Both the position numbers and the translations under genes were made by a program. A stretch of 64,000 nucleotides of DNA, from contig NZ_JAENIK010000011.1 in assembly GCF_016595465.1 (NCBI RefSeq), positions 62,001 to 126,000 on the forward strand, written 5' to 3'. The stretch comes from Luteolibacter yonseiensis (lineage in GTDB: Bacteria > Verrucomicrobiota > Verrucomicrobiia > Verrucomicrobiales > Akkermansiaceae). Of the stretch, positions 1 through 64,000 are shown piece by piece. Under the pieces are notes generated by a model, which saw nothing but the letters and a program-made list of their open reading frames with translations, did not search any database and was not told the origin of the DNA. Numbering within the stretch: position 1 is the stretch's first letter; each line of letters opens with the position of its first letter.

Positions 1-776
1 AATGTGAACTGGGTGTCTTCCGAAATTTGGAAAAGAACCGAAGGTGCGATGAAAAGCCGCTCTTTTTCCGAGTGGGAAATGAACGTGTCCGTCTCACGAT
101 AGAGGCCCAGGATGCGGCCGTAGATGCCGGATTTCCCGTCCACGCTGCCGCCTTTCGCGCCCACGCTGCCGGAACCGGGGGTATAGAGTGGCGAGTAGGC
201 GTCCACCGAAGCCTCATAGGTATTGAAGGAACCCACTCCGAGGCCGATTTCCCCGCCGGTGTCATATTTCGGGCGCTTGCTGACGAGATTGACGAGGCCG
301 CCGAGCGGCGCGTTGCCATAGAGGGAGGATGCGGGTCCTTTGATGACCTCTACCTTTTCGAAACCGAATATTTCCGGAGAGGTGCCGTTGTCGCCACGGA
401 GTCCGTCCCAGTAGGTCTTGTAGGAGGCATCGAAGCCCCGGATCCGGTACTGATCGTAGGCACCATAGAAACCGCCGGTGGAAATACCGGCCACGTTGCG
501 CAACACTTCTTCCAGTTTCACCGCGTCCTGATCCTCGATGAGTTGCTCGGTCAACACGGTCACGGCTTGAGGGGTTTCAAGCAGGGGAGCCGGTGTCTTC
601 AAGGCTCCGAGGGTGGTTTCCGGTGGAGCGTAGCTTTCAGAGGTCAGCGCTTGCGCGGTCACGGTCAGGGTGTCCAGTTCGGTAGCATCCGGGGAGGTCG
701 CGGTTTGTGAAAATGCCGCGGTGATGGTGAACGGGAGCACCCACAAGGCGGGGCGAAGCTGATTTTTTCTTTTCAT
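1..776 (-). CDS. TonB-dependent siderophore receptor, N-terminal part (truncated by window edge)
   Basis: The 5' end of an outer-membrane TonB-dependent receptor reads leftward off the window. The start is ATG at 774-776, giving a signal peptide that begins MKRKNQLRPALWVLPF. A TonB-box-like stretch (ELDTLTVTAQ) follows, then a plug domain with the siderophore-receptor signature around ETPQAVTVLTEQLI, LRNVAGIS and KGPASSLYGNAPLGG. The beta-barrel is outside the window. The family imports ferric siderophores using TonB-ExbBD energy, and a complete tonB-exbB-exbD set lies at 6.2-8.1 kb. The gene is divergent from a second receptor at 1055, and a Fur-box-like palindrome at 824-838 sits about 48 bp upstream of this start. 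The substrate cannot be told from the plug alone. Confidence 0.9.
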   Translation of the reverse strand, partial: MKRKNQLRPALWVLPFTITAAFSQTATSPDATELDTLTVTAQALTSESYAPPETTLGALKTPAPLLETPQAVTVLTEQLIEDQDAVKLEEVLRNVAGISTGGFYGAYDQYRIRGFDASYKTYWDGLRGDNGTSPEIFGFEKVEVIKGPASSLYGNAPLGGLVNLVSKRPKYDTGGEIGLGVGSFNTYEASVDAYSPLYTPGSGSVGAKGGSVDGKSGIYGRILGLYRETDTFISHSEKERLFIAPSVLFQISEDTQFT

Positions 777-823
777 GGTGAGGGAAAATTTCAGGAGACC
801 GTCCTGAACTGTCACCACACAAA

Positions 824-838
824 TGAGAAAGAATCTCA
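824..838. promoter_or_regulatory. Fur-box-like operator upstream of the leftward receptor
   Basis: TGAGAAAGAATCTCA is an imperfect 7-1-7 inverted repeat of the kind bound by Fur. Near-identical copies lie at 6196-6210 and 22649-22663. Iron repression is inferred from position and form; no binding data exist here. Confidence 0.55.
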
Positions 839-984
839 ATAGCAAAACATTTTTTTGAAAGGTTTGGTCATAATTGCTAGGATGTCTGAAAATGACGGAT
901 TTTTAAGACATTTCCTATTCGTTATAAGATATTTATAATTTTCTTAGGGGTTTTTAATAAATTTCATCGACTCCTAAAGCATAA

Positions 985-999
985 TGAGAACCATTTGCA
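985..999. promoter_or_regulatory. Fur-box-like operator upstream of the rightward receptor
   Basis: TGAGAACCATTTGCA, preceded by ATAA, resembles classical Fur boxes of the AATGAGAATCATTTGCA type. It lies 55 bp upstream of the ATG at 1055. The symmetry is weaker than in the other three copies. Confidence 0.45.
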
Positions 1000-1054
1000 A
1001 CAGCTTTGGGCGTGCATTTTGCATCGTCCGATGCCCCCATTCGTAAATCCATCC

Positions 1055-3373
1055 ATGAAAACAGACAGCGATTTCAGTTCAACAAGTCTCCGTTCCACCG
1101 GACGGTCGGAAAAATTGGCCATGACCAGCACCCTTCTGGCGCTGAGCCAGTTGGCGGCACCTGCGGCCACACCGGCAGCGGAGGAGTCTGCAAAGCCGGA
1201 AGGCGGCGCCACCTCATTGCCCGAGCTTGTCGTGCAGGCGGATGGGACGAAGAAACTCTACAAGCCGGAGAATCTCACCTCCAAGAAATACACGGTGCCC
1301 ATCCGCGATGTGCCACAGACGGTGACCGTCCTGCCTCAGGAAGTGATCCGAGAGCAAGGCGCGACCAGCCTGCGCGACGTGCTTCGCAATGTGCCGGGCA
1401 TCAGCATGCAGGCTGGTGAGGGCGGCGGCGGTCCATCCGGTGACAACCTTGCGATCCGTGGCTTCGCGGCCCGTTCGGATATCTTTGTCGATGGCTTCCG
1501 GGATTCCGCCGGCGGCGGTTACACCCGTGACCCGTTCAACATCGAGCAGGTTGAAGTCGCCAAGGGACCTGCTTCCGCGAACAGCGGTCGTGGTTCCACA
1601 GGTGGTTCCGTGAACATCGCTTCGAAAACCGCACATCTCGGAAATTCCTACGGCGGGGCCGCCACCGTCGGCACCGACGAACTCTATCGCGGCACCTTCG
1701 ACGTGAACCAGGAACTGCCCTACCTCAAGGGAACGGCGTTCCGGTTGAACGGATTGCTCCACTCACAGGACATCGCCGACCGTGACGGAGTCGAGCAGGA
1801 GCGTTGGGGCGTCGCTCCGACCATCACTTTCGGACTTGGAACGGATACCCGTTTCACCCTGTCCTACATGCACTTGGATCAGGAGAACACCCCTGACTAT
1901 GGTCTCCCGTGGGTACCCCGCAACTCCACCGTCGTCGGTGCCGGCGGCACCCCCGTCACCGTCGTCAACAACACGGGTCTTGATTCCGGTATTCCGTCTG
2001 TCAGCTACGAAAACTGGTATGGCAATTCCGAGCGCGATTATGAAGAAATCCAGACCGACATCTTCACGGCGGCGTTCGAACACGACATCAACGAGAGCCT
2101 CAAGCTCACCAGCGGCTTCCGTTACAGCCGGAACGATCGAGACTCGGTGACCACGGCCCCCCGGTTCGTGAGCGACACCTCCGTCCCCGGCACGACCAGC
2201 TACAACAGCACGGTTCTGAACCAACAGTTCCAGTCGCGTGACCAACTGGACACCGGTTTCTACAACCAAACCAACTTTGTCTACGACTTCGCCACCGGCA
2301 GCGTGGAGCACACCGTGGTGACCGGCTTCGAGATCAGCCGCGAGGAGTCCAAGAATTACGGCCGCTCCGTCATTGATCCCGCCACCGGGCTTCCGATCCT
2401 GCCATCCCAAACTCCGCAGATCGACCTTCTCACCGGTGAACAACTCGTCCCTTACGTGGGTAGGATCGAGCGCAACGGCTCCTACACCAGCGCGGAGGTG
2501 GAGAGCGCGGCGGTTTATCTCTTCGACACGGCGAAGATCGACGAACACTGGGAAGTGTCCGGCGGCCTCCGTTTCGATTCGACACGCACGGACTACACGA
2601 GCTACGCGGTCACACCCACACCATTGCTCTACAACAAAACCGTTGGCGACGATGTCCTGAGCTACCGCGCCTCGGTCACCTACAAGCCGGTCAGGGAAGG
2701 AAGCATCTACTTCGGCTACGGATCCTCCTACAACCCCTCCACCGAACTGCTGACCTACGGCACGACGGCCGCCAACATCGGCGTGGATCCCGAGGAAAGC
2801 GAAACCATGGAACTCGGAGCGAAATGGGAATTCTTCGAACAGAAGCTGCTTGTGACCGGAGCCCTGTTCCGGACCGACAAATCAAACGCCCGCACCACTG
2901 ATCCAGTCACGGATGAGGTTTCCGTCACCGGGGAACAGGTCGTGCAAGGCGTCGAGGTCGGCTTCACCGGCAGCATCACCGACAAGCTGCGTTTGATCGG
3001 TGGCTACACCTTCCTCGACAGCGAGGTGGAGGAATCCGCCAACCCGCACGAAGTCGGCAACGAAGTCAGCAACACCCCGGAAAATTCCTTCAGCCTCTGG
3101 GCGGTGCATGACCTGCCGGCCGGTTTCAGCGTCGGTGTCGGCAGCCAGTATGTGGGCAGCCGCTACAACAACTCGAACGGTGAGACCCGTCAAAAGGCCC
3201 CCGATTTCATCCTGTTCAATGCGATGGCTTCCTACGATCTGAACGAAAACGTGACCTTCCGCCTCAATGCGGACAACCTCTTTGACGAAGAATACATCGA
3301 CCGTGTCGGTGGCGGACACTTCGTTCCCGGAGTCGGTCGCACCATTTCGCTCACCGCGGACTTCCAATTCTGA
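1055..3373 (+). CDS. TonB-dependent siderophore receptor (Fiu/PiuA-like)
   Basis: A complete 772-residue outer-membrane receptor. The ATG at 1055 gives a signal-like N-terminus with a hydrophobic TSTLLALSQLAAPAATPA run. The plug domain (about residues 60-190) carries VPIRDVPQTVTVLPQEVI, LRNVPGIS, LAIRGF and VEVAKGPASANSGRGSTGG, and the rest is a 22-stranded-barrel type sequence ending in the aromatic terminus TADFQF. It is followed after 24 bp by a PiuC-type hydroxylase. In Gammaproteobacteria that pairing (Fiu-YbiX, PiuA-PiuC) marks catecholate siderophore uptake, so a catechol substrate is a reasonable inference. An in-frame TTG at 995 would overlap the Fur-like box and is less likely as a start. 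Confidence 0.93.
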   Translation: MKTDSDFSSTSLRSTGRSEKLAMTSTLLALSQLAAPAATPAAEESAKPEGGATSLPELVVQADGTKKLYKPENLTSKKYTVPIRDVPQTVTVLPQEVIREQGATSLRDVLRNVPGISMQAGEGGGGPSGDNLAIRGFAARSDIFVDGFRDSAGGGYTRDPFNIEQVEVAKGPASANSGRGSTGGSVNIASKTAHLGNSYGGAATVGTDELYRGTFDVNQELPYLKGTAFRLNGLLHSQDIADRDGVEQERWGVAPTITFGLGTDTRFTLSYMHLDQENTPDYGLPWVPRNSTVVGAGGTPVTVVNNTGLDSGIPSVSYENWYGNSERDYEEIQTDIFTAAFEHDINESLKLTSGFRYSRNDRDSVTTAPRFVSDTSVPGTTSYNSTVLNQQFQSRDQLDTGFYNQTNFVYDFATGSVEHTVVTGFEISREESKNYGRSVIDPATGLPILPSQTPQIDLLTGEQLVPYVGRIERNGSYTSAEVESAAVYLFDTAKIDEHWEVSGGLRFDSTRTDYTSYAVTPTPLLYNKTVGDDVLSYRASVTYKPVREGSIYFGYGSSYNPSTELLTYGTTAANIGVDPEESETMELGAKWEFFEQKLLVTGALFRTDKSNARTTDPVTDEVSVTGEQVVQGVEVGFTGSITDKLRLIGGYTFLDSEVEESANPHEVGNEVSNTPENSFSLWAVHDLPAGFSVGVGSQYVGSRYNNSNGETRQKAPDFILFNAMASYDLNENVTFRLNADNLFDEEYIDRVGGGHFVPGVGRTISLTADFQF

Positions 3374-3397
3374 AATCCAACACCTACCGGCAGCCGC

Positions 3398-4090
3398 ATG
3401 TTGATCCGTATCCCTGACGTTCTCACCCCCGCCCAAGTGGCGGAGGCCCGTGCCATCCTTGACGCCGCCGACTGGATCGACGGCAAGGTCACCGCAGGCC
3501 ACCAGTCCGCCAAGGCGAAGGACAACATGCAGCTTCCGGAAGGTTCTCCGGCGGCGAAAGAACTCGGAGCGATGGTGCTGGAGGCATTGGGGAAAAACCC
3601 GCTGTTCCTCTCGGCCGCGCTGCCGCTCCATGTCTTTCCGCCGCTGTTCAACCGCTACACCGGCGGCCAGTCGTTCGGCACCCATGTGGACAATGCGATC
3701 CGCCAGGTGCCGGGCACCGGCCACCGCATCCGCACCGATCTCTCCGCCACCCTGTTTTTCGCGGAGCCGGAGGAATATGACGGTGGCGAGCTATGCATCG
3801 AGGACACCTACGGCGTCCAACGTGTCAAGCTTCCCGCCGGTCACATGGTGCTCTATCCGGCCACCAGCCTGCACCACGTCACGCCTGTCACGCGGGGCGC
3901 CCGCGTTTGCTCCTTTTTCTGGCTCCAAAGCATGATCCGCAGCGACGAGCAGCGCACGCTGCTGTTTGATCTCGATCTCGCCACCCAGCGCATCGCCGGG
4001 GAATTCGCCGGGCAGAAGGCCGCCGAGGACAGCACCGTCCAACTCACCGGCGTCTATCACAACCTGCTTCGCCAGTGGGCCGAAATGTGA
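3398..4090 (+). CDS. Fe(II)/2-oxoglutarate-dependent PKHD-type hydroxylase (PiuC/YbiX family)
   Basis: A 230-residue 2-oxoglutarate oxygenase of the PKHD/YbiX family, close to the usual length of about 225. The iron-binding facial triad is visible as THVDN (H96, D98) and SLHHVTP (H159), followed by the arginines of VTRGARV that would hold 2-oxoglutarate. The family sits next to siderophore receptors in many genomes, but its substrate is not settled. It lies in an iron-uptake operon: 24 bp after the receptor, and its TGA shares a base with the ATG of the PepSY protein, suggesting translational coupling. Confidence 0.9.
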
Positions 4091-5190
4091 TGAAGCTTGT
4101 AAGGAAAACCATCTTCTGGCTCCACCTCGGCATCGGCCTCCTTGCGGGCGTGCTCGTGCTGATGATGTCCGTCACGGGCGTGCTCATGGCCTTCGAGCGC
4201 CAGATTGTCGAGAAGGCGGACGGATTCCACATCACGGCCACCGGCAACCCTCTCGGACCCGAGGCGCATCTGGATGGTCTCAGGACCGCCAAACAGCCCC
4301 CTTCCTCCCTTGGATTCGAACGGGACGCCACCAGACCGGTGGTCTATCAGTTCGGAAAAGAAAAAGCCGTTTTCTCGGACCCCTATACCGGAAAATCCCT
4401 GGGCAATGGCAACACCGCCGTCCGTGGTTTCTTTAAATTCATTCTCAGCTGGCATCGCTGGCTCGGACGTGAGGGCGCCTCCCAAGCCACCGGGAAAGCA
4501 ATCATCGGGATTGGCAACCTGATGTTCCTCTTCCTCCTCGTCACAGGGGTCTTCCTGTGGTTCCCCAAACGCTGGACCCGTTCCGGTGTGAAAGCCATCA
4601 CACTGCTGCAAAAACGCCTAAAGGGCCGCGCGAGGGATTGGAACTGGCACAACGTCTTCGGTTTCTGGGCCGCCATTCCACTGCTTGTCATTGTCATCAG
4701 CGGCACCGTCATTTCCCAGCCATGGGCGACCACGCTCGTCTTCCACCTCGCTGGCGAGACTCCACCCGTCCAAGGCGAACGGAAAAAGCCGGCCCCTTTC
4801 ACCCTGCCGGAAAGCCTGGCAGGCCTCGATGCCGCTTTCGCAACAGTGAAATCCTCCAACCCCGATTGGCAAAGCATCCAGCTCCAGCTTCCTTTCGCCA
4901 AGACCGCCACCTTCATCGTCGCGGACTCCCACCGTGGACGCCCGGACCTGCGCCGCACCATCACCGTGGATCTGGCGACCTCCGGCATCGTGAAATCCGA
5001 AGGATTTGACGATCTCGGGCCCGGCCGGCAGACACGCACCTGGATCCGCTGGCTCCACACCGGGGAGGCCGGCGGCCTTCCCGGTCAGACCATCGCCGGG
5101 TTGGCGGCCACCGCCAGCGCGGTGCTGGTCTGGACCGGTTTCGCTCTCTCCTTCCGCCGGTTTTTCAAAAAACGCCGCGCCGCCGCATGA
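4090..5190 (+). CDS. PepSY-associated TM protein (possible ferric-siderophore reductase)
   Basis: A 366-residue inner-membrane protein of the PepSY_TM family. It has a first hydrophobic helix (about residues 8-32, TIFWLHLGIGLLAGVLVLMM), a central pair of membrane segments (about 140-165 and 190-220) and a last one near 330-350, with a soluble loop between them. Conserved family features include the LHLGIGL start and the FKFILSWHRWLG stretch with its histidine. Members encoded next to TonB receptors are often proposed to reduce or help release siderophore iron; that role is inference here. The start overlaps the PiuC stop by one base, and the stop overlaps the next start. Confidence 0.85.
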   Translation: MKLVRKTIFWLHLGIGLLAGVLVLMMSVTGVLMAFERQIVEKADGFHITATGNPLGPEAHLDGLRTAKQPPSSLGFERDATRPVVYQFGKEKAVFSDPYTGKSLGNGNTAVRGFFKFILSWHRWLGREGASQATGKAIIGIGNLMFLFLLVTGVFLWFPKRWTRSGVKAITLLQKRLKGRARDWNWHNVFGFWAAIPLLVIVISGTVISQPWATTLVFHLAGETPPVQGERKKPAPFTLPESLAGLDAAFATVKSSNPDWQSIQLQLPFAKTATFIVADSHRGRPDLRRTITVDLATSGIVKSEGFDDLGPGRQTRTWIRWLHTGEAGGLPGQTIAGLAATASAVLVWTGFALSFRRFFKKRRAAA

Positions 5191-6158
5191 TGGAATCCAG
5201 GCAGCACATGCTCGAAGGCATCGCCCGTATGCGGGATGGTGATTTCCAGTCCGCTCTCCGGCATTTCGAGGACGCCGCCAACCTCCGCGAGTCCCAACCA
5301 TGGCAGGAAGATCCCCAGGCCGCCTGGCTGCTCGCCGCCGCCTACATCAACCGCAGCGATGTCCTGCGTGCGCTTGATCGCCGCGATGAGGCGATTCATT
5401 CGCTGGATCGGGCCATCCATGCGATGCGACATGTCCCGTTGGATCAAAATCCGGACTGTCCTGAACGCCTTATTCTGGCATGGATCAACCGAGCCACAAC
5501 TTGTGGCGAATCCGGGAGACCGGCCGAAGCGCTCACAGGGTTTTCAAAAGCGGAAGAACTGTTGGAGAGATGGGGGACGTCCGCCACGCCCGAACGGCGG
5601 TTGCTGGCTTCCATGTCACACGCGAACCGCGCCCGCGTTCTGCTCGATCTGGGCCGCAGTGTCGGTGGCTGGAGCAGTGCGGGCATCGCGGTGGACTTCC
5701 TGAAGGGGCTCGACCCGACCGGCCCTGTGGCCGAAGCCTCGATCAAGGCCCGGGGCATCCTGTGCCATTCCCTTGCCATGTTGCTGGACGAGCCGGGGGG
5801 GATCGAACTCGCACAGGATTGGATCGCCACCGCCACCAACTCCGCGGAGGAAGCGCTCGCACTCATCCGCAGTTCGGGCTACCGGGCACCGTGGCTTGCC
5901 GACTTCGTCCGCTACGGCGCGAAGATCTACCGCACCTGCCAACCGCACTTTCTGGGTGAATTCATCCGCGAATGGACCACCGGTGAGGGACCGTTGGCCG
6001 ATGACGCGGTTTTGAAAAAAGAAATGTCCCGCGAACTCCTGTTGGCGAAGGCGGAACTCGAACTCCGGGTCCGCGCGCGTCCGCATGAATCCGAGCATGT
6101 CCGTCGGGCAATCTCCACCCTCTCCAGCCTCCAGCGTGCGGAAGCGGCCCTGGCCTGA
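5187..6158 (+). CDS. TPR-repeat protein in the iron-uptake operon
   Basis: A 323-residue soluble protein with helical tetratricopeptide-like repeats, such as GIARMRDGDFQSALRHFEDA near residue 10 and DVLRALDRRDEAIHSLDRAI near residue 55. No signal peptide or membrane segment is seen. The start ATG overlaps the stop of the PepSY gene in an ATGA junction, so it is co-translated with the iron-uptake genes. No enzymatic motif is recognised; a scaffolding role is only a guess from the repeat type. Confidence 0.7.
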   Translation: MMESRQHMLEGIARMRDGDFQSALRHFEDAANLRESQPWQEDPQAAWLLAAAYINRSDVLRALDRRDEAIHSLDRAIHAMRHVPLDQNPDCPERLILAWINRATTCGESGRPAEALTGFSKAEELLERWGTSATPERRLLASMSHANRARVLLDLGRSVGGWSSAGIAVDFLKGLDPTGPVAEASIKARGILCHSLAMLLDEPGGIELAQDWIATATNSAEEALALIRSSGYRAPWLADFVRYGAKIYRTCQPHFLGEFIREWTTGEGPLADDAVLKKEMSRELLLAKAELELRVRARPHESEHVRRAISTLSSLQRAEAALA

Positions 6159-6195
6159 ATTCCCCGATGGCGAAACACATTTTTCTTGTTATTGT

Positions 6196-6210
6196 TGAGA
6201 GCGAATCTCA
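6196..6210. promoter_or_regulatory. Fur-box-like operator upstream of tonB
   Basis: TGAGAGCGAATCTCA lies 23 bp upstream of the tonB ATG at 6233. It shares TGAGA-2-GAATCTCA with the copies at 824 and 22649. This suggests tonB-exbB-exbD has its own iron-responsive promoter as well as any readthrough from the upstream genes. Confidence 0.55.
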
Positions 6211-6232
6211 TTAGAACCGCGCTACGGCCCGC

Positions 6233-7015
6233 ATGACCTCCATCCTTTATGCCATCAATATCGGGACGCTCGCCACATGGCTGAGTGTGGCGGGATTTGG
6301 TACGGTGGGCATCGTGATCCCTGTCACCCAAGAGATCCTGCGAAGTGAAAAATCGGTCGATCCCTACAAGGATCTCGAATCCACCGTCCTGACAGACGCT
6401 TTCACGACAGACAGCGCACCTCCCTCTCAAGAGACCGACACAGGCACCACGGGCGTGGCGGAAGAAACGGAAGTTCCATTTGCAGAACAGGAAACCCTTC
6501 CCACTCCTCCGGAAATGCCGGACGTCGCGGAGGTCACCCCGTTGCCGGAGATTCCGGACATGCCTCCCCCGGTCACGAAGACCGCGGAAAATCCGGCTCC
6601 CGCGCCCACGAAGCCACGCCCTGTTCCCCGGACGAACAGCAAGACTCCCACCCGCTCGAACATGCCGACCAGCGCGACCGGCGGGTCGCCCAACACCCGG
6701 GCCGATGCCCAGGGGAAAGCGGGCAACGGCGGACAGAACGGCGGCTCGGGAATGTCCGATGCCAAGCGTCTTTCGGGTGGGCGCATGCCCGCGCCACCGT
6801 ATCCGTCCGCCGCCCGGGCGAGCGGCCAGACCGGGACGATCATCGTCGAGTTCGTGGTGGATGAAAGCGGGCGCGTCGTCTCCGCCTACGCGAAAAGCGC
6901 CTCGCCGTGGCCGCTTCTCAACGAAAGCGCCATCAATGCGGTGCGCCGCTGGAAATTTCCACCCGGAAAGGTCAGTAAATACATCCGGCCCATTGTCTTC
7001 AAATTGAACCAGTAA
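6233..7015 (+). CDS. tonB: TonB family energy transducer
   Basis: A 260-residue protein with the TonB architecture. It has one N-terminal membrane helix (about residues 8-32), a Pro/Glu/Thr-rich periplasmic spacer (about 60-140) and a C-terminal TonB domain starting at PAPPYPSAAR, with IIVEFVVDESGRVV and AVRRWKFPPG. It would carry proton-motive energy from ExbBD to the outer-membrane receptors encoded just upstream. The gene starts 74 bp after the TPR gene and 23 bp after a Fur-like box, and is followed 4 bp later by exbB. Confidence 0.92.
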   Translation: MTSILYAINIGTLATWLSVAGFGTVGIVIPVTQEILRSEKSVDPYKDLESTVLTDAFTTDSAPPSQETDTGTTGVAEETEVPFAEQETLPTPPEMPDVAEVTPLPEIPDMPPPVTKTAENPAPAPTKPRPVPRTNSKTPTRSNMPTSATGGSPNTRADAQGKAGNGGQNGGSGMSDAKRLSGGRMPAPPYPSAARASGQTGTIIVEFVVDESGRVVSAYAKSASPWPLLNESAINAVRRWKFPPGKVSKYIRPIVFKLNQ

Positions 7016-7019
7016 CTCC

Positions 7020-7700
7020 GTGCTCGCCAACATCGTCGTAGAAAAATTCATCGAAGGCGGATGGGTCATGTGGCCCATCCTCATCACCTTCCTGCTCTCC
7101 CTCTGTGTGATTCTGGACCGCTCCATCTGGTGGTCCGCTCTCCAGTCCAAGGTCCGTGGCGGTCTTCAGGAAAAAGCCCGTGAAGCGCTCGGTACCGGAG
7201 ACTTCGCCACTGCTTGGAAACTGGGTGAGAACACCCCCGAGCCATACCTTGCGAACCTGCGCGAGGGCATGAGCCACGCGAACACCTCCATGCTCGCCGC
7301 AATGCAGCTTCACGCGACCCACCTGATCGAAAAGGCCGAGGCGCGCATGTGGGTGCTCAGCACCATGATCACCCTGGCCCCGCTGCTGGGACTTTTCGGC
7401 ACCGTGGCCGGCCTCATGGGATCCTTCGCCGCCATCGGCTCGGACCAGCTCGCCGTCACCAAGGTCACCGGCGGCATCGGTGAGGCGCTCATCGCCACGG
7501 CGTGCGGCATCGCGATCGCGGTCCTCTGCCTGCTGCCCTATAACTTCTTCCGCAAGCGCGTCTCCGTCCTCCGCTCTTCTCTGGAACGCTGGATCAACCA
7601 CTCGGAACTGCTTGTCCGATCCGCCAAGGAACACGGTTACGACCTGGAGGTTTTCGCGCTCCAGACACAAGGCCGCCCCGCCCCGAAAAACAAGGCGTAA
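7020..7700 (+). CDS. exbB: MotA/TolQ/ExbB proton channel family protein
   Basis: A 226-residue inner-membrane protein with three hydrophobic segments: residues about 12-35, then two after MWVLSTMITLAPLLGLFGTVAGLMGSF and GEALIATACGIAIAVLCLLPYN. The GLFGTVxG and GEALxATAxGIxxA patterns are typical of ExbB/TolQ. The start is GTG at 7020, only 4 bp after tonB. It would form the proton channel with ExbD and TonB. Confidence 0.93.
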   Translation: MLANIVVEKFIEGGWVMWPILITFLLSLCVILDRSIWWSALQSKVRGGLQEKAREALGTGDFATAWKLGENTPEPYLANLREGMSHANTSMLAAMQLHATHLIEKAEARMWVLSTMITLAPLLGLFGTVAGLMGSFAAIGSDQLAVTKVTGGIGEALIATACGIAIAVLCLLPYNFFRKRVSVLRSSLERWINHSELLVRSAKEHGYDLEVFALQTQGRPAPKNKA

Positions 7701-7711
7701 GATTTTCTCCC

Positions 7712-8140
7712 ATGCCCATCCAACTTTCAGGAAACTCCTCCGGCGACGACCATGGTGATGAAGCCCGCATCGAAGTGGTGCCGCTCATCGACATCATGTT
7801 CTTCCTGTTGGCCAGCTTCATGATGGTCAGTCTGAGCATGACCCAGCTCAACCGCGTGCCGATCAACCTGCCCGAGGCATCCACCGGTGTTGCGGATACC
7901 AAAGCGCCTCCGTTCCAGATCGCCGTGGATCCGAATGGGGTGATCACCTGGGACAGCAAGATCATCACGCTTTCGGAAATCACCACCCGTCTCCAGAAAG
8001 AAGCCGCACCTTCCGAGACGCGCGTCCTCATTTCCGCGGACGCCGAGTCCCGACACAAGGTCGTGCTCGATGTGCTCAACGCGGTGCGCGCCGCCGGCAT
8101 CGAGAAAGTCAGCTTCGAATCCAAAGCCACCAAGCCGTGA
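7712..8140 (+). CDS. exbD: ExbD/TolR family biopolymer transport protein
   Basis: A 142-residue protein with one N-terminal membrane helix beginning VVPLIDIMFFLLASFMM. The Asp in this helix (D27) corresponds to the conserved proton-carrying residue of the family. The remainder is a small periplasmic domain. It lies 11 bp after exbB, and its stop overlaps the GTG start of the next gene. Confidence 0.93.
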   Translation: MPIQLSGNSSGDDHGDEARIEVVPLIDIMFFLLASFMMVSLSMTQLNRVPINLPEASTGVADTKAPPFQIAVDPNGVITWDSKIITLSEITTRLQKEAAPSETRVLISADAESRHKVVLDVLNAVRAAGIEKVSFESKATKP

Positions 8141-8604
8141 CCACCAACCGCATCCTGCCCATCGCCAACCTGGTCGGTTGCCTGGTCATCACCGGCATCA
8201 TCGTCGTCCAGTGGATCAACGAACGGATCAACTACAATAGGATAGGGGTTCTCAACGCGGAGTTGGGAACCACCCGTGAGCAACTGGACTCGGAAAAGAA
8301 CCGGGCGGGAGCATTGGAGAACGACGTCAGGCAGCTCAAGGATTCCATCGAGTCCACCATGCGGACGCGCAATGAAATGGAAGAGGCCATGGCGAAAATG
8401 ATGGCCGAGCGCGAGGCCCAGGCCGCCACCACCGCCAGTGCCGTCGCCATCAACAACGAGGCGATCCTCAAGCAAACGGAGATCTGGGAAAAAGCGATCG
8501 CCGAGCGCGATGCCAGGATCCGCGAGCTGAACACCAATCTCACCGCGGCCCGCAACCGCCTGGACTCCGCCATCGCGGAACTGAAGGCGGCGGGTGCGAG
8601 GTAA
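8137..8604 (+). CDS. Small membrane-anchored coiled-coil protein, unknown function
   Basis: A 155-residue protein starting with GTG at 8137 and overlapping the exbD stop by 4 bp. One membrane helix (about residues 8-28, IANLVGCLVITGIIVVQW) is followed by a long heptad-like, charged coiled coil to the end. No named family is recognised. Its coupling to exbD suggests it works with this TonB system, perhaps spanning or organising the periplasm, but that is inference. Confidence 0.7.
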   Translation: MTTNRILPIANLVGCLVITGIIVVQWINERINYNRIGVLNAELGTTREQLDSEKNRAGALENDVRQLKDSIESTMRTRNEMEEAMAKMMAEREAQAATTASAVAINNEAILKQTEIWEKAIAERDARIRELNTNLTAARNRLDSAIAELKAAGAR

Positions 8605-8942
8605 CCTGATCCGTCCCTCCCGCGCGTCCGGATGGAAGACGTGTCGGAGCCGGAGGACCCGCCGCATGCTCATACCAGTTTCCGAAAATAAAGTGACGAT
8701 TGGAACCGGCGAAGCTTTCGGAATGCGCGCAGCCCGCTGCCGCTTTCCGTAGTCAGCTTGCTGACATGGCGGACCACAGCGGATCATTGATTGCTCCGCA
8801 GGCTGTCGCACAAGGGGAGGCGCGCCCTATGAATTCGAACCTCCGTTCCGGCCAGCGAGCTGGCAGATGAAAGCGGCGAGCCGCACGCAGTCCACGGAGC
8901 CGCGACTTGGGAGCAGAGTCACCTTATTGATGAAAAATGGTG
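8605..8942. other. Intergenic region with a diverged inverted repeat
   Basis: No gene is supported in these 338 bp between the convergent exbD operon and the C39-like protease gene. They contain two complementary arms (8721-8765 and 8851-8890), described separately. Confidence 0.6.
8721..8890. repeat. MITE/REP-like inverted repeat
   Basis: The left arm (8721-8765) and the reverse complement of the right arm (8851-8890) share a core GCCGCTTTC, then CAGCT and GCTG, with a few substitutions and one 3-base difference. The arms enclose about 85 bp. The form fits a palindromic extragenic element. No second copy was seen elsewhere in the window. Confidence 0.45.
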
Positions 8943-10331
8943 TCAGTTCGCCGCGGGTTCAACCAGATAAAGCCCGTTGGTTGCCGCGCAGGCGTCGCGC
9001 CCTTTCATTTTCTTGATCTCGTGGCCGGCTCCCCAGGAGTCGGAGAAAATCACCTCGTCGGTTTTGGCATTGTAGCCGATGATGGTGCGCATGTGGCCGC
9101 CTCCACCCTGTGGATTCTCACGACCCGTCTCCGGATAGCGGCCGAGCGAGAGCGCCCACAGCAGGGGGACTCCCCGCGAGGTGGCGGTGGTGATCATCGT
9201 CCGGAACTTTTCGAAAGCTCCGGCCCGGCAGCGGGCCTCGCGCATGATGTCCGCGTTGAACTTGAAGTAATAGTCACCGGGTTCCCACTGGGGCATGCCG
9301 GCCTTTTTCGCCTCGCGGTTGTAATTGTCCACGATGCGTTCGTAGTCCCGCTGGTCGAAGGTGATCAGGTCGCGCACCCGGATCTTGAAGCGGCCCTGCA
9401 GGCGGTGGATGGCATCTTCGAAATCCTGCGGACGGGTTCCGTATTGGGAGGTTTCGGCCGCTTTGGCGAGGTCGTGCTGATCCACCTGGATGCCATAGTA
9501 ACGCATGACACGCTCGGTGCTGGCCACCGCGCAGTAGCCTTTTTCGCCCTGGTCCACCATCGGGACTCCTTCCACATAGACGTCTCCTTCGGCTGTTTTT
9601 TTCACCCGGGTGGCGAGGGCCGCCACTCCCAGCTTGCCGGGAGCGGCCACCGTGGAATCCATTCTCATGCCACCTTTCGGCGCGAAGCGGAGCCGGATGA
9701 AGTCCCCCACGAACGACCGGTCCTCGTCCTTGCCGGAGCTGTGTTCCAACTGGGCGAGGGTGTCGGGTGTCTCCCATCTCCAGCGGGAAAGTTTCGCCGC
9801 GCCGGAGTTGTCCCTGCCGAGATCCCGGCCACGGGATTTCAGGACGGTGTCCATCGACGCCACGGTCTGGCCAACCATGTATTCGAAAGCCGGCTTGGAA
9901 GTGGATTGCCCGGCATCTCCCTTGTTCCAGATGGAGATCGTCACGGTGGCGAGCTTGTCTCCCGAGAATTCCAGAGTCGCTTCGTAAGCCGTCGCGCCGA
10001 AGAGCGTGAGTTTGTGACGAAGGCCCTTGCCCGGCTTGAACGTGACGCCGGACGGTGTGCTGCTTTTGAGCAGCAGATCCCGGGGCCGGATGACCCCGCG
10101 TGTCTTCGTTCCTTCGTCCAGCCACGCGAATCCCTTTTTGGCAAAAGAGGACTCCACCTCTCCCGGCGTGATCTTCCACACGGAGGCTCCGCCGACAAAG
10201 CAGTCGAGCTCGACATTCATCTCCGCCTCGCTGGAGATGACGTTGTTTCCATCCGGGCCGGTCTGCGCGTGCAGCCGTCCGCCCGACGGCAGCAAAAGGC
10301 AGAACAGGGGAAGAAGGAACTTCAGTCTCAT
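8943..10331 (-). CDS. Secreted C39-like cysteine protease family protein
   Basis: A 462-residue protein with a signal peptide (MRLKFLLPLFCLLLP...HAQ) and a C-terminal papain-like/C39_2 domain. The likely catalytic residues are C267 in PMVDQGEKGYCAVAS, H413 in GGGGHMRTIIGYN and D431 in IFSDSWG. The first 250 residues are of unknown fold. A paralogue with the same catalytic pattern lies at 30301-31752. The start at 10331 was chosen because it begins the signal peptide. The role (protein processing or peptide cleavage outside the cytoplasm) is inferred from the fold only. Confidence 0.75.
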   Translation of the reverse strand: MRLKFLLPLFCLLLPSGGRLHAQTGPDGNNVISSEAEMNVELDCFVGGASVWKITPGEVESSFAKKGFAWLDEGTKTRGVIRPRDLLLKSSTPSGVTFKPGKGLRHKLTLFGATAYEATLEFSGDKLATVTISIWNKGDAGQSTSKPAFEYMVGQTVASMDTVLKSRGRDLGRDNSGAAKLSRWRWETPDTLAQLEHSSGKDEDRSFVGDFIRLRFAPKGGMRMDSTVAAPGKLGVAALATRVKKTAEGDVYVEGVPMVDQGEKGYCAVASTERVMRYYGIQVDQHDLAKAAETSQYGTRPQDFEDAIHRLQGRFKIRVRDLITFDQRDYERIVDNYNREAKKAGMPQWEPGDYYFKFNADIMREARCRAGAFEKFRTMITTATSRGVPLLWALSLGRYPETGRENPQGGGGHMRTIIGYNAKTDEVIFSDSWGAGHEIKKMKGRDACAATNGLYLVEPAAN

Positions 10332-10437
10332 GTGAGGGGGGTCTAACAATAGGAAGGAGGGCGGGCAATCCATTTCCCGTCCTCTGGTCAGTGCGAGGGA
10401 TCCGTCAAGAAGATCGTTCGCTGCGGTTTCCAGGCAG

Positions 10438-10474
10438 AAAAAAGGGGTCGCACACTCGTGCGACCCCGTTTTTT
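10438..10474. terminator. Bidirectional rho-independent terminator
   Basis: A perfect 10-bp stem (GGGGTCGCAC at 10444-10453, GTGCGACCCC at 10458-10467) with a 4-base loop is flanked by an A-run on the left and a T-run on the right. It can stop leftward transcription from trmL, whose stop is at 10590. Confidence 0.85.
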
Positions 10475-10589
10475 AGTCATGAATACTATACTGAAGAGGT
10501 GATCCCCATCGCCTCGACAGCGCAAAGTTGGCGGAAATTTGGAATCCTGTCATGTCACTAAATTATGGGACATCTCTTGGCCGGCGGGA

Positions 10590-11051
10590 TCACCATGCCG
10601 GCTGCTGCTGCCTGACCGCTTCGTAGAGCACGATCGCCACGGCGGTGGACAGGTTCAGGCTGCGCGTGCCCCCGGGGGCCATCGGGATCCGGAGCGCCTG
10701 CGGGCCCGCCGCGCTGACGAGTTCCTCCGGCAGTCCTCTCGTTTCCCGACCGAAGACGAGATAGTCTCCGGGTTTGAAATCCGCCTGCCACGGTGAATCG
10801 CGCGCCTTTGTGCTGAGGAACCAGAAACGCGCGGTCTCATCCGCCGCCGCGTGCAGATCGTCGAAATTCTTCCAAACCTCCAGCCTCACGTCCTGCCAAT
10901 AGTCCAGTCCGGTGCGGCGGACATACTTGTCTTCCAGGGAAAACCCGAGCGGTTCGACAAGGTGGAGCGTGGAATCGGTGGCGAGTGCGAGCCGGCCCGC
11001 GGCCCCGGCGTTGTGCGGGATTTCCGGCTCGATGAGGACGATGTGGAACAT
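10590..11051 (-). CDS. trmL: tRNA (cytidine(34)-2'-O)-methyltransferase
   Basis: A 153-residue SPOUT-class RNA methyltransferase, matching the usual TrmL length of about 155. The N-terminus MFHIVLIEPEIPHNAGAAGR and the C-terminal knot region LRIPMAPGGTRSLNLSTAVAIVLYEA are family hallmarks. It methylates the wobble nucleotide ribose of certain tRNA-Leu species. The start is ATG at 11051, four bases after the stop of the upstream membrane protein, so the two are probably co-transcribed. Confidence 0.93.
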   Translation of the reverse strand: MFHIVLIEPEIPHNAGAAGRLALATDSTLHLVEPLGFSLEDKYVRRTGLDYWQDVRLEVWKNFDDLHAAADETARFWFLSTKARDSPWQADFKPGDYLVFGRETRGLPEELVSAAGPQALRIPMAPGGTRSLNLSTAVAIVLYEAVRQQQPAW

Positions 11052-11055
11052 GGTT

Positions 11056-11730
11056 TTAAGATGGCTCCTTGCGCCTTGCCAACGTGATGGAAAGTCCCAG
11101 CACCCCGATGAAAATGAGGTAACAGGCGAGCAGTTCGAGATAGCTCTTGCACATTTTCGGAATCTCCTGGGTGAAGTCGTCGCCAAGGGTGGCCCTCCAG
11201 AACTTGGCGCTGCCGATGACCCGGTTGAAGACGTAGAGGATGAGCAGCGCCGAACCGATCAGGCCGGACCCGGCGTGATTTCCCAAGGTCGAAAGGAAAT
11301 GAATCATCACCCGCCGGTGGCGGAGGGCGGTGATGAGCGCGATGAGCAGGATGACTCCGACGAACCATGCCTCCGGAAATTTCCAGCCGAGGATGCCCGA
11401 GACGAAGTCCTCGATCTCACCGACGAACGCCGCGATCAACCCGAACGCCATCACCCGGCAGACCGGACGATTGTGTCCCGCGTGCGAGGCCGCACCCAGG
11501 ATGATGGCTGCGGCGGCCGCGAGCAGGAATGCCTGCAAAAGCTCGACCGTCGCCCGCTCGATGGGGGCGGAGGGCCGGTTAGGCAGCCACGCGGGCAGCA
11601 GGATGGCGACGGAGCCACCACAGATCAAAGCCGCCCGCAGCAAAGTGCGTGGCCAGGAGGATTTGCGTTGGGGTTTGAGAGAGGAGTCGGGCACCGTGTG
11701 CCCAAGGGGTAATGCTTCCGGCCGTGGCAT
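11056..11730 (-). CDS. Multi-pass membrane protein, unknown function
   Basis: A 224-residue protein with about six hydrophobic segments, beginning after a short basic N-terminus (about residues 28-48, 62-82, 90-105, 115-135, 150-172 and 195-215). No named family is recognised. It lies directly upstream of trmL on the same strand with a 4-bp gap. Confidence 0.6.
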   Translation of the reverse strand: MPRPEALPLGHTVPDSSLKPQRKSSWPRTLLRAALICGGSVAILLPAWLPNRPSAPIERATVELLQAFLLAAAAAIILGAASHAGHNRPVCRVMAFGLIAAFVGEIEDFVSGILGWKFPEAWFVGVILLIALITALRHRRVMIHFLSTLGNHAGSGLIGSALLILYVFNRVIGSAKFWRATLGDDFTQEIPKMCKSYLELLACYLIFIGVLGLSITLARRKEPS

Positions 11731-11825
11731 GCAAGGTTTAGGAAAAGGGACGGCGGGTGGCAGCTCCCCGTTTTCCGCTCAGCCCTTCCCGGACCGATCC
11801 CGATGGAAACCCCGCCCCCGAAAAA

Positions 11826-14009
11826 CTAGCCCATGACGGCGGCGGGAGGGTTTGCCGCCCGGTAGAAGCGGAGCTTGCCATAGCTGATGCGTCCTTCCAA
11901 TTGCTCGAAAACCGGTTTGAGGGTGGGTTCGTCATAGCCCTCGAAGGCCGCACGCATTTCCTCTTCTTCCCCCACCGTGTAGAGGCGGTGCGGGTCGATG
12001 TTTTTCCCGGATTCCACCGCCTGGCCCAGATGTCCCTCGACGGTGGAAACGGCCAAATCCCGCATCGCGGCGATCTCTTCAATGGATCTGCCGGAACTGA
12101 ACAGGTCGAATGTTTGCGCTGCGGTGCCGCTGAGAATCCCCTTTCCGGTTGAGACCGGAGGGGCGCTGGCGGCGATTTCCAACGGCGCGAATTCCAGCCG
12201 CTCGTTTTCGGAGAGCCAGTCGCGGATGACATCGATGAAGGCGCGTCCGAAGTCGTCCAGTTTTTTCTCCCCCACACCGGGCACACGCAGCAGGGCCGCG
12301 TCGTTCTGCGGATAGTCACGGCTGCAATGGCGCAGCGTCACATCGGAAAACACGACATAGGGCGGGATGTTCCGGGCGTCGGCGAGTTCCTTCCGCAGCG
12401 AGCGGAGCCGTTCGAACAGACCGGTGTCGCAAGGGATGTCACCTGTGCGGGCGGCCTTGGACTTCGCGACGTTGAGGGAACGGGTGAGCATGACCGTATC
12501 GCGCCGCTTGAGCGTGTCGATGCCCTGTTGGGTGACACTGATGGTGGAGAATTTGTCCCTGCTGCCCACAAGCAGCCCGAGGCGCAGGAGTTGTCTTCCG
12601 AGATCCACCCAATGATCGCGCGGCTGGTCCTTGCCGATGCCGTGGGTGGTGAGCAGGTGATGTTTCCAGCCCACGATCTTCTCCGACATGCCGCCGGTCA
12701 GGACTTCGGACAGATGGTTCATCCCGACGCTGAACCCTCCGGCCTGGCGGATGCGGAGCACACAGCTGAGAAGTTTCTGGACGTCGGTGGTGGCGTCCCA
12801 TTTTTCGCGCGGACTGAGGCAGTGGTCGCAGCCGCCGCAATTTTCCAGCGGCCAGCTTTCACCGAAATAGCCCATCAGGGTCACGCGTCGGCAGGTGTCG
12901 CTCTCGGCAAAGTGGGCCATCTGGTCGAGCTGCTCATGGGCCACGGCGCGGGCGTGTTCGTCGGGGATGGCATCGATGAAGCCGAGGTATTTCGTGACGT
13001 CGCCACGGGAGAACAGCAGGAGGCAGTCGGATGGCAGGCCGTCGCGCCCCGCGCGGCCGGTCTCCTGATAGTAGCCCTCGATGTTCTTCGGCATGTCCGC
13101 GTGGATGACGTAGCGGACGTTCGGCTTGTTGATGCCCATGCCGAATGCGACGGTGGCGCAGACGATCTTCGCCTCGTCGCGGAGGAATGCCTCCTGGTTG
13201 TTCGCGCGCTCCTCCGCATCCAGCCCGGCATGGTAGGCGACGGCCGAGAATCCTTGCGCCCGCAGCGTCGCCGCCATCGATTCCGTGTTCTTGCGGGATT
13301 GGCAATAAACGATGCCGGACTCGTCGGGCCGGGCGTTCACGAAATTACAGACCTGCGCCGCTGCTCCGGATTTTCCGACGACCTGGTATTTCAGGTTGGG
13401 CCGGTTGAAACTGGCGAGAAAGACCGCGGGATCGCGGAGTTCGAGCTGGCGGATGATGTCCTCCCTCACGCGTCCGGTGGCGGTCGCGGTGAGTGCGAGC
13501 ACGGGGATTTCCGGAAGGACTCCGCGTACCTCCCTCAGCCTTCGGTATTCCGGACGGAAGTCGTGGCCCCATTCGCTGATGCAGTGCGCCTCGTCCACCG
13601 CCAGTGCCGCGATTTTCCAATTCCTGAGCCGCATGAGGAAATCCGGCAGCATCAGGCGCTCCGGCGCCACATAGAGCAGCTGGTATTCTCCCGCCGCCAG
13701 TCCGTCGGTGCGACGGCGCGCTTCATTGGAATCAAGCGTCGAGTTGAGAAACGTCGCCGCCACGCCGCTGGCTTCGAGCTGGTCCACCTGATCCTTCATC
13801 AGGGCGATGAGGGGTGAGACGACGACTGTCAGTCCTTCGCGGACGAGGGCGGGGAGCTGGTAACAAAGACTTTTTCCCGCTCCGGTCGGCAGGATGGCAA
13901 CGGTGTCCCGTCCCCCCAACGACGCCTCCATGATTTCCCGCTGAAGAGGCCGGAATTCATTGTAGCCGAAGGTCTGCTTGAGCCGGGAAGAGAGGAGTTG
14001 CAAGCTCAT
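11826..14009 (-). CDS. recQ: ATP-dependent DNA helicase RecQ
   Basis: A 727-residue RecQ helicase. Helicase domain 1 carries PTGAGKS (Walker A, near residue 42) and the DEAH box in AVDEAHCISEWGHD. Domain 2 has YYQETGRAGRDG. A zinc-binding subdomain follows with cysteines in DTCRRV, ENCGGCDHC, then a winged helix, an HRDC-like region (FERLRSLRKELADARN...PYVVF) and a helix-turn-helix-like C-terminus. It unwinds DNA 3' to 5' in repair and fork restart. The ATG at 14009 (MSLQLLSSRLKQTFGY) matches the family start better than an upstream in-frame codon. Confidence 0.96.
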   Translation of the reverse strand: MSLQLLSSRLKQTFGYNEFRPLQREIMEASLGGRDTVAILPTGAGKSLCYQLPALVREGLTVVVSPLIALMKDQVDQLEASGVAATFLNSTLDSNEARRRTDGLAAGEYQLLYVAPERLMLPDFLMRLRNWKIAALAVDEAHCISEWGHDFRPEYRRLREVRGVLPEIPVLALTATATGRVREDIIRQLELRDPAVFLASFNRPNLKYQVVGKSGAAAQVCNFVNARPDESGIVYCQSRKNTESMAATLRAQGFSAVAYHAGLDAEERANNQEAFLRDEAKIVCATVAFGMGINKPNVRYVIHADMPKNIEGYYQETGRAGRDGLPSDCLLLFSRGDVTKYLGFIDAIPDEHARAVAHEQLDQMAHFAESDTCRRVTLMGYFGESWPLENCGGCDHCLSPREKWDATTDVQKLLSCVLRIRQAGGFSVGMNHLSEVLTGGMSEKIVGWKHHLLTTHGIGKDQPRDHWVDLGRQLLRLGLLVGSRDKFSTISVTQQGIDTLKRRDTVMLTRSLNVAKSKAARTGDIPCDTGLFERLRSLRKELADARNIPPYVVFSDVTLRHCSRDYPQNDAALLRVPGVGEKKLDDFGRAFIDVIRDWLSENERLEFAPLEIAASAPPVSTGKGILSGTAAQTFDLFSSGRSIEEIAAMRDLAVSTVEGHLGQAVESGKNIDPHRLYTVGEEEEMRAAFEGYDEPTLKPVFEQLEGRISYGKLRFYRAANPPAAVMG

Positions 14010-14185
14010 GGGACGAATAGATGCATGGTCTTTTGAACAGGTCAAGTTTGAAAGCGGAATGAAAGAGGAGTCACGCCGGAGGAACCTGTCCGTTGTTTCT
14101 CCATTTGAAAAACAGACGGAAGGATGGTTGTTTTCTGGGGTTTGACCTTTGTGATTTGTTCCGCTAGAGACCTGTGGACTTCCTC

Positions 14186-14743
14186 ATGATTCGCGAAATT
14201 GTCCAATACGGCCACCCTGTTCTCCGCCAACGCTGCCGCCCTGTCACCGAGGTGGATGATACGATCATCGAACTGGTCGCCGACATGTTGGAAACGATGG
14301 TGGACGCGAACGGCGTCGGCCTCGCCGCTCCACAGGTGGGTGAGGACCTGCGCCTGGCGGTCATCGACGTCTCGCATGATCCGGACTGCATTTCCTTCCT
14401 CAAGGTGAATGGCGAGGATGCGAACCTTGAAGAGATCATGCCGCTCATCTTCATCAATCCCGAGCTGGCGTTCGGTCAGGAAAAGGAATTTGGAATGGAA
14501 GGCTGCCTCAGCATCCGGGGCATCCGCGCGGAAGTGCGCAGGCCGGAAGCGGTGAAGGCGACGCTGCCTCAGCTGGATGGATCGGTGCTTGTCGTGGAGA
14601 CGGACGGCCTGCTGGCCAGGGCCCTGCAACATGAGATCGACCACTTGAACGGCGTGTTGTTCGTGGACCGTCTGCCGGCGGTGGCGAAGGTCTCGATGCG
14701 GAACCGGCTCAAGAAGCTGCTGGATTCGAATCCCCAGGGCTGA
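14186..14743 (+). CDS. def: Peptide deformylase
   Basis: A 185-residue enzyme that removes the formyl group from new proteins. All three family motifs are present: GVGLAAPQVG (residues 43-52), EGCLS with metal ligand C107, and QHEIDHLNG with ligands H149 and H153 and catalytic E150. The ATG at 14186 was taken as the start; a GTG at 14174 would add four residues. The gene stands alone, divergent from recQ. Confidence 0.96.
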   Translation: MIREIVQYGHPVLRQRCRPVTEVDDTIIELVADMLETMVDANGVGLAAPQVGEDLRLAVIDVSHDPDCISFLKVNGEDANLEEIMPLIFINPELAFGQEKEFGMEGCLSIRGIRAEVRRPEAVKATLPQLDGSVLVVETDGLLARALQHEIDHLNGVLFVDRLPAVAKVSMRNRLKKLLDSNPQG

Positions 14744-14772
14744 TCGGGACACCCTGGTTTTCCGGGTGCCGG

Positions 14773-15018
14773 TCAGACGATGCCCCGTTTTTTCAAAAAG
14801 GGCACGAGTTCATCCACCCCGAAATCCGCGAGGACCTCGCCATGCCAATCCATGGTCGGGGCCTTGCTCTGGCCGGAGAGCGCCACCATTTCCTGCATGG
14901 CCTCGCGATCGCCGGAGACGTTGAAGGTCTGGACCTCGATTTTCTTGCTGTCGAGATACTCGACGACTTCGTCACACCACGGGCAACCGCGTTTGATGTA
15001 GAGGATGGGAAGGTTCAT
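14773..15018 (-). CDS. Glutaredoxin family protein
   Basis: An 81-residue thioredoxin-fold protein with a CPWC active site (C12, C15) and the TMDWHGEVLADFG segment that stands in for the cis-Pro/TVP region. The size is typical of monocistronic glutaredoxins. It would reduce disulfides or glutathione-mixed disulfides in the cytoplasm; whether glutathione is the partner here is unknown. It is convergent with def. Confidence 0.9.
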   Translation of the reverse strand: MNLPILYIKRGCPWCDEVVEYLDSKKIEVQTFNVSGDREAMQEMVALSGQSKAPTMDWHGEVLADFGVDELVPFLKKRGIV

Positions 15019-15179
15019 GATCAGTGGGTTTGGGAAACGGGAAAGGATCGGAGAGGGCGTGAATTCCGCCGGATATGGCACCTTGGGCGCATGTTGAACT
15101 TGGTCCTTGGTCGCCGGTTTGGCAACTGTTAGACAGAATTGTTTAGCAATACCCTCTTTTTATCTTAAAAACCCAACCG

Positions 15180-18100
15180 ATGTCGCACCATCCGTTTTTC
15201 TCACTGTTTGAAGATCCGGCCCACTGGCAGGTGTTCGCGTCCGGCCAGTCGGAAGGCAGGCTCTCACGATGTGAAGGGGCGGATGGCGGTTGCGGCCTGC
15301 GTTTGGAGTATGATTTCCATGGCGGCGGTGGTTTCGTCGTATTGAGACGGGAGGTCCGGTTTTGCCTGCCGGGCACGTTTGAAATCGGTTTCCTCGTACG
15401 GGGTGAGGGACCTGAGAACCATTTTGAATTCAAGGTTTCGGACCCGGGAAACACGAACGTCTGGCGGCGTCAGCGCGAGAACGTGGAATTGCCGGCAAAC
15501 TGGACGAACGTGCGCATGCACGAACGGGACCTGCCGTTCGCCTGGGGACCGGCCGGCGGTGGCGGGCCGTCGGAAGTCGGGGCGGTCGAGTTTGCCATCG
15601 TGGCGGGATCGGGTGGAAAAGGAGTGCTGGAGCTGGCCTCTCCGGTGTTCGAAGACCAGACACTGCGGTCGCCACGTTCGATTACGGCGACCAGCCACAA
15701 GCAGGGATTTCCGCCCGAGGCCGTGTTCGCGGATGCATCTCTCACAGGCTGGCAGGCGGCTCCGGGTGACGCGTCGCCCCGGTGGGAGGTCGATTTCGGC
15801 AGGCCGCTGCGCTTCGGCGGGATGGTCATCACCTGGCCGGATGCCCTGCCACGCAGGAAATTCACCGTGGAGGTATCGGGCGATGGAAACGTGTGGACCG
15901 GGATCCACCGGTCTTCGTCCGTGCTCGGAAAAATGAGCCACATTTCCACACCCGGTTTGGAGGCACGGCACCTTCGGATCACCTTCGCCGACTGTGGATG
16001 CGCCGCGCTGTGTTCCGTCGTCCTGCGGCCGGACGCTTTTTCCAGCACTCCGAATGAGTTCATCCACGCCGTCGCCGCCGATTACCCGCGCGGCTGGTTC
16101 CCGCGCTACTGGCTGCGCGAGCAATCCTACTGGACTCCTGTCGGCAGCCCGGAGGGAAAACGCCGCGCGCTCATCAACGAAGAGGGCATGGTGGAGGTGG
16201 ACGAAGCCGGATTCTCACTCGAGCCGTTCATCCTGACCGGTGGAAAGCATTTCACCTGGGCGGATGTGGAAACTTCGGTCTCCCTGCCGAAAGGCGGCGC
16301 GCCGATGCCCGCCGTCACTTGGAAATCCGCCGCGTTTTCGCTGGAGATCCTGCCATGGGTCGATGGCGGCGATGACAAGCTCACCCTCCACGTCACCTAT
16401 CGGCTGACGTGCCACCAGCCGACCGGTGACACGCGGTTGGTCGTCGCCGTGCGGCCTTTCCAGGTGAACCCGCCTTGGCAGGCCTTCCGCAATCTCGGCG
16501 GCCGCAGCCCCATCCATCACATCACCTGCGGCAGACGCGGCCTGAAAGTGGAAGGAAGGGAAATCCTCACCACCCCGCGGATGGATGCCGCTGGTGCCGC
16601 GACTTTCGATGAGAACGGGATTTTCCCTATCCTCAACCACCAGGGCGTGCCTGCGGCCCAGAAAGTCGATGACACGTCCGGCCTCGCTTCGGCGGCGATG
16701 GTTTGGAACCTGCCTGGCGGTGGGTCCATACTGGAAGTCACCGTTTCATCTCCCTATTTCCACAACGCGAAGACCGCCACCGCCGCCGCTCGTTCCCGGG
16801 CACAAGCTCGTTGGGAGAAAACCCTTGGCAGGGTGAAATGGCAGGTCCCCGCTTCCGCCGAACCGGCCATCCATGCCATGCGTACCGCGGCGGGCCATAT
16901 CCTCATCAATCGCGATGGAGCCGCCATCCAGCCGGGACCCCGGCGCTACACCCGTTCATGGGTCAGGGATTGCGTCATCATGGGAGCGGCCCTCGCCAAG
17001 ATCGGACTGCCGTTCGCCCTGCGCGAATTCCTGACCTGGTACGCCCCCTTTCAACGCGAGGACGGATTCATTCCCTGTGTCGTGGACCGGGATGGGGTTG
17101 ACTGGCTGGTGGAGCACGACAGCCATGGGCAGTTCCTGTGGGGCGTGCGCGAGGTTTTCCGGGAAGGATGCGATAGGAAATTTCTGTTGGAAATGATGCC
17201 CCATGTCCGCAAGGCGGCGGACTTTCTCATCGTGCTGCGGGCCGGGCGGCTCACCGGAGAATACCGTTCCGGGGAACATGCCGCCTGCTTCGGCCTGCTG
17301 CCGGAATCCGCGAGCCACGAAGGCTATCTCGCCCATCACGTACATTCCTACTGGGATGATTTCTGGGGCATCCGGGGGCTCGAAGCCGCGGCGGAACTCG
17401 CGGAAATGCTGGGTTTTTCGGACGACTCCCGGCGGTGGAAATCCGAGGCCGCCCGCTTCCAGGACGATCTCCTGACCTCGATCAACAAGGTCATCACGGA
17501 CAAGGGTCTCAACTACATTCCGGGTTCGGTCGAGTGGGCGGACTTCGATCCGACAGCCACCTCCAACGCAATTTCCATGTTGGACTTCGCCGGCCTGCTG
17601 CCGGAAGGACCGCTGCAGGGGATGCTGGACACTTACCTGGACGGCTTCCACCGCAAGCACCGGGGGGAAATGCAGTGGACGAATTATACGGCATACGAGA
17701 TCCGCATCATCGGAGCCTTCGTCCGGCTCGGGAAACGTGACACGGCGAACGAGCTGCTGGACTTTTTCCTCTCGGACCGCCGTCCGTGCGAGTGGAACCA
17801 ATGGCCGGAGATCACCTGGCGGGACCCGCGTTCTCCGGGTCATTTGGGAGACGTGCCGCATACCTGGATCGCCGCGGAATACCTGTTGGCGGTGGCATCC
17901 ATGATCGCGGAAGAACGCGAGGCCACCGATTCCCTCGTCCTGGCCGCCGGGATGCGGTGGGCGTGGATCGCCGATGGGGACGGGTTCTCGGTCGAAGATC
18001 TGCCCACCCGTTACGGACTGCTGGATTTCCGGATCCGGGCCAAGGACCGGAACTCCATTCTCGTGGAGATCGGCCGTTCCATCGACCTGCCGCCCGGAGG

Positions 18101-18263
18101 CCTCACGGTGGTGCCGCCGTTGCCGGCAGGAATGCGCATCACCTCCGTTTCCTGCCGCCGTGGAAACCATTCCCCGGATGAACTCACAGGTGAATCCATC
18201 GTGGTGGATTCCCTGCCGTTCGCAGCGGAGGTGCGGCTGGAGCCTCGCGAGGGATCAGTCTAG
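15180..18263 (+). CDS. Large discoidin/six-hairpin glycosidase-like protein
   Basis: A 1027-residue protein without a signal peptide. The N-terminal third is beta-rich, with an F5/8-type (discoidin-like) segment around ITATSHKQGFPPEAVFADASLTGWQ and VDFGRPLRFGGMVI. The C-terminal half is an (alpha/alpha)6-barrel glycosidase-like domain with RSWVRDCVIMGAALAKIG, REDGFIPCVVD, LVEHDSHGQFLWGV and WNQWPEITWRDPRSPGHLGD. Acidic residues in these segments are candidate catalysts, but I cannot assign a GH family with confidence. It is convergent with, and overlaps by 9 bp, a GH94-type phosphorylase gene; together they suggest cytoplasmic beta-glucan or oligosaccharide processing. Confidence 0.7.
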   Translation: MSHHPFFSLFEDPAHWQVFASGQSEGRLSRCEGADGGCGLRLEYDFHGGGGFVVLRREVRFCLPGTFEIGFLVRGEGPENHFEFKVSDPGNTNVWRRQRENVELPANWTNVRMHERDLPFAWGPAGGGGPSEVGAVEFAIVAGSGGKGVLELASPVFEDQTLRSPRSITATSHKQGFPPEAVFADASLTGWQAAPGDASPRWEVDFGRPLRFGGMVITWPDALPRRKFTVEVSGDGNVWTGIHRSSSVLGKMSHISTPGLEARHLRITFADCGCAALCSVVLRPDAFSSTPNEFIHAVAADYPRGWFPRYWLREQSYWTPVGSPEGKRRALINEEGMVEVDEAGFSLEPFILTGGKHFTWADVETSVSLPKGGAPMPAVTWKSAAFSLEILPWVDGGDDKLTLHVTYRLTCHQPTGDTRLVVAVRPFQVNPPWQAFRNLGGRSPIHHITCGRRGLKVEGREILTTPRMDAAGAATFDENGIFPILNHQGVPAAQKVDDTSGLASAAMVWNLPGGGSILEVTVSSPYFHNAKTATAAARSRAQARWEKTLGRVKWQVPASAEPAIHAMRTAAGHILINRDGAAIQPGPRRYTRSWVRDCVIMGAALAKIGLPFALREFLTWYAPFQREDGFIPCVVDRDGVDWLVEHDSHGQFLWGVREVFREGCDRKFLLEMMPHVRKAADFLIVLRAGRLTGEYRSGEHAACFGLLPESASHEGYLAHHVHSYWDDFWGIRGLEAAAELAEMLGFSDDSRRWKSEAARFQDDLLTSINKVITDKGLNYIPGSVEWADFDPTATSNAISMLDFAGLLPEGPLQGMLDTYLDGFHRKHRGEMQWTNYTAYEIRIIGAFVRLGKRDTANELLDFFLSDRRPCEWNQWPEITWRDPRSPGHLGDVPHTWIAAEYLLAVASMIAEEREATDSLVLAAGMRWAWIADGDGFSVEDLPTRYGLLDFRIRAKDRNSILVEIGRSIDLPPGGLTVVPPLPAGMRITSVSCRRGNHSPDELTGESIVVDSLPFAAEVRLEPREGSV

Positions 18264-21200
18264 GGAAATCGTCAGGACGTCGTTGTTTCCTCCGAGGGAT
18301 TGTTTCAACGAGTCCATCGAGATCCGTGCTCCACCTGTCCGGTAGGGGTTGGATTCCCGCGTGAAATCGAGCTCACGTCCGTTGATCGCGACCGCGGTCG
18401 GCCCATGACCGCTGGAGTTGATCCGGTAGACCAACGAAATGGGTTGCTCCGCGAGAACCAGTTCCACCCGCAGTCCGTCCAGCCCGGCGGGGATCACCGG
18501 GTCGATCACCAGCGAATGTTTTTCCACGCGGATGCCGAGCAGACACTGCATGATGAGACGCACGCCGATCCCTGCTCCACTCGAGTACACACGCCAGCCG
18601 CCCTCCAGCGCGACCCCGCCGTTTTTCACGCGGTCATATTCATCGTAGGCCTGGTAGCGGTCCTTGAAGGCGGCGTCGGAGCTGGAATAGTAACAGTTCG
18701 ACTGCCTCGGTGTGGCGGTGGTGACCAATTCGTCGATGGCGATGGGGTTGATCCGGCCCAGCGCTTGGAAAAATGCCTCCGCATCTCCGTAGCGGGCGAG
18801 CGCCTCGCAGTAGCGGAGATGGGCGTGGGTATACATGATGCCGATCTCCCGTCCGAAGAAACTGGCGCTTTCCGCACGTTGGAAATTGGTTTGCAGCCCG
18901 CCGTGGTAGGCCATGGGGCGGTCGAAAAGCCGGGCACCGTCCGGACCCGACAAATGTTCGCGGATGAGTGCGAGATGGAACTCCGCCTGAGCCGGGCTGA
19001 ACATGTCGTTGATGATGGCGTGGATCATCGGCAGCAGGCTGTATGACAAGCCTGTGGTGGCGTCTCGGGGGTGGAGCAGGTAATCGGTTTTTCCATCCTG
19101 ATGGAAATAGGCGAGGCCGGTGAGCACCTCGTCCACCACGAGAGTCTTCTGGAATTCCGCCAGAATGGTTGCGGCCTGATTTTCCAAGTGATCCGCAAAA
19201 TCCGTTTTGCCGATCTGCCGGTAGGCGCTGGCGAGGGCGATGAATGTCTGGTAGTTCAGCGTAACCGTCCACGAACTGCACAGCCGTTCGCGCATGTCCG
19301 GTTTGGCGGGCTGGAGCGAGTCGTTCCAGTCCCCGTGGCCGTAGGCGGCGAGGCGCGTACCTTCGATCACCCGGGAGCGGATGAGCTCCAGAGCCCGGTC
19401 CACATGCCGCTGGATGCTGGAAGTTTCCCCGGCGTTCGCCTCCGGATTGAAAAATGGCACGGTTTCGTCCAGCAGGCCCGCATCTTCCGTGGCGGTCAGA
19501 TATTGCGCGAGTGCGACAAGCGGCCAGTAAACGATGTCGCCATGGGAGTCCCCGGGCCGGATGTTGCGCTCGCGGTCGAAGAACATGAACCACTGCGGCC
19601 AGTCCCCATCGGTGTTCTGCTGGCGGAAGACCCGCAGCAACAGGTCGCGGATCGGTGCGAAGCGGCCCAGCGCGAGAAGCAGTTCCACCGGACCCTGGCA
19701 GACGTCACGGGTGCCCCAGCCTCCGCCGGAGTATTGTTCGAGTCCGCGTGGGGAAAGGTAGTGGACGAGCGCGTTGTGGATGAACCATGGAAAGATATCC
19801 GCGGCGCGTTCCGCCGCCGGAGCGAGCGGGCTTGCGGAAGGGGCATGGATCCGCAGGCCGGAGCCGATGGTTTTCCAAAAATCTTCCGCTTGCTCCACCG
19901 TGTCATCCACGAGACGGCCACGCATGACAAGGCTTGCGGTGGTGCTCTCCGCAGTGATGAGGCAGAGGAACGGTTGGTCATGGCTGACGGCATCCGGGAA
20001 GAGCAGTTCGTCGCCACCGGTTTTTTCCACCACGGTGCCGCCGCTGGCTTCGATCAAGAACCGTCCGTCGGGGAAACGGCGTCCCACATCGCTATCCGGA
20101 ATGGCGCGGAGGATCGCGGTGTTTCCTTGGACTTCGAATCCGGCGGGAACGGACGCGCTGCCGTCATCACCATTCAGGGCGACGTGATGGGAAATCAGGA
20201 ACCTGGCAGGACCTCCTTTTGAGATCGTCAGGGACAGGCGGAGCTCATGGCGGTCATCCGGCGCGGTGGAAACCACTTCGATCACTCCTTCCGCGTGTTT
20301 GTAAATCCAGCGGCAGGCATCCGTTGTCATTTCAAATGCGGACGGCACGCCCAGCAGTTTCCAATCGCCTCCGAGTTCGACGAAAACACGCTGCCCATGG
20401 CTGCGGAACAGCCCGAGGTAGCTGTGGCAGGTGGAGAGGAACCGGTTGATGCTGACGTGGCCTTGCGTGACCATGGAGTGGAACACCCCGTTCATCCAAG
20501 CGGTGGAGGTGAGCGCGGATTCGTCAGGTGTCAGGGAGCCGCCCGAACGCAGGATATGGCCATGCGGCCGGAGCACGGCGAGTTCCTTTTCCTTCAGGAC
20601 CACGTGGCTGGCACGATCGCTGAAGAACGATGCGAGCGAGCCGTTCCGGAGCTCCGCATGGCGCCGCCCGGTGCCGAAAAAGTGGTCCAGTTCGTCATCG
20701 CCGAGCGGTGTGGTCTCCAACAATGGAGCCGATGCGAAAAGGCCCGGCGCGGGAGGTGCCGCCGGGATTTCCGCGGGCCAGGCAGGGCAGGTGGATTCGG
20801 GCAGGGCCAGAGCGGCATCGATCCGGCGTGTGTCGTCACCGGAGGTGGCGGTGGTCTTGTCCACTTCGAACCAGCCGAAGAAACCGCGCTGTGATTTTTC
20901 GCCCGGTTTCAGGGTGACCTCCTCGTCCTGGATGGCTACCAGCGAATGCTCGTGCTGCAGGCGTTCGCCGGGTAATCCATTCGCGAGCGCATCCGCGACC
21001 GCGCCCTGGCGGGCGGCAAGGCCATGGAACTGGAGTGCGTCGGTGGAATAGGAAACGGCTTTTCCCAGCGAACCGATGACGGTCCACGGGCAGCGGCCTC
21101 CCATCGCCTGGTTTTGGCGGGAGGCGACGGCAATACCGGCCCGCGGGTGTTCCAGCGGGGCGTGATCCACATACTGGCTGACGTAGAACTCGTTCAGCCG

Positions 21201-21626
21201 GACCGCGCCATAGTTCGCGATGGCGATGTCCTGCGTGTGGATGAGGTCATACGAAATCTCGTTTTCCCCCGTGTTCTCCACCTCCACGTGCCAGAACCAT
21301 GCCTTGGCGGATTCCGCCAGCAGCAGCCTCACCCGGAATGCCAGATCTCCCCATACGCCACCGGCGACGAATCCCCGTTCATCCATCTCATAAGCCGCGG
21401 GACTGCCGGGACCGGTCAAGGGAATGAAGCCGGAAGAATCCCCCGAACGACGCAGGAAGATGTTGGATGCCGCGCCCTCGGACTCGTTGCCGAGGAAGAC
21501 ATTCAACATGATGTCCCCGCAGTCCATGCGTCGGACGGTACCATTCGCGTTCAACTCGGCGCTCATGCCGGAGGGGCTGGACACGCGGTGCGGGAAATTG
21601 ACGGGAGGGTGCGTGGCGGTTGACAT
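18255..21626 (-). CDS. GH94-type cellobiose/oligoglucan phosphorylase-like protein
   Basis: An 1123-residue cytoplasmic protein with the GH94 glycoside phosphorylase layout. It has an N-terminal beta-sandwich (SSPSGMSAELNANG..., DIMLNVFLGNE), then an (alpha/alpha)6 barrel with YSGGGWGTRDVCQGPVE, in which D641 is the likely general acid, then YGHGDWNDSLQ. The C-terminal beta part holds GVRLIMQCLLGIRV and KHSLVIDPVIPAGLDG. GH94 enzymes phosphorolyse beta-glucosides to glucose 1-phosphate. The length favours long-chain beta-glucan or cellobionate-type relatives over plain cellobiose phosphorylase (about 800 residues); the exact substrate is not decidable here. Confidence 0.82.
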   Translation of the reverse strand: MSTATHPPVNFPHRVSSPSGMSAELNANGTVRRMDCGDIMLNVFLGNESEGAASNIFLRRSGDSSGFIPLTGPGSPAAYEMDERGFVAGGVWGDLAFRVRLLLAESAKAWFWHVEVENTGENEISYDLIHTQDIAIANYGAVRLNEFYVSQYVDHAPLEHPRAGIAVASRQNQAMGGRCPWTVIGSLGKAVSYSTDALQFHGLAARQGAVADALANGLPGERLQHEHSLVAIQDEEVTLKPGEKSQRGFFGWFEVDKTTATSGDDTRRIDAALALPESTCPAWPAEIPAAPPAPGLFASAPLLETTPLGDDELDHFFGTGRRHAELRNGSLASFFSDRASHVVLKEKELAVLRPHGHILRSGGSLTPDESALTSTAWMNGVFHSMVTQGHVSINRFLSTCHSYLGLFRSHGQRVFVELGGDWKLLGVPSAFEMTTDACRWIYKHAEGVIEVVSTAPDDRHELRLSLTISKGGPARFLISHHVALNGDDGSASVPAGFEVQGNTAILRAIPDSDVGRRFPDGRFLIEASGGTVVEKTGGDELLFPDAVSHDQPFLCLITAESTTASLVMRGRLVDDTVEQAEDFWKTIGSGLRIHAPSASPLAPAAERAADIFPWFIHNALVHYLSPRGLEQYSGGGWGTRDVCQGPVELLLALGRFAPIRDLLLRVFRQQNTDGDWPQWFMFFDRERNIRPGDSHGDIVYWPLVALAQYLTATEDAGLLDETVPFFNPEANAGETSSIQRHVDRALELIRSRVIEGTRLAAYGHGDWNDSLQPAKPDMRERLCSSWTVTLNYQTFIALASAYRQIGKTDFADHLENQAATILAEFQKTLVVDEVLTGLAYFHQDGKTDYLLHPRDATTGLSYSLLPMIHAIINDMFSPAQAEFHLALIREHLSGPDGARLFDRPMAYHGGLQTNFQRAESASFFGREIGIMYTHAHLRYCEALARYGDAEAFFQALGRINPIAIDELVTTATPRQSNCYYSSSDAAFKDRYQAYDEYDRVKNGGVALEGGWRVYSSGAGIGVRLIMQCLLGIRVEKHSLVIDPVIPAGLDGLRVELVLAEQPISLVYRINSSGHGPTAVAINGRELDFTRESNPYRTGGARISMDSLKQSLGGNNDVLTISLD

Positions 21627-21778
21627 GATTTGATGGGTTGCCAGAAAGGAATCGGAACGACGCCTTGCCGGAATGCCGGAAGGTATCAGGATGGTCCGAT
21701 TCTGTCGGCTGCCACCACCGCATCAAGTGGATTCTTACCCGCCCGGATGAGGAGATCCAGCGGGTGCTTTCCCTCACC

Positions 21779-22198
21779 TCAAGCGGCGATCGCCTTATAG
21801 CGGAACGCGAGCTGGAGGCGGTTGGATTGGTAACCGCGGTCCATCCGGATCTGTTGGATGGAGCGCAGGCAGAAGCTCTCGAGATCGTCGTCTTTCCCCA
21901 GAGCGAATGGCAGCGTCTCCAGTTCGTCTCCCTCGCTGCGGACAGAGATTTCGACGTGTTTTTCAAGCCACGCCTGGAGCGGGGCGAGCTGGGACTGCAT
22001 TTTCCCCCCGGCGGCTTCAAAGAGGCGGAAAAAACAACGGACACATTTGCCGGGGTGCCCTTGGTTCATCAGCAGTTCGCGGAGATCGAGGATCGCATCC
22101 GCCTCGCGGGCCAGCACGGGAGCAAGGGGGCGGAGGATGTGGTCGATCTCTTCGTAAGAATGCTGCACGGGCGGGAAAGAAGCCCAAGTGAGACTCAT
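21779..22198 (-). CDS. Hypothetical protein
   Basis: A 139-residue protein with no signal peptide or membrane segment, starting at ATG 22198 (MSLTWASFPPVQHSYEEID). It is helical, with a single Cys pair in KCVRC near residue 52. It lies on the same strand as the GH94 gene, 152 bp upstream of it. I do not recognise a family. Confidence 0.55.
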   Translation of the reverse strand: MSLTWASFPPVQHSYEEIDHILRPLAPVLAREADAILDLRELLMNQGHPGKCVRCFFRLFEAAGGKMQSQLAPLQAWLEKHVEISVRSEGDELETLPFALGKDDDLESFCLRSIQQIRMDRGYQSNRLQLAFRYKAIAA

Positions 22199-22293
22199 TC
22201 GCAATAAAAATCTAAGAATCCGAACCCAACCGAATGATTATCAATATGCGTCCGTTTGCTCCTCCCTGACAAATTGGTATGATGGGCCGAAAC

Positions 22294-22332
22294 AAAAAAA
22301 ACTCCGGCACCTGACGGCACCGGAGTTTTTTC
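22294..22332. terminator. Rho-independent terminator after the four-Cys small protein
   Basis: The stem ACTCCGG/CCGGAGT (22302-22308, 22321-22327) is extended by an A-run on the left and a T-run on the right. It lies 11 bp past the stop of the leftward gene ending at 22343 and could act in both directions. Confidence 0.8.
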
Positions 22333-22342
22333 AAAGTGAGGA

Positions 22343-22543
22343 TCACTCGGTTTTTTGGAAGAAGTCACCGCACCAATCGTCGTTGGCGGTCATCGGGAAC
22401 ATGGATTCGAATTTCACTTCTTCGTCCACCTCGAAAGCGATGGTTTGAGGAGCGTGACGACGGCATTCGCCTGTATCGTCACCGAGAGAGTTCCAGTAAG
22501 CGCAAGCTTCGCAAGCGCGGGTGATGGTTTGAGTGTTGTTCAT
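22343..22543 (-). CDS. Small four-cysteine protein (likely metal-binding)
   Basis: A 66-residue protein with C11-x2-C14, C27 (GECRRHAP) and C58 in NDDWCGDF. The CxxCxxW...GxCRxxxP...WCG(D/E)F spacing recurs in small bacterial proteins and would suit a zinc or iron site. A strong terminator follows. A Fur-box-like palindrome (22649-22663) lies about 105 bp upstream in the divergent promoter region. Function unknown. Confidence 0.75.
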   Translation of the reverse strand: MNNTQTITRACEACAYWNSLGDDTGECRRHAPQTIAFEVDEEVKFESMFPMTANDDWCGDFFQKTE

Positions 22544-22648
22544 GGTGATTGGGGTTAAATTCGACCCATGGATACCTCCTATTCTCAACAAGCGCAAGAA
22601 ACATTTGTCGCAAGTGACTAAAATTCATTAATTTATGAACATGTTAGA

Positions 22649-22663
22649 TGAGATCGAATCTCA
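22649..22663. promoter_or_regulatory. Fur-box-like operator between two divergent genes
   Basis: TGAGATCGAATCTCA is the most symmetrical copy of the palindrome also found at 824 and 6196 (6 of 7 positions pair). It lies between the leftward four-Cys protein gene and the rightward gene at 22774, so it could control either or both. Confidence 0.5.
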
Positions 22664-22773
22664 ATAACAAAATGCCAGAGAGACGACTGGTTTCATTTCC
22701 CCCCACCCGAGTGGAAAATGGCTGGAATAAAATAGTGGCACTGGCCGCACCGATTTCTTCTTATGCGTTCCAT

Positions 22774-23715
22774 ATGAAAAACTCCCATGCGATCGGCTTG
22801 GTGGCTGTCTCGGTTTTGATCACTGTCGGCGTCGAAGAGCTGCGCATCGCCGGGCTCCGTAGTCCGTCGGCCGGACCTGCTGAAAAGCCGGTGGCTCAAT
22901 CGACCGCCTCCGCCGTCACTTCGCCTAACTCCGCTGAAACAACCGCGGAGAGTGCCTCCCCGACGAAAAAAGTTCGTCCGGAATCTTCCCCCGAGAAGAA
23001 GGCAACCGAAGGCGAGGACGAGTCCTTCGCCAAAACCGCGCGCAAGATGTGGGACAATCCGGCGGGGAAATCCATGATGAGCCAGAGCGCGAAGATGGCG
23101 GTGGCGATGCTGTATGAGGATTTCATCAACGGCCTGAACCTCAACAAGGATGAGGAAGCCTATCTGAAGAACCTGTTGGGGAAGGAAGTTGCCGACCAGC
23201 AGGAACTCGGCATGAAGATGATGAGCGGCACCGCGGAAGAGAAAAAAGCGCTCGTCGAGGAATTGAAAAAACGCGGAGACGAAAATCAGGCGGAAATCAA
23301 AAAATTCCTCAACAGCGAGGAAGATTACAAAGCCTTCACCGACTACAAGAACCACCTGCCCGAACGCCAGCAGCTCGACGGTCTCCGCAGCGTGATGAAC
23401 ACCAAGGGCGTGCCGCTGGACTCCGAAACGGAAACCAAGCTGGTTGAGGCCATGTATCGCGCCAGGACCGGAGCGAAAGGGCCGGACCTCTCAGGTCCGC
23501 AGGGCATGGAGGAACTGGCGAAGGGCAACATCGTGGAAACCTACGAGAAGAGCTGGGAAGCCCAGCAGGACGCGCTCCGCAAGGAGACCGGCAAGATCCT
23601 CAGCGAAGAACAGAACGCCGCCTTCCAGGATTACCAGAAGCAGATGAAGGAGATGCAATTGATGGGCCTGAAGATGGCGGAGAAGATGATGTCGGAGAAG
23701 AAGGCGGGGGAGTGA
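22774..23715 (+). CDS. Membrane-anchored or secreted helical hypothetical protein
   Basis: A 313-residue protein. The ATG at 22774 gives a signal/anchor (SHAIGLVAVSVLITVGV), followed by a low-complexity Ala/Ser/Thr/Pro/Glu stretch to about residue 80 and then a charged, strongly helical domain rich in Lys, Glu and Met. No family is recognised. An in-frame codon at 22648 exists but would destroy the signal sequence and overlap the Fur-like box. Confidence 0.65.
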   Translation: MKNSHAIGLVAVSVLITVGVEELRIAGLRSPSAGPAEKPVAQSTASAVTSPNSAETTAESASPTKKVRPESSPEKKATEGEDESFAKTARKMWDNPAGKSMMSQSAKMAVAMLYEDFINGLNLNKDEEAYLKNLLGKEVADQQELGMKMMSGTAEEKKALVEELKKRGDENQAEIKKFLNSEEDYKAFTDYKNHLPERQQLDGLRSVMNTKGVPLDSETETKLVEAMYRARTGAKGPDLSGPQGMEELAKGNIVETYEKSWEAQQDALRKETGKILSEEQNAAFQDYQKQMKEMQLMGLKMAEKMMSEKKAGE

Positions 23716-23727
23716 GTCAACCTGAAA

Positions 23728-24312
23728 TCAACTGAGGAAATCCCGGTAAGCGAAGTCATCAAGCTCTCCTTCCGGGATTTTCCGGCGTATTTGAAGCCAC
23801 CTCCTGCGCTCTTGCGGGAGAATCCCATCATTTAGCTTATAATGTTCGATAGTGATAAAGGCTCTCTGCTGCTCCTCGGTTGTTGAAATTGGATTCGGGC
23901 TGATTTCTCCAGTCGTGTAGTCGAAAATAAAATATCGGGCGAAATCATATTCGCCCTCGTCAGGTTTGAGAATACCCGGATCAAAACGCTCCTTCTTCGC
24001 CCCTTGGCAACGCGTGCAGCAGTAGAAAAGATTTCCCCATTCGAAGGCTTTTTCCGGGAAGGTACTTTTGGGATGAAAGTGCTCGATTGTTTCAATGGAC
24101 ACAGCGGCAACTGGAAATCCATCACAGAAACTGCAGTGGCTGGCCGTTTGGATACGTAGAGGCTCCAGAATCCATTGGTTGACAGGGATGCCGTCCTTAA
24201 CCGGCCAACGCCACGGCTTTCCTTCCGAACGACTTGCGCTCCAGCTTGCCGCCCATGTGACGGCACCATTTTTCAAGACAGGGGGTTCCTCCTGCCGCAC
24301 TTGCTTCCTCAT
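23728..24312 (-). CDS. ptuB: HNH nuclease, PtuB-like subunit of a Septu-type defence cassette
   Basis: A 194-residue HNH endonuclease. C60-x2-C63 (HCSFCDG), the ETIEHFHPKS motif (H78, H80), N94 in EWGNLFYCC and C99-x2-C102 (CTRC) form the zinc-supported beta-beta-alpha metal nuclease. Its ATG overlaps the stop of the upstream ATPase gene by 4 bp (ATGA), so the two are translated together. The ATPase-plus-HNH pair matches the PtuA-PtuB arrangement of Septu anti-phage systems. The symbol is given by analogy; related ATPase-HNH pairs (retron effectors, other AAA15/21 modules) are possible alternatives. Confidence 0.7.
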   Translation of the reverse strand: MRKQVRQEEPPVLKNGAVTWAASWSASRSEGKPWRWPVKDGIPVNQWILEPLRIQTASHCSFCDGFPVAAVSIETIEHFHPKSTFPEKAFEWGNLFYCCTRCQGAKKERFDPGILKPDEGEYDFARYFIFDYTTGEISPNPISTTEEQQRAFITIEHYKLNDGILPQERRRWLQIRRKIPEGELDDFAYRDFLS

Positions 24313-25535
24313 GGTTTTGCGGCGGTCAACTTTTCAAGTTGGCGGTCAAGCTGCCGCAGCTCCATGCCAATGATGTTCGATAACTCTTCACTGCGGCTGG
24401 AAATGGTCGCGGCGAGAGCGCGTACCTTTGACTCCGCTTCGGTATTTCCTTTCAGAGCGGCATCCCTACATGCTCGGAATTCGATCAGCAGTTTTTCGCT
24501 TTCTGGGTCGAACCATTCTGAAAGGCCAAGAATTTCGGAAACTGCGGTCACATAACTATCTCCTTTCGATGCGGGAATGGCTTTTGAAATCGAGACTTCA
24601 TCATCTTCGTTAGTAGTTAGCCTGTAAATAAACCCTTCATTTACAGAACTAACAACAAAAGGCGAGTGAGTTGCTACAAAAAACTGGCTATTCGGAAATA
24701 GCTTTTGAGCAATAGGCAACACTCTTCGCTGCCACTCGGGATGGAGATAAGATTCCGGCTCATCTAGGAAGAAAAAAGCTTCTTCAGCCAAGGGATCCTT
24801 ACTCTCTTGAAATTTAATATCCATGACCGTGGCTGCCGTGAACATCCAAGAAAGTATGCTATTTAGCCCCGCCGGCATTCCTTTGATGGGCAGCAACCGA
24901 TCTCCCCATTGGAACATGAGCCTGGGTTCTGGGTGTGCCTGGGCTATTACTGAGAAGCGGCGTTCGGTAATTTCACTAATAGCAGATTCGATACGCTGGG
25001 CTACAGTAAGGGTTCGCCCCGGTTTTTCAGGATCACCATTCATTAGCTCCATTGCGGCTTGCACTTTTAGATTGGCAATCCGCTGATTGATATCCCTCGA
25101 TATCCACGAATTAAAGGAAAGACGTTCATGTGCACTCGGCAGCGGAACATTTTTCAATACCTCAAGTTGTGAACTCTCGATTAAGGGAATACTTGAAAAT
25201 GAGAATGCTAACATCGCCTTATCGGGATGGGTCCTTCGCACCTGACAAACATATTCGCCACTAAATGCATCTCGAACGCTCGTATCCCAACTATCTTCCG
25301 TAATCTGATTCCAGTTGGTGAGTGTCAAACCTTCTGGAAATCTTTCAGATCGTATAAGATCATCCCTGGTTGTAGATGCGGCTAGAATCGACAAGAGTCG
25401 GCTCTTGCCTGTTCCATTCGGCCCAGTGAACAGATGCATTTCCCCTTGATTACCCCTATCAGGGGATTGGGGAAAGTTAACCTCACTATTTGCAAAAGGA
25501 AATAAGGTTAAGCTATTTATTCCTTCAATTCTCAT
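24309..25535 (-). CDS. ptuA: AAA ATPase, PtuA-like subunit of a Septu-type defence cassette
   Basis: A 408-residue ABC/SMC-like ATPase of the AAA_21/OLD-like type. It has Walker A GPNGTGKS (38-45), Walker B plus D-loop EEAFFFLDEPESYLHPEWQRR, and the switch histidine in FVATHSPFVVSS. No TOPRIM domain follows, which separates it from OLD nucleases; the nuclease is instead the HNH protein encoded next to it. Much of the gene (24.57-25.53 kb) is visibly AT-richer than its neighbours, a sign of transfer. It lies 44 bp from tyrS, as a compact insertion between chromosomal genes. Confidence 0.72.
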   Translation of the reverse strand: MRIEGINSLTLFPFANSEVNFPQSPDRGNQGEMHLFTGPNGTGKSRLLSILAASTTRDDLIRSERFPEGLTLTNWNQITEDSWDTSVRDAFSGEYVCQVRRTHPDKAMLAFSFSSIPLIESSQLEVLKNVPLPSAHERLSFNSWISRDINQRIANLKVQAAMELMNGDPEKPGRTLTVAQRIESAISEITERRFSVIAQAHPEPRLMFQWGDRLLPIKGMPAGLNSILSWMFTAATVMDIKFQESKDPLAEEAFFFLDEPESYLHPEWQRRVLPIAQKLFPNSQFFVATHSPFVVSSVNEGFIYRLTTNEDDEVSISKAIPASKGDSYVTAVSEILGLSEWFDPESEKLLIEFRACRDAALKGNTEAESKVRALAATISSRSEELSNIIGMELRQLDRQLEKLTAAKP

Positions 25536-25579
25536 GTCCTATGGATGCCTTAATTTTGATTTCAGGGCAAGTCATTAGC

Positions 25580-26761
25580 TCAAACAAACCTCACCGCGTG
25601 CTTCTTCGACAGCTTGAGCACATCGCCCGCCGCGGGTGAGACCGGGGCGTTCGGGTCGGTGAGCTTGTCGCCGTTGAGCTGGACGGAGCCGCTGGTGATG
25701 AATTGCTTTTTCAACTCGCCGTTGGATTTCTCCAGATCGAAGGCGGCCTTGAAGGTATGCGCGCTGAGGCTGAGCACGGTGAGGTCCGCCGGGAGATCGG
25801 CCAGGGAAATCTCGGGAAGTTCCGCGGCGGCGAGGTCTTTTTTCGAGAAGCGGGTGTCCCAGTCCGCGCGGGCGGAGGTGCCAGCTTCGAGGCCGTGGTA
25901 GCGGCTGGTGATTTTCTCGGCGAGAGACTTCTTCGCATCCATCGGGTGGCCGGCTGGGTCGCGGGCCTCGCCGAGCAGGAGCAGGTAGTAGCGGTCCATG
26001 AGTTCGTCCGAAACGCTCATGAGCTTGCCGAACATTTCCTGCGGGGCGTCGCTGACACCGACGTAGTTGCCGTAGGACTTGGACATCTTGCGGACGCCAT
26101 CCAGTCCCTCCAGCAGCGGCATGACCATGACGACCTGCTGCGGCTGGCCTTCCTCCTTCTGGAGATCGCGGCCGACGAGGATGTTGAAAAGCTGATCCGT
26201 GCCGCCGATCTCGACATCCGCGCGGATTTCCACCGAGTCCCAGCCCTGCATGATGGGGTATTGCAGTTCGTGGAGGCGGACCTCCTGGCCGGCCTCGATG
26301 CGGGTGCGGAAGTCCTCGCGCTGGAGCATCTGCTGGAGCGTGACGCGGGAATTGAGTTTGAGGATTTCCTCGTAGTTCATTTTCCGGAACCAGTCGCCGT
26401 TGTAAACGATCTCGGTTTTTTCGCGGTCGAGGATCTTGAACGCCTGGTCGGTGTAGGTGGCGGCGTTCACCAGCACGTCGTCGCGCGTGAGCGGCGGACG
26501 GGTGGCGGAGCGGCCGGAAGGGTCGCCGATGGTGGCGGTGAAATCGCCGATGAGAAGCACCGCCTGATGGCCGAGGAGCTGGAACTGCCGCAGCTTTTCC
26601 AGGGCGACGGTGTGGCCGAGGTGGATGTCCGGCGCGGTGGGATCCACCCCGAGCTTGATGCGGAGCGGACGGCCGAGACGGAGTTTTTCCAAGAGTTCTT
26701 TTTCGGAAAGGACCTTGGCGGTTCCGGCGGTGAGCTGGGCGAGTTGTTGTTCTGGAGACAT
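25580..26761 (-). CDS. tyrS: Tyrosyl-tRNA synthetase
   Basis: A 393-residue class I aminoacyl-tRNA synthetase. The HIGH motif appears as HLGH (residues 47-50) within KLGVDPTAPDIHLGH, and KMSKS is present in GVRKMSKSYGNYVG. The tyrosine-binding region QGWDSVEIRADVEIGGTDQLFN is intact. A C-terminal S4-like RNA-binding domain (SGSVQLNGDKLTDPNAPV) ends the protein. The length is near the usual 400. No T-box leader was recognised upstream. Confidence 0.96.
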   Translation of the reverse strand: MSPEQQLAQLTAGTAKVLSEKELLEKLRLGRPLRIKLGVDPTAPDIHLGHTVALEKLRQFQLLGHQAVLLIGDFTATIGDPSGRSATRPPLTRDDVLVNAATYTDQAFKILDREKTEIVYNGDWFRKMNYEEILKLNSRVTLQQMLQREDFRTRIEAGQEVRLHELQYPIMQGWDSVEIRADVEIGGTDQLFNILVGRDLQKEEGQPQQVVMVMPLLEGLDGVRKMSKSYGNYVGVSDAPQEMFGKLMSVSDELMDRYYLLLLGEARDPAGHPMDAKKSLAEKITSRYHGLEAGTSARADWDTRFSKKDLAAAELPEISLADLPADLTVLSLSAHTFKAAFDLEKSNGELKKQFITSGSVQLNGDKLTDPNAPVSPAAGDVLKLSKKHAVRFV

Positions 26762-26995
26762 GGAAGCGGCGTTTGCCTTTGTTTGAGGCGCGCGAGCATG
26801 GCGGTTCCGGGCTTTCTGCCAAGTCTGGAAACAGGGGGATTGGAACAGAGACCATGGTTCCCTGCCCGGGGGGCGTCCCGTTGCCCCGCATGGATATCCA
26901 ATGTGGGAAATCGCGTCCTCCCCAATTTTCCGGCTGTCGGATCATGAAAGGTTTCGGCAGGATCGAACAATTCACCCTTCGACCCATCACGCTTC

Positions 26996-28570
26996 ATGAA
27001 AACCCACGCCATCCTTCCCGCCGTGATCGCATTCCTGTCAGCGGCCGGCATCCAGCGGATGCCCGCGCGGGAGTGGACGTTCACAGGTATTCCGACGCCG
27101 GTGGAGGCGGAGTTCGTCGCGATGAAAAACGGAGGTGTGGTGCTGCGCGGCCCGAACGGAAAGAGCTTTGAAATTCCTTTCGCGAACTTCGGTGCGGTGG
27201 ACCAGAAGTATCTCCGCGCGGTGGAGGCGAACGGCGGGCAACCGCCACCTCCGGAACCCGGCAAGCCGGTCACCGCACGCACGGGCTACAAGTCCAGGTC
27301 CGTCACCACGCTGGAGAATCAAACCGTCGCTCTCGATGGTCCGATGGAGCTCCACCTCACCGGAGCGGGAGATCCCGCGGTGGGGAGCACCTTCAATTTC
27401 ACCTCGCCGGACGCATGGTTGTTCTTTGAAAACGTCGTTCCCTCCGTGGTGAAATCCAGGTTCCTGAGTCGCATGCGGGTCGATGGTTCGAAGGCTTCCA
27501 CCGAGACGAACGTCCGCGTGGTCCGGTATGGATCCGGAGCGGTGGTGATTCCGCAGCCCCCCGATTTCCCAGCCCTGACGGTTTATGACGGCACGAATCT
27601 CACAGGCCAGTCCAAGCCGTTGAAGTGTTTCACCCGATACGATGACGCCCGGCTCGGAGCGCTGAAGAAATCCATCAGCTCGTTCGTGCTCAAGCGTGGC
27701 TACACGGCGACGATCGCCCGGGAGGAGGATGGAAGCGGCGTCAGCAGGAACTACGTCGCGCAGGATCACGATCTGGTCATCGACAGCCTGCCGGCGGAGC
27801 TGGACAAGAACATCCGGTTCATCCGCATCTATCCGTGGCGGTGGACCGGGAAAAAAGGTATCGCCGGAGGGATCGGACAGAAGCTGGAGGCCGCTTGGTT
27901 CTACGATTGGAACATCGGCACGGATTCGTCACCGGACGTGGAATACGTTCCCATCGCCCAGAAACTCGGCTGGCCGAACCTCGATCAGAACTGGGAAAAG
28001 CGCGGTTCAGTCCACCTTCTCGGCTTCAATGAGCCGGACCACAAGGACCAGTCGAACCTTACCGTGGACCAGGCGATCAAGGCCTGGCCCGCGCTCCTTG
28101 TCTCCGGGTTGCGTGTGGGTTCTCCCGCGGTGTCGGACGGTGGTCTTGGCTGGCTCTATGATTTCATGGGCAAGGCGAAGGCCGCCAACCTGAGGGTGGA
28201 CTTCGTGGCCGTGCACTATTACCGCGCCGTCGGCGATCCGGGAGATGCGAAGGGTGCGGCGGACCAGATGTTCCGCTTCTTGAAAGACATCCATGACCGC
28301 ACGAAGCTGCCGATCTGGGTGACGGAATGGAACAACGGCGCGAACTGGACCACCGCCCCGGATCCGAACGACCGGCAGCAGAAGGCCGCCATCGCCGCGA
28401 TGATCAAGATGATGGATGAAACCCCGTTTGTGGAACGCTACGCCGCCTACAACTGGGTGGAGGCCTGTCGGGAACTCAGCCGCAAGGACGGGTCGCTCAC
28501 GCCTGCCGGAGAGGTCTATCGCGACCAGAAATCACCCGTTTCTTACATTCAGGAAAAGGTCGGGAAATAG
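26996..28570 (+). CDS. Secreted glycosyl hydrolase (GH128/Asl1-like) with SHD1-type N-terminal domain
   Basis: A 524-residue exported protein. A signal peptide (MKTHAILPAVIAFLSAAG) precedes an SHD1-like domain (about residues 24-75: REWTFTGIPTPVEAEFV, GGVVLRGPNGKSFEIPF) and a beta-rich middle part. The C-terminal TIM-barrel glycosyl hydrolase has the two likely catalytic glutamates in LLGFNEPD and WVTEWNNG, as in Asl1-type GH128 endo-beta-glucanases. It probably cleaves beta-1,3-type glucans outside the cytoplasm. SHD1-like domains recur in another secreted protein of this window (30301-31752). Confidence 0.82.
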   Translation: MKTHAILPAVIAFLSAAGIQRMPAREWTFTGIPTPVEAEFVAMKNGGVVLRGPNGKSFEIPFANFGAVDQKYLRAVEANGGQPPPPEPGKPVTARTGYKSRSVTTLENQTVALDGPMELHLTGAGDPAVGSTFNFTSPDAWLFFENVVPSVVKSRFLSRMRVDGSKASTETNVRVVRYGSGAVVIPQPPDFPALTVYDGTNLTGQSKPLKCFTRYDDARLGALKKSISSFVLKRGYTATIAREEDGSGVSRNYVAQDHDLVIDSLPAELDKNIRFIRIYPWRWTGKKGIAGGIGQKLEAAWFYDWNIGTDSSPDVEYVPIAQKLGWPNLDQNWEKRGSVHLLGFNEPDHKDQSNLTVDQAIKAWPALLVSGLRVGSPAVSDGGLGWLYDFMGKAKAANLRVDFVAVHYYRAVGDPGDAKGAADQMFRFLKDIHDRTKLPIWVTEWNNGANWTTAPDPNDRQQKAAIAAMIKMMDETPFVERYAAYNWVEACRELSRKDGSLTPAGEVYRDQKSPVSYIQEKVGK

Positions 28571-28665
28571 GGTGGAGGGAAAAAATTGTAACAGAATCGG
28601 AACTAGGGCGATTTTTCCCTTCCCAAACGCGCGTTCACTGCTTACTCCTCGCGCCCGCCTGAAAT

Positions 28666-28742
28666 GGTGGTCGTAGCTCAGTTGGTAGAGCCCCGGATTG
28701 TGATTCCGGTTGTCGCGGGTTCGAGTCCCGTCGATCACCCCA
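28666..28742 (+). tRNA. tRNA-His (GTG), canonical
   Basis: A standard cloverleaf: acceptor GTGGTCG/CGATCAC, D-arm GCTC/GAGC with a GG-containing loop (AGTTGGTA), anticodon GTG in the loop TTGTGAT, and T-loop TTCGAGT. G-1 (28666) faces C73, the histidine identity pair, and CCA is encoded. This is a useful control for the odd tRNA-His in the array at 53295. Confidence 0.95.
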
Positions 28743-28806
28743 TCTTTCCCGTCGGAACTTCGTCAGATGTTTGGACGGGTGAGGGGGAACCTTAATAGAA
28801 CGTCTG

Positions 28807-29490
28807 ATGCAGCCGCTTGAGAGCAGGATTCATTACAAATTTCGCAATTCGCTGTTGTTGGCGGAAGCGTTGACCCATCCCAGTCTCGCGTACGAATCGC
28901 AGAAGCCGCATTTCGACAACCAGCGCATGGAGTTTCTCGGCGATGCCGTGCTGCAACTTATTGTTACGGAAGAACTTTTCAAAATGTTCCCGGATTTCAC
29001 CGAGGGACGCCTCACCAAACTCCGCTCCCGCGTGGTTTCCAGAAGAGCTCTCGCCCGCTTCGCAATGGCGATCCACCTCGGCGATTATGTGCTGTTGGGA
29101 AAAGGAGAGGAAGCCACCGGCGGACGCCGCCGCCTGTCCACTTTGGCGGATGCCTTCGAATCGCTCATCGGCGCGGTTTATCTGGATTCCGGACCGAACC
29201 CGGCGCGCGAGCTGGTCCTGCGGCTTTTCGAGTCGGAGATCGGCAACATGATCACAAGCCCCGAGGAGCGGAATCCCAAGGGCGAACTGCAGGAATGCCT
29301 GCAGGCGATCCATCCGCAGGCACCGGTTTACCGGGTCATCGGAGAAAGCGGTCCCGACCACCGGCGTGTTTTCCAGTCCGAGGTTTCCTGGCAGGACCGG
29401 GTGCTCGCGACCGGAAAAGGCAAAAGTAAGAAAGAAGCCGAAGCCCGCGCCGCCGCAGAGGCCCTGCGTGCGAGAGTGTGGGAGAGGTAA
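28807..29490 (+). CDS. rnc: Ribonuclease III
   Basis: A 227-residue double-stranded RNA endonuclease. The signature NQRMEFLGDAVL (about residues 38-49) holds E42 and D46 of the metal site, and the second acidic cluster lies in LADAFESLIGAVYLD. A C-terminal dsRNA-binding domain runs from NPKGELQECLQ to the end (GKSKKEAEARAAAEAL). It processes rRNA and other structured RNAs. It starts 65 bp after tRNA-His and may share its transcript. Confidence 0.96.
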   Translation: MQPLESRIHYKFRNSLLLAEALTHPSLAYESQKPHFDNQRMEFLGDAVLQLIVTEELFKMFPDFTEGRLTKLRSRVVSRRALARFAMAIHLGDYVLLGKGEEATGGRRRLSTLADAFESLIGAVYLDSGPNPARELVLRLFESEIGNMITSPEERNPKGELQECLQAIHPQAPVYRVIGESGPDHRRVFQSEVSWQDRVLATGKGKSKKEAEARAAAEALRARVWER

Positions 29491-29562
29491 CCCGCGGGTA
29501 TTGCCCATAATACGTGCTTCCGGCCGTCTTGACTGGCGGAGGATGAAATAGGAGCATCGGGC

Positions 29563-29967
29563 ATGTCTCATCCTCACCCGTCCCTGCGATTCCGGCTGAC
29601 AGTTGCGATGGGCATCAGATTTTCCCAGATCGTCTTGGTCACGGTCGCGCTGGTGTGTCTTGCGTTCAGTCATGCGTTGACGGATCGGAACCAGACGACC
29701 TACGAGAGCCTGACGTCCGTGATCGGGAATCTCAAACAACTCAGGGACAATAAAGCCATTTCCGGCGACGAGTTCTATGCCATCAAGGATCGGCTCGACC
29801 CGCTGATGCGTCCGGTAATCCATGATCCCTGGTTGCTGCGGAATACGCTTGGGATGGGTTGCGCGTGCCTCTTCCTCTCGTCATTGCTGTCGATGTTCGG
29901 CATCCGATGGAAATCCCGGACGCTTCTTCTGGAAAGGGAAACCCATCAGGCGGCGGGCAATGGATGA
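29563..29967 (+). CDS. Small membrane protein, unknown function
   Basis: A 134-residue protein with two membrane segments (about residues 22-42 and 95-115) separated by a soluble helical loop. The start could be ATG 29563 or the internal ATG at residue 16. It overlaps the next gene by 8 bp. No family recognised. Confidence 0.55.
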   Translation: MSHPHPSLRFRLTVAMGIRFSQIVLVTVALVCLAFSHALTDRNQTTYESLTSVIGNLKQLRDNKAISGDEFYAIKDRLDPLMRPVIHDPWLLRNTLGMGCACLFLSSLLSMFGIRWKSRTLLLERETHQAAGNG

Positions 29968-30277
29968 AGATACGGAATACGCCTCAAGCATGGGGTTGAA
30001 TCTCGAGCGTGGCATCGCGCTGGGGCTGGTGGTCCTTTGGGCGGTCATCGCCTTTTTCATCGGCGGACCGGTATTGGCGATGCGGGCCGTTTTGGTTTTT
30101 TCATTCCCGCTCGCCTTCATCTGGCTTCCCGAGGTGATGGCGAAATTACAGGCCTCCGAGCGTCATGAAGGCTTCCGCCTGGAGGGTGGTGTGATGCCGG
30201 CGGTCATGAAATGGATGGGATGGTTCATTCTCCTCGGAGTGCCCGCGGTTTGGGGGATTTTCTGGTGGGCGATCTGA
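29960..30277 (+). CDS. Small membrane protein, unknown function
   Basis: A 105-residue protein starting at ATG 29960 inside the end of the previous gene. It has hydrophobic segments at about residues 17-35, 40-55 and 85-104. Its coupling to the preceding membrane protein suggests a pair. No family recognised. Confidence 0.55.
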   Translation: MDEDTEYASSMGLNLERGIALGLVVLWAVIAFFIGGPVLAMRAVLVFSFPLAFIWLPEVMAKLQASERHEGFRLEGGVMPAVMKWMGWFILLGVPAVWGIFWWAI

Positions 30278-30300
30278 CCGCCGCCACATGCCTGGGAAAT

Positions 30301-31752
30301 TCAAGGCAGGATCATGAAGATACCGCCGTTGCTGGCCCAGTTCGCGACCGAAACGGGCACCCAGCGGCGTTCGAAGCTCGCACCCCATGAATCGCTGACG
30401 GCGATTTCCTGGGTGGCTTCGTTGTAGCCGATGATCATGCAGACGTGATACTGCTCCTCGGGTTTGGTGGACTTGGCGAGTTCCGCGGCGGCGGTGGCGA
30501 TCTCGGTGGCGTAGGTCTTCCAATCGGTGACCTTCGCGCGGGTGGCGGTGTTCTGGTCGGCGATCTTGTTGTAGGCGGGCATCGAGCAAAGCCGCCACAT
30601 GATCGGGATGCCTTGATCGATGTAGCGTTTCACGTCGCGGACGCGGAGCTCGCTGATGGGTTCGTCCTTGATGCGGCGGCCCTTGCTGAGGACCTGGTGG
30701 CGCACGTTGTCGAGCAGCAGTTCGACGGAGGTTCCCCCGCCCGCCTGGCTCTGGCCGACCATGGCGAGCAGATACATGTCCGCCTCAAGCCCCATGGTCC
30801 GCATGGCCCGCTCGAACGTTGCCGGCACGCAGTATCCTTTGGGGCCTTGGTCGACCATCGGGATTTCGGAGATGGAGACGTCGCCATTATCGGCTTTCAC
30901 GATGCTGGCGAGCAGGCGTTTTTTGACGTCGGCATCCTTGGTGAGGGACGATTTGCCCCCGGCGTCGGCGAGTTCCGGTGGAACGATGGCGAGGCTGACG
31001 TATTCACCCTCTTCGTTGGAAAGGAGGAACGCCTGGCCATTCCAATCCCACCGGGTGACCTTGCGCCGGGTCTTGCCCTCGCCGTAGCGTTCGGTTTTCC
31101 CTGCTCCCAGGACGGAGGTAAGGGCGGCTGCGACAGTCTGCTCGTCCTGCTCCATCGCGGCGGTGAGGGTTTTGGCGGTGGCGGTGGTTCCTCCTTTGAA
31201 ATGATCCTGGCCCATGCCAGCGGTGCTGCCGAAGTCGCCCTTGTTCGCGTAAACGATGGACATGCTGGTCGCCAGGCCGCCTTCGTTCGAGTAGAGGGCC
31301 ACCGAGTAGGGCATGGCTCCGAAGAGCTTGTATTCCTCCTTGGCGAAGGCCGCGTAGAGCCGCCAGCTGCGACCGTATTTCGACTGGGACTCGGGCCGGA
31401 GCTTGAGAAGCTTGGCAAGCTCGTCCGCCTTGCGGCTGGGGAATGGCACGCCGCTGGCGATTTCCTGACCGGCGGCGGTGTTGAGCTTCCTCGCGAGATC
31501 TCCCGAGGCGGCGGCAAGCCCGGCGATGTAGAGCTGGTCCTCTCCGCTGAGCTTGGATTTCGGGAGTTCGAAGGTTTTTCCATCCTCGCGCTTGAGGGTG
31601 ACGATGTCACCGGTCATGCCCTCGAAGCTGGCGGTGAGCGGTTTGCCCTCCGCGCTGCGGAACACACGCATCTCGCCGCCGTGCGACCACGCGGCCAGCG
31701 CGAGGCTCGTACAAGCGGCGACACTCAACACGCGGGGAGACAGGATTTTCAT
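30301..31752 (-). CDS. Secreted C39-like cysteine protease with SHD1-type domain
   Basis: A 483-residue paralogue of the protein at 8943-10331. The signal peptide (MKILSPRVLSVAACTSLALA) is followed by an SHD1-like domain (about residues 27-75: MRVFRSAEGKPLTASFEG, FELPKSKLSGEDQ). After a middle region of unknown fold comes a papain/C39_2-like domain with C308 in PMVDQGPKGYCVPA, H436 in YHVCMIIGYN and D454 in AVSDSWGASF. Catalytic assignment is by pattern. The ATG at 31752 starts the signal peptide. Confidence 0.75.
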   Translation of the reverse strand: MKILSPRVLSVAACTSLALAAWSHGGEMRVFRSAEGKPLTASFEGMTGDIVTLKREDGKTFELPKSKLSGEDQLYIAGLAAASGDLARKLNTAAGQEIASGVPFPSRKADELAKLLKLRPESQSKYGRSWRLYAAFAKEEYKLFGAMPYSVALYSNEGGLATSMSIVYANKGDFGSTAGMGQDHFKGGTTATAKTLTAAMEQDEQTVAAALTSVLGAGKTERYGEGKTRRKVTRWDWNGQAFLLSNEEGEYVSLAIVPPELADAGGKSSLTKDADVKKRLLASIVKADNGDVSISEIPMVDQGPKGYCVPATFERAMRTMGLEADMYLLAMVGQSQAGGGTSVELLLDNVRHQVLSKGRRIKDEPISELRVRDVKRYIDQGIPIMWRLCSMPAYNKIADQNTATRAKVTDWKTYATEIATAAAELAKSTKPEEQYHVCMIIGYNEATQEIAVSDSWGASFERRWVPVSVANWASNGGIFMILP

Positions 31753-31859
31753 AAAATCCAAGCTCGCGAATCACCCCACGAGGTCAATCCCTAAAATCCG
31801 ACCGCACGGCATTGGCGGTGGAGCGGGATCCGCCGCCGATTGTCCGGCGCATGCAATTC

Positions 31860-32399
31860 TTACTTCGCCTTGAAATGCCGGCCCCTGCCGCTTTCCCAAG
31901 CGTTGCGCACGCTGTTGTAGAGGCCGGTGAGGTCCTTTTCCGAAAGGATGCGGAATTCGATGGATTTCGCATGGGTGGTGTCCGGATACTTTTTCACCAC
32001 CATGTCCTGCACGCCGACGCCGGCTCTTTCGGCGGATTTGTCGACAAGTTCCTTGCTCCGGGCCGTCACGTCAGCCGCCGTATTTCCCGGCAGGGAATCC
32101 GAGATGGGGGAAATGAAATAGAAGCGGGCGAGTGCCTGGCCCACGGTGTCCACGGTGACTTCATCCACGATGAGAGTGCCGTCCAACACGTATTTCGCAC
32201 GGCTGACCGAGACGATGCGGTCGAGAGGAACCATGAAGGAACCATCCGTCAGGGTCGTCTGCCAGAACCGGTTCTGGGCGGGAGAATCGCCGTTTTTCTG
32301 CTCCTCCGCGCTGCCCTCGGGAGCGGGTTCCTGCGCCCGGACGGGCAGTGAGCAGACGAGCGAGCCGACGAAGCAGAGCATGAGGGTTTTCCTGAGCAT
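31860..32399 (-). CDS. Secreted hypothetical protein
   Basis: A 179-residue protein with a clear signal peptide (MLRKTLMLCFVGSLVCSLPVRAQ). The mature part has no cysteine and no recognised domain. It lies on the same strand as, and between, the C39-like protein and the DUF2264 gene. Confidence 0.65.
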   Translation of the reverse strand: MLRKTLMLCFVGSLVCSLPVRAQEPAPEGSAEEQKNGDSPAQNRFWQTTLTDGSFMVPLDRIVSVSRAKYVLDGTLIVDEVTVDTVGQALARFYFISPISDSLPGNTAADVTARSKELVDKSAERAGVGVQDMVVKKYPDTTHAKSIEFRILSEKDLTGLYNSVRNAWESGRGRHFKAK

Positions 32400-32469
32400 G
32401 CGGAGAACCTGACAGGTCGTTTCCGGTTTGGCTAGTCGCGAGTCTTGGCCGGGTTGGACCGGAGAAGCC

Positions 32470-33672
32470 TCATTTCATCGAGTGGTCCGCCGGGACATTT
32501 TCTCCCGCCCAGATGCGTTTCTGCGTCCAATCACGCGCGGGCCCGGTCCAGAGCGGATCGTCGGGAGGAAGCCCGAGGTGGGCCAGACCCGCCAGGCACA
32601 GATAGAGGCTGCCGGTGGAAATGTAACCCTCGCGCACGGCGGGTTGGTGACCGGCGACACCCGCCCGCAGCCACCCGTTTTTATCGAACGTTCCCGGGGC
32701 TTCCAGCATGCGCCGGATCACCGCCGTGAGCCCGCAGCGCACCGCCGCGGGTTCCACGGACTTGGGCAGCTCGTGACGCAGCGCGACGATGGACAGGGTC
32801 TGGAACGCGCCGAAGCGGTAGGCGCTTGACCGGCCGATGACAGGGAAGGTTCCTTCGGGTGAGATCAGGCGCTCCTGCACCTCGGCATAGCGGCCCGCCC
32901 GCTTGAGAACTTCCGGAAATTTCGCCGCCAATGGTGACTTTTTTTCCGCACAGACCTGCAGCACATCGATGAGGGCGGGCTGGATGACGAAGCTGTTGTA
33001 ATAGTCCCAGTGGTATTCCGGGCCGTCGCCATACGTGCCGTCGCCGAGGTACCATTCCTCGTGTTTGGCGAGCGCGCGTTCGATGGGGGGCTGCTCGCAC
33101 TCGCCCGTGCATTTCCACAGCGCGGCCTCGACCAATGCGGAGAAAAGCAGCCAATTGCTTTCGTAGGGTTTGATCCTGCGGGTGGCCTTCAACGCGTCCG
33201 CCAGATTCCGTCGCTGGGTTTCATCAAGCGGCCGCCACAATTGTTCCGGCGCGCGGATGAGTGCCTGTGCGAGAAACGCCGCATCCACCAGAGGCTGGCC
33301 GCCTTTCGTGAAATTCATGCGGTCCGGCGATTCAGGGGCCGTCGCGTGGATCATCGCCTGGTTGGAAAGCCGGATGTATTCCGCCCGCAGGCGGCCTTCG
33401 GGAGTATCGTCCGCTCCCAAGGCCAGCCAGGGAGCGATACCGGCCAGCGTGCGGCCGAACGCTTCGAGGTGGGTGTAATCGCGACGGGATTCCTCGCCCG
33501 GAGCCAGCGGGAGACGTTGTTTCAACTTCCCCTCCGCGAGTGATTCCATCACAGGCCGCGCGATGCGGTCCAACGACTTCACCGCATACGCACGGTCTTC
33601 CGCCCCTCCCGGCTGGGCATAGGTAAAAAGCGGGGTGATCACCAAACAGAGGATCGCGGATATCAATCGCAT
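32470..33672 (-). CDS. DUF2264 domain protein, secreted
   Basis: A 400-residue protein with a signal peptide (MRLISAILCLVITPLFTYAQ) and a full-length DUF2264 domain. Typical stretches are RDYTHLEAFGRTLAGIAPWL, YESNWLLFSALVEAAL, WYLGDGTYGDGPEYHWDYYNSFVIQP and FPVIGRSSAYRFGAFQ. The family is an (alpha/alpha) barrel and is often found near polysaccharide-degrading genes; a lyase or hydrolase role is suspected but not shown. Confidence 0.85.
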   Translation of the reverse strand: MRLISAILCLVITPLFTYAQPGGAEDRAYAVKSLDRIARPVMESLAEGKLKQRLPLAPGEESRRDYTHLEAFGRTLAGIAPWLALGADDTPEGRLRAEYIRLSNQAMIHATAPESPDRMNFTKGGQPLVDAAFLAQALIRAPEQLWRPLDETQRRNLADALKATRRIKPYESNWLLFSALVEAALWKCTGECEQPPIERALAKHEEWYLGDGTYGDGPEYHWDYYNSFVIQPALIDVLQVCAEKKSPLAAKFPEVLKRAGRYAEVQERLISPEGTFPVIGRSSAYRFGAFQTLSIVALRHELPKSVEPAAVRCGLTAVIRRMLEAPGTFDKNGWLRAGVAGHQPAVREGYISTGSLYLCLAGLAHLGLPPDDPLWTGPARDWTQKRIWAGENVPADHSMK

Positions 33673-33811
33673 GATCCGGCACTAAGCGCAGAAGCCGCAT
33701 GGTCTGACAAACGGAATGCCGCCTTCCGGCCCCGCCAAAAATGGGGAGATTAAAATAGTTCGGCAAAGTTAAGAATTGCCACCATGGCGCGGAAAATGCA
33801 GGTTCCCCCAC

Positions 33812-34276
33812 ATGGTCCGTTATCGCCCTAACGTCGCCGCCTTGATCGTCAATTCCGTGGGAAATCTGCTGATTTGCGAACGCTGGACCATTCCCGGCGC
33901 GTGGCAGTTTCCCCAAGGCGGAGTGGATGCGGGCGAGTCGCTCATCGAGGCGCTTCACCGGGAGGTGAGCGAGGAAGTGGGACTGGGTCCGAATCACTAT
34001 GAGGTCGTCAGCCATCGTGAGGGTTACCGCTATCTTTATCCGGAGCACGTCCGGGGGAAAAAAATCCGCAAGCATGGCAGCCACGGGCAGGAGCAGACTT
34101 ATTTCCTCTGCCACCTGAAGCATGACGCCCCCCCGGTGAACGTGAACCAGAAGCAACGCGAGTTCCGCGCCTACCGCTGGATCCTGCCGGAAGAGTTCGA
34201 TCTGGATTGGCTGCCCGCCTTCAAGCGCGACGTTTACCGCGAGGTGATGCGGGATTTTTTCCAAGTGGAACTCTAG
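33812..34276 (+). CDS. rppH: Nudix hydrolase, RNA pyrophosphohydrolase-like
   Basis: A 154-residue RppH-like protein. It starts MVRYRPNVAALIVN, the usual RppH N-terminus (YRPNVG...), and carries a complete Nudix box from GGVDAGE through REVSEEVGL. GQEQTYFLCHL and NQKQREFRAYRWI follow. RppH removes pyrophosphate from the 5' end of mRNA and starts decay. The ATG at 33812 was preferred over upstream in-frame alternatives because of the family start. Confidence 0.88.
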   Translation: MVRYRPNVAALIVNSVGNLLICERWTIPGAWQFPQGGVDAGESLIEALHREVSEEVGLGPNHYEVVSHREGYRYLYPEHVRGKKIRKHGSHGQEQTYFLCHLKHDAPPVNVNQKQREFRAYRWILPEEFDLDWLPAFKRDVYREVMRDFFQVEL

Positions 34277-34313
34277 CCGCGATCTGGCGCGGCTCCGCGA
34301 GACCACTCCGCCG

Positions 34314-35435
34314 TCACAGCCGCAGGCTGGCTGACGGGCACAGCCGCGGATCCGGGTTGGCCTTCAGCGCTTCCACAATGGCGGCCTGCGTGCGTTTGAC
34401 GACTCCTTGGAACACCTGTTTCCCGTTCACCTTCACCGTCACGGCGGCATCCAGATTCACGAGTTCATCGGACAGATTCAGCGTCATCTTCTCCGGGACA
34501 TCTCCTTCCAGCGTGATCTCGTTCCCCTTGACGGTGGCGACGATCTTCTGCCCGGCCTTCGCGCCGGAGGCTGGGATCTCCAGCCAGTAGAACCGATCGT
34601 GGGTGACGTCATCCTGGAACCAGACGATCTTGTCCGGCCATGGATTCCGCGTGTGCTTCGCCATCCACGGAACAGCCTCGGCGTCCTTGCCATTCATCCA
34701 GTGCGGCAGGCCCTTGTAGATTTTCACGAAATGCTCGTAGCCCTTGGGATCGGCTTTTTGCAGGGCGTCCAGCTCCTTTTCCTTCGCGGCGGCGATCTTG
34801 TTCCGGTCATACGCGGCGTCCTCGCCGCCCATGAAGAGGGCGAAGGGAAGATTTCTAACACCCAGGAGGGACGCCTCGTTCGGATGGCCCGCCATCATCG
34901 CCACGGCGGCGAAACGGTCCGCCATGCGCGGGGCGAGCTGCCAGACGCCGTCGCCGCCCGCCGAGTAGCCCATCAGGTAGACTCGGTCCGGATCGACGCC
35001 GCGGGTGGCGACCATGCCCTCGATGAGGCGGGTGAAAAGCGGATCGATGTGACCCTCGTGCCACATGTTCCACGCGTCCGTCGGCGCGCGCGGGGCGAGG
35101 TAGATGCCTTCCTTCGGCTGATAGAGTTTGATCTGGTTCTCCCACTGTCCGTCGTTCATCGCGGCGGGTCCGCTGCCGCCGCCGTGCATGGAGATCCACA
35201 GGCTGCGTTTCCCTTCCGGTGCTTTGCCGAATTCCTTCTCCAGCCACTTCAGGGTTTTTCCGCCGAGAGTGATCGATCTGGCGGAGATCTCCGCCGCGCG
35301 TTTCGTTTTGAGAGTGGCCAGCGTTTCCGCAGCGAGCTTGTCCCGCAGCTTTTCCGCCTGGGCACGGGTGAGATCCTGCGCGAAGGCGGGAAGGGTCAGG
35401 CCGACAAAAACCAACAGGAGCAGACGTTTCATCAT
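34314..35435 (-). CDS. Secreted alpha/beta-hydrolase (esterase/depolymerase-like)
   Basis: A 373-residue exported protein (signal MMKRLLLLVFVGLTLPAFA). It has an alpha/beta-hydrolase core: LWISMHGGGSG (oxyanion loop), YLMGYSAGGDGVW with the nucleophile serine, and GLPHWM near the expected histidine. It resembles Ser-hydrolases annotated as PHB-depolymerase or feruloyl esterase-like. It is the last gene of a coupled trio; its ATG overlaps the HAD stop. Confidence 0.75.
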   Translation of the reverse strand: MMKRLLLLVFVGLTLPAFAQDLTRAQAEKLRDKLAAETLATLKTKRAAEISARSITLGGKTLKWLEKEFGKAPEGKRSLWISMHGGGSGPAAMNDGQWENQIKLYQPKEGIYLAPRAPTDAWNMWHEGHIDPLFTRLIEGMVATRGVDPDRVYLMGYSAGGDGVWQLAPRMADRFAAVAMMAGHPNEASLLGVRNLPFALFMGGEDAAYDRNKIAAAKEKELDALQKADPKGYEHFVKIYKGLPHWMNGKDAEAVPWMAKHTRNPWPDKIVWFQDDVTHDRFYWLEIPASGAKAGQKIVATVKGNEITLEGDVPEKMTLNLSDELVNLDAAVTVKVNGKQVFQGVVKRTQAAIVEALKANPDPRLCPSASLRL

Positions 35436-36187
35436 TTTACCGATTTGGAAATTCCGCCCGGATCATCTCCGGCTCCGACCAGCAACGCGAGTGTTCTCGC
35501 GAAAAATCCGAGCTTCGATATCCACGGCCGCGCGGGATGGACGATCTTCCAACCGTTGCCGCGCGCGAGTTCCGCGAGTCCGGCCGACGGGTTCACCACC
35601 GTGGCGGTTTCGCAAAGCGCGAGCATCGGCAGGTCCGCCGTGCTGTCGGTGTAGCCATGGCAGTTCCGGAGCCGGTCGTCCTGGAAATACGATGCGGGCA
35701 GGATTTGCCGCAGGCGTTCCACCTTGGCGACGCCCTTGTGATTTTCCAGATCCGGGAAAAACGTCCCGGTCTCCACGGGCGTGCCCAGCGTCAGGTGGAA
35801 TCCCAGTTCCCGCCCGATGTGTTTCACATAAAATTCCGGGCTGGCCGATGCGAGGATGAGGAAATCTCCCCTCCGCCTCTGTTCCTCCAGTCGCTCGAGC
35901 AGCTCCGGATAGATCGCCGGCATCACCGCGGATGCGAATTCCCGCGAATATTCATCCAGTTTTTCCGGGGATATTCCGTAGAGATAGCTCAGGAAAATCC
36001 TCTTCATCCCGCCCGCCCCCAGTAATCCGGTGAGCGGCAGGAACGCGAGAAACACCGGCAGGAAAACTCCCCGCCACGGCTCGCGGCGCAGGATGAAGTG
36101 CCGGAACAAGAGCTGGCAGTCCCACGCGATCAAAGTCCCGTCGAGATCAAACAAGGCAATACCCGGGGGCGGAGTGGCGTCATTCAT
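35432..36187 (-). CDS. HAD-superfamily subfamily IB phosphatase
   Basis: A 251-residue HAD-IB hydrolase of the PSPase/YfbB type. Motif I is ALFDLDGTLIAWD, motif II is ILASASPEF, and motif IV is GYTDSTADLPML. It would dephosphorylate a small phosphoester in the cytoplasm or at the membrane. The start at 36187 overlaps the GNAT stop as ATGA, which decides it over the in-frame codon at 36211. Confidence 0.85.
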   Translation of the reverse strand: MNDATPPPGIALFDLDGTLIAWDCQLLFRHFILRREPWRGVFLPVFLAFLPLTGLLGAGGMKRIFLSYLYGISPEKLDEYSREFASAVMPAIYPELLERLEEQRRRGDFLILASASPEFYVKHIGRELGFHLTLGTPVETGTFFPDLENHKGVAKVERLRQILPASYFQDDRLRNCHGYTDSTADLPMLALCETATVVNPSAGLAELARGNGWKIVHPARPWISKLGFFARTLALLVGAGDDPGGISKSVK

Positions 36188-36669
36188 GGAGTCGTCGGCA
36201 CGACTTTCCATTCCATGATGAAGTTGGCGAGTTCGATTTCTCCAATGACCGCCGTGTTGTCCCGCACCCGGACGAATCCCTGCCTCTCGAAAAACCTTCG
36301 CGCGGTGATGGATACTTCGGCGTAAAGCTTCTCCAGTCCGAGCCGCAGCGCTTCCCGCTTCACCTCAGCCATGATCTCATCCATCACTCCCTGTCCGGCG
36401 TGATCGGGGTCTACGAACGTGCAGTCGATATGGCCGTCCGGGTCCAGCTCCATGAAACCCACGACGCGATCGTCCAGGACTTTGACGAACGGCCGTTTCC
36501 TCTCGCATCGCGCCTGCCAGTCGCGGCTCCATTTTCCCCGATCCGCCTCTCTTCCCGCCCATGCGGCCAGCTGCTCCTCCGTGTAATCCCGGCAGGCCAG
36601 GCGATGGATCGCCTCATGGTAGATGCGGCCGATGGAATGATGATCTCCGTTTTGATAGGTGCGGACCAT
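36184..36669 (-). CDS. GNAT family N-acetyltransferase
   Basis: A 161-residue acetyltransferase: VRTYQNGDHHSIGRIYHEAI at the start, VVGFMELDPDGHIDCTFVDPDHAGQGVMDEIM with the acetyl-CoA loop, and ARRFFERQGFVRV near the end. The substrate is unknown. It is the first gene of the leftward coupled trio and is divergent from fur. Confidence 0.88.
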   Translation of the reverse strand: MVRTYQNGDHHSIGRIYHEAIHRLACRDYTEEQLAAWAGREADRGKWSRDWQARCERKRPFVKVLDDRVVGFMELDPDGHIDCTFVDPDHAGQGVMDEIMAEVKREALRLGLEKLYAEVSITARRFFERQGFVRVRDNTAVIGEIELANFIMEWKVVPTTP

Positions 36670-36790
36670 GGTGGGGAATTCCGTGTGATAGGCGCCGCGG
36701 AAGCCGCGGGAGCCGGAGTTTATCTCAAAGGATAGTAGGTTACCATGATTTCCGCTTCCCGTATGGGACAGGAGCGGATAGAAAAATCCC

Positions 36791-37288
36791 GTGGACGCCG
36801 GAATCCAGGAACGACTCAATGAATTCATCCGACGCAAGGGACTGCGTCGGACGGGCCAGCGCGACACCATCGTGAAGGCGGCCTTCTGCAAGGACGAGCA
36901 CTTCACGGCCGAGGAATTGTTCGAGCGCGCGAGGAAACTGGATTCCGAGACATCACGCGCCACGGTCTACCGCACACTCAGTCTTCTGGTGGAGGCGGAC
37001 CTGCTCCGTGAAATCGACCTCGGAGACAACCAGACGACCTACGATCCGAACTTCAACGACAAGCCGTCGCACAACCACCTCGTCTGCATCGACTGCGGAC
37101 GCGTGGTGGAATTCGAAGACTCCCATCTGGAGCTGCTCAACGATTGCGTGACCCGGCGGCTTGGATTCAAGCCGATCCGCCAGAGCATCAAGATCGAGGC
37201 GAACTGCGAACAACTCCGGTTGAACGGCCGGTGCCCGAACCTGATCGCCACGAGGCTCTCGGGGAAACGGCTGCGCAAGAAGCGTTAA
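36791..37288 (+). CDS. fur: Ferric uptake regulator family protein (Fur)
   Basis: A 165-residue Fur-family repressor starting with GTG at 36791. The winged-helix part has GLRRTGQRDTIVKAAF and TSRATVYRTLSLLVEADLL. The dimerisation/metal part has SHNHLVCIDCGRVVEFED, with a CxxC and the HNH metal ligands. A second Cys pair is spaced C-x8-C (NCEQLRLNGRC) instead of the usual CxxC. It is the best candidate for the factor acting on the 7-1-7 boxes near the iron genes. Zur or PerR function cannot be excluded. Confidence 0.87.
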   Translation: MDAGIQERLNEFIRRKGLRRTGQRDTIVKAAFCKDEHFTAEELFERARKLDSETSRATVYRTLSLLVEADLLREIDLGDNQTTYDPNFNDKPSHNHLVCIDCGRVVEFEDSHLELLNDCVTRRLGFKPIRQSIKIEANCEQLRLNGRCPNLIATRLSGKRLRKKR

Positions 37289-37465
37289 GCGGGACCTCCG
37301 TCCATCGGGACGCTGACCCCGGTGTCCCTTGTGGAGCGATTCTCCCACAAGCGTCCATTGATGCCGGATGCAAACCGATGCCGCACTGCTGCGCGCGGGC
37401 TTCCTGATTTAGGCTGAACTTTTTTGTCGGAAATCGAATGGCGGAGGACAGTGTATGTCAGATGC

Positions 37466-39229
37466 ATGAAAGTTGAGCCTCCATCCATTGACGCCACACG
37501 GGAGCACCTGCACCGGTTTGCGGCAAGCGGCTGCGATGTTTCGTTCCGGGCGCTTTTCGACAGCCACGCGGGGCTGGTCTACCATGCGGCGCTGAGGACC
37601 GGTCGCGGTGACCGGCAACTGGCGGAGGATGTCGTGCAGACGGTGTTCACCAGTTTGGCACGGAAAGCCTCCACGTTTTCATCCCGCATCATCCTTCCCG
37701 CGTGGTTGCACCGCCACGCCTGCCTGACGACCCGGCAGATGATGCGGTCCACGCGCCGCCGCCAGATTCGTGAAGAGGCGTCCGCCTTGCTCCGCCAGGA
37801 TTTGGGAGGCTCTTCCGCCGTCATGGCCGAGCTGATTGACGAAGCGTTGAACTCCCTTTCCCATCCGGATCGGGTGGCTTTGGTCCTGCGGTTTTTGGAA
37901 AACAAGGACCTCCGCTCGGTCGGGCGCGAACTCGGAATCAGTGAGGACGCCGCTCAGAAGCGCGTCAGCCGCGGACTTGACCGTCTCCGTTCCGCACTTG
38001 GCCGCCGGGGTGTGGGGAAGAGTTTCATCCCACTGGCAGGGACCTTCCTGTCCGGACAGGCCGGAGCCGTTCCGTCCGGCCTCGGTTCCCTTGCGGCCGC
38101 ATCGCTCCAGGCCGTGTCCGTCACCGCTCCCGCCTTTCCCGCCGTGGCGGGTGCCATCGCCTGCTTCACCATGAAAAAATCGACGATTGTCCTAGCATCC
38201 GTCCTCGCCGCCCTGACCGGAACGGCCTTGGTCACCACGACCCAATGGCGCCGGCCGGGTCCGGCTTCCGCCTCGACCGGTCCCGTTCCGGCAAAATCAA
38301 ATCCGGCCAAGCCTTTGCCTGCGGCCCGGCAAGGTCCGGACCCATCCGGGGTGGTCGAGCCTCCATCCCCCCGAAGCACTCCCTCCTCGAAAGGGGCGGG
38401 TCGGTTGGAAATCACCACCACGAAAGGGCCGCACTTTCCCACGCCTCCCGCCTCAGTGAAGCCGTTTGCCGAATATGATCAGGCGACACGTGACGCCTTC
38501 AGGAGTCATCCGTTGACCAAGGTCGCCCAGGACAGGCTGAACGCCATGAGGTCGGTGACCCAAAGGATGCTGAATCAGATGACCGCGGTTCACAAAGAGA
38601 AGTTAGCCCTCTATCAGACGTTGCTGGCTTCCAGCAACGATCCCGGCCTGAACGAGGCCGGGCGGGCGGAGGTGGAGGCCCGGATGCGGACGCTATCCGC
38701 CGGGATCACGCAAGGCGAACAGGAGCAGGCGGACTTCAAGGCCGGAATGAACGAGATGCTCAATCGCAACCTGGCCGCCTCCACCGAGCGGATTTTGGAA
38801 AAAATTGAAAACCCCGCGTCGGAGGACAAGCGTCCCGAACCGAACGAAGCCGTGTCGTTCAACACCGGCGAAGCCTTGTTCCTCAGCGGTGACTACGCCG
38901 CCGCCGAAAACACGTTCGCCGCGCTCGCCGACAGTTCCGATCCCCGGGTGGCCACGTTTTCCCAATGGAAGGTGATGCTCACCCGGATGCTTCAGGGGAA
39001 GGACAATACCAACGAAATCCAGCCGCTGCTGCTGGGCTCGGTTTCATCCGCCTGCTATGCCATGGCCGCCCATTCGATCCAGCAGGGTGGCTGGGAAGAG
39101 GCGGCCGTGTGGATCGAGAAGGCGAAGTCCGGTGGTTCTCCGGAAGACAACGTTGTCTTCAACGATCCGCTGGTGGAAATGGGGTGGATGGATCAGGCGA
39201 CGGGCCTTCTGATTCCACCGGACCAGTAG
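37466..39229 (+). CDS. ECF-type sigma factor with membrane-anchored C-terminal extension
   Basis: A 587-residue fusion. Residues about 22-105 are sigma-70 region 2 (FRALFDSHAGLVYHAAL, AEDVVQTVFTSLARKA), and about 120-180 are region 4 (ALNSLSHPDRVALVLRFLENKDLRSVGRELGIS). One membrane helix follows at about 237-257 (MKKSTIVLASVLAALTGTAL), then a Pro/Ser-rich linker and a roughly 270-residue helical domain with TPR-like character. Single-chain ECF factors with such extensions occur in Verrucomicrobia and Planctomycetes; the extension may act as its own anti-sigma or sensor. Confidence 0.8.
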   Translation: MKVEPPSIDATREHLHRFAASGCDVSFRALFDSHAGLVYHAALRTGRGDRQLAEDVVQTVFTSLARKASTFSSRIILPAWLHRHACLTTRQMMRSTRRRQIREEASALLRQDLGGSSAVMAELIDEALNSLSHPDRVALVLRFLENKDLRSVGRELGISEDAAQKRVSRGLDRLRSALGRRGVGKSFIPLAGTFLSGQAGAVPSGLGSLAAASLQAVSVTAPAFPAVAGAIACFTMKKSTIVLASVLAALTGTALVTTTQWRRPGPASASTGPVPAKSNPAKPLPAARQGPDPSGVVEPPSPRSTPSSKGAGRLEITTTKGPHFPTPPASVKPFAEYDQATRDAFRSHPLTKVAQDRLNAMRSVTQRMLNQMTAVHKEKLALYQTLLASSNDPGLNEAGRAEVEARMRTLSAGITQGEQEQADFKAGMNEMLNRNLAASTERILEKIENPASEDKRPEPNEAVSFNTGEALFLSGDYAAAENTFAALADSSDPRVATFSQWKVMLTRMLQGKDNTNEIQPLLLGSVSSACYAMAAHSIQQGGWEEAAVWIEKAKSGGSPEDNVVFNDPLVEMGWMDQATGLLIPPDQ

Positions 39230-39282
39230 TCCGGTCATGGCGAAATCGGAGCTGCGGGACACAAGTGAGCCAGCTCCTTCTC

Positions 39283-41289
39283 TCAGTCTTGAATGCCGAG
39301 CTTCGTCTTGATCCGTTCGATTTCCTCGGAAAGCGCGCCCCAGCGGGTGTAGCTGGTTTCGAGGGATTTCGCGAGCTTGTCCACGGCGTTGGTCACTTCG
39401 CGGAGTTTGCCGGGATTCTCGGTGACGGCTGCGGTGGAGAGCTGCTGGGTGAGGGTGGCCTGTGCTCCTTCCAGCTCGGCGATCTTGATTTCCAGCGCGG
39501 CGAATTCGGTTTCGAGGGGCTTGAGGACCTTGGACTTGATCTCGCGTTGCTCGGCCTCGATGCGGCGCTGCTCCTTGCGGTTCACGCCCGGAGTGGATTG
39601 GCGGGATGAGGTGTTCGCGGCAGGGGCGGACTGGGCGGAGAGGTTCGCGAGCTTGGGCGCGCCTTTTTTGTTCGCCTCGTCCTCGGCGGATTTTTCCAGG
39701 TAGTAGGTGATGTTGCCCGCGTAGAGCACCGGCTGTTCGCCGGGACGGAATTCGAGCGTCTTGGTGACGAGCGCGTCGAGGAAATTCCGGTTGTGGGAAA
39801 CGATCATCACGCTGCCGGGATAGTCGATGAGCGCGCGCTGGAGCACGTCCTGCGACTGCATGTCGAGGTGGTTCGTCGGCTCGTCGAGAATGAGGAAGTT
39901 CGCCGGGCGCAGCAGCATGCAGACAAGGGCGACGCGCGAACGCTCGCCACCGGACAACACGCCGATTTTCTTGAAAACATCGTCACCCCGGAAAAGGAAA
40001 CAGCCCAGCAGGTTCCGCGCGTGCGGCATGGACTCGCGGGAGGCGGCGGCCTCGACGGTCTCAAGCACGGTGAGGTTCGGGTCGAGCTCGTCGGCGTGGT
40101 TCTGGGAGAAGAACGAGGTGGCGACCTTGTGGCCGAAGGTGTGGGTACCGGCGTCCGGCTCTTCCTGGCCCGTGATCAGGCGGCAGAAGGTGGATTTGCC
40201 AGCGCCGTTCGGACCCACGATGGCGAATTTCTCGCCCTTGTTGATTTCGAAGTCGAAACCGCTGAAAATGTTCAGCGCGCCGTAGGATTTGTGCACCGCG
40301 TCCAGTTTCGCCACGGTGTGTCCGGAGTTCGGCGGGGGTGGGAACTTGAAGTTCATCACCGCGTCCTCGCGCTCCGGCTGCGGGATGCGTTCGATCTTCG
40401 CGAGCATCTTGATGCGGGATTGCACGAGCGTCGCCTTGTTGGCAGAGGCGCGGAAGCGGTCGATGAACCGCTGGATTTCCCCGATTTCCCGCTGCTGGGC
40501 TTCATATTGCTTGAGCTGGATTTCCTTCCGCAGCACCGACTCGCGTTCGAAGTAGGAGAAGTTCCCCGCGTATTCCTCGGCCCGGCCGTGGGCGAAGGCG
40601 ATGGTGCGCGTGCAGAGGGTGTCCAGCAGGGCGCGGTCGTGGGAAATGAGGAGGATCGCGCCGGGGTAGTTGATCAGGTATTGCTCGACCCAGATCTGGG
40701 TGCCGATGTCGAGGTGGTTCGTCGGTTCGTCCAGCAGCAGGACCTCCGGTTCCTGGAGGAACAGCTTCGCCATCGCGATCCGCATCTGCCAACCACCGGA
40801 AAACTCCGAGCAGTCGCGGGTGAAGTCCTTCGTTTGGAAGCCAAGCCCCTTCAGCACTGACTCGATGCGCGGCTTCATGCGCCCGGGATCCATGGAATCC
40901 AACTGGAGCTCCAGCTCGCCGATCTCCTCCAACAGGTCGCCATACGGCGACGAGCGGGGATCGAGCTTCACGAGTTCGTTCGAAAGGCGGTCGATTTTTT
41001 CCGAAAGCGCCATCGTCTCACCGAAGGCGGATTCCGTTTCCTGCCACAGCGTGCGTCCCTTCACGTGGATCCCCTCCTGCGGGAGGTAGCCCACGCGGGT
41101 GCCCCGCGGCGAGCTGATCAGTCCGGAGGTGGGGCGGATGATTCCGGCCACGCATTTCATGAGCGTGGACTTGCCAGCACCGTTGTGCCCGGCGAAGGCG
41201 ATGCGCTCGCGCGGCTGCACGGAGAACGAGAGATCGTTGAAAAGCACACGCGCGCCGAATTCAACTCGAAGGGACTGGATGGAAATCAT
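39283..41289 (-). CDS. ABC-F family ATPase (Uup/YheS-like)
   Basis: A 668-residue protein with two ABC domains and no membrane part. The first has GHNGAGKST, then FSGGWQMRIAMAKLFLQEPEVLLLDEPTNHLD. The second has GPNGAGKST, then LSGGERSRVALVCMLLRPANFLILDEPTNHLD. The ABC-F linker lies between, and a C-terminal coiled coil follows (about residues 560-665). ABC-F proteins act on the ribosome in translation stress or antibiotic protection, or in DNA metabolism (Uup). The C-terminal coiled coil favours the Uup/YheS side. Confidence 0.92.
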   Translation of the reverse strand: MISIQSLRVEFGARVLFNDLSFSVQPRERIAFAGHNGAGKSTLMKCVAGIIRPTSGLISSPRGTRVGYLPQEGIHVKGRTLWQETESAFGETMALSEKIDRLSNELVKLDPRSSPYGDLLEEIGELELQLDSMDPGRMKPRIESVLKGLGFQTKDFTRDCSEFSGGWQMRIAMAKLFLQEPEVLLLDEPTNHLDIGTQIWVEQYLINYPGAILLISHDRALLDTLCTRTIAFAHGRAEEYAGNFSYFERESVLRKEIQLKQYEAQQREIGEIQRFIDRFRASANKATLVQSRIKMLAKIERIPQPEREDAVMNFKFPPPPNSGHTVAKLDAVHKSYGALNIFSGFDFEINKGEKFAIVGPNGAGKSTFCRLITGQEEPDAGTHTFGHKVATSFFSQNHADELDPNLTVLETVEAAASRESMPHARNLLGCFLFRGDDVFKKIGVLSGGERSRVALVCMLLRPANFLILDEPTNHLDMQSQDVLQRALIDYPGSVMIVSHNRNFLDALVTKTLEFRPGEQPVLYAGNITYYLEKSAEDEANKKGAPKLANLSAQSAPAANTSSRQSTPGVNRKEQRRIEAEQREIKSKVLKPLETEFAALEIKIAELEGAQATLTQQLSTAAVTENPGKLREVTNAVDKLAKSLETSYTRWGALSEEIERIKTKLGIQD

Positions 41290-41373
41290 CGGGCGCGCAG
41301 GTTGCACGTCAGAGCGTCCGGGTCAACGCCGGAGAACGGAATTGGCGGGTTCCGGTCGATTTCCTGGTGAAAA

Positions 41374-42774
41374 TCACTGGCTCACCACCAGCCGCATGAA
41401 CCGGTTCGGCCCGGGATCCGGCACTGTTGCGATGGTCGTCGCGCTCCACTCCGGTTTGAAGAGGACCACGTCTTCCGTTCCCCATTTGATCATATCGGTA
41501 CTGGTTTCCACCGTATAGGTGATGCCGGGAGTCCCCGAGTAAAAGCTCATGACCAGACCTTGTGAGTCAAGCTCCGCCTGGGGCAGGAGGCTCCCCAGAT
41601 TCTGGTTGGGATCGAGATTGAGGGCGTAGGCCATGAGGAGGCTGACCCCATCGCCGTTGGGATCGTCCGACATTGCTGAATCGTATGGCAGCCCCCATTT
41701 GTTCAGCCAGATTTTCGGCTGGGTTCTTTCCCCCATGTTGACCGCCGGATAGCCCAACCATGTGGGAGAGCTGAAGCCGTTGGCGTCATAATAGTGGATC
41801 ACGAAGTCGCCCGCCGCACCGCCGAACATCAGCCCGACGAGCGGCTGACTCCCCATGGAGGGCGCGCGTCCGTCGAAGGTGACGCGGGACAGGTTGTTGC
41901 AGTTGAAAAATGCCAGGGAGCCGATACTGGCGACGCTAGGTGGGATAGTCACATTTTTCAGAGCCGTGCAGTTGGCGAAAGCATCATTGCCGATTGCGGT
42001 CACTGTGTTCGGAATGAAGATGCTCTCCAGGCGGATGCACGAGTTGAACGCGCTGTTCGGAATACGGGTGAGACCGGAGATGCTGGCCTTTCTCAGGCTC
42101 CAGCAGTTTGAAAACGCGCCGTCACCCATCCTGCCGATCTTCCAAGCAAGGGTGAGGTTGGTAAGTCCGCTGCAATACTTGAAGGCATCGCCGCCGATCA
42201 TCGTGACAGAGGACGGGATGTAAACCGAGGTCAGCCTCTCGCAGCCGTAAAACGCGTTGTCCCCGACTACGGTGACGGTGGAGGGAATCTCGTAAGATCC
42301 GACTTTCGCCGGCGGGTAGGCGATCAGGATGGTGCCTGTCTTGTTAAATAGCACCCCGCCCTGCGAACTGCTGTAATTCGGATTCTCCTGTCCCATCGAA
42401 ATGAAGCTCAGGTTGACGCATCCGACAAAGACGTTCCCCTCGATGCTGGTGACTCCGGCAGGGATGTCGAATCTCTTGAAACCCGCGCAGCCGTGAAACG
42501 CGCCGGTGCCGATTTCCCGGACATCTTTGGGGATGCTCACCCCCGAGATCTTGCTGTTGTAAAAAGCATAGTCCCCGATCCGAGTGACGGGTCGTTGATT
42601 GATCGTCGATGGAATGACGGCGGTGGCGGTCGAAGTCGAGGAATAGCCCGTGATGGTGACCGAGGTTCCATTGTCGGAATAGAGGAAACTCCCATACTGC
42701 CCGTTTGTTGCTCCCGAGCACCACGCCGGGATCAAGAAGAACGCCAGAAGGACCCAAAGCTGCCAGAATCGCAT
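41374..42774 (-). CDS. Secreted BspA-type leucine-rich repeat (LRR_5) protein
   Basis: A 466-residue exported protein. The start at 42774 gives the signal MRFWQLWVLLAFFLIPAWCSG. Tandem LRR_5 repeats of about 23 residues run through the middle (for example VTRIGDYAFYNSKISGVSIP, VTVVGDNAFYGCERLTSVYIP, VTAIGNDAFANCTALKNVTIP). The C-terminus (SPTWLGYPAVN..., YTVETSTDMIKWG) is typical of Verrucomicrobial surface proteins. The role is probably binding at the cell surface. Confidence 0.85.
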   Translation of the reverse strand: MRFWQLWVLLAFFLIPAWCSGATNGQYGSFLYSDNGTSVTITGYSSTSTATAVIPSTINQRPVTRIGDYAFYNSKISGVSIPKDVREIGTGAFHGCAGFKRFDIPAGVTSIEGNVFVGCVNLSFISMGQENPNYSSSQGGVLFNKTGTILIAYPPAKVGSYEIPSTVTVVGDNAFYGCERLTSVYIPSSVTMIGGDAFKYCSGLTNLTLAWKIGRMGDGAFSNCWSLRKASISGLTRIPNSAFNSCIRLESIFIPNTVTAIGNDAFANCTALKNVTIPPSVASIGSLAFFNCNNLSRVTFDGRAPSMGSQPLVGLMFGGAAGDFVIHYYDANGFSSPTWLGYPAVNMGERTQPKIWLNKWGLPYDSAMSDDPNGDGVSLLMAYALNLDPNQNLGSLLPQAELDSQGLVMSFYSGTPGITYTVETSTDMIKWGTEDVVLFKPEWSATTIATVPDPGPNRFMRLVVSQ

Positions 42775-42841
42775 GCGAAGACCCAGACGACCGGTCGGCG
42801 TACGATAAGACGAGAATGCCCAGTAATTCAAAAGTGGGTTT

Positions 42842-42890
42842 ATTGTCATTACAATGACCATCCATTAAGAATTTTCATGGTAATGACAAT
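42842..42890. repeat. 11-bp inverted repeat upstream of the LRR_5 gene
   Basis: ATTGTCATTAC (42842-42852) and GTAATGACAAT (42880-42890) are perfect complements separated by 27 bp. The left arm also contains a small palindrome, GTCATTACAATGAC. It lies about 70 bp upstream of the LRR_5 start and could be an operator or a weak transcript end for the gene upstream. Confidence 0.4.
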
Positions 42891-42951
42891 GTAATTCTAA
42901 CATTTTTGATGAAAACCCAATTTTCCGAGGATGTTTCGAAGGCTTTGCGCC

Positions 42952-43524
42952 TTACATCTCGTTTTCCACGCACAACCGCAAACGGCGGTCGTTTTGTGGC
43001 TGGTCACGGTGCCAGGCTTTCAGAAAGCCTTCAATTTCAGTGAGCAACTGCTCGCACTGCTTGTTCCACTTTTCCGCGCCGCGCAGGATCAGCGAGCTTT
43101 CTCGCAATCCTGTGAAGTGGATTTCCTCCGCGCCTGCGGACCGGAGTTCGGTAAGTTCCGCCCGCAGGGTTTCGAAAAACGCCAGCTCGAAGCCGTTTCC
43201 GGCTTCCATCGCGGCCCGCACGAGCGAAACGGTCATCGGGGGCGCGAGGGGTTCCAGCTTCTCCGCGATCCGCTCCCAGCCGATCTTGATCAACATCATG
43301 CGGACCCGCTCGAAGAGGTCCTCCAACTGGAGCAACTTCAACGGGCATTTCGTCTCCAGATACTGCTCGATGCCGCCACGGATGTCCGCGATGAACGGAA
43401 AATCCTCGTGATCCGCCGCCAGTGCGGCACGTCGGAGTGCGTCATCCAGCCACGCCGTATCGTAATCAGCCACCTGATGGCGGCCGATTTGAAGCACGGG
43501 GCGATTGCCGATGAAGGAGATCAC
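42952..43524 (-). CDS. Hypothetical protein
   Basis: A 190-residue soluble, mostly helical protein with no signal peptide. It begins MISFIGNRPVLQIGRHQVADYD. It lies 87 bp downstream of nrdR on the same strand. I do not recognise a family. Confidence 0.6.
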   Translation of the reverse strand: MISFIGNRPVLQIGRHQVADYDTAWLDDALRRAALAADHEDFPFIADIRGGIEQYLETKCPLKLLQLEDLFERVRMMLIKIGWERIAEKLEPLAPPMTVSLVRAAMEAGNGFELAFFETLRAELTELRSAGAEEIHFTGLRESSLILRGAEKWNKQCEQLLTEIEGFLKAWHRDQPQNDRRLRLCVENEM

Positions 43525-43611
43525 TGGGAAGATTTGACGGTGGGACCGATGCGGGGAAAGTGGACGATTGGAAAATAGATCGCCGGATCAGGCGGTGAGT
43601 AAAATGATTTT

Positions 43612-44103
43612 TCAGTCTTTAAACAGCCGCCTCTGGAATGGATCGCGGGCGGCCCGGCGGGAGAGGGATTGGATTTCCGCGATGAATTCGTTCACATCCT
43701 CGAACTGTCGGTAAACCGAGACGTAGCGGACGTAGGCGACCGGATCGATCTGATGGAGCTTGTCCATCACCTTGGCACCGATGATCGCGGAGGGAACCTC
43801 GCTGAGGTGGTCCTTGTGAAGGTCCGTGAGGATTTCCTCCACCGCGCGGTCCAGGCGGTCCATCGGCACGGGGCGTTTTTCGCAGGCCTTGATCAGGCCG
43901 CTCATCAGTTTTTCCCGGTTCAACGCCTCGCGCGCGCCGTCCCGTTTCACCACCCGGAGTTCCGTGCGTTCGATCTGCTCGTAGGTGGTGTAGCGGTAGG
44001 TGCATTTGAGGCATTCCCGCCGCCGCCGGATCGTCGTACCATCCTTTGAGGACCTCGAATCGAGGACCTTGTCTTTGAGGGAACCACATTGGACGCAGCG
44101 CAT
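43612..44103 (-). CDS. nrdR: Transcriptional repressor NrdR
   Basis: A 163-residue protein with the NrdR zinc ribbon (C3, C6, C31, C34), followed by the ATP-cone domain (VVKRDGAREALNREKLMSGLIKACEKRPV ... YVRYVSVYRQFEDV). It represses ribonucleotide reductase genes in response to bound dATP/ATP. No nrd gene lies in this window. Confidence 0.95.
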   Translation of the reverse strand: MRCVQCGSLKDKVLDSRSSKDGTTIRRRRECLKCTYRYTTYEQIERTELRVVKRDGAREALNREKLMSGLIKACEKRPVPMDRLDRAVEEILTDLHKDHLSEVPSAIIGAKVMDKLHQIDPVAYVRYVSVYRQFEDVNEFIAEIQSLSRRAARDPFQRRLFKD

Positions 44104-44293
44104 GAAGACAGATAGGGAACAACGTGGCCCATCCTAGGGACACATCCGGTAGGGTCAAATTAAAACCTACGCCATATTTAGTAGTTGGCGGCGAATTGTC
44201 GGGAATTCCAAAAGGAAGATTTTGAAATTTTGACAACCTGTTTTTTAAGGAGGAACTCCGGTCCGACAGGGATGCCGCACGGTATCCGGGCCA

Positions 44294-44884
44294 TCACGCC
44301 TTTTTCTTCGCGAGCTGCTCGTCCCGCATCCCGCCGATGAAAAGCAGGAGTGCCGCGACGCAGATGCAGGAATCCGCAACGTTGAACGCGGGCCACCAGC
44401 CCTGGCTCGAGGGCACGAGCTTGTCGTAGAGGGGAAGCTTGAATGCGAGGAAATCCACCACATATCCCTCGGACAGGCGTTGCCAGAAAGAGGCTCCCTT
44501 GTAGGCATCCAACAGAAAACCCTGCACCAGGCGGTCGGTGAGATTTCCAAAAATTCCACAAAGCAGCAGCGCGACGGCCACTTGGGAGAGAGGGTGGTTG
44601 AACACGCCTTTTTTCCAAAAGATCCGGATCATCGTCAGGGCGATGATGGGAACGACCAAAAACACGATGGGAGCCCACGACGATCCGTTGCCAAAACCGA
44701 AAGCCACTCCCTGGTTGTGGACGCGCACCAGATGAAAGAAATCCTCGACCACCGGCTGGATCTTGAATGACGACGTCGAACCCATCGGAGGATCCGGAAA
44801 ATTCATCACCGTCCAGAACTTCGTGATCTGATCGAGCACGTAAAGCGGCAGGCTGAGGAAGAGGAGAAGCTTGGCAAGTGACAT
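44294..44884 (-). CDS. lspA: Lipoprotein signal peptidase (signal peptidase II)
   Basis: A 196-residue inner-membrane aspartyl protease with about four membrane helices. The two catalytic aspartates are D117 in GIFGNLTDRL and D171 in FNVADSCI. HNQGVAFG also matches the family. It cleaves the signal of prolipoproteins after lipid attachment. It lies downstream of the sterol-desaturase-like gene and ileS on the same strand; ileS-lspA linkage is common in bacteria. Confidence 0.94.
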   Translation of the reverse strand: MSLAKLLLFLSLPLYVLDQITKFWTVMNFPDPPMGSTSSFKIQPVVEDFFHLVRVHNQGVAFGFGNGSSWAPIVFLVVPIIALTMIRIFWKKGVFNHPLSQVAVALLLCGIFGNLTDRLVQGFLLDAYKGASFWQRLSEGYVVDFLAFKLPLYDKLVPSSQGWWPAFNVADSCICVAALLLFIGGMRDEQLAKKKA

Positions 44885-44982
44885 GAAGGAGAAATGGGGA
44901 AGAATGGCAGGACGCGGGCTTTATCTTTGGAACAATCGCACCCTAGTCAACGACCACATTTCCAATTCCCTGCTCCGGTCTG

Positions 44983-46137
44983 TCACTTTTTCGCTTTTCT
45001 GCGGAATGGATGGAGGAATTGCTTCCAGTAACCCTGCGGGACGGGATGGCCGCCGATGCCATAACCCTCGGGCCAGCGGTTGTCCTCCGGCAGGTGGTGG
45101 GTGCCGAAGAGCTTGTCATACCAAGGAAAATGGACCGCGAAATTGACGTCGATGGCCTCCTTTTCGATTCCGTGATGCCAATGGTGGAATCTCGGGGTGA
45201 CGAGGAACTTTTCCAGGAATCCGAAACGGAAGCCGAAATTGGCATGTACGAACGTCGCGTACATGTAGACGATGAGCAGATAGGCGTTCACCGCACCCGG
45301 ACTGAAACCGAGCACGATCATCGGGATGACCGTGGTGCCGCGGAGGACCAGGATTTCCAGAAAATGCATCCGGGCTCCCGCCATCCAATCCATGCACTGG
45401 GCCGAGTGATGCACGGAGTGGAAGCGCCACAGCATGGGCACGCGATGAAAGGTGCGGTGCACCCAGTACTGCACGAAGTCCGTCAGCAGCATGATGCAGA
45501 TGACCTGGACCACGAACGGCAGTGCCGCCACCCATGCCCGGAAGGCACTCCACGATGTGACCGCCAGCAAGGTATTGGCCGGCAGCATCGAAAGCCATGT
45601 CAGCACCTGCACCAACATGCTGCTGATGAAGAAATAAAACAGGTCCTCGCGCCACTCGTAGCGGAAGATCCCCTGTTCCGACCGGTTCGGGAAAAGGTTC
45701 TCCACGGGAACGAACACCAGGCCGGTCAGCAGCAGCCGCAACAGGAAGAAATCGAGGCCGAGGTAGTAGGGCGTCGCGTCGGCGGCGAGGGGTGCCAGGC
45801 CGTTGCCACAGATCGTCAGACCGAGCAGGCTGAGGACCATGGCGGTCATTCCGAGCGTTTTGGTCGGGCGCAGCAGCAGGCTCAGAAGAGAAAAGACAAA
45901 CGCGAGGATGATGGTTCCGAAAAGTGCGGGGCGGTACCACCCGGTCTCATGCAGCTTCGCCAGTTCCCGAATGCTGAAGACCCCGGGAAACCATACGCAG
46001 AGAATGCCCCCCAAAGCCGCCAGGGCCAGGATGATGCCCAGGGCTCCGCTCCACCAGCCGCTGCCGAAGGATCGCAGGGCGGCGGGAACCTCCAGTTCGT
46101 GGCGGATCTGCTGCCGGACGTCTCTCAGGCTTTTCAT
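44983..46137 (-). CDS. Sterol desaturase/fatty acid hydroxylase family protein
   Basis: A 384-residue integral membrane protein. The first 200 residues hold about five membrane helices. The C-terminal half is the di-iron fatty acid hydroxylase domain with histidine clusters YWVHRTFH, FHSVHH, and RFHHWHHGIEKEAIDVNF. It probably hydroxylates a lipid; the substrate is unknown. The ATG at 46137 was preferred over an upstream in-frame codon. Confidence 0.88.
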   Translation of the reverse strand: MKSLRDVRQQIRHELEVPAALRSFGSGWWSGALGIILALAALGGILCVWFPGVFSIRELAKLHETGWYRPALFGTIILAFVFSLLSLLLRPTKTLGMTAMVLSLLGLTICGNGLAPLAADATPYYLGLDFFLLRLLLTGLVFVPVENLFPNRSEQGIFRYEWREDLFYFFISSMLVQVLTWLSMLPANTLLAVTSWSAFRAWVAALPFVVQVICIMLLTDFVQYWVHRTFHRVPMLWRFHSVHHSAQCMDWMAGARMHFLEILVLRGTTVIPMIVLGFSPGAVNAYLLIVYMYATFVHANFGFRFGFLEKFLVTPRFHHWHHGIEKEAIDVNFAVHFPWYDKLFGTHHLPEDNRWPEGYGIGGHPVPQGYWKQFLHPFRRKAKK

Positions 46138-46225
46138 CGCGCCATGTTCCTCCAGTGGCTGCCGCTTGGCAAGCGGACTTCCGATGACCTGCGCCGGGCA
46201 TGTCGGATTCACGAAGCAACGGCCA

Positions 46226-46280
46226 CATGTCGACCAACGAAGCCGGAGGACCGATGGGCTTCCGGGATGTTGTCGACATG
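46226..46280. repeat. Inverted repeat between ileS and the sterol-desaturase-like gene
   Basis: CATGTCGAC (46226-46234) and GTCGACATG (46272-46280) are exact complements. With one bulged base the match extends by AAC/GTT to 12 bp. The arms are 37 bp apart and there is no T-run, so it is not a simple terminator. Confidence 0.45.
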
Positions 46281-46305
46281 GGGATGACCGCCTGTGGGAA
46301 GCGTT

Positions 46306-49017
46306 TCAGCCTGCCACCTCATCGCATCGCTCGCAAAGTCCGCTTTCCAGCAGCGGCTCGTGCTTGCGGCAGCGGGGGCAGAGCGAAAGATCCGTCTTGC
46401 GGGCGCTTGCGGAGAGTTCGTCGCCCACCGTGGCGGTCAGACCGGCGATGATGAAGAACTCGGTGGCGAACGCGCGGTCATTGAGCAGATCCAGCAAAGC
46501 GGCGTCGTCCGCAGGGATCGTCAGCGTGACATCCGCCTCGTTGTTGCGGGTGAACTCCTTGGCCTGGATGCGTCCTTCGATCGCGGTCTGGATGGCATAC
46601 TTGATTTCGAAAAGGCGGTTGGCCCTCGCGGTCGCATCGCCGGGGGCGAACGCGGCGTCGGGTTCCGGGAAATCCTGTTCGTGCACGGTGCCGGTGGTGA
46701 AGCCGGCGTGCTCCCACGCCTCGTCCGCGGTGAAGGCGAGGATGGGGGCGAGCAGTTTCGCGATGCTGGTGAAGATCTCATGCATCGCGGCCTGTGCCGC
46801 CAGACGACGTGGCGAGTCCGCCGCATCGCAATACATGCGGTCCTTTGTCGCATCAATGTAGACGGCGGAAAGATCGGCGGTGCAGAACTGGTTGAGCGAG
46901 TTGAAGACCTTGCGGAATTCGTAAGCGTCATAAGCCTTGCGGCATTCGGCCACGACCTCATGGAGGCGCTCCAGGATCCAACGGTCCAACAGCGTGTATT
47001 CCGGATTTTCAACCGGTTTGAAGCCGTCGAGATTTCCCAACAGGATCCGCAGGGTGTTACGCAGGCGGCGATACGGCTCGGCGACCTGCTTGAAGAGATC
47101 CTCGCCGAACGGGACCTCGTTCTGCCAGTCCACCGACGACACCCAGAGGCGCACGATGTCGGCTCCGTACTGGTTGTAGAAATGCGCGGCATCCGTGGGC
47201 TTGCCGGCCTTCGCGGCGTCGGACTTGGAGATCTTCTTCTTGTCCTTGTCTACCACGAAGCCGTGGGTCATCACCGTCTTGTAAGGTGCCGCACCGCGAT
47301 AGCCCGTGCTGAGCATCAGGGAGCTCTGGAACCAGCCGCGGTGTTGGTCGGTGGCTTCCAGATAGAGATCGGCGGGCGCGTGGAGTTCCGGATGGGCGTC
47401 GAGCACGGCGGCATGCGAGCAGCCGGAGTCGATCCACACGTCGAGCGTGTCGCGGCATTTTTTCACACCGGCGGGCAGGCCCAGCAATCCGGCCAGTTCG
47501 GCATCGGATTTCTCAAACCAGATGTTCGTGCCTTCCTTGTCGAAGAGGTCCGCCACCTTGTTCGCCAGTTCGGCGGAGAGGATGGTTCCGCCATCCTCAT
47601 CGAAGAAAACGGGCAGCGGCACACCCCAGGTGCGCTGGCGCGAGATGCACCAGTCCGGGCGGCTTTCGACCGTGCCGTAGATGCGGTTCCGCCCCCAGGA
47701 CGGCAGCCACTCGACCTTGTCGATCTCCGTGAGCGCCTGTCCGCGCAGGGTTTCGAGCGAGATGAAGAACTGCTCCACCGCGCGGAAGATGATCGGTGTT
47801 TTCGAGCGCCAGCAATGCGGATAGGAGTGCTTGTAGACTTCCTGGCCGAGCAGGTGGCCGGATTCGGTCAGGATCTCGATGATGCGGCCGTTCGATTTGA
47901 AAACGTGGGCTCCCACGAGTTCTTCAACGCCGACCTCTTCGGTGAACTTGCCTTCGTTGTCCACGGGCGAGAGCACTGCGAGGCCGTTCTGCTGGCCGGC
48001 GACGTAGTCGTCCGCACCGTGACCAGGGGCGATGTGGACCGCGCCGGTGCCGGTGTCCGTGGTGACGAAATTCGCGAGGATGAGCTTCGACGTGCGGTCG
48101 AGGAACGGGTGCCCGGCTTCGAGTCCTTCGAACTCGCGGCCCTTGCTCTCCTTGATGGTTTCCGCGAGGGCGAATCCGGTTTTCTCCGTGAAGGCTCCGA
48201 TCAGCTCACGAACGATGACGAACGTTTCGACCACGTCGTCCTTGATGAATTTTCCAACGACGTAGGTGAACTCCGGGTGCAGCGCGATGCCGAGGTTCGC
48301 CGGAAGGGTCCAAGGGGTGGTGGTCCAGATGACCATGCTCGCCTGTCCGGCGAATTCGCCGGAGACGAGCGGGAATTTCACGAAGATGGCCGGGCTCTCC
48401 TTGTCCTGATACTCGACCTCGGCCTCGGCGAGCGCGGTCTGCGCGCCGTAAGACCACTGGACGGGTTTCTTCGCCTGATAGATGGAGCCGTTCTCCACCA
48501 GCTTGGCGAAGACGCGCACGATGTTGGCCTCGTAGCCGGGGTCCATCGTGAGATAAGGGCTTTTCCAATCGCCGAAAACCCCGAGACGACGGAACGATCC
48601 GCGCTGGATGTCGATGTATTTCAGGGCGAATTCCGTGCAGCGGCGGCGGATTTCCGCAGGCTCAAGTCCGGCGGTTTCCTTGACCACCTTGAACTCGATC
48701 GGCAGTCCGTGACAGTCCCAGCCCGGTACGAATGGCGCGGCGAAACCGGCCATGGTCTTGGATTTCACCACCAGGTCCTTGAGCAGCTTGTTCAGGGCGG
48801 TGCCCATGTGGACGTCGCCGTTCGCGAACGGCGGGCCGTCATGGAGGAGGAATTCCGGAGCGTTCTGGGCGCGGCGGCGGCCCAGAATCTTTTGATAAAG
48901 CCCCTCGTTTTCCCAGCGCTCGAGGCGTCCGGGTTCGTTCTGCACGAGGTCTCCCCGCATCGGGAATGTGGTCTGCGGGAGAGTCAGGGTGTCTTTGTAA
49001 TTCGGGGCTGCGCTCAT
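46306..49017 (-). CDS. ileS: Isoleucyl-tRNA synthetase
   Basis: A 903-residue class I synthetase. The N-terminal active site has HDGPPFANGDVHMGT, where HMGT stands for HIGH. The CP1 editing domain includes MVIWTTTPWTLPANLGIALHP and TGTGAVHIAPGHGADD. The KMSKS loop reads KKISKSDAAKAG, and the anticodon-binding domain follows. The C-terminus is a zinc finger with CPRC and CERC pairs. The length is near the usual 930. Confidence 0.97.
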   Translation of the reverse strand: MSAAPNYKDTLTLPQTTFPMRGDLVQNEPGRLERWENEGLYQKILGRRRAQNAPEFLLHDGPPFANGDVHMGTALNKLLKDLVVKSKTMAGFAAPFVPGWDCHGLPIEFKVVKETAGLEPAEIRRRCTEFALKYIDIQRGSFRRLGVFGDWKSPYLTMDPGYEANIVRVFAKLVENGSIYQAKKPVQWSYGAQTALAEAEVEYQDKESPAIFVKFPLVSGEFAGQASMVIWTTTPWTLPANLGIALHPEFTYVVGKFIKDDVVETFVIVRELIGAFTEKTGFALAETIKESKGREFEGLEAGHPFLDRTSKLILANFVTTDTGTGAVHIAPGHGADDYVAGQQNGLAVLSPVDNEGKFTEEVGVEELVGAHVFKSNGRIIEILTESGHLLGQEVYKHSYPHCWRSKTPIIFRAVEQFFISLETLRGQALTEIDKVEWLPSWGRNRIYGTVESRPDWCISRQRTWGVPLPVFFDEDGGTILSAELANKVADLFDKEGTNIWFEKSDAELAGLLGLPAGVKKCRDTLDVWIDSGCSHAAVLDAHPELHAPADLYLEATDQHRGWFQSSLMLSTGYRGAAPYKTVMTHGFVVDKDKKKISKSDAAKAGKPTDAAHFYNQYGADIVRLWVSSVDWQNEVPFGEDLFKQVAEPYRRLRNTLRILLGNLDGFKPVENPEYTLLDRWILERLHEVVAECRKAYDAYEFRKVFNSLNQFCTADLSAVYIDATKDRMYCDAADSPRRLAAQAAMHEIFTSIAKLLAPILAFTADEAWEHAGFTTGTVHEQDFPEPDAAFAPGDATARANRLFEIKYAIQTAIEGRIQAKEFTRNNEADVTLTIPADDAALLDLLNDRAFATEFFIIAGLTATVGDELSASARKTDLSLCPRCRKHEPLLESGLCERCDEVAG

Positions 49018-49117
49018 GACGGGGCGCGGACGCTAGCAACCCGCCCCCGCGGGGTCAACCACTGGAAATCGCCGGAGAAATCGAAATCCGGGTCCCTTGC
49101 CAGGGCGATGCGCCGCC

Positions 49118-51694
49118 CTATTTCAGTTCCTTGATCCAGAGCAGGATGCTTTCCAGTTCCGGCTCGCTGAGCACCCCGGAGTAACTTCCCATTCCGAGAG
49201 CGTAGCCCTCGACGATGTTTTTGGCGGGTTCGAGGATGGCGTCCCGCAGGTAAGCGTCATCGGCGGTCCGGCGGGTGCCGTCGGTGAAGCGTCGCTCCGA
49301 TCCGTAGAGTTTTTTCCATGTCGGGCCGCTGTGTCCCCCGTTGGTCTCCTCCACAGAGTGGCAGGCAAGGCATCCGTAACGGGTGGCGAGTTCCCGGCCA
49401 CGTCCGGCGCTTGGCGGGGTTTCATCCTTGGGCGCGTCCCGGACCGTTGCCAGAGAGTCATCCAATGCGGGCGGCTCGAATCCCAATTTCGTCCAATCCG
49501 CGGCAGGCGGTGCCGTGACCGTGAAATAAACAGGACGCATCGCCGACTTCAGGCCCTTCACCTGGAAGCCGTGCGAAAGTTCCAACTGCATCGTCGGCTT
49601 CAAGCCGGGGATATGCACGAAGACACTTTTCCTGTCCTTGGAAAGGAACGTCCCACCGGTGGCGACGGGATCCACTCCTTCCGAGCCATCGCGTTTCAGG
49701 CGCGGGGAGCCATAACCGCCGCTGCGGCGGTATTGCCACTCCTTCGCCCGGGCGAGTTCCGGTGAAACCTCGTCCAGCTCGCCGTTGAATTTCAGGATCA
49801 CTCCTTCCTTCACGGCAAAGGCATTGATCGGCTCGGAAAACGGCCCTTCCGTCGCCCGCAGCCTCGCCAGGCCTTCGAGTTCCCTGACCTGCGAATCGTA
49901 AATACGGAATCCCGCGAACCAGATCGAACCATCGGTCGGATGGACATTGCCATGGAGCAGCGGGATTTCCGTGTCGATGTCCAAGGGGATCACCGCGCCC
50001 TCGACCGAAGGCCAGGTCCCTGCGTGCCGCACCAGGAACAGGCGGCCTGTCCCGTAGGAAAGCTGCATGACGCCACCCTCCCACGCGCGGAACCCGGTGC
50101 CGCGCAGCCAGAGCGGGGATGACGATGAGTTGTCCTGGTCGTGCGGGATCCACACCGCCGGAGGAGATACCTTCCGTTTGCCGCCGCCATAGCCGAAGTG
50201 GGATCCGGGCATCACGGGAAATGATCCGGACGAGGGAACCCAGTGACCCTGCTGTTCCGACATCACGATGTGCCCGGTGACCGGGTCGCGGGCGAAAAAA
50301 GGTTCCCGCGCCCGGGTGGAGACGACGTCCAGTTTCCTGCCGTCCGGTGAGATTTCCAGAATCGCTCCGGAGTGGGGGTTGTCGGGAATCTTGCCGGTGA
50401 TCGAGCGGTCGTCGGTCATGATGCCGCCGATCGAAGCCCACGTCCGCCCTGTCTGGTCCACCTCCATGTCCAGCGGGTATCCGCGCGATCCCACGGTCTG
50501 GTGGATCAAACTACTATGATTCTCGTAGAAATCCGTTTCGCCGTCGCCGTTCAGGTCCTTCAGGCGGACGATGCCGTTCCGGGTGAAGACCTGCACCACG
50601 CCCCCGACCTGGCCGATGGACAAGGGTTCGCTCAACCCTCCCGCGATCCGCGTCCAGCGCGCGCGGTCCCCGCCGAGCCCGAGACGCCACACATCGCCCT
50701 CGAATGTCACCATCACCGCGGCATCCGGAGAGAGGAATGCGATGTCCGCCGGACGGACCCGGCGTTTCCACGGGTTTTCGGTGGGCAGCGGCAGGCGGTC
50801 CAACGCCCAGCCCGGGCCGCTGCCGGCCTCCTTGCGGAAACGGGTCTCCACAGGTTTCAGCCACCTTCCCGTGGAGGCTGTCGGAACAGGCGGCGTGCCG
50901 GCCGGCGCGGCGATCCGTTTGCTGCCGTAAACGTAGCTGACGCGCCGCCCGGATTTTCCCGCCGCCAGTCTGGCGATCAGCTTGCCCTCCTCCGCCTTGA
51001 ACGTCAGGCCCGCGTGGTTGGACGCCACATGCAGCTTCCCGGATGAGGCCTCCTGAGCCGTGGGCTTCACGGTGAAGTTCCCGCCCGCGACGAGAAACAC
51101 CAGCTCCGGTCCCGGTCCTGCGGCGAGATGGCGGATCAGACCGTCGCCGCTTTTTTCAAACCACTCTTCAATCACGACCCCGTTGGATTCATAGGAAATC
51201 ACCGCCTGTTCCCCAGCGAGCCGGTAGCCGAGGAACCTTCTTCCGCTCTCCTCAAGTCCTCCCCGTCCGGCGTCGTCTCCGTAGACCGGTCTCGGATCCG
51301 TCATGACCTCCTCCACAGTCCTTCCCACCCCTGGCAGCGCGGGAGCGAGGCTGGTTCCTTTTCCGGTGGGTTCCGGCGGATTGACGGTGCCTCTCCGCGT
51401 CGGTTCGTCCCACGATGCCTGGGACATCGTTTCCAATGAAAGGGGAGGGGTGGCCGCCGGCGGGGCGAACCATAGCACGGGGCGCAGAAGGTCCTGGTCG
51501 AAGGCCACCCATTCCCGCGCTCCGAGCCGGATCAGCAATCCTCGGGCGACCACTCCATTTTCCTCTGTCCGTATGGGGCTGCAGTATAATGGCAGCGAGG
51601 GATCGAAAAACGGCCCCGCTCCGACCGCGGTTGAAACAACCGCCAACAGAACCGCGCAAACCCGTGACCAAACTCCGTTCGTTTTCTCAAGCAT
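49118..51694 (-). CDS. Secreted DUF6797-type protein with C-terminal cytochrome c domain
   Basis: An 858-residue exported protein. After the signal peptide (VCAVLLAVVSTAVGAG) comes a large beta-rich region that looks like a propeller (PADIAFLSPDAAVMVTFEGDVWRLGLG ... GEILRMSPDGR-like repeats), in keeping with the DUF6797/PQQ-dehydrogenase-like proteins common in Verrucomicrobia and Planctomycetes. The last roughly 90 residues are a class I cytochrome c domain with CLACH for heme attachment and a likely Met ligand in LGMGSYSG. Electron transfer linked to oxidation of a sugar or alcohol is plausible but unproven. Confidence 0.82.
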   Translation of the reverse strand: MLEKTNGVWSRVCAVLLAVVSTAVGAGPFFDPSLPLYCSPIRTEENGVVARGLLIRLGAREWVAFDQDLLRPVLWFAPPAATPPLSLETMSQASWDEPTRRGTVNPPEPTGKGTSLAPALPGVGRTVEEVMTDPRPVYGDDAGRGGLEESGRRFLGYRLAGEQAVISYESNGVVIEEWFEKSGDGLIRHLAAGPGPELVFLVAGGNFTVKPTAQEASSGKLHVASNHAGLTFKAEEGKLIARLAAGKSGRRVSYVYGSKRIAAPAGTPPVPTASTGRWLKPVETRFRKEAGSGPGWALDRLPLPTENPWKRRVRPADIAFLSPDAAVMVTFEGDVWRLGLGGDRARWTRIAGGLSEPLSIGQVGGVVQVFTRNGIVRLKDLNGDGETDFYENHSSLIHQTVGSRGYPLDMEVDQTGRTWASIGGIMTDDRSITGKIPDNPHSGAILEISPDGRKLDVVSTRAREPFFARDPVTGHIVMSEQQGHWVPSSGSFPVMPGSHFGYGGGKRKVSPPAVWIPHDQDNSSSSPLWLRGTGFRAWEGGVMQLSYGTGRLFLVRHAGTWPSVEGAVIPLDIDTEIPLLHGNVHPTDGSIWFAGFRIYDSQVRELEGLARLRATEGPFSEPINAFAVKEGVILKFNGELDEVSPELARAKEWQYRRSGGYGSPRLKRDGSEGVDPVATGGTFLSKDRKSVFVHIPGLKPTMQLELSHGFQVKGLKSAMRPVYFTVTAPPAADWTKLGFEPPALDDSLATVRDAPKDETPPSAGRGRELATRYGCLACHSVEETNGGHSGPTWKKLYGSERRFTDGTRRTADDAYLRDAILEPAKNIVEGYALGMGSYSGVLSEPELESILLWIKELK

Positions 51695-52257
51695 GTGACA
51701 CGTTCTTCAGTTCCCCGGAATTTGACGGGCGCTGCTCCGGATGGATGCGCGCCATTGACTGCGAGCGGGCTCCGTCCGCTGTGAGGCGCGGCATTGCGGG
51801 GAGCGGGGTGTGTTTCATGGATGATTCGGAAGACGATTGGAGTTCGATGCCCCGTAGGACGGCCGCTCTCTAGGACGCTGGGACGAGCATGAATGTTTCG
51901 GACGAGTGACGGACTTAGCAAGAAAACGTCCGGGAAATGACGGAAATACCAGATCGAAAGGCGGTTTCGCACTCCTTGATGAAGTGTCGACGGATCATTC
52001 GGCACCCTCTGCCGAACCCGTCCTTTCCCTCCTGGATGAGGCACTGCCGCATGACGGCCGCCGCTTTCGTTCATCCACCTGTAAGAGAGTCCATCGGCAT
52101 GATCGGAATCTTGCGATGATCGGATTCGTCCCTTGGCATGGAATCGAGGGGCCATGTCATTCAAGAATCGCATCACTGAAGAAAACTATAATTATTTTCA
52201 AATATATATTGACGGTCGGATGTTATCTAATTATTCGTTTTCCACCTTCAGCAAGCC
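51695..52257. other. Intergenic region without a supported gene
   Basis: No convincing coding frame is seen here. A 7-bp hairpin without a T-run lies at 51998-52016 (TTCGGCA/TGCCGAA). The right end (about 52185-52240) is AT-rich. It includes a possible promoter, TTGACG at 52209-52214 and TATTCG at 52232-52237, spaced 17 bp, upstream of the small ORF at 52258. Confidence 0.5.
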
Positions 52258-52425
52258 ATGTCCTCCCCATCATTCCACTCCAAGCATCCGCAGCCGACCC
52301 GGTGGTCGCTGGGTATGGGAATGTCCAAGGGCATTGAGCAGGTCCGTCACGGTCTCGAATCAGGGACAGGAATACTCAACTCAGGCTTTGCGGATCAATT
52401 CCTTACCAAGGAGGCAGGCAGGTAG
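52258..52425 (+). CDS. Candidate small protein (55 residues)
   Basis: An open frame from ATG 52258 to TAG 52423-52425 lies between an AT-rich promoter-like stretch and a strong terminator at 52461. The product is hydrophilic, with no membrane segment, and includes GMGMSKGIEQVRHGLESG. The promoter-ORF-terminator arrangement supports a short transcript. The same roughly 250-nt transcript could instead be a non-coding RNA. Confidence 0.35.
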   Translation: MSSPSFHSKHPQPTRWSLGMGMSKGIEQVRHGLESGTGILNSGFADQFLTKEAGR

Positions 52426-52460
52426 TTCACGATCCACACGGATCATTCGATTTTTTCGAG

Positions 52461-52499
52461 AACCCCGCCCGTTCCAGTAGCCGGCGGGGTTTTTGTTTT
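52461..52499 (+). terminator. Rho-independent terminator
   Basis: The stem AACCCCGCC/GGCGGGGTT (52461-52469 with 52483-52491) has a 13-base loop and is followed by a T-rich tail. It ends a rightward transcript that would include the 55-codon frame at 52258. Confidence 0.85.
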
Positions 52500-52881
52500 G
52501 CCGGTTTTCACCCGGTGATTCCCACGGGAGCGGCAATTCAATCCAGATTTAAAACCAAACCTATCACTTAAAATGATTTTCAAATGACAAGCATTCCGGC
52601 GTGAACCCATCCGGTTCCATTCAATGGATGGCCCGGATCATCAGGTAAAAACCAAGTCCTTCGAAAAGCGGATCATCGGATGATGATCGGCCGCCGGACG
52701 GGTGCTGCTTGTGGATCCATGCTCCGGATAGATATATGAAACAGAGGCTTCGACATGAATTTATATAACTTCATGGCAGGGGAGGTGTGCCTGAAACACT
52801 GAAAGATCCGCCGAGAAATCATCCTGCGGGTGCGAGTCCGTCACCGGACTGGCAGCGGTGTTTGTTTTCATTTCATAACAT
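52500..52881 (+). other. Leader region of the tRNA array, with a possible structured RNA
   Basis: No gene is supported. A palindrome CATGAA/TTCATG lies at 52754-52775 around TTTATATAAC, which could serve as a promoter or operator. At 52792-52866, AAACAC pairs with GTGTTT, CTGC with GCAG, and AGTCCG with CGGACT (TCAC loop), giving nested stems. The same stretch contains GGTGCGAGTCCG, close to the T-arms of the array tRNAs, but I could not fold it into a cloverleaf. Confidence 0.4.
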
Positions 52882-52955
52882 GCGGCCATCGTCCAAAAGC
52901 AGGACATCTGGCTTCCAATCAGGGAATGCCGGTGCGAATCCGGCTGGCCGCGCCA
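52882..52955 (+). tRNA. tRNA-Gly (TCC) with non-canonical elbow
   Basis: Acceptor GCGGCCA/TGGCCGC is perfect, with discriminator G and encoded CCA. D-stem GTCC/GGAC has a short loop AAAAGCA without GG. The anticodon loop is CTTCCAA (TCC) on a stem with two wobble pairs. T-stem GCCGG/CCGGC carries the loop TGCGAAT, so position 55 is G, not U. First tRNA of the array. Confidence 0.85.
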
Positions 52956-52968
52956 ATTTTCCAAAAAC

Positions 52969-53043
52969 AGCGGAGTAGCCAAGTGGTAAGGCAACGGTCT
53001 CATACGCCGTGTACCGCCGGTTCGAATCCGGCCTCCGCATCCA
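52969..53043 (+). tRNA. tRNA-Met-type (CAT)
   Basis: Acceptor AGCGGAG/CTCCGCA has an A1-A72 mismatch, followed by T73 and encoded CCA. D-arm GCC/GGC has a GG-containing loop. Anticodon stem ACGGT/GCCGT, loop CTCATAC; T-loop TTCGAAT is canonical. The anticodon stem lacks the three G-C pairs of initiators, so it is elongator Met or an Ile tRNA needing lysidine. Anticodon CAT alone cannot decide. Confidence 0.85.
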
Positions 53044-53057
53044 CATTTTCATACAAT

Positions 53058-53132
53058 CGCGCGCGAGGAAGACAGTAATCCGCCTCGTTTGGGACGAGGA
53101 TACACCCGGGGCGGCACCGGGGCGCGCGACCA
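53058..53132 (+). tRNA. tRNA-Pro (TGG) with aberrant T-loop
   Basis: Acceptor CGCGCGC/GCGCGCG is perfect, with A73 and encoded CCA. Anticodon stem CCTCG/CGAGG is perfect; the loop is TTTGGGA (TGG). T-stem CCCGG/CCGGG is perfect but the loop is GGCGGCA, lacking T54, T55 and A58. The D-stem is only about three pairs and its loop has no GG. Confidence 0.75.
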
Positions 53133-53141
53133 TTCTCGAAC

Positions 53142-53209
53142 TCCTCCTCAGCCCGGTGGCGTGGCAGCGGCCTTGCAAGATCGCGGCGCGAAGCCGTGCG
53201 GAGGGACCA
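53142..53209 (+). tRNA. tRNA-Ala-like (TGC), shortened
   Basis: The anticodon loop CTTGCAA (TGC) sits on a stem with a bulged A. The acceptor (TCCTCCT/CGGAGGG) has one mismatch, followed by A73 and CCA. D-stem GCC/GGC. The variable region is almost absent and the T-arm is reduced to GGC-GCGAA-GCC, so the molecule is about 8 nt short. It may be a decayed or specialised tRNA. Confidence 0.5.
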
Positions 53210-53210
53210 C

Positions 53211-53285
53211 GGCTGTGTAGCTGAGACAGATCAGCGTCCCGCTGAAGACGGGGAGAGTCCGGTGCGATATCGGATGCAGCCGCCA
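53211..53285 (+). tRNA. tRNA-Phe (GAA) with non-canonical elbow
   Basis: Starts one base after the preceding CCA. Acceptor GGCTGTG/TGCAGCC, G73, encoded CCA. D-stem GCTG/CAGC with loop AGACAGAT (no GG). Anticodon stem TCCCG/CGGGG, loop CTGAAGA. T-stem TCCGG/TCGGA with loop TGCGATA (G55). Confidence 0.85.
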
Positions 53286-53294
53286 TTTTCCAAT

Positions 53295-53369
53295 GTTGAT
53301 CATGATGTAAGAGCAGCATCCCGCCCTGTGAAGGCGGCCGTACGGGTGCGAGTCCCGTTGATCAACCCA
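53295..53369 (+). tRNA. tRNA-His (GTG) with non-canonical elbow
   Basis: G-1 faces C73, as in all bacterial tRNA-His. Acceptor TTGATCA/TGATCAA, encoded CCA. D-stem ATG/CAT with loop lacking GG. Anticodon stem CCGCC/GGCGG, loop CTGTGAA. T-stem ACGGG/CCCGT with loop TGCGAGT (G55). It duplicates the canonical tRNA-His at 28666. Confidence 0.85.
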
Positions 53370-53376
53370 ATTTCCC

Positions 53377-53453
53377 AGCCCCGTAGCTCAACCAGATAGA
53401 GCATCCGACTTTGAATCGGAAGGTTGACGGTGCGAACCCGTCCGGGGCCGCCA
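53377..53453 (+). tRNA. tRNA-Gln (TTG) with non-canonical elbow
   Basis: Acceptor AGCCCCG/CGGGGCC has an A1-C72 mismatch (tRNA-Gln usually has a weak first pair), then G73 and encoded CCA. D-arm GCTC/GAGC with loop AACCAGATA (no GG). Anticodon stem TCCGA/TCGGA, loop CTTTGAA. T-stem GACGG/CCGTC, loop TGCGAAC (G55). Confidence 0.85.
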
Positions 53454-53468
53454 TTTTCCAACGATTTT

Positions 53469-53524
53469 TCCGTCGGTTGATCCGGCTGCGTCCGTGTGGC
53501 GCATCCCGACCAGCCGTCGGCGGA
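53469..53524 (+). pseudogene. Miniature His-like cloverleaf (GTG), possible tRNA remnant
   Basis: The gap between tRNA-Gln and tRNA-Leu folds as a reduced cloverleaf: acceptor TCCG/CGGA, D-arm CGG/CCG with a 5-base loop, anticodon stem TGCGT/GCGCA with loop CCGTGTG (GTG, but C33), and T-arm CCGAC/GTCGG with a 5-base loop. It could be a decayed tRNA or a chance fold. Confidence 0.35.
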
Positions 53525-53534
53525 TTTCATATCT

Positions 53535-53606
53535 CCCGGCGTAGCCCAAAGCAGAGGCAACGAGCTTAGAACTCGTCCAGTGCGGGTTCGAGTCCCGCCG
53601 CCGGGA
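53535..53606 (+). tRNA. tRNA-Leu anticodon (TAG) with short variable loop
   Basis: Acceptor CCCGGCG/CGCCGGG, A73, no encoded CCA. D-stem GCC/GGC, loop without GG. Anticodon stem ACGAG/CTCGT, loop CTTAGAA (TAG, reading CTA). T-stem GCGGG/CCCGC, canonical loop TTCGAGT. The variable loop is only CCAGT, whereas bacterial tRNA-Leu normally has a long variable arm. Confidence 0.8.
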
Positions 53607-53619
53607 CTTTTTTTCATCA

Positions 53620-53696
53620 GATCGCGTAGCCCAACCGGCAGAGGCACGGCGTCGAGAGCGCCGCAGGTGCTGGTTCGAATCCAGCCGCGATCACCA
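53620..53696 (+). tRNA. tRNA-Leu anticodon (GAG) with C33 and short variable loop
   Basis: Acceptor GATCGCG/CGCGATC, A73, encoded CCA. D-stem GCC/GGC with a GG-containing loop. Anticodon stem CGGCG/CGCCG is perfect; the loop TCGAGAG places C, not U, at position 33. T-stem GCTGG/CCAGC, loop TTCGAAT. The variable loop CAGGT is short, unlike class II tRNA-Leu. Confidence 0.75.
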
Positions 53697-53702
53697 CTTT
53701 CC

Positions 53703-53774
53703 GAACCCGAAGCTTAGGCAGCGAAGCATCCGGCTTTTAATCGGACGAGCAGGGCGCGAGTCCCTGCGGGTTCA
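53703..53774 (+). tRNA. tRNA-Lys (TTT) with non-canonical T-loop
   Basis: Acceptor GAACCCG/CGGGTTC, A73, no encoded CCA. D-stem GCTT/AAGC. Anticodon stem TCCGG/TCGGA, loop CTTTTAA. T-stem CAGGG/CCCTG with loop CGCGAGT (C54, G55). Last tRNA of the array, 95 bp before the 268-residue protein gene. Confidence 0.83.
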
Positions 53775-53868
53775 CTTTTTCAAAACCAACCCCATACCAC
53801 CATGAGTCCCAGAACATTATCCATCATTCCCACTTTGAACAAAAACATCACTTCATCCCATTTCATTC

Positions 53869-54675
53869 ATGAATTCCAATTCCATTGCGAATCACTTCGC
53901 CCGCATGGGCGCGAGGTTTCGCACCGTCCAACCTGAACCGACCCGCTTCAGACAACGGACGCTTGATTACACTCTGGATCTCGCCCACGACAAGCGTGGC
54001 CAGATCTTCGAACTGCGCGGAGAGACGGACCGTCTGGCCGGACTCGATGTGCAGGTCCTCCAATGCGGAAAGGCCGAACGCCACCTCCTGCTGCTCGTGA
54101 AAACCGGGGAAACGAAAGACCGTTTCCTTTGTGGCCACGACGAGCGCGAGTGGTTCGTGGCGGCCATTCCCGGCAATGCCAGCAACATCGTCCAAGCGAA
54201 GCTGGCGTTGCAGCCACCCGGTGTGAGGCATGCCGCCATCCAGGCGGGACTCGGTCCGCGCGAGCGGATCCGCCGTCACAACCGCGCGTTCCTCCGACAA
54301 GGTGAATGGTTCTTCGTGCCGGCCCCCGGTCTGCATGTGGATTCCCGCCTCATCTTGAAAAACGAGCCGATCCGCCGGGGGGCGGGCAAACCACACATGG
54401 TTGCCGAAGTCTTCCGCTCGGGAGGCGAGAGCATCCTCATCTGCCACAAGCATCCGAATGGTGTGAGCGAGACCGAATATAAGAAAATACTCGCGAACAC
54501 ACCTGGTGCCGGCCGTTGGGGCTGGGAACGCCGCGTCCGCAATGCGGGCGTCTTCGCACGCGGGGCCGTAAAGCACCGCGACCATGCCACGCTCACCCTG
54601 CATGACTGGCACCAGGTGCTCATGAACACCGAAAGCAGCACCCGCCAGATGGCGAATGTCGCTTTCATCGATTGA
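53869..54675 (+). CDS. Unknown protein between the tRNA array and rtcB
   Basis: A 268-residue soluble protein with no signal peptide, starting at ATG 53869 (MNSNSIANHFARMGARF). The sequence is mixed alpha/beta with a strongly basic middle (GLGPRERIRRHNRAFLRQGEWFF is one basic-aromatic stretch given in part). It has FLCGHDEREWFVAAI near residue 83 and KHRDHATLTLHDWHQVLMN near the C-terminus, where several His residues cluster. I recognise no family. Its position between the tRNA array and an RNA ligase, on the same strand, suggests a tRNA-handling role (binding, cleavage or end processing), which is inference. Confidence 0.75.
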   Translation: MNSNSIANHFARMGARFRTVQPEPTRFRQRTLDYTLDLAHDKRGQIFELRGETDRLAGLDVQVLQCGKAERHLLLLVKTGETKDRFLCGHDEREWFVAAIPGNASNIVQAKLALQPPGVRHAAIQAGLGPRERIRRHNRAFLRQGEWFFVPAPGLHVDSRLILKNEPIRRGAGKPHMVAEVFRSGGESILICHKHPNGVSETEYKKILANTPGAGRWGWERRVRNAGVFARGAVKHRDHATLTLHDWHQVLMNTESSTRQMANVAFID

Positions 54676-54687
54676 GCGGACACACAG

Positions 54688-54718
54688 GCCGGGGAGGCAG
54701 TATCCAGGTCTCCCCGGC
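54688..54718 (+). other. Strong hairpin between the 268-residue gene and rtcB
   Basis: GCCGGGGAG (54688-54696) pairs with CTCCCCGGC (54710-54718) around a 13-base loop. There is no T-run, so it may be an mRNA stability, processing or attenuation element. It lies 72 bp upstream of the proposed rtcB start. Confidence 0.5.
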
Positions 54719-54790
54719 TTCATCTGTGATGAAGAAAACAAACACCGCCCCGGGTTTCCCCACATTCATTTACATAACCAAAAATTTATT

Positions 54791-56185
54791 TTGAAAACCA
54801 AAGATCTCAGACTGCTCGGCGTGCCGGATGGCGAGCCGATGCAACACGCGCAGGACTTCATCCGGCGCTATATGGCGGAGGGCCACGAAGGCAGGCGCCT
54901 CGGTGAGGAAATTTTCCAAATCGTCGCCGACCCATCCGGCTATTTCCAAGACCCGTTGCGTGCCCCGCTGGCCCGTTCGGTTTATCGTCCCGCCTACACG
55001 CCGCGCGCGGAACTCGCTCCCTGGCGACAGTGGGGCGATGACCTGGAGGCGGATGCCGTGAGGCAGATGGCGAATTCGTGCGCCCTTCCCGTCGCGGTGG
55101 CGGGCGCGCTCATGTCGGACGCGCACCCCGGTTACGGCCTGCCCATCGGTGGCGTTCTTGCCACAGAAAATGCCGTGATTCCCTACGCCGTCGGTGTCGA
55201 TATCGCCTGCCGGATGAAACTAACCGTTTACGACCGCAAGGCTGGCGTCATTGCCGGGCAGCGCGATCGTCTGGCGAACATCATCGAGAGCGAGACGAGG
55301 TTCGGCATCGGCTGCACCTTCAAGGACCGCCGGAACCACGATGTCATGGACGACGATTGGTCGGTTTCCCCGGTCACGAGGCGTCTGCGTGACAAGGCGT
55401 GGACGCAGCTCGGCACCAGCGGCAGCGGAAACCATTTCGTCGAGTTCGGCGCGTTCACCGTGACGGACGACGAACTGGGTTTTCCGCCGGGCGAATACCT
55501 GGCGTTGCTCAGCCACTCGGGATCGCGCGGAACCGGAGCGATGGTTTGCGATACCTACAGCAAGCGAGCGATGGCCCGCCGCTCGAACCTGCCGAAGGAA
55601 CTCAAGCACCTGGCATGGCTCACGCTCGATGAGGAGGATGGGCAGGAATACTGGAACGCCATGAACCTGATGGGACGCTACGCCGCTGCGAACCATGAGC
55701 TCATCCACAAGCATATCGCGAAAAAAGTGGGCGCGCGCGTCATGCTCGACATCGAGAACCACCACAACTTCGCGTGGAAGGAGGAGCATGTCGTCAACGG
55801 CCGGAAGCGCGAACTCATCGTGCATCGCAAGGGAGCGACTCCGGCGGGGAAGGGGGTGTTGGGAATCATTCCCGGCTCCATGGCCACTCCCGGGTTCGTC
55901 GTCCGGGGCAAGGGGAAACCCGAGTCGCTGAACAGCGCGTCCCATGGCGCGGGACGCGTGATGAGCCGCAGCAAGGCGCTGCAAACATTTACCTGGAGCG
56001 GAACGAAAAAACTGCTCGCCGAGCGCGGAGTCGAACTCCTGTCCTCCGGACTGGACGAGGTTCCCGGTGTTTACAAGGACATCCACTCGGTCATGTCCGC
56101 GCAAACTGACTTGGTCGAAGTGCTCGGGAGATTCGATCCGAAGATCGTGAAAATGTGTCCGCCCGGAGAACGGGCGGAAGATTAG
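54791..56185 (+). CDS. rtcB: RtcB family 3'-phosphate/5'-OH RNA ligase
   Basis: A 464-residue RtcB ligase (usual length 400-480). Metal and active-site residues are visible: C140 in AVGVDIAC, H215 in GSGNHFVEFG, H242 in LSHSGSRG, the His pair in IENHHNFAWKE, HRKGATPA, and H385 in NSASHGAGRVMSRSKA, the histidine that is guanylylated. It joins 2',3'-cyclic phosphate or 3'-phosphate RNA ends to 5'-OH ends, repairing cleaved tRNA. The TTG at 54791 (KTKDLRLLGVPDG) fits the family start; an ATG at 54656 would add 45 unrelated residues overlapping the previous gene. It lies directly downstream of the tRNA array. Confidence 0.93.
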   Translation: MKTKDLRLLGVPDGEPMQHAQDFIRRYMAEGHEGRRLGEEIFQIVADPSGYFQDPLRAPLARSVYRPAYTPRAELAPWRQWGDDLEADAVRQMANSCALPVAVAGALMSDAHPGYGLPIGGVLATENAVIPYAVGVDIACRMKLTVYDRKAGVIAGQRDRLANIIESETRFGIGCTFKDRRNHDVMDDDWSVSPVTRRLRDKAWTQLGTSGSGNHFVEFGAFTVTDDELGFPPGEYLALLSHSGSRGTGAMVCDTYSKRAMARRSNLPKELKHLAWLTLDEEDGQEYWNAMNLMGRYAAANHELIHKHIAKKVGARVMLDIENHHNFAWKEEHVVNGRKRELIVHRKGATPAGKGVLGIIPGSMATPGFVVRGKGKPESLNSASHGAGRVMSRSKALQTFTWSGTKKLLAERGVELLSSGLDEVPGVYKDIHSVMSAQTDLVEVLGRFDPKIVKMCPPGERAED

Positions 56186-56302
56186 TAAAAAAACAGAAGA
56201 CTTGAAGACATAAGACACAAGAAGGGACCGGAGACAGGGGATCGCGGATGAGAGCGGTCCGAACATTTCCGATTCCCATATCCATCATCCCCTAACCGAA
56301 AA

Positions 56303-56904
56303 ATGAAATCCATCCTCCACAAATCCACGGTGCTGGTGCTGAACCGCAATTGGCAGGCGATCCACGTGAAAACGCCGGCCGAGGCGTTCTGCATGATGGC
56401 GACCGGAGCGGCGAACGGCCTCGACATCCGGGGTGAGGATTTCATCTCGCCATTGAAATGGGAGGACTGGCTCCGGTCTCCGGTCCGTGAGGAGGACCAG
56501 GCGGTGAACACTCCGCGAGGTGCCGTGCGCGTGCCCACCGTCATTGTCGCGGCGAACTACTCGAAGATCCCGTTGTGCCAACCCCGCTTCGGCGCGCGCG
56601 GCATTTGGGAGCGGATGGCGGCATCTGCCAATACACGGGCCGCAAGCTCGCGCCCGGTGAGGGCAATATCGACCACGTCATTCCCCGTTCCCGCGGCGGG
56701 GCGTCGTCTTGGGAGAACTGCGTGTTGTCCCATCGCTCGGTGAATGAGAAAAAGGCGGACCGCCTGCCCCACGAGGCGGGACTGCACCTGCTGCGGAAAC
56801 CGAACGCGCCGCGAGCCCTTCCCGCCACCGTGTTGATCAAGAATCACCACGGCATCCGCGATTGGCAGAGGTTCCTCGCTCCGTTCAGCGGGCATGCCGC
56901 GTGA
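56303..56904 (+). pseudogene. HNH endonuclease, frameshifted
   Basis: Two frames together give one HNH protein of about 200 residues. The first runs from ATG 56303 (VLVLNRNWQAIHVKTPAEAF) to GIWER. The second continues from 56614 with DGGICQYTGRKL, NIDHVIPRSRGG and SWENCVLSHRSVNEKKADR. One G is missing in GAGCGGAT near 56612-56614. The HNH core (Cys, DHVIPRSRGG, WENC) lies wholly in the second frame, so the predicted product stops before the nuclease. There is no slippery heptamer for programmed shifting, so this is a decayed gene or a sequencing error. It is the third gene after the tRNA array. Confidence 0.8.
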
Positions 56905-56962
56905 GGAGCGGTTTCTATTCCGCTCCTTGTGTGACCGGGACATTCCTCCCCTCCCCTCGTCA

Positions 56963-56993
56963 GATCCCGCCGGACATTCGCTCCGGCGGGATC
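56963..56993. other. 12-bp perfect hairpin upstream of opgG
   Basis: GATCCCGCCGGA pairs with TCCGGCGGGATC around a 7-base loop (CATTCGC). No T-run follows. It lies 59 bp past the HNH gene and 67 bp before opgG, and may separate the two transcripts or be a repeat element. Confidence 0.55.
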
Positions 56994-57059
56994 CGACCGC
57001 ATGGGTGAACAAGCTCCGGCGCTATTGCCAAGCCGCCGAATGTCTGCCAACTCTGGTCC

Positions 57060-58655
57060 ATGCATTTACCTCGCCGTTTTTCCCTGCTCGGGTGCGCTGT
57101 GCTCGTTTCCACCGTCGGCTTGGCCGCTGCGGAGGATTTCTCATTCGACACCCTGCGCGCGAAAGCCCGGAAAATGGCGGCGGAACCCTATGCCGCTCCG
57201 AAGCTCGAACTGGCGGATTTCTGGAAAAAACTGACCTACGACCAGCACCGTGACATCCGTTTCAAAATGGAGTCCGGGCTGTGGGCGGAGGAAAAGGAGC
57301 CGTTTTCCATCGATTTCTTCCACCCCGGTTGGACGGCGAAGAAGATGGTGACGATCCACGAGGTGGTGGACGGCAAGGCCGGGCCGTTGGTTTTCGATCA
57401 AAAACTGTTCGACTACGGGAAACAGAAGATCCCTGCCGGGACACCCTCGCCACAGGGTTACGCCGGGTGGCGGGCGCGCACCCATCTGAACACGGCGGAC
57501 TACATGGACGAGTTCCTCGTTTTCATGGGAGCGAGTTATTTCCGTGCGATCCCGAAGGACGCCCCATACGGACTTTCCGCCCGCGGACTCTCGATCAACA
57601 GCGGCCTGCCGGGCGTGCCGGAAGAGTTTCCAGACTTCTCGGAATTCTATCTGGAAAAGCCGGCGATGGATTCGAAGTCCATGCGCGTGAGCGCGTTGCT
57701 CACCGGCGAGAGTGTGGCGGGAGCCTACCAGTTCACCATCACTCCCGGCGTGGAAACCGTGGTGGAGGTGACGGCGGAACTCACGCTTCGCAGGCCGGTC
57801 GCGCAACTCGGTCTGGCTCCCTTTTCGTCGATGTATTGGTTTGGCGAGGGGACCCACCCGAAGCCGCTGGATTTCCGCCCGGAGGTCCACGACAATGACG
57901 GATTGCTGATGGAACTCGGCAGCGGCAACCTCCACTACCGCCCGCTGGAAACAACCAAGGACCAGTTCCGCCACTGCGTCTTCACCATGGAGAAGCCGCG
58001 CTCCTGGTCACTGCTGCAGCGGGATCGGTCGTTCGCCTCCTATCAGGACCCGGAGGCGCTTTACCACAACCGCCCGAGCGTGAGGGTCGAGCCGGTCGAG
58101 GGATTCGATTTCGGCAAACTCCACCTCATTGAAATGCCGACCAAGGACGAGACGGACGACAACGTGATCCTTCTGTGGGAGCCCACCCCCGGACTTGAAG
58201 TCGGCAAGCCCTACAAATTCCATTACCGCCTGCGCTGGATGCGTGATCCCAAGCCATCGGGAATCTTCACCGTCCGCGCGACCCGCCACGGCACGCCGGT
58301 TCAAAAGCCGGATCAGGTGCTGATGGCCATCGATTTCGCAAAACCGCTCAACCCCGAACTCAAGGTGGGTGATCCGAAATGGGATGACATTTCCAAGCTG
58401 AAGCCCGTCGTGACCATCAATCAAAAATCCGTGAAACTCCTGCACGTCGGCCTCTCCGACCTCAGCATGCCGAACGTGGACGATCTTCCCGCCGGTCTCG
58501 GCCGGAGCGACAAGCTCCACATGCCGCAGGTGCTGCGCGCGTTTTTCGTCTGCGAACCACCCAAGGACCTGGCGGACATGGACATGACATGCGAGCTCCA
58601 GGACGAGACCGGCAAGTGCGTGTCCGAGCGGTGGGTGTATCTGTGGAAGAAGTGA
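57060..58655 (+). CDS. opgG: Glucan biosynthesis protein, OpgG/MdoG family
   Basis: A 531-residue periplasmic protein with a signal peptide (RRFSLLGCAVLVSTVGLAAA). It is full length for OpgG/OpgD: FSFDTLRAKARKMAAEPY, LTYDQHRDIRFK, FHPGWTAKKMVTIHEV, YFRAIPKDAPYGLSARGLSI, FPDFSEFYLEKP and FSSMYWFGEG are family landmarks. OpgG/OpgD proteins act on osmoregulated periplasmic beta-1,2-glucans, and OpgD has been shown to be a beta-1,2-glucanase. No opgH lies adjacent. The GH94 phosphorylase at 18-21 kb could belong to the same carbohydrate pathway, which is inference. Confidence 0.9.
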   Translation: MHLPRRFSLLGCAVLVSTVGLAAAEDFSFDTLRAKARKMAAEPYAAPKLELADFWKKLTYDQHRDIRFKMESGLWAEEKEPFSIDFFHPGWTAKKMVTIHEVVDGKAGPLVFDQKLFDYGKQKIPAGTPSPQGYAGWRARTHLNTADYMDEFLVFMGASYFRAIPKDAPYGLSARGLSINSGLPGVPEEFPDFSEFYLEKPAMDSKSMRVSALLTGESVAGAYQFTITPGVETVVEVTAELTLRRPVAQLGLAPFSSMYWFGEGTHPKPLDFRPEVHDNDGLLMELGSGNLHYRPLETTKDQFRHCVFTMEKPRSWSLLQRDRSFASYQDPEALYHNRPSVRVEPVEGFDFGKLHLIEMPTKDETDDNVILLWEPTPGLEVGKPYKFHYRLRWMRDPKPSGIFTVRATRHGTPVQKPDQVLMAIDFAKPLNPELKVGDPKWDDISKLKPVVTINQKSVKLLHVGLSDLSMPNVDDLPAGLGRSDKLHMPQVLRAFFVCEPPKDLADMDMTCELQDETGKCVSERWVYLWKK

Positions 58656-58698
58656 GCCGGTGTTTGAGGAACAGTTTGTTTTGGTTAAATAATCATAA

Positions 58699-58713
58699 TT
58701 AGAATAATTCTTG
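58699..58713. promoter_or_regulatory. Fur/PerR-box-like operator of the suf regulator
   Basis: TTAGAATAATTCTTG is a near-perfect 7-1-7 inverted repeat in an AT-rich stretch, 35 bp upstream of the regulator gene at 58748. It differs in sequence from the TGAGA-type boxes of the iron genes, so it may belong to this regulator itself. Confidence 0.5.
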
Positions 58714-58747
58714 ATATTGATCGCGACGGTCCTACTTTGCCGCCGCG

Positions 58748-59176
58748 ATGGTCAACCCAAACCCCGAATTTTCTGCCGAAACCGAGATCCCTGAGGAGAT
58801 CTCCGGTCTCCGCATGACGCGCCAGCGCCAGGAGGTTTACCGCATCCTCATGCAGGAGCGGAACCACCCGACAGCGAACGACGTTTTCATGCGGGTCAAG
58901 GACCGCTTGCCAAACATCTCGCTTGCAACGGTTTACAACTGTCTCGAGGCGTTGGTCCAGCACGGCATCATCCGTCAGGTGAACTTCGAGCGCTCGTCAT
59001 CCCGCTACTGCTCGAATCTTCAGGAGCACGGACACTTCCATGACAAGAGCACGGGAGTCATCCATGACGTCGTTTTCAAGCCCGGCATCAATCTCACCGA
59101 TGTGCTCGACCTCCCGCCCGGAGCCCTCGTCGAGGACGTCGAAATCACGTTGCGTGGCAAGATCGCCACCGCCTGA
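58748..59176 (+). CDS. Fur-family regulator upstream of the suf genes
   Basis: A 142-residue Fur-superfamily repressor with an intact winged helix ([45 protein letters not shown]). The C-terminal part lacks the structural CxxC: where Fur/PerR have HHHxxCxxC it reads [17 protein letters not shown], keeping histidines only. Zinc-free Fur relatives encoded directly ahead of suf operons are known. It probably controls Fe-S cluster assembly. It lies 31 bp upstream of sufC and behind a palindromic operator. Confidence 0.85.
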
Positions 59177-59207
59177 ACCTCTATTCCTTACCAATCTTTT
59201 CCAAAAA

Positions 59208-59960
59208 ATGAGCCTGCAAATCACCAATCTCCACGCCACCCTCGAAGATGGCACTGAAATCCTCAAGGGGGTCAACCTGACCATCCCGAAAGGCGAAGTC
59301 CACGCCATCATGGGACCCAACGGATCCGGAAAATCCACCCTTTCCAAGGTCATTTCCGGTCACGAGAGCTACGTCGTCACCGGAGGTTCCGTGACCCAGG
59401 ACGGTGAGGAGATTTTGGGCAAATCCATCGACGAGCGTTCGCGCGGCGGCATTTTCCTCGCCTTCCAATATCCGTCCGAGGTTCCCGGTGTCTCGAATGC
59501 GAACTTCATCCGCGCCGCGTTGCAGGCCCGCCTCCCGAAAGGCCAGGAGATCGACGCCGTCGCTTATTACAAGAATCTCTATTCGAAAATGGACCACCTT
59601 GAGATGGACCGGAAGTTCACCGCCCGTGCCGTGAACGAAGGCTTTTCCGGAGGCGAGAAAAAGCGCAACGAGATCCTCCAGATGATGATGCTCGAGCCCG
59701 AATACTGTATTCTCGATGAGACGGACTCCGGTCTCGATATCGACGCGCTCAAGATCGTCGCCAAAGGCGTGAATGCCATGCGCTCGCCGGAGCGCGGCAT
59801 GCTTCTCATCACCCACTACCAGCGCCTTCTCGACTACATCAAGCCGGATTACGTCCACGTCATGGCGGAAGGAAGGATCGTCCGTTCCGGTGGCCCCGAG
59901 CTCGCTCTGGAACTGGAAAAAGACGGCTACGAATTCCTCAAGGAGCCCGCATTGGCCTGA
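59208..59960 (+). CDS. sufC: Fe-S cluster assembly ATPase SufC
   Basis: A 250-residue ABC ATPase: Walker [10 protein letters not shown], signature [20 protein letters not shown], Walker [18 protein letters not shown], and switch His in [13 protein letters not shown]. The start ATG at 59208 gives [15 protein letters not shown], the family N-terminus. SufC works with SufB and SufD as the scaffold on which Fe-S clusters are built. Confidence 0.97.
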
Positions 59961-59982
59961 GATTCCTAAATTTACGAACATC

Positions 59983-61419
59983 ATGTCCTACGACACCACA
60001 GACGTTCTTGACCACGAAACCCGCGAGGCGATCGACATCGACCGCACGAAGGGTGACTTCACCTTCCCGGAGCGCAACAAATTCGACGCCGGGCGCGGAC
60101 TGACCGCCGCGACCATCGACTACATTTCCGATGTCAAAAACGATCCGGACTGGGTGCGTGAATTCCGCCACAAGGCGCTGAAGACCTTCGAGGAAAAGCC
60201 GATGCCCACCAACTGGGCGACGAAGGATCTGGAAAACATCAACTTCGATGAGATCCGTTACTATCTTTCGGACGGAGAAAAGCCGAAGCGTTCGTGGGAT
60301 GACGTCCCCGCGGATGTCTTGGAAACCTTCGAGCGTCTCGGCATCCCCCAGCAGGAGCGCGCGTTCCTCGCCGGCGTGGAGGCGCAGTTCGACTCGGAAG
60401 CCGCTTATTCGAACGTCAAGGAAGAGCTCACCAAACAAGGGGTGATCTTCGTGAATTCGACAGAAGGCCTGAAGGAGCATGAGGAAATCTTCCGCCCCTA
60501 TTTCGGCAAGGTCATCCCTACCGGCGACAACAAGTTCTCCGCTTTGAACTCCGCCGTTTTCTCCGGTGGTTCGTTCATCTACATCCCGAAAGGACTCAAG
60601 CTCAAGCAACCGCTGCAGGCCTATTTCCGCATCAATTCGGAAAACTTCGGCCAGTTCGAGCGCACGCTCATCATCGCCGACGAAGGTGCGGAACTGATGT
60701 ACATGGAAGGCTGCACCGCGCCGAAGTTCGAGACCGCCACGCTGCACTCCGCCGTTGTGGAACTCGTCGCGCTCAAGGGGGCGAAGATCCAGTACGTCAC
60801 GGTTCAGAACTGGTCTTCAAATGTCTTCAACCTCGTCACCAAGCGCGGCCTGGCGATGGAGGATGCCGAAGTCCGCTGGATCGACTGTAACATCGGTTCA
60901 CGCCTCACGATGAAATACCCGGGCGTGATCATGAAGGGCAAACGTGCCCGTGGTGAGGTCATTTCCATCGCCCTCGCGAACACCGGCCAGCATCAGGACA
61001 CCGGCGCGAAGATGATCCACGCCGCCGATGACACGACCTCCAACGTCGTTTCCAAATCCATCTCCGTCGGGGAAGGACGCTCCACCTACCGTGGCCAGGT
61101 CCACATTCCGAAGCACCTCAAGGGCTGCAAAAACAACACCGAGTGCGACGCCCTGCTCATCAACAGCAACAGCCGCACCGACACCTACCCGGCCATCACG
61201 GTAAAAGGCAACCGCCACGCCACGCAGCACGAGGCGTCCGTCAGCCAGGTTTCGGATGACATGCTTTTCTACATGCAGCAGCGCGGCCTCAGCGAAGGAC
61301 AGGCCATGTCCCTCGCGGTGAACGGATTCATCAACGACCTCGTCCGTGAGTTCCCGATGGAATACTCCGTCGAACTCAAGCGGCTCATCGATTTGGAAAT
61401 GGAAGGCTCCGTCGGCTGA
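59983..61419 (+). CDS. sufB: Fe-S cluster assembly protein SufB
   Basis: A 478-residue SufB with the conserved beta-helix core: [78 protein letters not shown] and [20 protein letters not shown]. It starts 22 bp after sufC at ATG 59983. SufB is the scaffold subunit that receives sulfur and assembles the cluster. Confidence 0.97.
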
Positions 61420-61462
61420 TGCCATCCCAGAATCGACCAAATATTCCAGCTCCACTTTTCCC

Positions 61463-62770
61463 ATGCCCGCCGTGCTCGAAAACATTTCCTCACTTCTCGA
61501 AACCGCTCCCGCAACACCGGCTTACCTGCCCGCCTGGTTCGCAACCCGCCAGCAGGCCGCCTGGCAGCGTTTCCTCGCCACTCCCGCTCCGAAGCGCGGG
61601 GACGAAACCTGGCGCTTCTCCAGCATCAAGCAGCTGGACTTCTCCAGCTTCCGGAAGGCGCCCGCCGCCGGAGTGAACGACCTCATCGCCCGCTCGACCG
61701 GACTCGAGGCTCCTGCTGCGAAACTCATTTTTGTGAATGACGAACTGGTGCACGTGGAGTCGCATCTTCCGGAGGGCGTCATCTGCCTCCCCCTTGCTGA
61801 AGCGCTCGTTTCCCACAGCGACCTCGTTCAGGCTCATTTCATGAAACAGGAGACGCGTCTCGGTTCCGCCAAGTTCGCCGCGCTGCATGAAGCCTCCCTC
61901 ACGAACGGTCTCTTCGTTCATGTGTCGGACAAGACCGAGGTGGAAGGAACCATCGAGATCCACCACTGGATCGCGGGTGAGAACACCGTCATCTTCCCGC
62001 ACACGCTTGTCGTCACCGGGAAGAGCTCGAAGGTCCGTGTCGTCGATATCTTCCGCTCCGCCGAGGACATCCAGCCGGGGCTCGCCATCGCTTTCAACGA
62101 TCTCTGCGCCGGCCAGAACTCGAAGCTCGACTACGTCGCCATCCAGGCGTTCAACGAGGTCACCCGCGTCATCCAGATCAACGAGACCGCGACCTTCCGT
62201 GACGCGTCGGCCACCAGCCTCCTCCTCAACACCGGAGCTTCGTGGGCGCGCAACGAATCCCTTTCCCGCCTCGAAGGGCCGGGTTCGCGTTCGGACATGC
62301 TTTCCGTGAGCATTCCGGCCCACGAACAGGAATACGACCAGCGCACCTTCCAGCACCACGTCTCGGAAGGCGCCTATTCGGACCTGCTCTACAAGAATTC
62401 GCTCTACGATGAATCCCGTACCATTTTCTCCGGGCTCATCTTCGTGGACGAGGGAGCGCACCACACCGACGCCTACCAGACCTGCCGGAACCTGCTGATG
62501 AGCGACACCTGCGAGGCGAACTCCATGCCGGGCCTTGAGATCAATGCCGACCAGGTGAAGTGTTCGCACGGCAGCACCTCCTCGCAGATCAGCGATGAGG
62601 AGATCTTCTACCTCCGCGCCCGGGGCATCCCTCCGGTGAACGCCCGCCAGCTCATCGCCCGCGGATTTTCGGTGGATGTGCTGGAGCGTTTGAAAAACGA
62701 CGAGATCGAGGAACTCGTCCTCAGGTTCATCGACGAGAAATTCGCCCACATCGCTTCGTTCGTCGCTTGA
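61463..62770 (+). CDS. sufD: Fe-S cluster assembly protein SufD
   Basis: A 435-residue SufD. ETWRFSSIKQLDFSSF lies near residue 50, and the family core includes HTDAYQTCRNLLMSD, EANSMPGLEINADQVKCSHG and SDEEIFYLRARGIP. It starts at ATG 61463, 43 bp after sufB. It forms the SufBC2D complex. No sufS or sufE follows within the window; the next gene encodes a TPR protein. Confidence 0.96.
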   Translation: MPAVLENISSLLETAPATPAYLPAWFATRQQAAWQRFLATPAPKRGDETWRFSSIKQLDFSSFRKAPAAGVNDLIARSTGLEAPAAKLIFVNDELVHVESHLPEGVICLPLAEALVSHSDLVQAHFMKQETRLGSAKFAALHEASLTNGLFVHVSDKTEVEGTIEIHHWIAGENTVIFPHTLVVTGKSSKVRVVDIFRSAEDIQPGLAIAFNDLCAGQNSKLDYVAIQAFNEVTRVIQINETATFRDASATSLLLNTGASWARNESLSRLEGPGSRSDMLSVSIPAHEQEYDQRTFQHHVSEGAYSDLLYKNSLYDESRTIFSGLIFVDEGAHHTDAYQTCRNLLMSDTCEANSMPGLEINADQVKCSHGSTSSQISDEEIFYLRARGIPPVNARQLIARGFSVDVLERLKNDEIEELVLRFIDEKFAHIASFVA

Positions 62771-62807
62771 GCGAACTGGCGCGTGGACATCCGGGCGGTG
62801 TCTTCCT

Positions 62808-64000
62808 ATGATTGCCGCCGTGAAACTCGTGACGGGCATCGCCTGCATCCTGGGCACCGCGTTGCCCGGGGCGGTCGATCCACGGGTTGAATTCGCGTTC
62901 GGCGTGCTGGAGGAACAGCGCGGAATGGATTCCGCGCCGGAGCATTTTGAAAAAGCCCGCCTGGCGGATCCCCTAGCCGTGCCCTTGGTGGAGCGTGGGG
63001 TAAGCCGGCGGCTCGAAGCGGGGGACCGGGCGGCGGCGGTGAAACTTTTCCGGGATCTCGCAACCGCCCGCCCGGACGACCTGGAGGTGCAACTGCTCTT
63101 TGCCGATTTCCTGACGCAGCAGGGGAAAGGGGACTCGCTCGCTACGAAACTTGCGACCGACGCTCTTGAAAACGCTCTGAAAAAGAACGCCGGGAATCCG
63201 CAGGTAATCCAGCGGCTCCACCCGATCTATCAGGCCGCGAACCGGACCGCGGATGCCGCCGCCCTGCTTGACCTGCTCACTCCCGACGATCCTGAATCCG
63301 CCTTGCTTTACGCCTCCCTCAGCCGGAGCGTGGTCGAGGGGGAGGAGGATGCCAGACGCGGGAAGCTTGACCGGCACTATCTCTCCGCCACCGCTGCTCA
63401 TCCGGAGGACGCCACATTGGCCCGCGCGGCGTCGGAATATTTCCGTGAGAGCGGCAGGATGGACCTGGCCGTGTCATTGCTTGAGAAACATGTCGCTGCC
63501 GCACCCGCCTCTCTCGGCCTGCGGACCCGCCTGGGGGTGCTCTATTTCGCCGCGCAACAGGATGAAAAGGGGATCGCCACCTTGAAGGAGGTGCTGGAGA
63601 TCAATCCGCAACAGTCGCTCGCCCACCAGGCGTTGGCGAAGTTCCACCGCTCGCACGGCAATCCGGAGCTCGCCCGTTACCATTCCAGCGAACTTCTCAA
63701 ACTTCGCGGCGGATCGGCCGATGAATTCCTGAAACTCGGCGAAGAATGGCTTGCGGCGGACGATCCGAGAGCCGCCCGCCTTCTGTTAGAGCGCGCGGTC
63801 TTCCAATACCCGGATCATTTCGAACTGTTGCAAAAGCTCGCCATCGCAACCCGCCGCGATCCCGAGACCCGGGAAAATGCCGCGAGACTTTTCCGTGAAG
63901 CGGAGGCCGCGCAGCCTGAAACGGTGAAGAATGCCCCGGCTTTTCTTGTCGAGTCGGCGGAGACGCTCATCGCGCAAGGGCAGGGCAAGGCGGCGGAAGA
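62808..64000 (+). CDS. TPR-repeat protein, truncated by window edge
   Basis: An open frame from ATG 62808 runs off the end without a stop (at least 397 codons). A signal-like N-terminus (KLVTGIACILGTALPGAV) is followed by helical TPR-like repeats, such as DLEVQLLFADFLTQQGKGD, GLRTRLGVLYFAAQQDEKGI and SLAHQALAKFHRSHGNPELA. It lies 37 bp after sufD and may be co-transcribed. It is probably a periplasmic or outer-membrane-associated scaffold. Confidence 0.8.
   Translation, partial: MIAAVKLVTGIACILGTALPGAVDPRVEFAFGVLEEQRGMDSAPEHFEKARLADPLAVPLVERGVSRRLEAGDRAAAVKLFRDLATARPDDLEVQLLFADFLTQQGKGDSLATKLATDALENALKKNAGNPQVIQRLHPIYQAANRTADAAALLDLLTPDDPESALLYASLSRSVVEGEEDARRGKLDRHYLSATAAHPEDATLARAASEYFRESGRMDLAVSLLEKHVAAAPASLGLRTRLGVLYFAAQQDEKGIATLKEVLEINPQQSLAHQALAKFHRSHGNPELARYHSSELLKLRGGSADEFLKLGEEWLAADDPRAARLLLERAVFQYPDHFELLQKLAIATRRDPETRENAARLFREAEAAQPETVKNAPAFLVESAETLIAQGQGKAAE

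Follow-up and report, generated by a model that had tools for sequence, protein, structure and literature searches.

The locus studied here lies in a 64,000-nucleotide stretch of the Luteolibacter yonseiensis genome (hereafter the window) and holds two small genes on the minus strand, a terminator between them and two operator-like sites:

22648–22664, no strand assigned: Fur-box-like operator ATGAGATCGAATCTCAA in the divergent intergenic region upstream of the mini-protein gene (third-best site in the window at 18.2 bits)
22343–22543, minus strand: mini-protein coding sequence, 66 residues, four cysteines (Cys11, Cys14, Cys27 and Cys58), HiPIP-like family
22296–22336, minus strand: intrinsic terminator in the gap between DUFx and the mini-protein gene, which it follows directly (hairpin of −24.8 kcal/mol, z −6.3)
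22188–22204, no strand assigned: Fur-box-like operator GTGAGACTCATTCGCAA overlapping the DUFx start (best site in the window at 20.2 bits)
21779–22198, minus strand: DUFx, an unannotated partner protein of 139 residues with invariant Cys52 and Cys110, co-occurring with the mini-protein

The mini-protein reading frame begins with ATG at 22543 and its stop codon ends at 22343. Its cysteines follow the pattern C-x2-C-x12-C-x30-C with a single CxxC, and the frame and its translation bear out the 66-residue protein with CxxC, GxC and WCGDF cysteines named in a preliminary description of this DNA. By eye, no export signal is visible in the N-terminus (MNNTQTITRAC, the first cysteine being residue 11). 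Searches of Pfam, NCBIfam and PHROGs with the window mini-protein alone gave zero significant families. The strong terminator that the same description assigned to the gene is also present, and none of 200 shuffles gave a hairpin as good. A hairpin followed by a T run was found in the gap between the mini-protein gene and DUFx in 8 of 13 loci, whereas 20 shuffle runs gave 0–2 of 13 each. The two genes seem to be transcribed separately, each often under a box of its own. Directly before the mini-protein ATG, a perfect AGGAGG and a four-codon open frame (M-G-R-I-stop) were noted by eye at 22555–22580 on the minus strand; the frame may encode a leader peptide. The single Rfam match up to E 1 had an E of 0.63, below the cut-off, and the leader had no match. 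A Septu-like anti-phage system also lies near the mini-protein gene at 23728–25535 on the minus strand, where an HNH-type protein similar to PtuB (3.4e-57) and an AAA ATPase similar to PtuA (2.7e-77) are adjacent.

Mini-protein family, proposed fold and cofactor

The preliminary description had proposed a search for the cysteine pattern across genomes, and relatives were indeed found. A single-sequence search matched the mini-protein in 7 of 99 genomes, its own genome counted; 33 loci were collected from genome_contigs, the nearest in Luteolibacter marinus (80%), and 72 loci encoding relatives lie on viral contigs (L042–L113). Searches with tblastn returned one record of the plasmids collection (best E 0.7) and six records of the phages collection (best E 0.003). 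The family to which the mini-protein belongs is unnamed and occurs on viral contigs as well as in Verrucomicrobiota and other bacteria; phrog_15838, of unknown function, is matched by 32 of 82 members. All 82 aligned rows contain the four cysteines and match the CX2CXnCXnC ligand pattern; the rows had been cut using a pattern of this type, for want of which none of the 105 loci was discarded. C11, C14, C27, P32 and C58 are invariant in the alignment, and W57, G59, P50 and R29 are nearly so. Since the seeds used to search the collections were the DWCG and GxCRR stretches, the conservation of these two is favored by the selection; the first two cysteines lie outside both seeds.

A HiPIP-like fold of the mini-protein is supported by several agreeing lines, each of them weak. 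Up to E 10, the family profile matched no PDB sequences other than three HiPIPs (2hip, 0.008; 1pih, 0.011; 3hip, 0.68). At E ≤ 1, the Pfam models HIPIP, BssC_TutF and BssB_TutG were matched by 16, 8 and 2 of the 82 members, respectively. The best HIPIP (PF01355) score was 21.2 bits against a cut-off of 22 (L072); none of the members with printed scores reached this cut-off, and the window mini-protein gave no hit. For BssC_TutF and BssB_TutG, the printed members scored 12.3–15.3 bits against gathering scores of 25–25.6, again with no hit for the window mini-protein, although a close relative (L010) covers almost the whole BssC_TutF model (positions 3–54 of 56; 12.3 bits against 25). In a profile-profile comparison with 11 HiPIPs from the same genus and order, all four cysteines were paired (E 1.4e-4, probability 53%), and the score of 23.5 was not reached in any of 200 column shuffles with the cysteine columns kept, the highest of which gave 20.7.

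The AlphaFold model of the mini-protein has a pLDDT of 88.3, with strands predicted in the stretch between the third and fourth cysteines. Foldseek gave no significant match for this model (E ≥ 1.7). Re-alignment of 213 chains with VIA yielded 10 with Z ≥ 2 from six entries, which by title are HiPIPs in three cases and small glycyl radical enzyme chains in the other three; the latter were taken for HiPIP-fold gamma subunits. The top chain was 2y8n_B (Z 4.6, rmsd 1.5 over 40), from an entry that we take to be HPAD, followed by 1b0y (3.6, rmsd 2.2 over 45), 9o8u_C (3.6), 1hrq (3.3), 9pzj_C (3.1) and 1hlq_C (3.1). All Z values for the mini-protein are below 5, and the tool warns that such values may reflect a common arrangement only.

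Two groups of known proteins can be compared with the mini-protein. HiPIP-fold mini-proteins are best known from photosynthesis, where they transfer electrons, and from glycyl radical enzymes, of which they are subunits. The mini-protein shares with HiPIPs the CX2CXnCXnC order, the GxC and a WC near the end, with weak profile and model similarity; it differs from them in a longer stretch between the third and fourth cysteines and in the CRRxxP and DWCGE motifs conserved in its family. We call it HiPIP-like and not a HiPIP because it stays below the Pfam cut-off and an export signal is not visible by eye. Of 59 related genomes, 17 (16 of the same genus and one of the same order; L114–L125) encode HiPIPs that score above the PF01355 cut-off, and none was found in the window's own genome. 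The second group is that of the accessory subunits of glycyl radical enzymes (the gamma and beta subunits of BSS and MASS and the gamma subunit of HPAD), described as tiny CX2CXnCXnC proteins with a [4Fe-4S] cluster and a HiPIP-like fold (PMC12358834, PMC12590467). The spacing of MASS beta (Cys32-35-51-86) resembles that of the mini-protein (11-14-27-58); 2y8n_B is the best match of our model. Unlike these subunits, the mini-protein is tied to DUFx and to an iron box.

The mini-protein most likely carries one [4Fe-4S] cluster. The earlier proposal of a small iron or zinc carrier is narrowed to a HiPIP-like [4Fe-4S] fold by agreeing but weak lines, and its zinc part is less favored. A zinc-binding structural mini-protein within an iron regulon, for instance a scaffold of DUFx with no electron transfer, is somewhat unlikely. 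Four cysteines would also fit Zn(Cys)4, single members weakly match zinc-finger-type Pfam models (PF18912, PF02150 and PF23580), and the sparing of iron would suit a zinc protein under iron starvation; however, the spacing of 2-12-30 contains one CxxC only and lacks the two knuckles of a zinc ribbon, each zinc model is matched by 1 of 82 members compared with 16 of 82 for HIPIP, and the six entries with Z ≥ 2 are all HiPIPs or small chains of glycyl radical enzymes.

The partner protein DUFx

Comparison of the neighboring genes brought out an unannotated protein of ~130 residues adjoining the mini-protein, which in the window is the product of 21779–22198 and had been overlooked in the preliminary description. 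Of 19 distinct Verrucomicrobiota loci, 15 have it next to the mini-protein (the window, L005, L009 and L011–L022); the four lacking this arrangement are L023, L024 and the short contigs L007 and L010. When each protein was searched separately in 288 genomes of the order, DUFx was found in 21 and the mini-protein in 21, with 20 shared; G052 has DUFx only and G068 the mini-protein only. For this count, the 21 genomes with a DUFx match at E < 1e-12 were used and three others, at 7e-5 to 9e-4, were left out. The co-occurrence gives a Fisher value of 1.4e-28, provided that both searches covered the same 288 genomes and with kinship ignored. The mini-protein lies within ~1.5 kb of DUFx in 16 of the 21 DUFx loci, and in the other five it is more distant, on a different contig or, in G052, not found.

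The structure of DUFx is confidently predicted (pLDDT 87.7). Neither sequence nor structure searches gave a match of weight: the best values were 0.019 in Pfam (COQ7, in one of 13 members), 0.031 among PDB sequences, 0.11 in Foldseek and, in VIA, a Z of 5.7 to a viral endonuclease. At E ≤ 0.01, searches with three DUFx and two Fur sequences found nothing in 17 further mini-protein loci (L025–L041) or in the 72 viral loci, so the wider mini-protein family shows no link to iron as far as these loci go. In three loci from other families of the order (L171–L173), DUFx is matched very weakly (E 7e-5 to 9e-4) and an operator-like site of 15.7–18.4 bits is present; these loci perhaps encode distant relatives of DUFx.

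Operator and candidate iron regulon

With the E. coli 19-mer Fur consensus, the best site in the divergent region begins at 22650 and agrees at 12 of 19 positions, a score that 27% of 500 local shuffles also attain. The best nearby site under this consensus, 22230–22248, lies after the terminator and before the next gene and agrees at 14 of 19 positions; it is tied by two other places, and 14 of 19 was reached in 5 of 20 shuffled windows. The E. coli consensus was rejected as a yardstick, and because it failed to single out the promoter box, a model trained on orthologs was adopted. The E. coli-type core AATGATAATCATT has 15 matches in the window against 6.9 expected (equaled in 1 of 100 shuffles), and the nearest match to it is at 22233–22245 with one mismatch; a second short E. 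coli-type pattern (1 match, 0.29 expected) was also set aside.

The repeat first became visible when the upstream and gap regions were read side by side. The operator model spans 17 bp, was seeded with this by-eye consensus and was trained on 29 regions of orthologous loci with the window excluded; its consensus is TTGAGACTCAGTCTCAA, a palindrome of the form TTGAGA-N5-TCTCAA. The mean best score in training was 14.7, compared with 7.1–7.9 in five runs of the identical procedure on shuffled regions. Scores of at least 13.8 bits were obtained for 10 of 17 training regions upstream of the mini-protein and for all 12 gaps before DUFx. The box upstream of the mini-protein is weak in L009, L010, L012 and L024 (below 5 bits) and in L015, L016 and L023 (9.6–11.3 bits), and the box is more regular before DUFx than before the mini-protein. 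A site of at least 13.9 bits lies 29–56 bp before the matched start of DUFx in 16 of 21 loci; the five without it are L163, L164, L167, L169 and L170, the gene of the last being cut by the contig end. Among 13 DUFx loci lacking blastn similarity to the training set, nine have the box, including the window. As background, 5 of 270 other 200-bp windows reach 14.

The five best hits in the window (22188, 823, 22648, 984 and 6195) score 16.6–20.2 bits. Five sites of at least 16.5 bits were found where 0.06–0.32 would be expected by chance; the maxima of ten Markov windows scored with the same model were 10.9–18.0. Hence the divergent promoter region described earlier does have a Fur-like box, but that box is third in the window and not the best, and the top site stands before DUFx. 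The three other sites lie among genes of iron uptake:

823–839, no strand assigned: operator in the region separating two divergent TonB-dependent receptors (18.4 bits)
984–1000, no strand assigned: operator before the TonB-dependent receptor on the plus strand (17.3 bits)
1055–3373, plus strand: TonB-dependent receptor behind the operator, a regulon candidate (PF00593, 4.3e-54; PF07715)
3398–4090, plus strand: PKHD-type 2OG-Fe(II) hydroxylase, PiuC/CciO-like, after the receptor (PF18331, PF13640)
4090–5190, plus strand: PepSY-associated TM protein (PF03929, 1.7e-47)
6195–6211, no strand assigned: operator upstream of tonB-exbB (16.6 bits)
6233–7015, plus strand: TonB (PF03544)
7020–7700, plus strand: ExbB (PF01618)

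CciT-CciO and PiuA-PiuC are described as iron uptake pairs, and the receptor and PKHD hydroxylase at 1055–4090 are so arranged behind the same operator (PMC12004947). The receptor-hydroxylase pair is a neighbor in the regulon and stands outside the mini-protein/DUFx pair.

A stringent pattern, written after the sites at 823, 6195, 22648 and others had been seen, matches exactly at three places in the 5.7-Mb genome, all inside the window (823, 6195 and 22648). With at most one mismatch, it gives 31 strand-matches in the 5.7 Mb, compared with 2 for the reversed pattern. Six of 21 distinct one-mismatch places precede receptor units, tonB or the mini-protein. The others do not fit: one of 18.1 bits lies within an ORF (L130), one of 20.5 bits (L145; G000 C12:660269) precedes genes with no obvious iron role, and the remaining one-mismatch places, all but one of which were fetched, have at most 15 bits at the pattern. 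Siderophore receptors were scored at 4 of 12 candidates in the genome, and the units of all four, as defined by gene order and strand, lie behind a box: C11:62823; C8:42890, with PepSY_TM first; C8:125552, with a 303-residue ORF first; and C11:1333819, with a Fur-family gene next. Across the order, a siderophore receptor above the cut-off occurs in 14 of 21 DUFx genomes and in 63 of 267 others, genome size being uncontrolled.

A candidate reader of the operator is encoded in the window, one of four Fur-family regulators found in the genome:

36782–37288, plus strand: Fur-family regulator

Fur-family genes are also found near the mini-protein in 8 of 19 distinct loci (L005, L011, L014, L015, L017, L018, L019 and L021). 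Together with the operator common to the orthologous loci, siderophore-receptor units and tonB-exbB, they sustain, at the computational level, the earlier suggestion of iron control. The place after DUFx that holds the Fur gene in those eight loci is occupied in the window by an SOGP-type glycoside phosphorylase (PF21958, 4.3e-68; 18255–21626, minus strand). In 7 of the 8 Fur-family proteins beside the pair, Cys is found where the window Fur has His (EDSH to xDxC-like) and the HNH is missing, a change that possibly alters the sensed ligand. All 9 inner forks of a tree of 12 Fur-family proteins are open, and the Fur protein at C11:1336977 is therefore likened to those of the cassettes by blastp only (42% to the Fur of L018).

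These genes bear on the possibility that the mini-protein is a sensor of iron or Fe-S status, whose cluster or iron would, with DUFx, modulate the adjoining Fur-family regulator. The presence of such a gene in 8 of 19 loci and the Cys-for-His change in most of them would suit this role. We regard it as unlikely, as no Fur gene stands beside the pair in the window, L009, L013 and L016 although the contig continues, and as the placing of both mini-protein and DUFx under a box is rather effector-like.

Proposed role in iron assimilation

The balance of the evidence leans modestly towards the mini-protein being an iron-starvation-induced, cytosolic Fe-S protein of HiPIP fold that acts with DUFx in iron assimilation. 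Under iron shortage, a Fur-family repressor would leave the TTGAGA-N5-TCTCAA operator, and we propose that the mini-protein is made when iron is scarce because the repressor is then off its site. On derepression, the siderophore receptors, TonB-ExbB, the mini-protein and DUFx would all be made, DUFx from its own operator copy, and the two small proteins may form an iron-assimilation module. Within it, the mini-protein would most likely assist DUFx, either as a one-electron redox partner or as an accessory that bears a cluster; both the redox role and the physical partnership are inferred. The step served may be the release or handling of iron that the regulon's own siderophore receptors import. 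Making an Fe-S protein under iron shortage would pay off, as it does with Bfd and FhuF, if the electrons or cluster that it delivered freed incoming iron. This siderophore-iron version is favored because DUFx genomes more often contain an above-cut-off siderophore receptor. The gene and its family, the four invariant cysteines, the operator with its company and the tie to DUFx are direct results of the computation.

A broader proposal can be put forward tentatively, as a possibility: a new two-protein module of Verrucomicrobiota, each protein under a Fur box and often accompanied by a divergent Fur paralogue, which would reduce or sense siderophore iron without Bfd and bacterioferritin, its mini-protein belonging to a large, unnamed, phage-carried family of HiPIP fold.

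Alternatively, the pair might be iron-regulated and have a role unrelated to iron handling, for example anti-phage or phage-derived. Relatives at 72 viral-contig loci speak for it, among them a locus with a mini-protein 56% identical to ours and a terminase-like ORF recognized by eye (L042). We consider such a role very unlikely: PADLOC gave no hit for the mini-protein or DUFx, the DUFx and Fur queries matched 0 of the 72 viral loci, and siderophore receptors are enriched in DUFx genomes (with genome size uncontrolled).

Bfd, a small four-cysteine protein of the iron regulon, and FhuF are small [2Fe-2S] proteins of iron-starvation regulons, and the mini-protein would act like them as a small Fe-S protein induced by iron shortage. 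That it is a Bfd analogue reducing iron stored in bacterioferritin is most improbable: its size, its four cysteines and its regulon recall Bfd, and PF04324 is matched in 2 of 21 DUFx genomes (both inside long ORFs, of 672 and 870 residues), but the mini-protein itself has no Fer2_BFD (PF04324) hit, and the bacterioferritin version is weakened because TIGR00754 is above the cut-off in 0 of 21 DUFx genomes (unmatched in 20 and below the cut-off in the other).

To our knowledge, the handling of iron after uptake has been little studied in Verrucomicrobiota. The titles and abstract beginnings listed by searches of open-licence literature contain no description of the mini-protein, DUFx or a Verrucomicrobiota Fur box. 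The mini-protein stands outside all named families, as a HiPIP-like kind in a new pair that is probably under iron control. The analysis provides an operator applicable to part of the Verrucomicrobiota, as well as a candidate regulon and a linked pair of proteins of unknown function, together with a cofactor prediction. It suggests that the four-cysteine mini-protein and DUFx form a new two-part tool against iron shortage, and that HiPIP-fold mini-proteins, lacking a Pfam model of their own, are far commoner than known, viral contigs included. Longer forms were also seen by eye among the relatives: in L109 and L112 the mini-protein domain is followed by a helix-hairpin-helix-like stretch, and in L086 and L093 by ~120 more residues.
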